From positions 1 to 5,567 of the forward strand of contig JAKQEQ010000088.1 of NCBI GenBank assembly GCA_029556545.1: a DNA stretch of 5,567 nt, in the 5' to 3' direction. A model generated the notes under the pieces. The model ran no database searches and had not been told where the DNA came from. It was given only the letters and a program-made list of their open reading frames with translations. Origin of the DNA: Candidatus Hydrogenedentota bacterium. GTDB lineage: Bacteria > Hydrogenedentota > Hydrogenedentia > Hydrogenedentales > JAGMZX01. The translations under genes were made by a program, and so were the position numbers. This document shows positions 1-5,567 of this stretch, one piece after another; the stretch's first letter is position 1; the number at the start of each line of letters is the position of its first letter.

Positions 1-458
1 ACCGTGCACCCGTAGGCCAGCGCGAAGCGGTCACCGGAGACGCGCAACACCAGCGCATTACCATAATTTTCGTCAACGGATTGAACGGATTCAACGGATT
101 TGTCCGTTCTCTGCGTTCTCTGCGTCTCTGCGGTGAAATCCTCGTCCTCAAAGCGCAACCCCACCCGCGCGCCCTCCGGCAGCGCCCCGACGAGGGTGTG
201 CCACGCCGCATACGCGATCACCAACGCCCCGCGCGGCGTATCTACGGCCAGCACGTCGCCGGCAGCGATCCGCACGTCGCCGTCTTCGGCCAACGTCACG
301 TCCAGCAGGCGGCGGCGCGGCGTGTGGATGAGCAGGCCGTAGCGTTCCGCCGCAAATGTGGCGACAAACTGCGAGAGCGTATCCGTCGGGCCGTCCATGC
401 CGGAGAAGGCGAAGAGCGCGCCTTCGCCCCAGAGGTTGGGGAAATGGTCCGCACTCAT
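1..458 (-). CDS. Unrecognised protein, N-terminal 152 codons (3' end outside window)
   Basis: An open frame runs from an ATG at 458-456 to the left edge with no in-frame stop, giving 152 residues that start MSADHFPNLWGEGALFAF. The ATG overlaps the TGA of the upstream sulfatase gene as ATGA, and a strong GGAGGGG lies 8 nt ahead of it, so start and frame are well supported. Residues 1-107 look like an ordinary folded soluble domain with alternating beta-type stretches (for example residues 69-90). No signal peptide or membrane segment is visible. Residues 108-131 are a repetitive polar insert (TQRTQRT, then SVE-SVQ-SVD) encoded by short DNA repeats, after which normal sequence resumes (LVLRVSGDRFALAYG). 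I do not recognise the family securely. The opening loosely recalls uncharacterised six-hairpin or debranching-type glycosidases, which would fit the sulfatase and mannosidase neighbours, but this is a weak memory-based resemblance. The gene is very likely real; its function is unknown. Confidence 0.82.
   Translation of the reverse strand, partial: MSADHFPNLWGEGALFAFSGMDGPTDTLSQFVATFAAERYGLLIHTPRRRLLDVTLAEDGDVRIAAGDVLAVDTPRGALVIAYAAWHTLVGALPEGARVGLRFEDEDFTAETQRTQRTDKSVESVQSVDENYGNALVLRVSGDRFALAYGCT
73..137. repeat. In-frame short-repeat block (3 x 9 bp plus 3 x 8 bp)
   Basis: On the plus strand three 9-bp units TCAACGGAT, TGAACGGAT and TCAACGGAT occupy 73-99. They are followed by three copies of CTCTGCG(T/G) at 109-116, 118-125 and 126-133, then TGAA. 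Read on the minus strand this encodes the polar insert at residues 108-129 of the leftmost gene. AACGGA at 93-98 and TCCGTT at 103-108 also form a small inverted repeat. Phrases of this kind are, from memory, common dispersed intergenic repeats in several environmental phyla; here one lies inside a gene without breaking its frame. Confidence 0.85.
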
Positions 459-1894
459 TCCCGAAACCCCTCCGCCGGCCCATAGGGCGCAAGCCCCACG
501 GTGATGTAGTTGTTAATCGCCGTATCGTCTTCCTCGTAGGCAAACCGCCACATCCGCCCGACCAACTCCCGCTTCACCTCGGCGTAAGCCGGGTCGTCGC
601 TGACGTTCCACATCTCGTGCGGGTCGCGGCGCAGGTCGTACAGTTCGTCTATGTCGAAGCCGTTGAAGACGTACTTGAAGTCGCGCGTCATCACCGAACG
701 CTGGGTGTAGTACAGCTCCACGCCGTTGCACTGGGTGTGGATGGCGTCGCGCCACGTCTCCGGCGATGCGCCGCGCAGGAAGGGGACGAAGCTCGCGCCC
801 GCAAAGTGCCGGTCGCGCGGCAGCCCGACCACGTCCAGGAACGTCGGCGCGAAGTCGGCCAGCGAGACGAAGGCGTCCACCGCCCGCCCCGGAGCGACGA
901 TCCCGTTGGGCCAGCGCATCACGGCCGGCACGCGATACGCGCCCTGGAAGCAGGGGATGCCCTTCGCAAACAGGCCGTGCTCGCCGACGTAGTCGCCGTC
1001 GTCGGAGAGATAGAGCAGCAGCGTGTTGTCGGCCTGCCCGGTCGCCTCCAGCGCGGCCCAAATCTGGCCGAACAGGTCGTCGAGATACGTGCAGTACGCC
1101 CAGAAGTGACGAATACCCTCCCGCACCTCGCGCTCCGAAAGCTGGCCAAAGCGCATCGCGCGCATCCGCCCGTAGATGCGGGGTTTGTCGGCCAACTCGT
1201 CGCCGTAGCTGAGCGGCAGCGGCACGTCGGCCAGGTCATACAGGTCCAGGTACTTTTGCGGCACGATGTACGGATCGTGCGGGCCGATGAGGCCAACGTA
1301 CAGCCCCCACGGCTGCCCGCCCTGCGCCAGGCGCGGCAGCACGTCCAGCGCGCGCTGCGTGGCGATGGCGTCGTGGCCGTCCGATTCGCCCGCGCCGTAG
1401 AGGCGATACGTCCCATAGCCGGGCCGCAGGATCTCGCCTTCGCCGCGCGTGGTCGGGTCCGGCTGCGCGGCGAGCTGCCGGTAATGCTCCCACGGCACGC
1501 CGTGCTGCGTCCCCTGCGCCGCACTGACGAAGTCCTCCGTCCAGCCCCGATCTTTGGGCGATTCCTCGATGCTCACGTGCCACTTGCCGGAAAAGTGCAG
1601 GTCGTAGCCCGCGCCGGCGAGGTCTTCGCTCCACAGGCGCACGCCCGGCTTGAGGCCGGTGCTCAACGCCTGCCGGTTGCACACGTTGTTCCACACGCCG
1701 TGGTTGGAAGGGTACAGCCCGGTGAAGAACGTCGCCCGCGAGGGGCAGCAGTGCGGCGAGGGGCAGAAAGCGTTGGTGAAGCGCACGCCCTCCCGCGCCA
1801 GCCGGTCGAGGTTCGGCGTGATGGACGGGTGGTCGGGCAAGGCCGTGTCCGCCCGCTGGTGGTCGGTCATGACGATGAGGAGGTTGGGTTGCAT
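455..1894 (-). CDS. Cys-type sulfatase (formylglycine-dependent, S1 family)
   Basis: The 479-residue product is a typical-length member of the alkaline phosphatase-like sulfatase superfamily, which hydrolyses sulfate esters. In order it shows: an N-terminal metal site (VMTDHQ, D11); the C-x-P-S-R signature at residues 49-53, where C49 is the residue converted to formylglycine, followed by the usual TFFTGLYPSNHGVW; GKWH at 103-106; GPHDPY at 205-210; and SDDGDYVGEHG at 297-307 with K311. The C-terminal subdomain has the common sulfatase ending DELYDLRRDPHEMWN (416-430). No signal peptide is seen, so it is probably cytoplasmic. Oxidation of C49 needs a separate enzyme (FGE or anSME) not present here. 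The residue after D298 is Asp where His or Asn is more usual in S1 sulfatases. The ATG is preceded by GAGG 8 nt upstream (1906-1903). The gene follows the DegV gene by 18 bp and overlaps the next gene by 4 bp. Substrate cannot be assigned; the choline-sulfatase-like or phosphonate monoester hydrolase branch is an alternative. Confidence 0.95.
   Translation of the reverse strand: MQPNLLIVMTDHQRADTALPDHPSITPNLDRLAREGVRFTNAFCPSPHCCPSRATFFTGLYPSNHGVWNNVCNRQALSTGLKPGVRLWSEDLAGAGYDLHFSGKWHVSIEESPKDRGWTEDFVSAAQGTQHGVPWEHYRQLAAQPDPTTRGEGEILRPGYGTYRLYGAGESDGHDAIATQRALDVLPRLAQGGQPWGLYVGLIGPHDPYIVPQKYLDLYDLADVPLPLSYGDELADKPRIYGRMRAMRFGQLSEREVREGIRHFWAYCTYLDDLFGQIWAALEATGQADNTLLLYLSDDGDYVGEHGLFAKGIPCFQGAYRVPAVMRWPNGIVAPGRAVDAFVSLADFAPTFLDVVGLPRDRHFAGASFVPFLRGASPETWRDAIHTQCNGVELYYTQRSVMTRDFKYVFNGFDIDELYDLRRDPHEMWNVSDDPAYAEVKRELVGRMWRFAYEEDDTAINNYITVGLAPYGPAEGFRE
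467..473 (-). promoter_or_regulatory. Ribosome binding site inside the sulfatase 3' end
   Basis: GGAGGGG on the minus strand lies 8 nt upstream of the ATG at 458. It sits within the last codons of the sulfatase gene and, with the ATGA stop/start overlap, fixes the start of the leftmost gene and suggests translational coupling. Confidence 0.7.
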
Positions 1895-1912
1895 GTTTCT
1901 ATCCTCGTAATT

Positions 1913-2773
1913 TTAGAGTCCGTCGTCCGTATAATACACCACCCCCAAAGTCCCTGGGCCGCTGTGGATGCCGATCACGGGCATAAACTCTTCGATGAGC
2001 AACTGCTGCGGATCGAGCCGCTCCTTCAGCATACCGGTCAGATAATCAATGTCCGCCTGTTCCGCAGCTGCCTGGACGACGGCCAATTCAATGGGGCGGC
2101 GCCCCGCCAGACGCTCTTCGACCACTTCAACGATGCGCTGGAGCGATTTTTTGCGGGTGCGGATTTTCTCAAACGCCTCAATCTGTCCGTTCGCCATGGT
2201 CAAGATCGGCTTGAGATTAAGCAGGGCGCCCATGAAACGCGCCGCGCCGCCAATCCGCCCGCCGCGATGCAGATATTCCAACGTCTCCATCGCGCAGAAG
2301 ATTTCCATACTCTCGCGCACCCGCTTGAGGCGCGCCAGAATGTCGCCCATCGGCGCGCCCTCCCGCGCCATCCGCGCCGCAACCATGGCCTGGAAACCCG
2401 TCCCCATCGAGATAAAGCCGGCGTCCACCAACTCAATGTTCAAATCAGGCAATTCAGCTTTCGCCTGCTGCGCCGAAAGAAACGTTCCGCTTATCCGGGA
2501 AGACACAATCACGCCGAGAATGGTGTCCGTGTCAAACTCCCTGGCTACAGCCCGAAATTTGACCATAAACTCCCCCATCGAAGGCTGGGACGTCGTCGGT
2601 AAATCCTTGCGTTCCTTGAGTTGCCGGTAAAACGTGGACGCATCTATCGTTTCCCCCTCCAGATAGGCTTCGTCCCCCCAACATATCGTCAGCGGGATGA
2701 TCGAAATCCCATACTCCCGCGCCAACTCCGTCCGAATTGACGAACTGTCAGTCAAAACAGCAATACGACTCAT
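1913..2773 (-). CDS. DegV-family fatty acid-binding protein (FakB-like)
   Basis: The 286-residue product matches the full length of the DegV family, small soluble proteins that bind one fatty acid and, where FakA is present, present it for phosphorylation to acyl-phosphate. Visible family features are the N-terminal TDSSS (8-12), the TTSQPS loop (60-65), SSRISGT (91-97), EYLHRGGRIGG (166-176) with R170, LLNLKPIL (185-191) and the C-terminal GIHSGPGTLG (268-277) with H270. T61, S91/S92, R170 and H270 sit where staphylococcal FakB proteins place their head-group-binding residues. The ATG is preceded by GAGGGGG 6 nt upstream (2786-2780). It is the first gene after the repeat-rich 189-bp gap and lies 18 bp ahead of the sulfatase, so the two are probably co-transcribed. 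No FakA is in the window. Family assignment is firm; the link to glycan degradation is unclear. Confidence 0.95.
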   Translation of the reverse strand: MSRIAVLTDSSSIRTELAREYGISIIPLTICWGDEAYLEGETIDASTFYRQLKERKDLPTTSQPSMGEFMVKFRAVAREFDTDTILGVIVSSRISGTFLSAQQAKAELPDLNIELVDAGFISMGTGFQAMVAARMAREGAPMGDILARLKRVRESMEIFCAMETLEYLHRGGRIGGAARFMGALLNLKPILTMANGQIEAFEKIRTRKKSLQRIVEVVEERLAGRRPIELAVVQAAAEQADIDYLTGMLKERLDPQQLLIEEFMPVIGIHSGPGTLGVVYYTDDGL

Positions 2774-2825
2774 AGGTTTCCCCCTCTAAAATGACAAGTA
2801 GCAGATTATTTGGTCAAATTTTGTA

Positions 2826-2889
2826 GGACACGGAAAACATGGACGAATGCAGATTTTTTTCTATGATCTTTCCGTGTTCGTCCGTGTCC
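2826..2889. repeat. Inverted repeat with ACACGGA/TCCGTGT phrases
   Basis: GGACACGGA at 2826-2834 is the exact reverse complement of TCCGTGTCC at 2881-2889, with 46 nt between. The right half also contains a direct repeat, TCCGTGTTCG then TCCGTGTCCC (2871-2890), and the left half a degenerate counterpart (ACATGGACGAA, 2837-2847). The element looks like a decayed copy of a dispersed intergenic phrase rather than a protein-binding operator. Confidence 0.65.
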
Positions 2890-2900
2890 CATTTTTTCGG

Positions 2901-2954
2901 ACGCAGATGAACGCATATTTTAAGAAATCAGCGTGACTCTGCGTTCATCTGCGT
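2901..2954. repeat. Perfect 15-bp inverted repeat, hairpin after mannosidase stop
   Basis: ACGCAGATGAACGCA at 2901-2915 is exactly complementary to TGCGTTCATCTGCGT at 2940-2954, with a 24-nt A/T-rich loop. Flanking bases 2898-2899 and 2956-2957 can also pair. In the minus-strand transcript the stem begins 8 nt after the mannosidase stop codon. It is not followed by a U-run in the transcript, so it is not a classical Rho-independent terminator; it could stabilise the mRNA 3' end or be a dispersed repeat unit. Confidence 0.85.
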
Positions 2955-2962
2955 TCGATGCA

Positions 2963-5567
2963 TCACCCTAACGTCAACCGCACGGTCTTGATTTCAAACG
3001 CGCGGAAATCCAAAGCGATCTGACCGTCCGTCACGCACAAGTTCCCCTGCGGCGTTTCCAGCATATCGGTGAGGCAGGCCGCCTTGACGGGCAGCGTCGT
3101 GCCGAGCGTCCCCCGCGTCGCCATGCGCTTGGACTCGTACAGGCGCACGATCACGTCCGCCGAACCGTCCTCGGCGGGTTTGACCGTCTCGATGACGACG
3201 TTGGGCGCGTCCACGGTGAACAGGGACGCCGCGCCGCCGTCGCCGGGCGCAACCTGCGCCGGGACGTTGAGGTCGTAGCCCTCGCGCACCACGTCGCAGT
3301 CGGCGAAGCTGCCGTTCCAGGCGTAGCAGGCGTAGGTGAACGTCTGCACGCCCTGGTCGGCGGTCATGTCCGGCGCCAGCGCGGACTTGAGCAGCGTCAG
3401 GCCGAGGGTGTCGCCCAGCACGTTGACGCCGTACTTGCAGTCGTTGAGCACCGCGAAACCGCGATTTTCCTCAGCCAGCGCGCTCCACTTGTGGTTGCTC
3501 ACCTCGAAGCGGTCGGCGTCGAAGGGGCGCGAGCGGTGGTTGGGGCGGCGGATGTGGCCGAACTGGATTTCGTGGATGCCCTCGTTGGCGTGGAGGGCCA
3601 CCGGGAAGGCCACCTTGAGCAGCTTGTGCCGCTCATGCCAGTCCACCGTCGTCTGGAAATCCACGCGCCGGCTGCCGCGCCGCATCACGATGTCCTGCGT
3701 CATCGTGGAATCGTACAGCTTGCGCGTCACCCGCAGGATGGCGACCAGCGGGCCGGCGGTCACGACCTCGACCGTCGCCGGTTCGTCCAGCGTCACGGGC
3801 GACTGTTCAGCCATACTGTCAATGTCCCAGGCGTCGAACCAGGTGGGAACGTCCTTGTACATCCTGAAGCTGTTGCACGGCCCGGTCGCCAGCTCGCGCC
3901 GGGTTTCTTTGTCGAAGAGGCTGGTGATCTGGCCGAAGGCGTCAAACGTCAAACGTAAAACGTCATTTTCGAGAGCGGTGGGGGTGGCGATCAGCGGATC
4001 AGCGAGATCGGCGGGATCGGCGGGATCGGCGGATAGGAGGGTTGTCCAGCCGGAAGCAGGGACGACGACTTCGGCATAGAGTGCATTGCCGATTTTTTGG
4101 ATGGGCAGCGGATGGCCGGCCGCGTCCTGCGCGCCTTGCCAACCGGCGGGCAGCGCGATCAGGGCGGCGCGTTCCCAGGAGAGGGAGTTGAAGATGGTGA
4201 GGGTCGCGGAGGAGGGCGCGGAAGAGGGCGCGGAGACCGCGCCCTTACACGCATCCCCGGCCTGCGCGATCTGGGACTGCGCCGCCGCTATAACGCCTTG
4301 CGCTTCCTGGATGACCGCCGCGTGCAGCGCCTCCGCCTCTTCGTAGACGCGATGGATGGACGAGCCGGGCAAAATGTCGTGGAACTGGTTGAGCAAGACG
4401 CCCTTCCACGCCTCGTCGAGCGTGGCCGCCGCGAAGTCAAAGCCTTGCAGCGCGCGCGCCGCCACACCCCAGAACTCGGCCTCGCGCAGCGCGAGTTCGG
4501 CCTTGCGGTTGCCCCGCTTCGTCCGCGCCTGCGAGGTGTACGTGCCGCGATGCGCCTGGAAGTACAGCTCGCCCACGTAGCGGACGTCCGGCCAGCCGCG
4601 CGCCTCCTGGTCGCGGAAGTAGTCCATCGGATGCGCGATCCGCACTTTGGGCAGCCCTTCGAGGTCGCGGGCGCGGCGCAGGAATTCCAGGTGATTGCGG
4701 GTGGCCCCGCCGCCGCCGTCGCCATAGCCGAAGGGCATCAGCCGCGTGGCGATGCCGTCCTTCTGCACGCGCTCCGTCCAGCGCGCCATCACCGCCTGGG
4801 GATCGGTCTGCGAGCAGTAATCGTTGTGCAAATGAACGAACACCTCGGAGCCGTCAATTCCCTCCCAGGTAAACGTGTTGTGCGGGAACGGCTCGCCGCC
4901 GTTGTACGTCCAGAAAATCTTCTGCGTGGAGAAATACTTGACGCCGCAACCGCGCAAAATCTGCGGGAGCGCGCCGGAATAGCCGAACACGTCCGGCAGC
5001 CAGAGCAGCTCGCTTTCGACCCCGAACTCTTCCTGGTAGAAGCGCTTGCCGTGGAGCATCTGGCGGATGAGCGCCTCGCCGCCGGCAATGTTGGTGTCCG
5101 GCTCCACCCACGCCGCGCCGTCGGGCATGAATTGCCCCTGCGCCGCCGCCGCCCGGATGCGCGCGTAGAGGTCGGGATAGCGCTGCTTGACCATCCGGTA
5201 GAGGTGCGGCTGGCTTTGCAGGAAGCGGTATTCCGGGTACTCCGCCATCAACGCGAGTTGGGTGGAGAAAGTGCGCCCGGCCTTGCGCTCGGTCTCTTGC
5301 AGCGGCCAGAGCCACGCCACATCAATGTGCGCGTGCCCGAAGGCGAACATCTCCGGCACGGTGGATCCGTTGACGCACTCCAGCAGCGGCTTGAGGCGCG
5401 CGCGCCCCGCTTGAACGGTCGCCAGCATCTCCGCGCGCGGCAGCTCGAAGTCCACAATGCGGGTGAAGTCGCGCAGCCCTTCGTCAATCTCGGCGACGCG
5501 CAGGCTGTCCGCGTCGAGGAGGCCGCGCAGTTGAGTCAGCGTCTCCACGTCCACCCACAGTTGATAC
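2963..5567 (-). CDS. GH38 alpha-mannosidase, 5' end outside window
   Basis: The frame is open from a TGA at 2965-2963 to the right edge, so the true start lies outside. Residues are numbered from the GTG at 5554; upstream codons read YQLW. The enzyme is a retaining, metal-dependent exo-alpha-mannosidase of the Ams1/bacterial GH38 type. The catalytic domain (about 65-330) shows GHAHIDVAW (73-81), giving metal ligands H76 and D78; WLPDVFGYS (185-193), with nucleophile and metal ligand D188; and FGYGDGGGG (275-283), where D279 is the likely acid/base. The middle domain (about 335-425) contains YTSQARTKRGNRKAEL, and FHDILPGSS (391-399) supplies metal ligand H392. The GH38 C-terminal domains (about 450-863) include IFNSLSWER and end VRLTLG. 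No signal peptide can be judged because the N-terminus is missing. Ams1-type enzymes carry an extra N-terminal domain, so a substantial part of the gene is likely absent. Two interdomain linkers (438-450 and 509-520) are encoded by short DNA repeats. Expected action: release of mannose from glycans or manno-oligosaccharides, with linkage unknown. Confidence 0.96.
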   Translation of the reverse strand, partial: YQLWVDVETLTQLRGLLDADSLRVAEIDEGLRDFTRIVDFELPRAEMLATVQAGRARLKPLLECVNGSTVPEMFAFGHAHIDVAWLWPLQETERKAGRTFSTQLALMAEYPEYRFLQSQPHLYRMVKQRYPDLYARIRAAAAQGQFMPDGAAWVEPDTNIAGGEALIRQMLHGKRFYQEEFGVESELLWLPDVFGYSGALPQILRGCGVKYFSTQKIFWTYNGGEPFPHNTFTWEGIDGSEVFVHLHNDYCSQTDPQAVMARWTERVQKDGIATRLMPFGYGDGGGGATRNHLEFLRRARDLEGLPKVRIAHPMDYFRDQEARGWPDVRYVGELYFQAHRGTYTSQARTKRGNRKAELALREAEFWGVAARALQGFDFAAATLDEAWKGVLLNQFHDILPGSSIHRVYEEAEALHAAVIQEAQGVIAAAQSQIAQAGDACKGAVSAPSSAPSSATLTIFNSLSWERAALIALPAGWQGAQDAAGHPLPIQKIGNALYAEVVVPASGWTTLLSADPADPADLADPLIATPTALENDVLRLTFDAFGQITSLFDKETRRELATGPCNSFRMYKDVPTWFDAWDIDSMAEQSPVTLDEPATVEVVTAGPLVAILRVTRKLYDSTMTQDIVMRRGSRRVDFQTTVDWHERHKLLKVAFPVALHANEGIHEIQFGHIRRPNHRSRPFDADRFEVSNHKWSALAEENRGFAVLNDCKYGVNVLGDTLGLTLLKSALAPDMTADQGVQTFTYACYAWNGSFADCDVVREGYDLNVPAQVAPGDGGAASLFTVDAPNVVIETVKPAEDGSADVIVRLYESKRMATRGTLGTTLPVKAACLTDMLETPQGNLCVTDGQIALDFRAFEIKTVRLTLG
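3940..3967. repeat. Heptamer tandem repeat inside mannosidase gene
   Basis: Plus-strand units CGTCAAA (3940-3946), CGTCAAA (3947-3953), CGTAAAA (3954-3960) and the degenerate CGTCATT (3961-3967) give four consecutive 7-bp units. They encode residues 531-538 (DVLRLTFD) at the start of the C-terminal domain, where GH38 proteins have a conserved motif of this type. The codons used (GTT, TTA, CGT, TTT) are AT-rich compared with the rest of the gene. Confidence 0.75.
3989..4032. repeat. 9-bp tandem repeat (GATCGGCGG-type) inside mannosidase gene
   Basis: The array reads GATCAGCG, GATCAGCGA, then three identical GATCGGCGG units at 4006-4014, 4015-4023 and 4024-4032. On the coding strand it gives the ADP-ADP-ADL-ADP run at residues 509-520, between the end of one beta domain (GWTTLLS) and the start of the next (ALENDVLRL). 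Being nine bases long, copy-number change would add or remove three residues without a frameshift. Confidence 0.9.
4212..4244. repeat. 12-bp-period repeat and 19-bp GC palindrome inside mannosidase gene
   Basis: GAGGGCGCGGA occurs at 4212-4222 and again at 4224-4234. The second copy runs into a near-perfect palindrome, GGGCGCGG-AGA-CCGCGCCC (4226-4244), with 8-bp arms. On the coding strand the block yields GAVSAPSSAPSSA (about residues 438-450), a low-complexity linker between the middle domain and the C-terminal domain. Confidence 0.8.

Follow-up and report, generated by a model that had tools for sequence, protein, structure and literature searches.

The locus and its genome of origin

The window, that is the whole stretch of DNA analyzed here, is a complete contig of 5,567 bp (C184) of the MAG G000. 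Its left end carries the beginning of a glycoside hydrolase gene, in which a short repeat phrase is read in frame. The following features were assigned to this end of the window.

3..458, minus strand: N-terminal 152 codons of a GH63/YgjK-like glycoside hydrolase (ORF; continues in JAKQHY010000126.1, L018 1-1416)
66..137, minus strand: translated repeat element of apparently hybrid type, residues 108-131 (TRF, pattern counts, genome-wide arms, orthologue alignment)
73..107, plus strand: family A left arm TCAACGGATTGAACGGATTCAACGGATTTG, then TCCGTT closing a predicted small hairpin (TRF; fold AACGGA/TCCGTT; arms across G068)
108..142, plus strand: family B right arm CTCTGCGTTCTCTGCGTCTCTGCGGTGAAATCC (matches B right arms of G068 with the end CTCTGCGGTGAA)
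1..107, no strand: overlap with the start of the G068 contig C205, JAKQHY010000126.1 (identical letters; ends at the A/B junction)

TRF identified one array at 73-100 (unit TCAACGGAT, 3.1 copies) and another at 105-132 (unit CGTTCTCTG, 3.2 copies), and positions 66-137 comprised three units each of AACGGATTn and CTCTGCG. Both arrays were open on the minus strand within ORF 3..458, where codons 108-131 read FTAETQRTQRTDKSVESVQSVDEN; the predicted peptide of the translated phrase includes TQRTDKSVESVQSV. The TRF arrays and the ORF agreed with a sequence-only reading of this DNA, which had described the repeats as stop-free and in frame. That reading had also proposed two short repeats; the 9-bp AACGGAT-type unit was recovered, whereas the second repeat was a mixture of 8- and 9-bp units rather than strictly 8 bp.

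Positions 1-107 were letter-for-letter identical to the first 107 bases of JAKQHY010000126.1 on the opposite strand. This contig belongs to G068, an uncultured Chloroflexota bacterium with a 4.9 Mb genome, and was the single relative returned by a scan of species genomes, matching from its base 1. The CTCTGCG phrase had one exact match in G000, the window's own, and the AACGGATT pattern just two, both inside the window. The sulfatase encoded beside the glycosidase was, along its length, 77% identical to a protein of G110 and 74% identical to one of G109, both from the order of G068; its next best match inside G000 was 31% over 435 residues. The mannosidase of the window showed 68-71% identity to Chloroflexota proteins. 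Judged by its sequence, the window is a mis-binned Chloroflexota contig, because of the 107-bp identity with the G068 contig and because its genes are closest to those of the relatives of G068. G000 was rejected as the true source on the absence of the repeats elsewhere in that genome and on the Chloroflexota best matches. GC content and tetranucleotides of the window were nearer to G000, and the G000-like tetranucleotides may be the reason for the mis-binning. The count of repeat units in the source genome proposed in the sequence-only reading was made in G068; a count in G000, the genome as given, would be misleading for a contig of Chloroflexota origin.

Structure of the repeat elements

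The units in G068 are best described, from their arrangement, as arms of short palindromic hairpin elements and not as independent tandem repeats. Each element consists of two arms of two to three tandem 7-10-bp units, which face each other across a short loop, with a total length of about 60-70 bp. The full A element has the form TCAACGGATTnAACGGATTnAACGGA, loop, TCCGTTnAATCCGTTnAATCCGTTGA, and the full B element starts with TTCACCGCAGAG and, after the loop, ends with CTCTGCGGTGAA. Adjacent family A arrays in 1.36 Mb of G068 followed the order AACGGATT then AATCCGTT in 23 of 23 cases. A fixed inverted order was also found for the families AAGCAGATTn (14/14), AAACGTG (12/12), B (8/8), and AATGAGT (13/14), and the arm ends TCAACGG.. 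and ..CGGTGAA recurred across G068. Full elements were predicted to form strong hairpins (z from -4.7 to -9.1); the A elements tested folded far above their shuffles, with z of -5.3 and -9.1. No Rfam family was matched by the elements, and a literature search yielded no description of these repeat units.

The copy at 66-137 departs from this plan. The hexamer TCCGTT lies between its two arrays and pairs with AACGGA, and therefore the left part would form a small hairpin. A six-pair A hairpin alone was predicted for this copy, and its fold (z -2.0) was weaker than that of full A elements because the right arm belongs to family B. What had been taken for two different repeats lying back to back thus appears to be a hybrid of hairpin-element arms, with a left arm of family A (AACGGATTn) and a right arm of family B (CTCTGCG).

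Other combinations of arms were present in G068. Downstream of A left arms, 16 right-arm motifs of other families were found versus 2 left-arm motifs, and right-arm motifs were also present upstream (n = 7). An A left arm was followed by a GATCCTATCATTCCGTAAATCCTG arm in 9 cases, and the left arm was not of family B for 12 of the 52 B right arms. Some of these hybrids could reflect arms crowded together by chance in intergenic DNA.

Two further hairpin elements were detected in the window at 2826-2956, between the stop of the mannosidase gene and the start of degV. The first has the form GGACACGGA...TCCGTGTCC (z -4.7), and the second GGACGCAGATGAACGCA...TGCGTTCATCTGCGTT (z -6.9); the G068 sample contains 9 near copies of the second.

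Abundance and genomic placement

The genomic base of the counts is one MAG, G068, from which a 1.36 Mb sample was used; its contigs were partly picked for A matches, and genes were called with a home-made codon-usage script, not with a standard caller. The 95-kb contig C175 (L117-L121) has ends that resemble inverted copies of each other and share their repeats and leuS; this is probably an assembly artefact, and later counts took in one end alone.

With at most one mismatch, AACGGATTNAACGGATT was found 223 times in G068 and twice in G000, both times in the window, while the reversed pattern gave no match; chance is therefore excluded. The contigs sampled from G068 contained 36.5 arrays with a period of 7-10 per 100 kb; the density was 5.5 for G000, 0-1.9 for three Chloroflexota relatives, and 0.6 for shuffled sequence. 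The density in contigs C1-C20 of G068, which were not chosen for matches, was 26.3 per 100 kb. Among 400 Chloroflexota genomes, many A copies were found in G068 (214) and G432 (43) alone. A B-like hairpin was also present on two Sphingomonadaceae plasmids; the copy on plasmid pMC4 of Sphingopyxis indica (L279 1501-1563), from another phylum, is intergenic.

The 383 dispersed arrays of the G068 sample comprised 259 intergenic ones, 72 on or close to a gene boundary, and 52 inside about 26 genes. Arrays inside genes thus accounted for 13.6%, versus 67% under random placement, an approximately five-fold depletion, in keeping with the expectation of the sequence-only reading that such phrases are mainly intergenic. 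In intergenic copies, 3.86 of 6 frames were open versus 4.45 in shuffles; the element therefore shows no sign of being adapted to translation.

A gap between two called genes held 77 of the 107 family A arrays, and these gaps were co-directional in 67 cases, divergent in 6, and convergent in 4. The co-directional share (87%) compares with about 68% of intergenic bases. This placement, together with the strong predicted folds and the position of several hybrids just ahead of GGAGG...ATG, would suit elements that are selected as functional RNA hairpins (intercistronic mRNA stabilizers, attenuators, or processing sites), with the genic copies as by-products. We consider this unlikely, since the elements are few at convergent gene ends, nearly absent from related genomes, and without an Rfam match, and since purging from genes alone may explain the intergenic placement. 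Simple transcription terminators were rejected on the few copies in convergent gaps (4 of 77 for family A).

The glycosidase gene carrying the phrase

ORF 3..458 runs out through the contig edge without a stop. Joining window positions 458..108 to L018 gave an intact ORF of 588 aa, the catalytic (C-terminal) part of which matches YgjK of Escherichia coli, a GH63 enzyme, and hydrolases related to it. Overall identity to the joined protein was 55-57% for the orthologues of G109, G110, and G074. At residues 108-131, 24 residues are present here versus 14-15 other residues in the relatives, a net gain of 9-10 aa, and the stretch around this site is already variable among them. The phrase was not found in these three aligned orthologues, and distant relatives also lacked the insert. 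Because the gain is 9-10 aa and not 24, the ancestral loop would have been partly replaced, or the phrase would have grown in place. The proposal of an insertion or expansion thus holds in that a spread repeat became translated, but not as a clean 24-residue insertion. A second phrase, STDSTDLNGFLSVESVQSV, was found at about residues 178-203, where the relatives hold 6 to 22 residues; this insert is a complete A hairpin.

The small net gain, the tandem units, and their unequal copy number could also result from local slipped-strand expansion within a tolerant loop, without any spreading element. This is very unlikely, as G068 contains hundreds of copies of identical units, whose arm ends match and whose inverted order is fixed. 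Independent slippage would not reproduce dispersed identical arms in a fixed order, and independent tandem slippage was rejected on this ground.

The end of the G068 contig falls exactly at window position 107, the A/B junction, and no further hybrid of an A left arm and a B right arm was found in the 1.36 Mb G068 sample. Together with the G000-like GC content and tetranucleotides, these points would fit an assembly chimera, in which two genomes would have been wrongly joined at the repeat to give the window contig. Such a join is highly improbable. Identity to the same orthologues was 57-60% before the phrase versus 59-62% after it, and this equal similarity on either side argues against a chimeric join; the assembly error that the sequence-only reading had allowed for was not apparent. 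The joined ORF is, moreover, in frame and full length, and the sulfatase (77%) and mannosidase (71%) on the far side are likewise closest to Chloroflexota.

The insert might alternatively be a useful new segment of the enzyme, an adaptive protein innovation, for which its retention in frame and the gene's other insert could speak. We regard this as the faintest of prospects: the phrase sits in stretches varying freely among orthologues, and intergenic copies are not enriched in open frames. The peptide is presumably neutral, and the glycosidase protein is presumably produced with the phrase.

Other translated copies in leuS and the mannosidase gene

Among the repeat-carrying genes, leuS of G068, an essential gene, was the strongest genic case. 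Its product was identified as leucine--tRNA ligase (906 bits versus a cut-off of 548), and it contains two translated phrases from other families of like kind. The first site has 48 residues versus 26-33 in nine relatives, and the second has 50 versus 33-40. The inserts, of 10-22 aa, were absent in 9 of the 9 relatives compared, and LeuRS of Thermus thermophilus (1h3n) has a 21-residue gap at the first phrase.

The GH38 mannosidase gene of the window contains, at about 4190-4240 on the minus strand, a 16-aa in-frame segment (CKGAVSAPSSAPSSAT) that derives from the GAGGGCGCGG repeat with a GGGCGCGGTCTCCGCGCCC palindrome and was absent in 4 of 4 orthologues. A second phrase, SADPADPADLADP, at 3989-4034 on the same strand, comes from GGATCGGCG units, which were also found in G068. 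A CGTCAAA match at 3940-3965 was rejected as a repeat insert; it is probably a conserved ENDVLR motif, because relatives share the segment without a change in length.

Proposed origin of the translated phrase

The phrase at 66-137 is probably a copy of a dispersed palindromic repeat that lies in frame in the glycosidase gene and persists in a length-tolerant linker. The elements, which we infer to be mobile, would spread or regenerate genome-wide, and most of the survivors would sit between co-directional genes. Selection would purge genic copies unless they are in frame, stop-free, and in a length-tolerant linker. Copies landing or growing in frame in such a linker could persist and would then be translated.

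A more far-reaching and rather doubtful extension is that tiny modular hairpins with arms exchanged between families spread through the genome and repeatedly enter genes, including essential ones, in frame and without a dedicated transposase, perhaps through hairpin-primed template switching. Three weak Y1_Tnp matches were found in G068, and neither of the two Y1 loci inspected (L230, L235) had A arms. Heptamer arrays were located near the Y1 locus of L230, and some 0.8 kb separate the Y1 transposase match of L235 from an element with a CACAGAG left arm and a CTCTGCG right arm (L235 2458-2520). Modular arms would allow tests of element copying and of protein tolerance.

Comparison with known repeat systems

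The TAACTGA repeats of marine Beggiatoaceae are, in the part of their description drawn on here, abundant intergenic heptamer arrays made of direct repeats of one unit (PMC4679880). The G068 elements share with them the abundance of intergenic heptamer arrays and a host lineage from the environment, and differ, by that part of the description, in being predicted hairpins that also occur inside genes (PMC4679880). REPINs, or REP doublets, are inverted, hairpin-forming doublets of a short repeat in extragenic space (Bertels and Rainey, 2011; PMC3116915) and are associated with a dedicated RAYT adjoining REP (PMC3116915). The G068 elements are likewise inverted hairpin doublets dispersed in extragenic space, but their arms are tandem arrays, and a RAYT partner for them is not established. 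Inverted ends, one trait of MITEs, are present in them; no target-site duplication was identified in comparisons with other species. The STRR heptamer repeats and small dispersed repeats of cyanobacteria are likewise intergenic and involve short units, about 7 bp long, in tandem. Relative to STRR as generally described, the G068 elements feature a palindromic two-arm order and copies that are translated within housekeeping genes.

The best-known examples of translated palindromic elements come from the Rickettsiales, an intracellular group whose genomes are shrinking. Rickettsia palindromic elements (RPEs; Ogata et al., 2000) are small dispersed palindromes with long stem-loops and a length of about 100-150 bp, grouped in several families, each with its conserved peptide; they sit in intergenic DNA as well as in frame within conserved protein-coding genes, and genic copies are frequent, making up nearly half in the first report (PMC10969869, PMC2229807). 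The elements of G068 are similarly palindromic, with a predicted stem-loop and many dispersed copies (223 A matches), and have in-frame copies in conserved genes (leuS, glycosidase) whose orthologues are without them. Unlike RPEs, they are about 60-70 bp long, have arms of tandem 7-10-bp units, and combine arms of different families; about 14% of the arrays are genic, and instead of a preferred frame and conserved peptide, the genic copies of family A use SVx (6), TDx (4), NPF (3), and NGF (2). In behavior the G068 elements are akin to RPEs, with differences in frame use and arm structure; membership is not claimed. With hundreds of elements and in-frame copies in leuS, G068 presents translated palindromic elements outside an intracellular, genome-shrinking setting.
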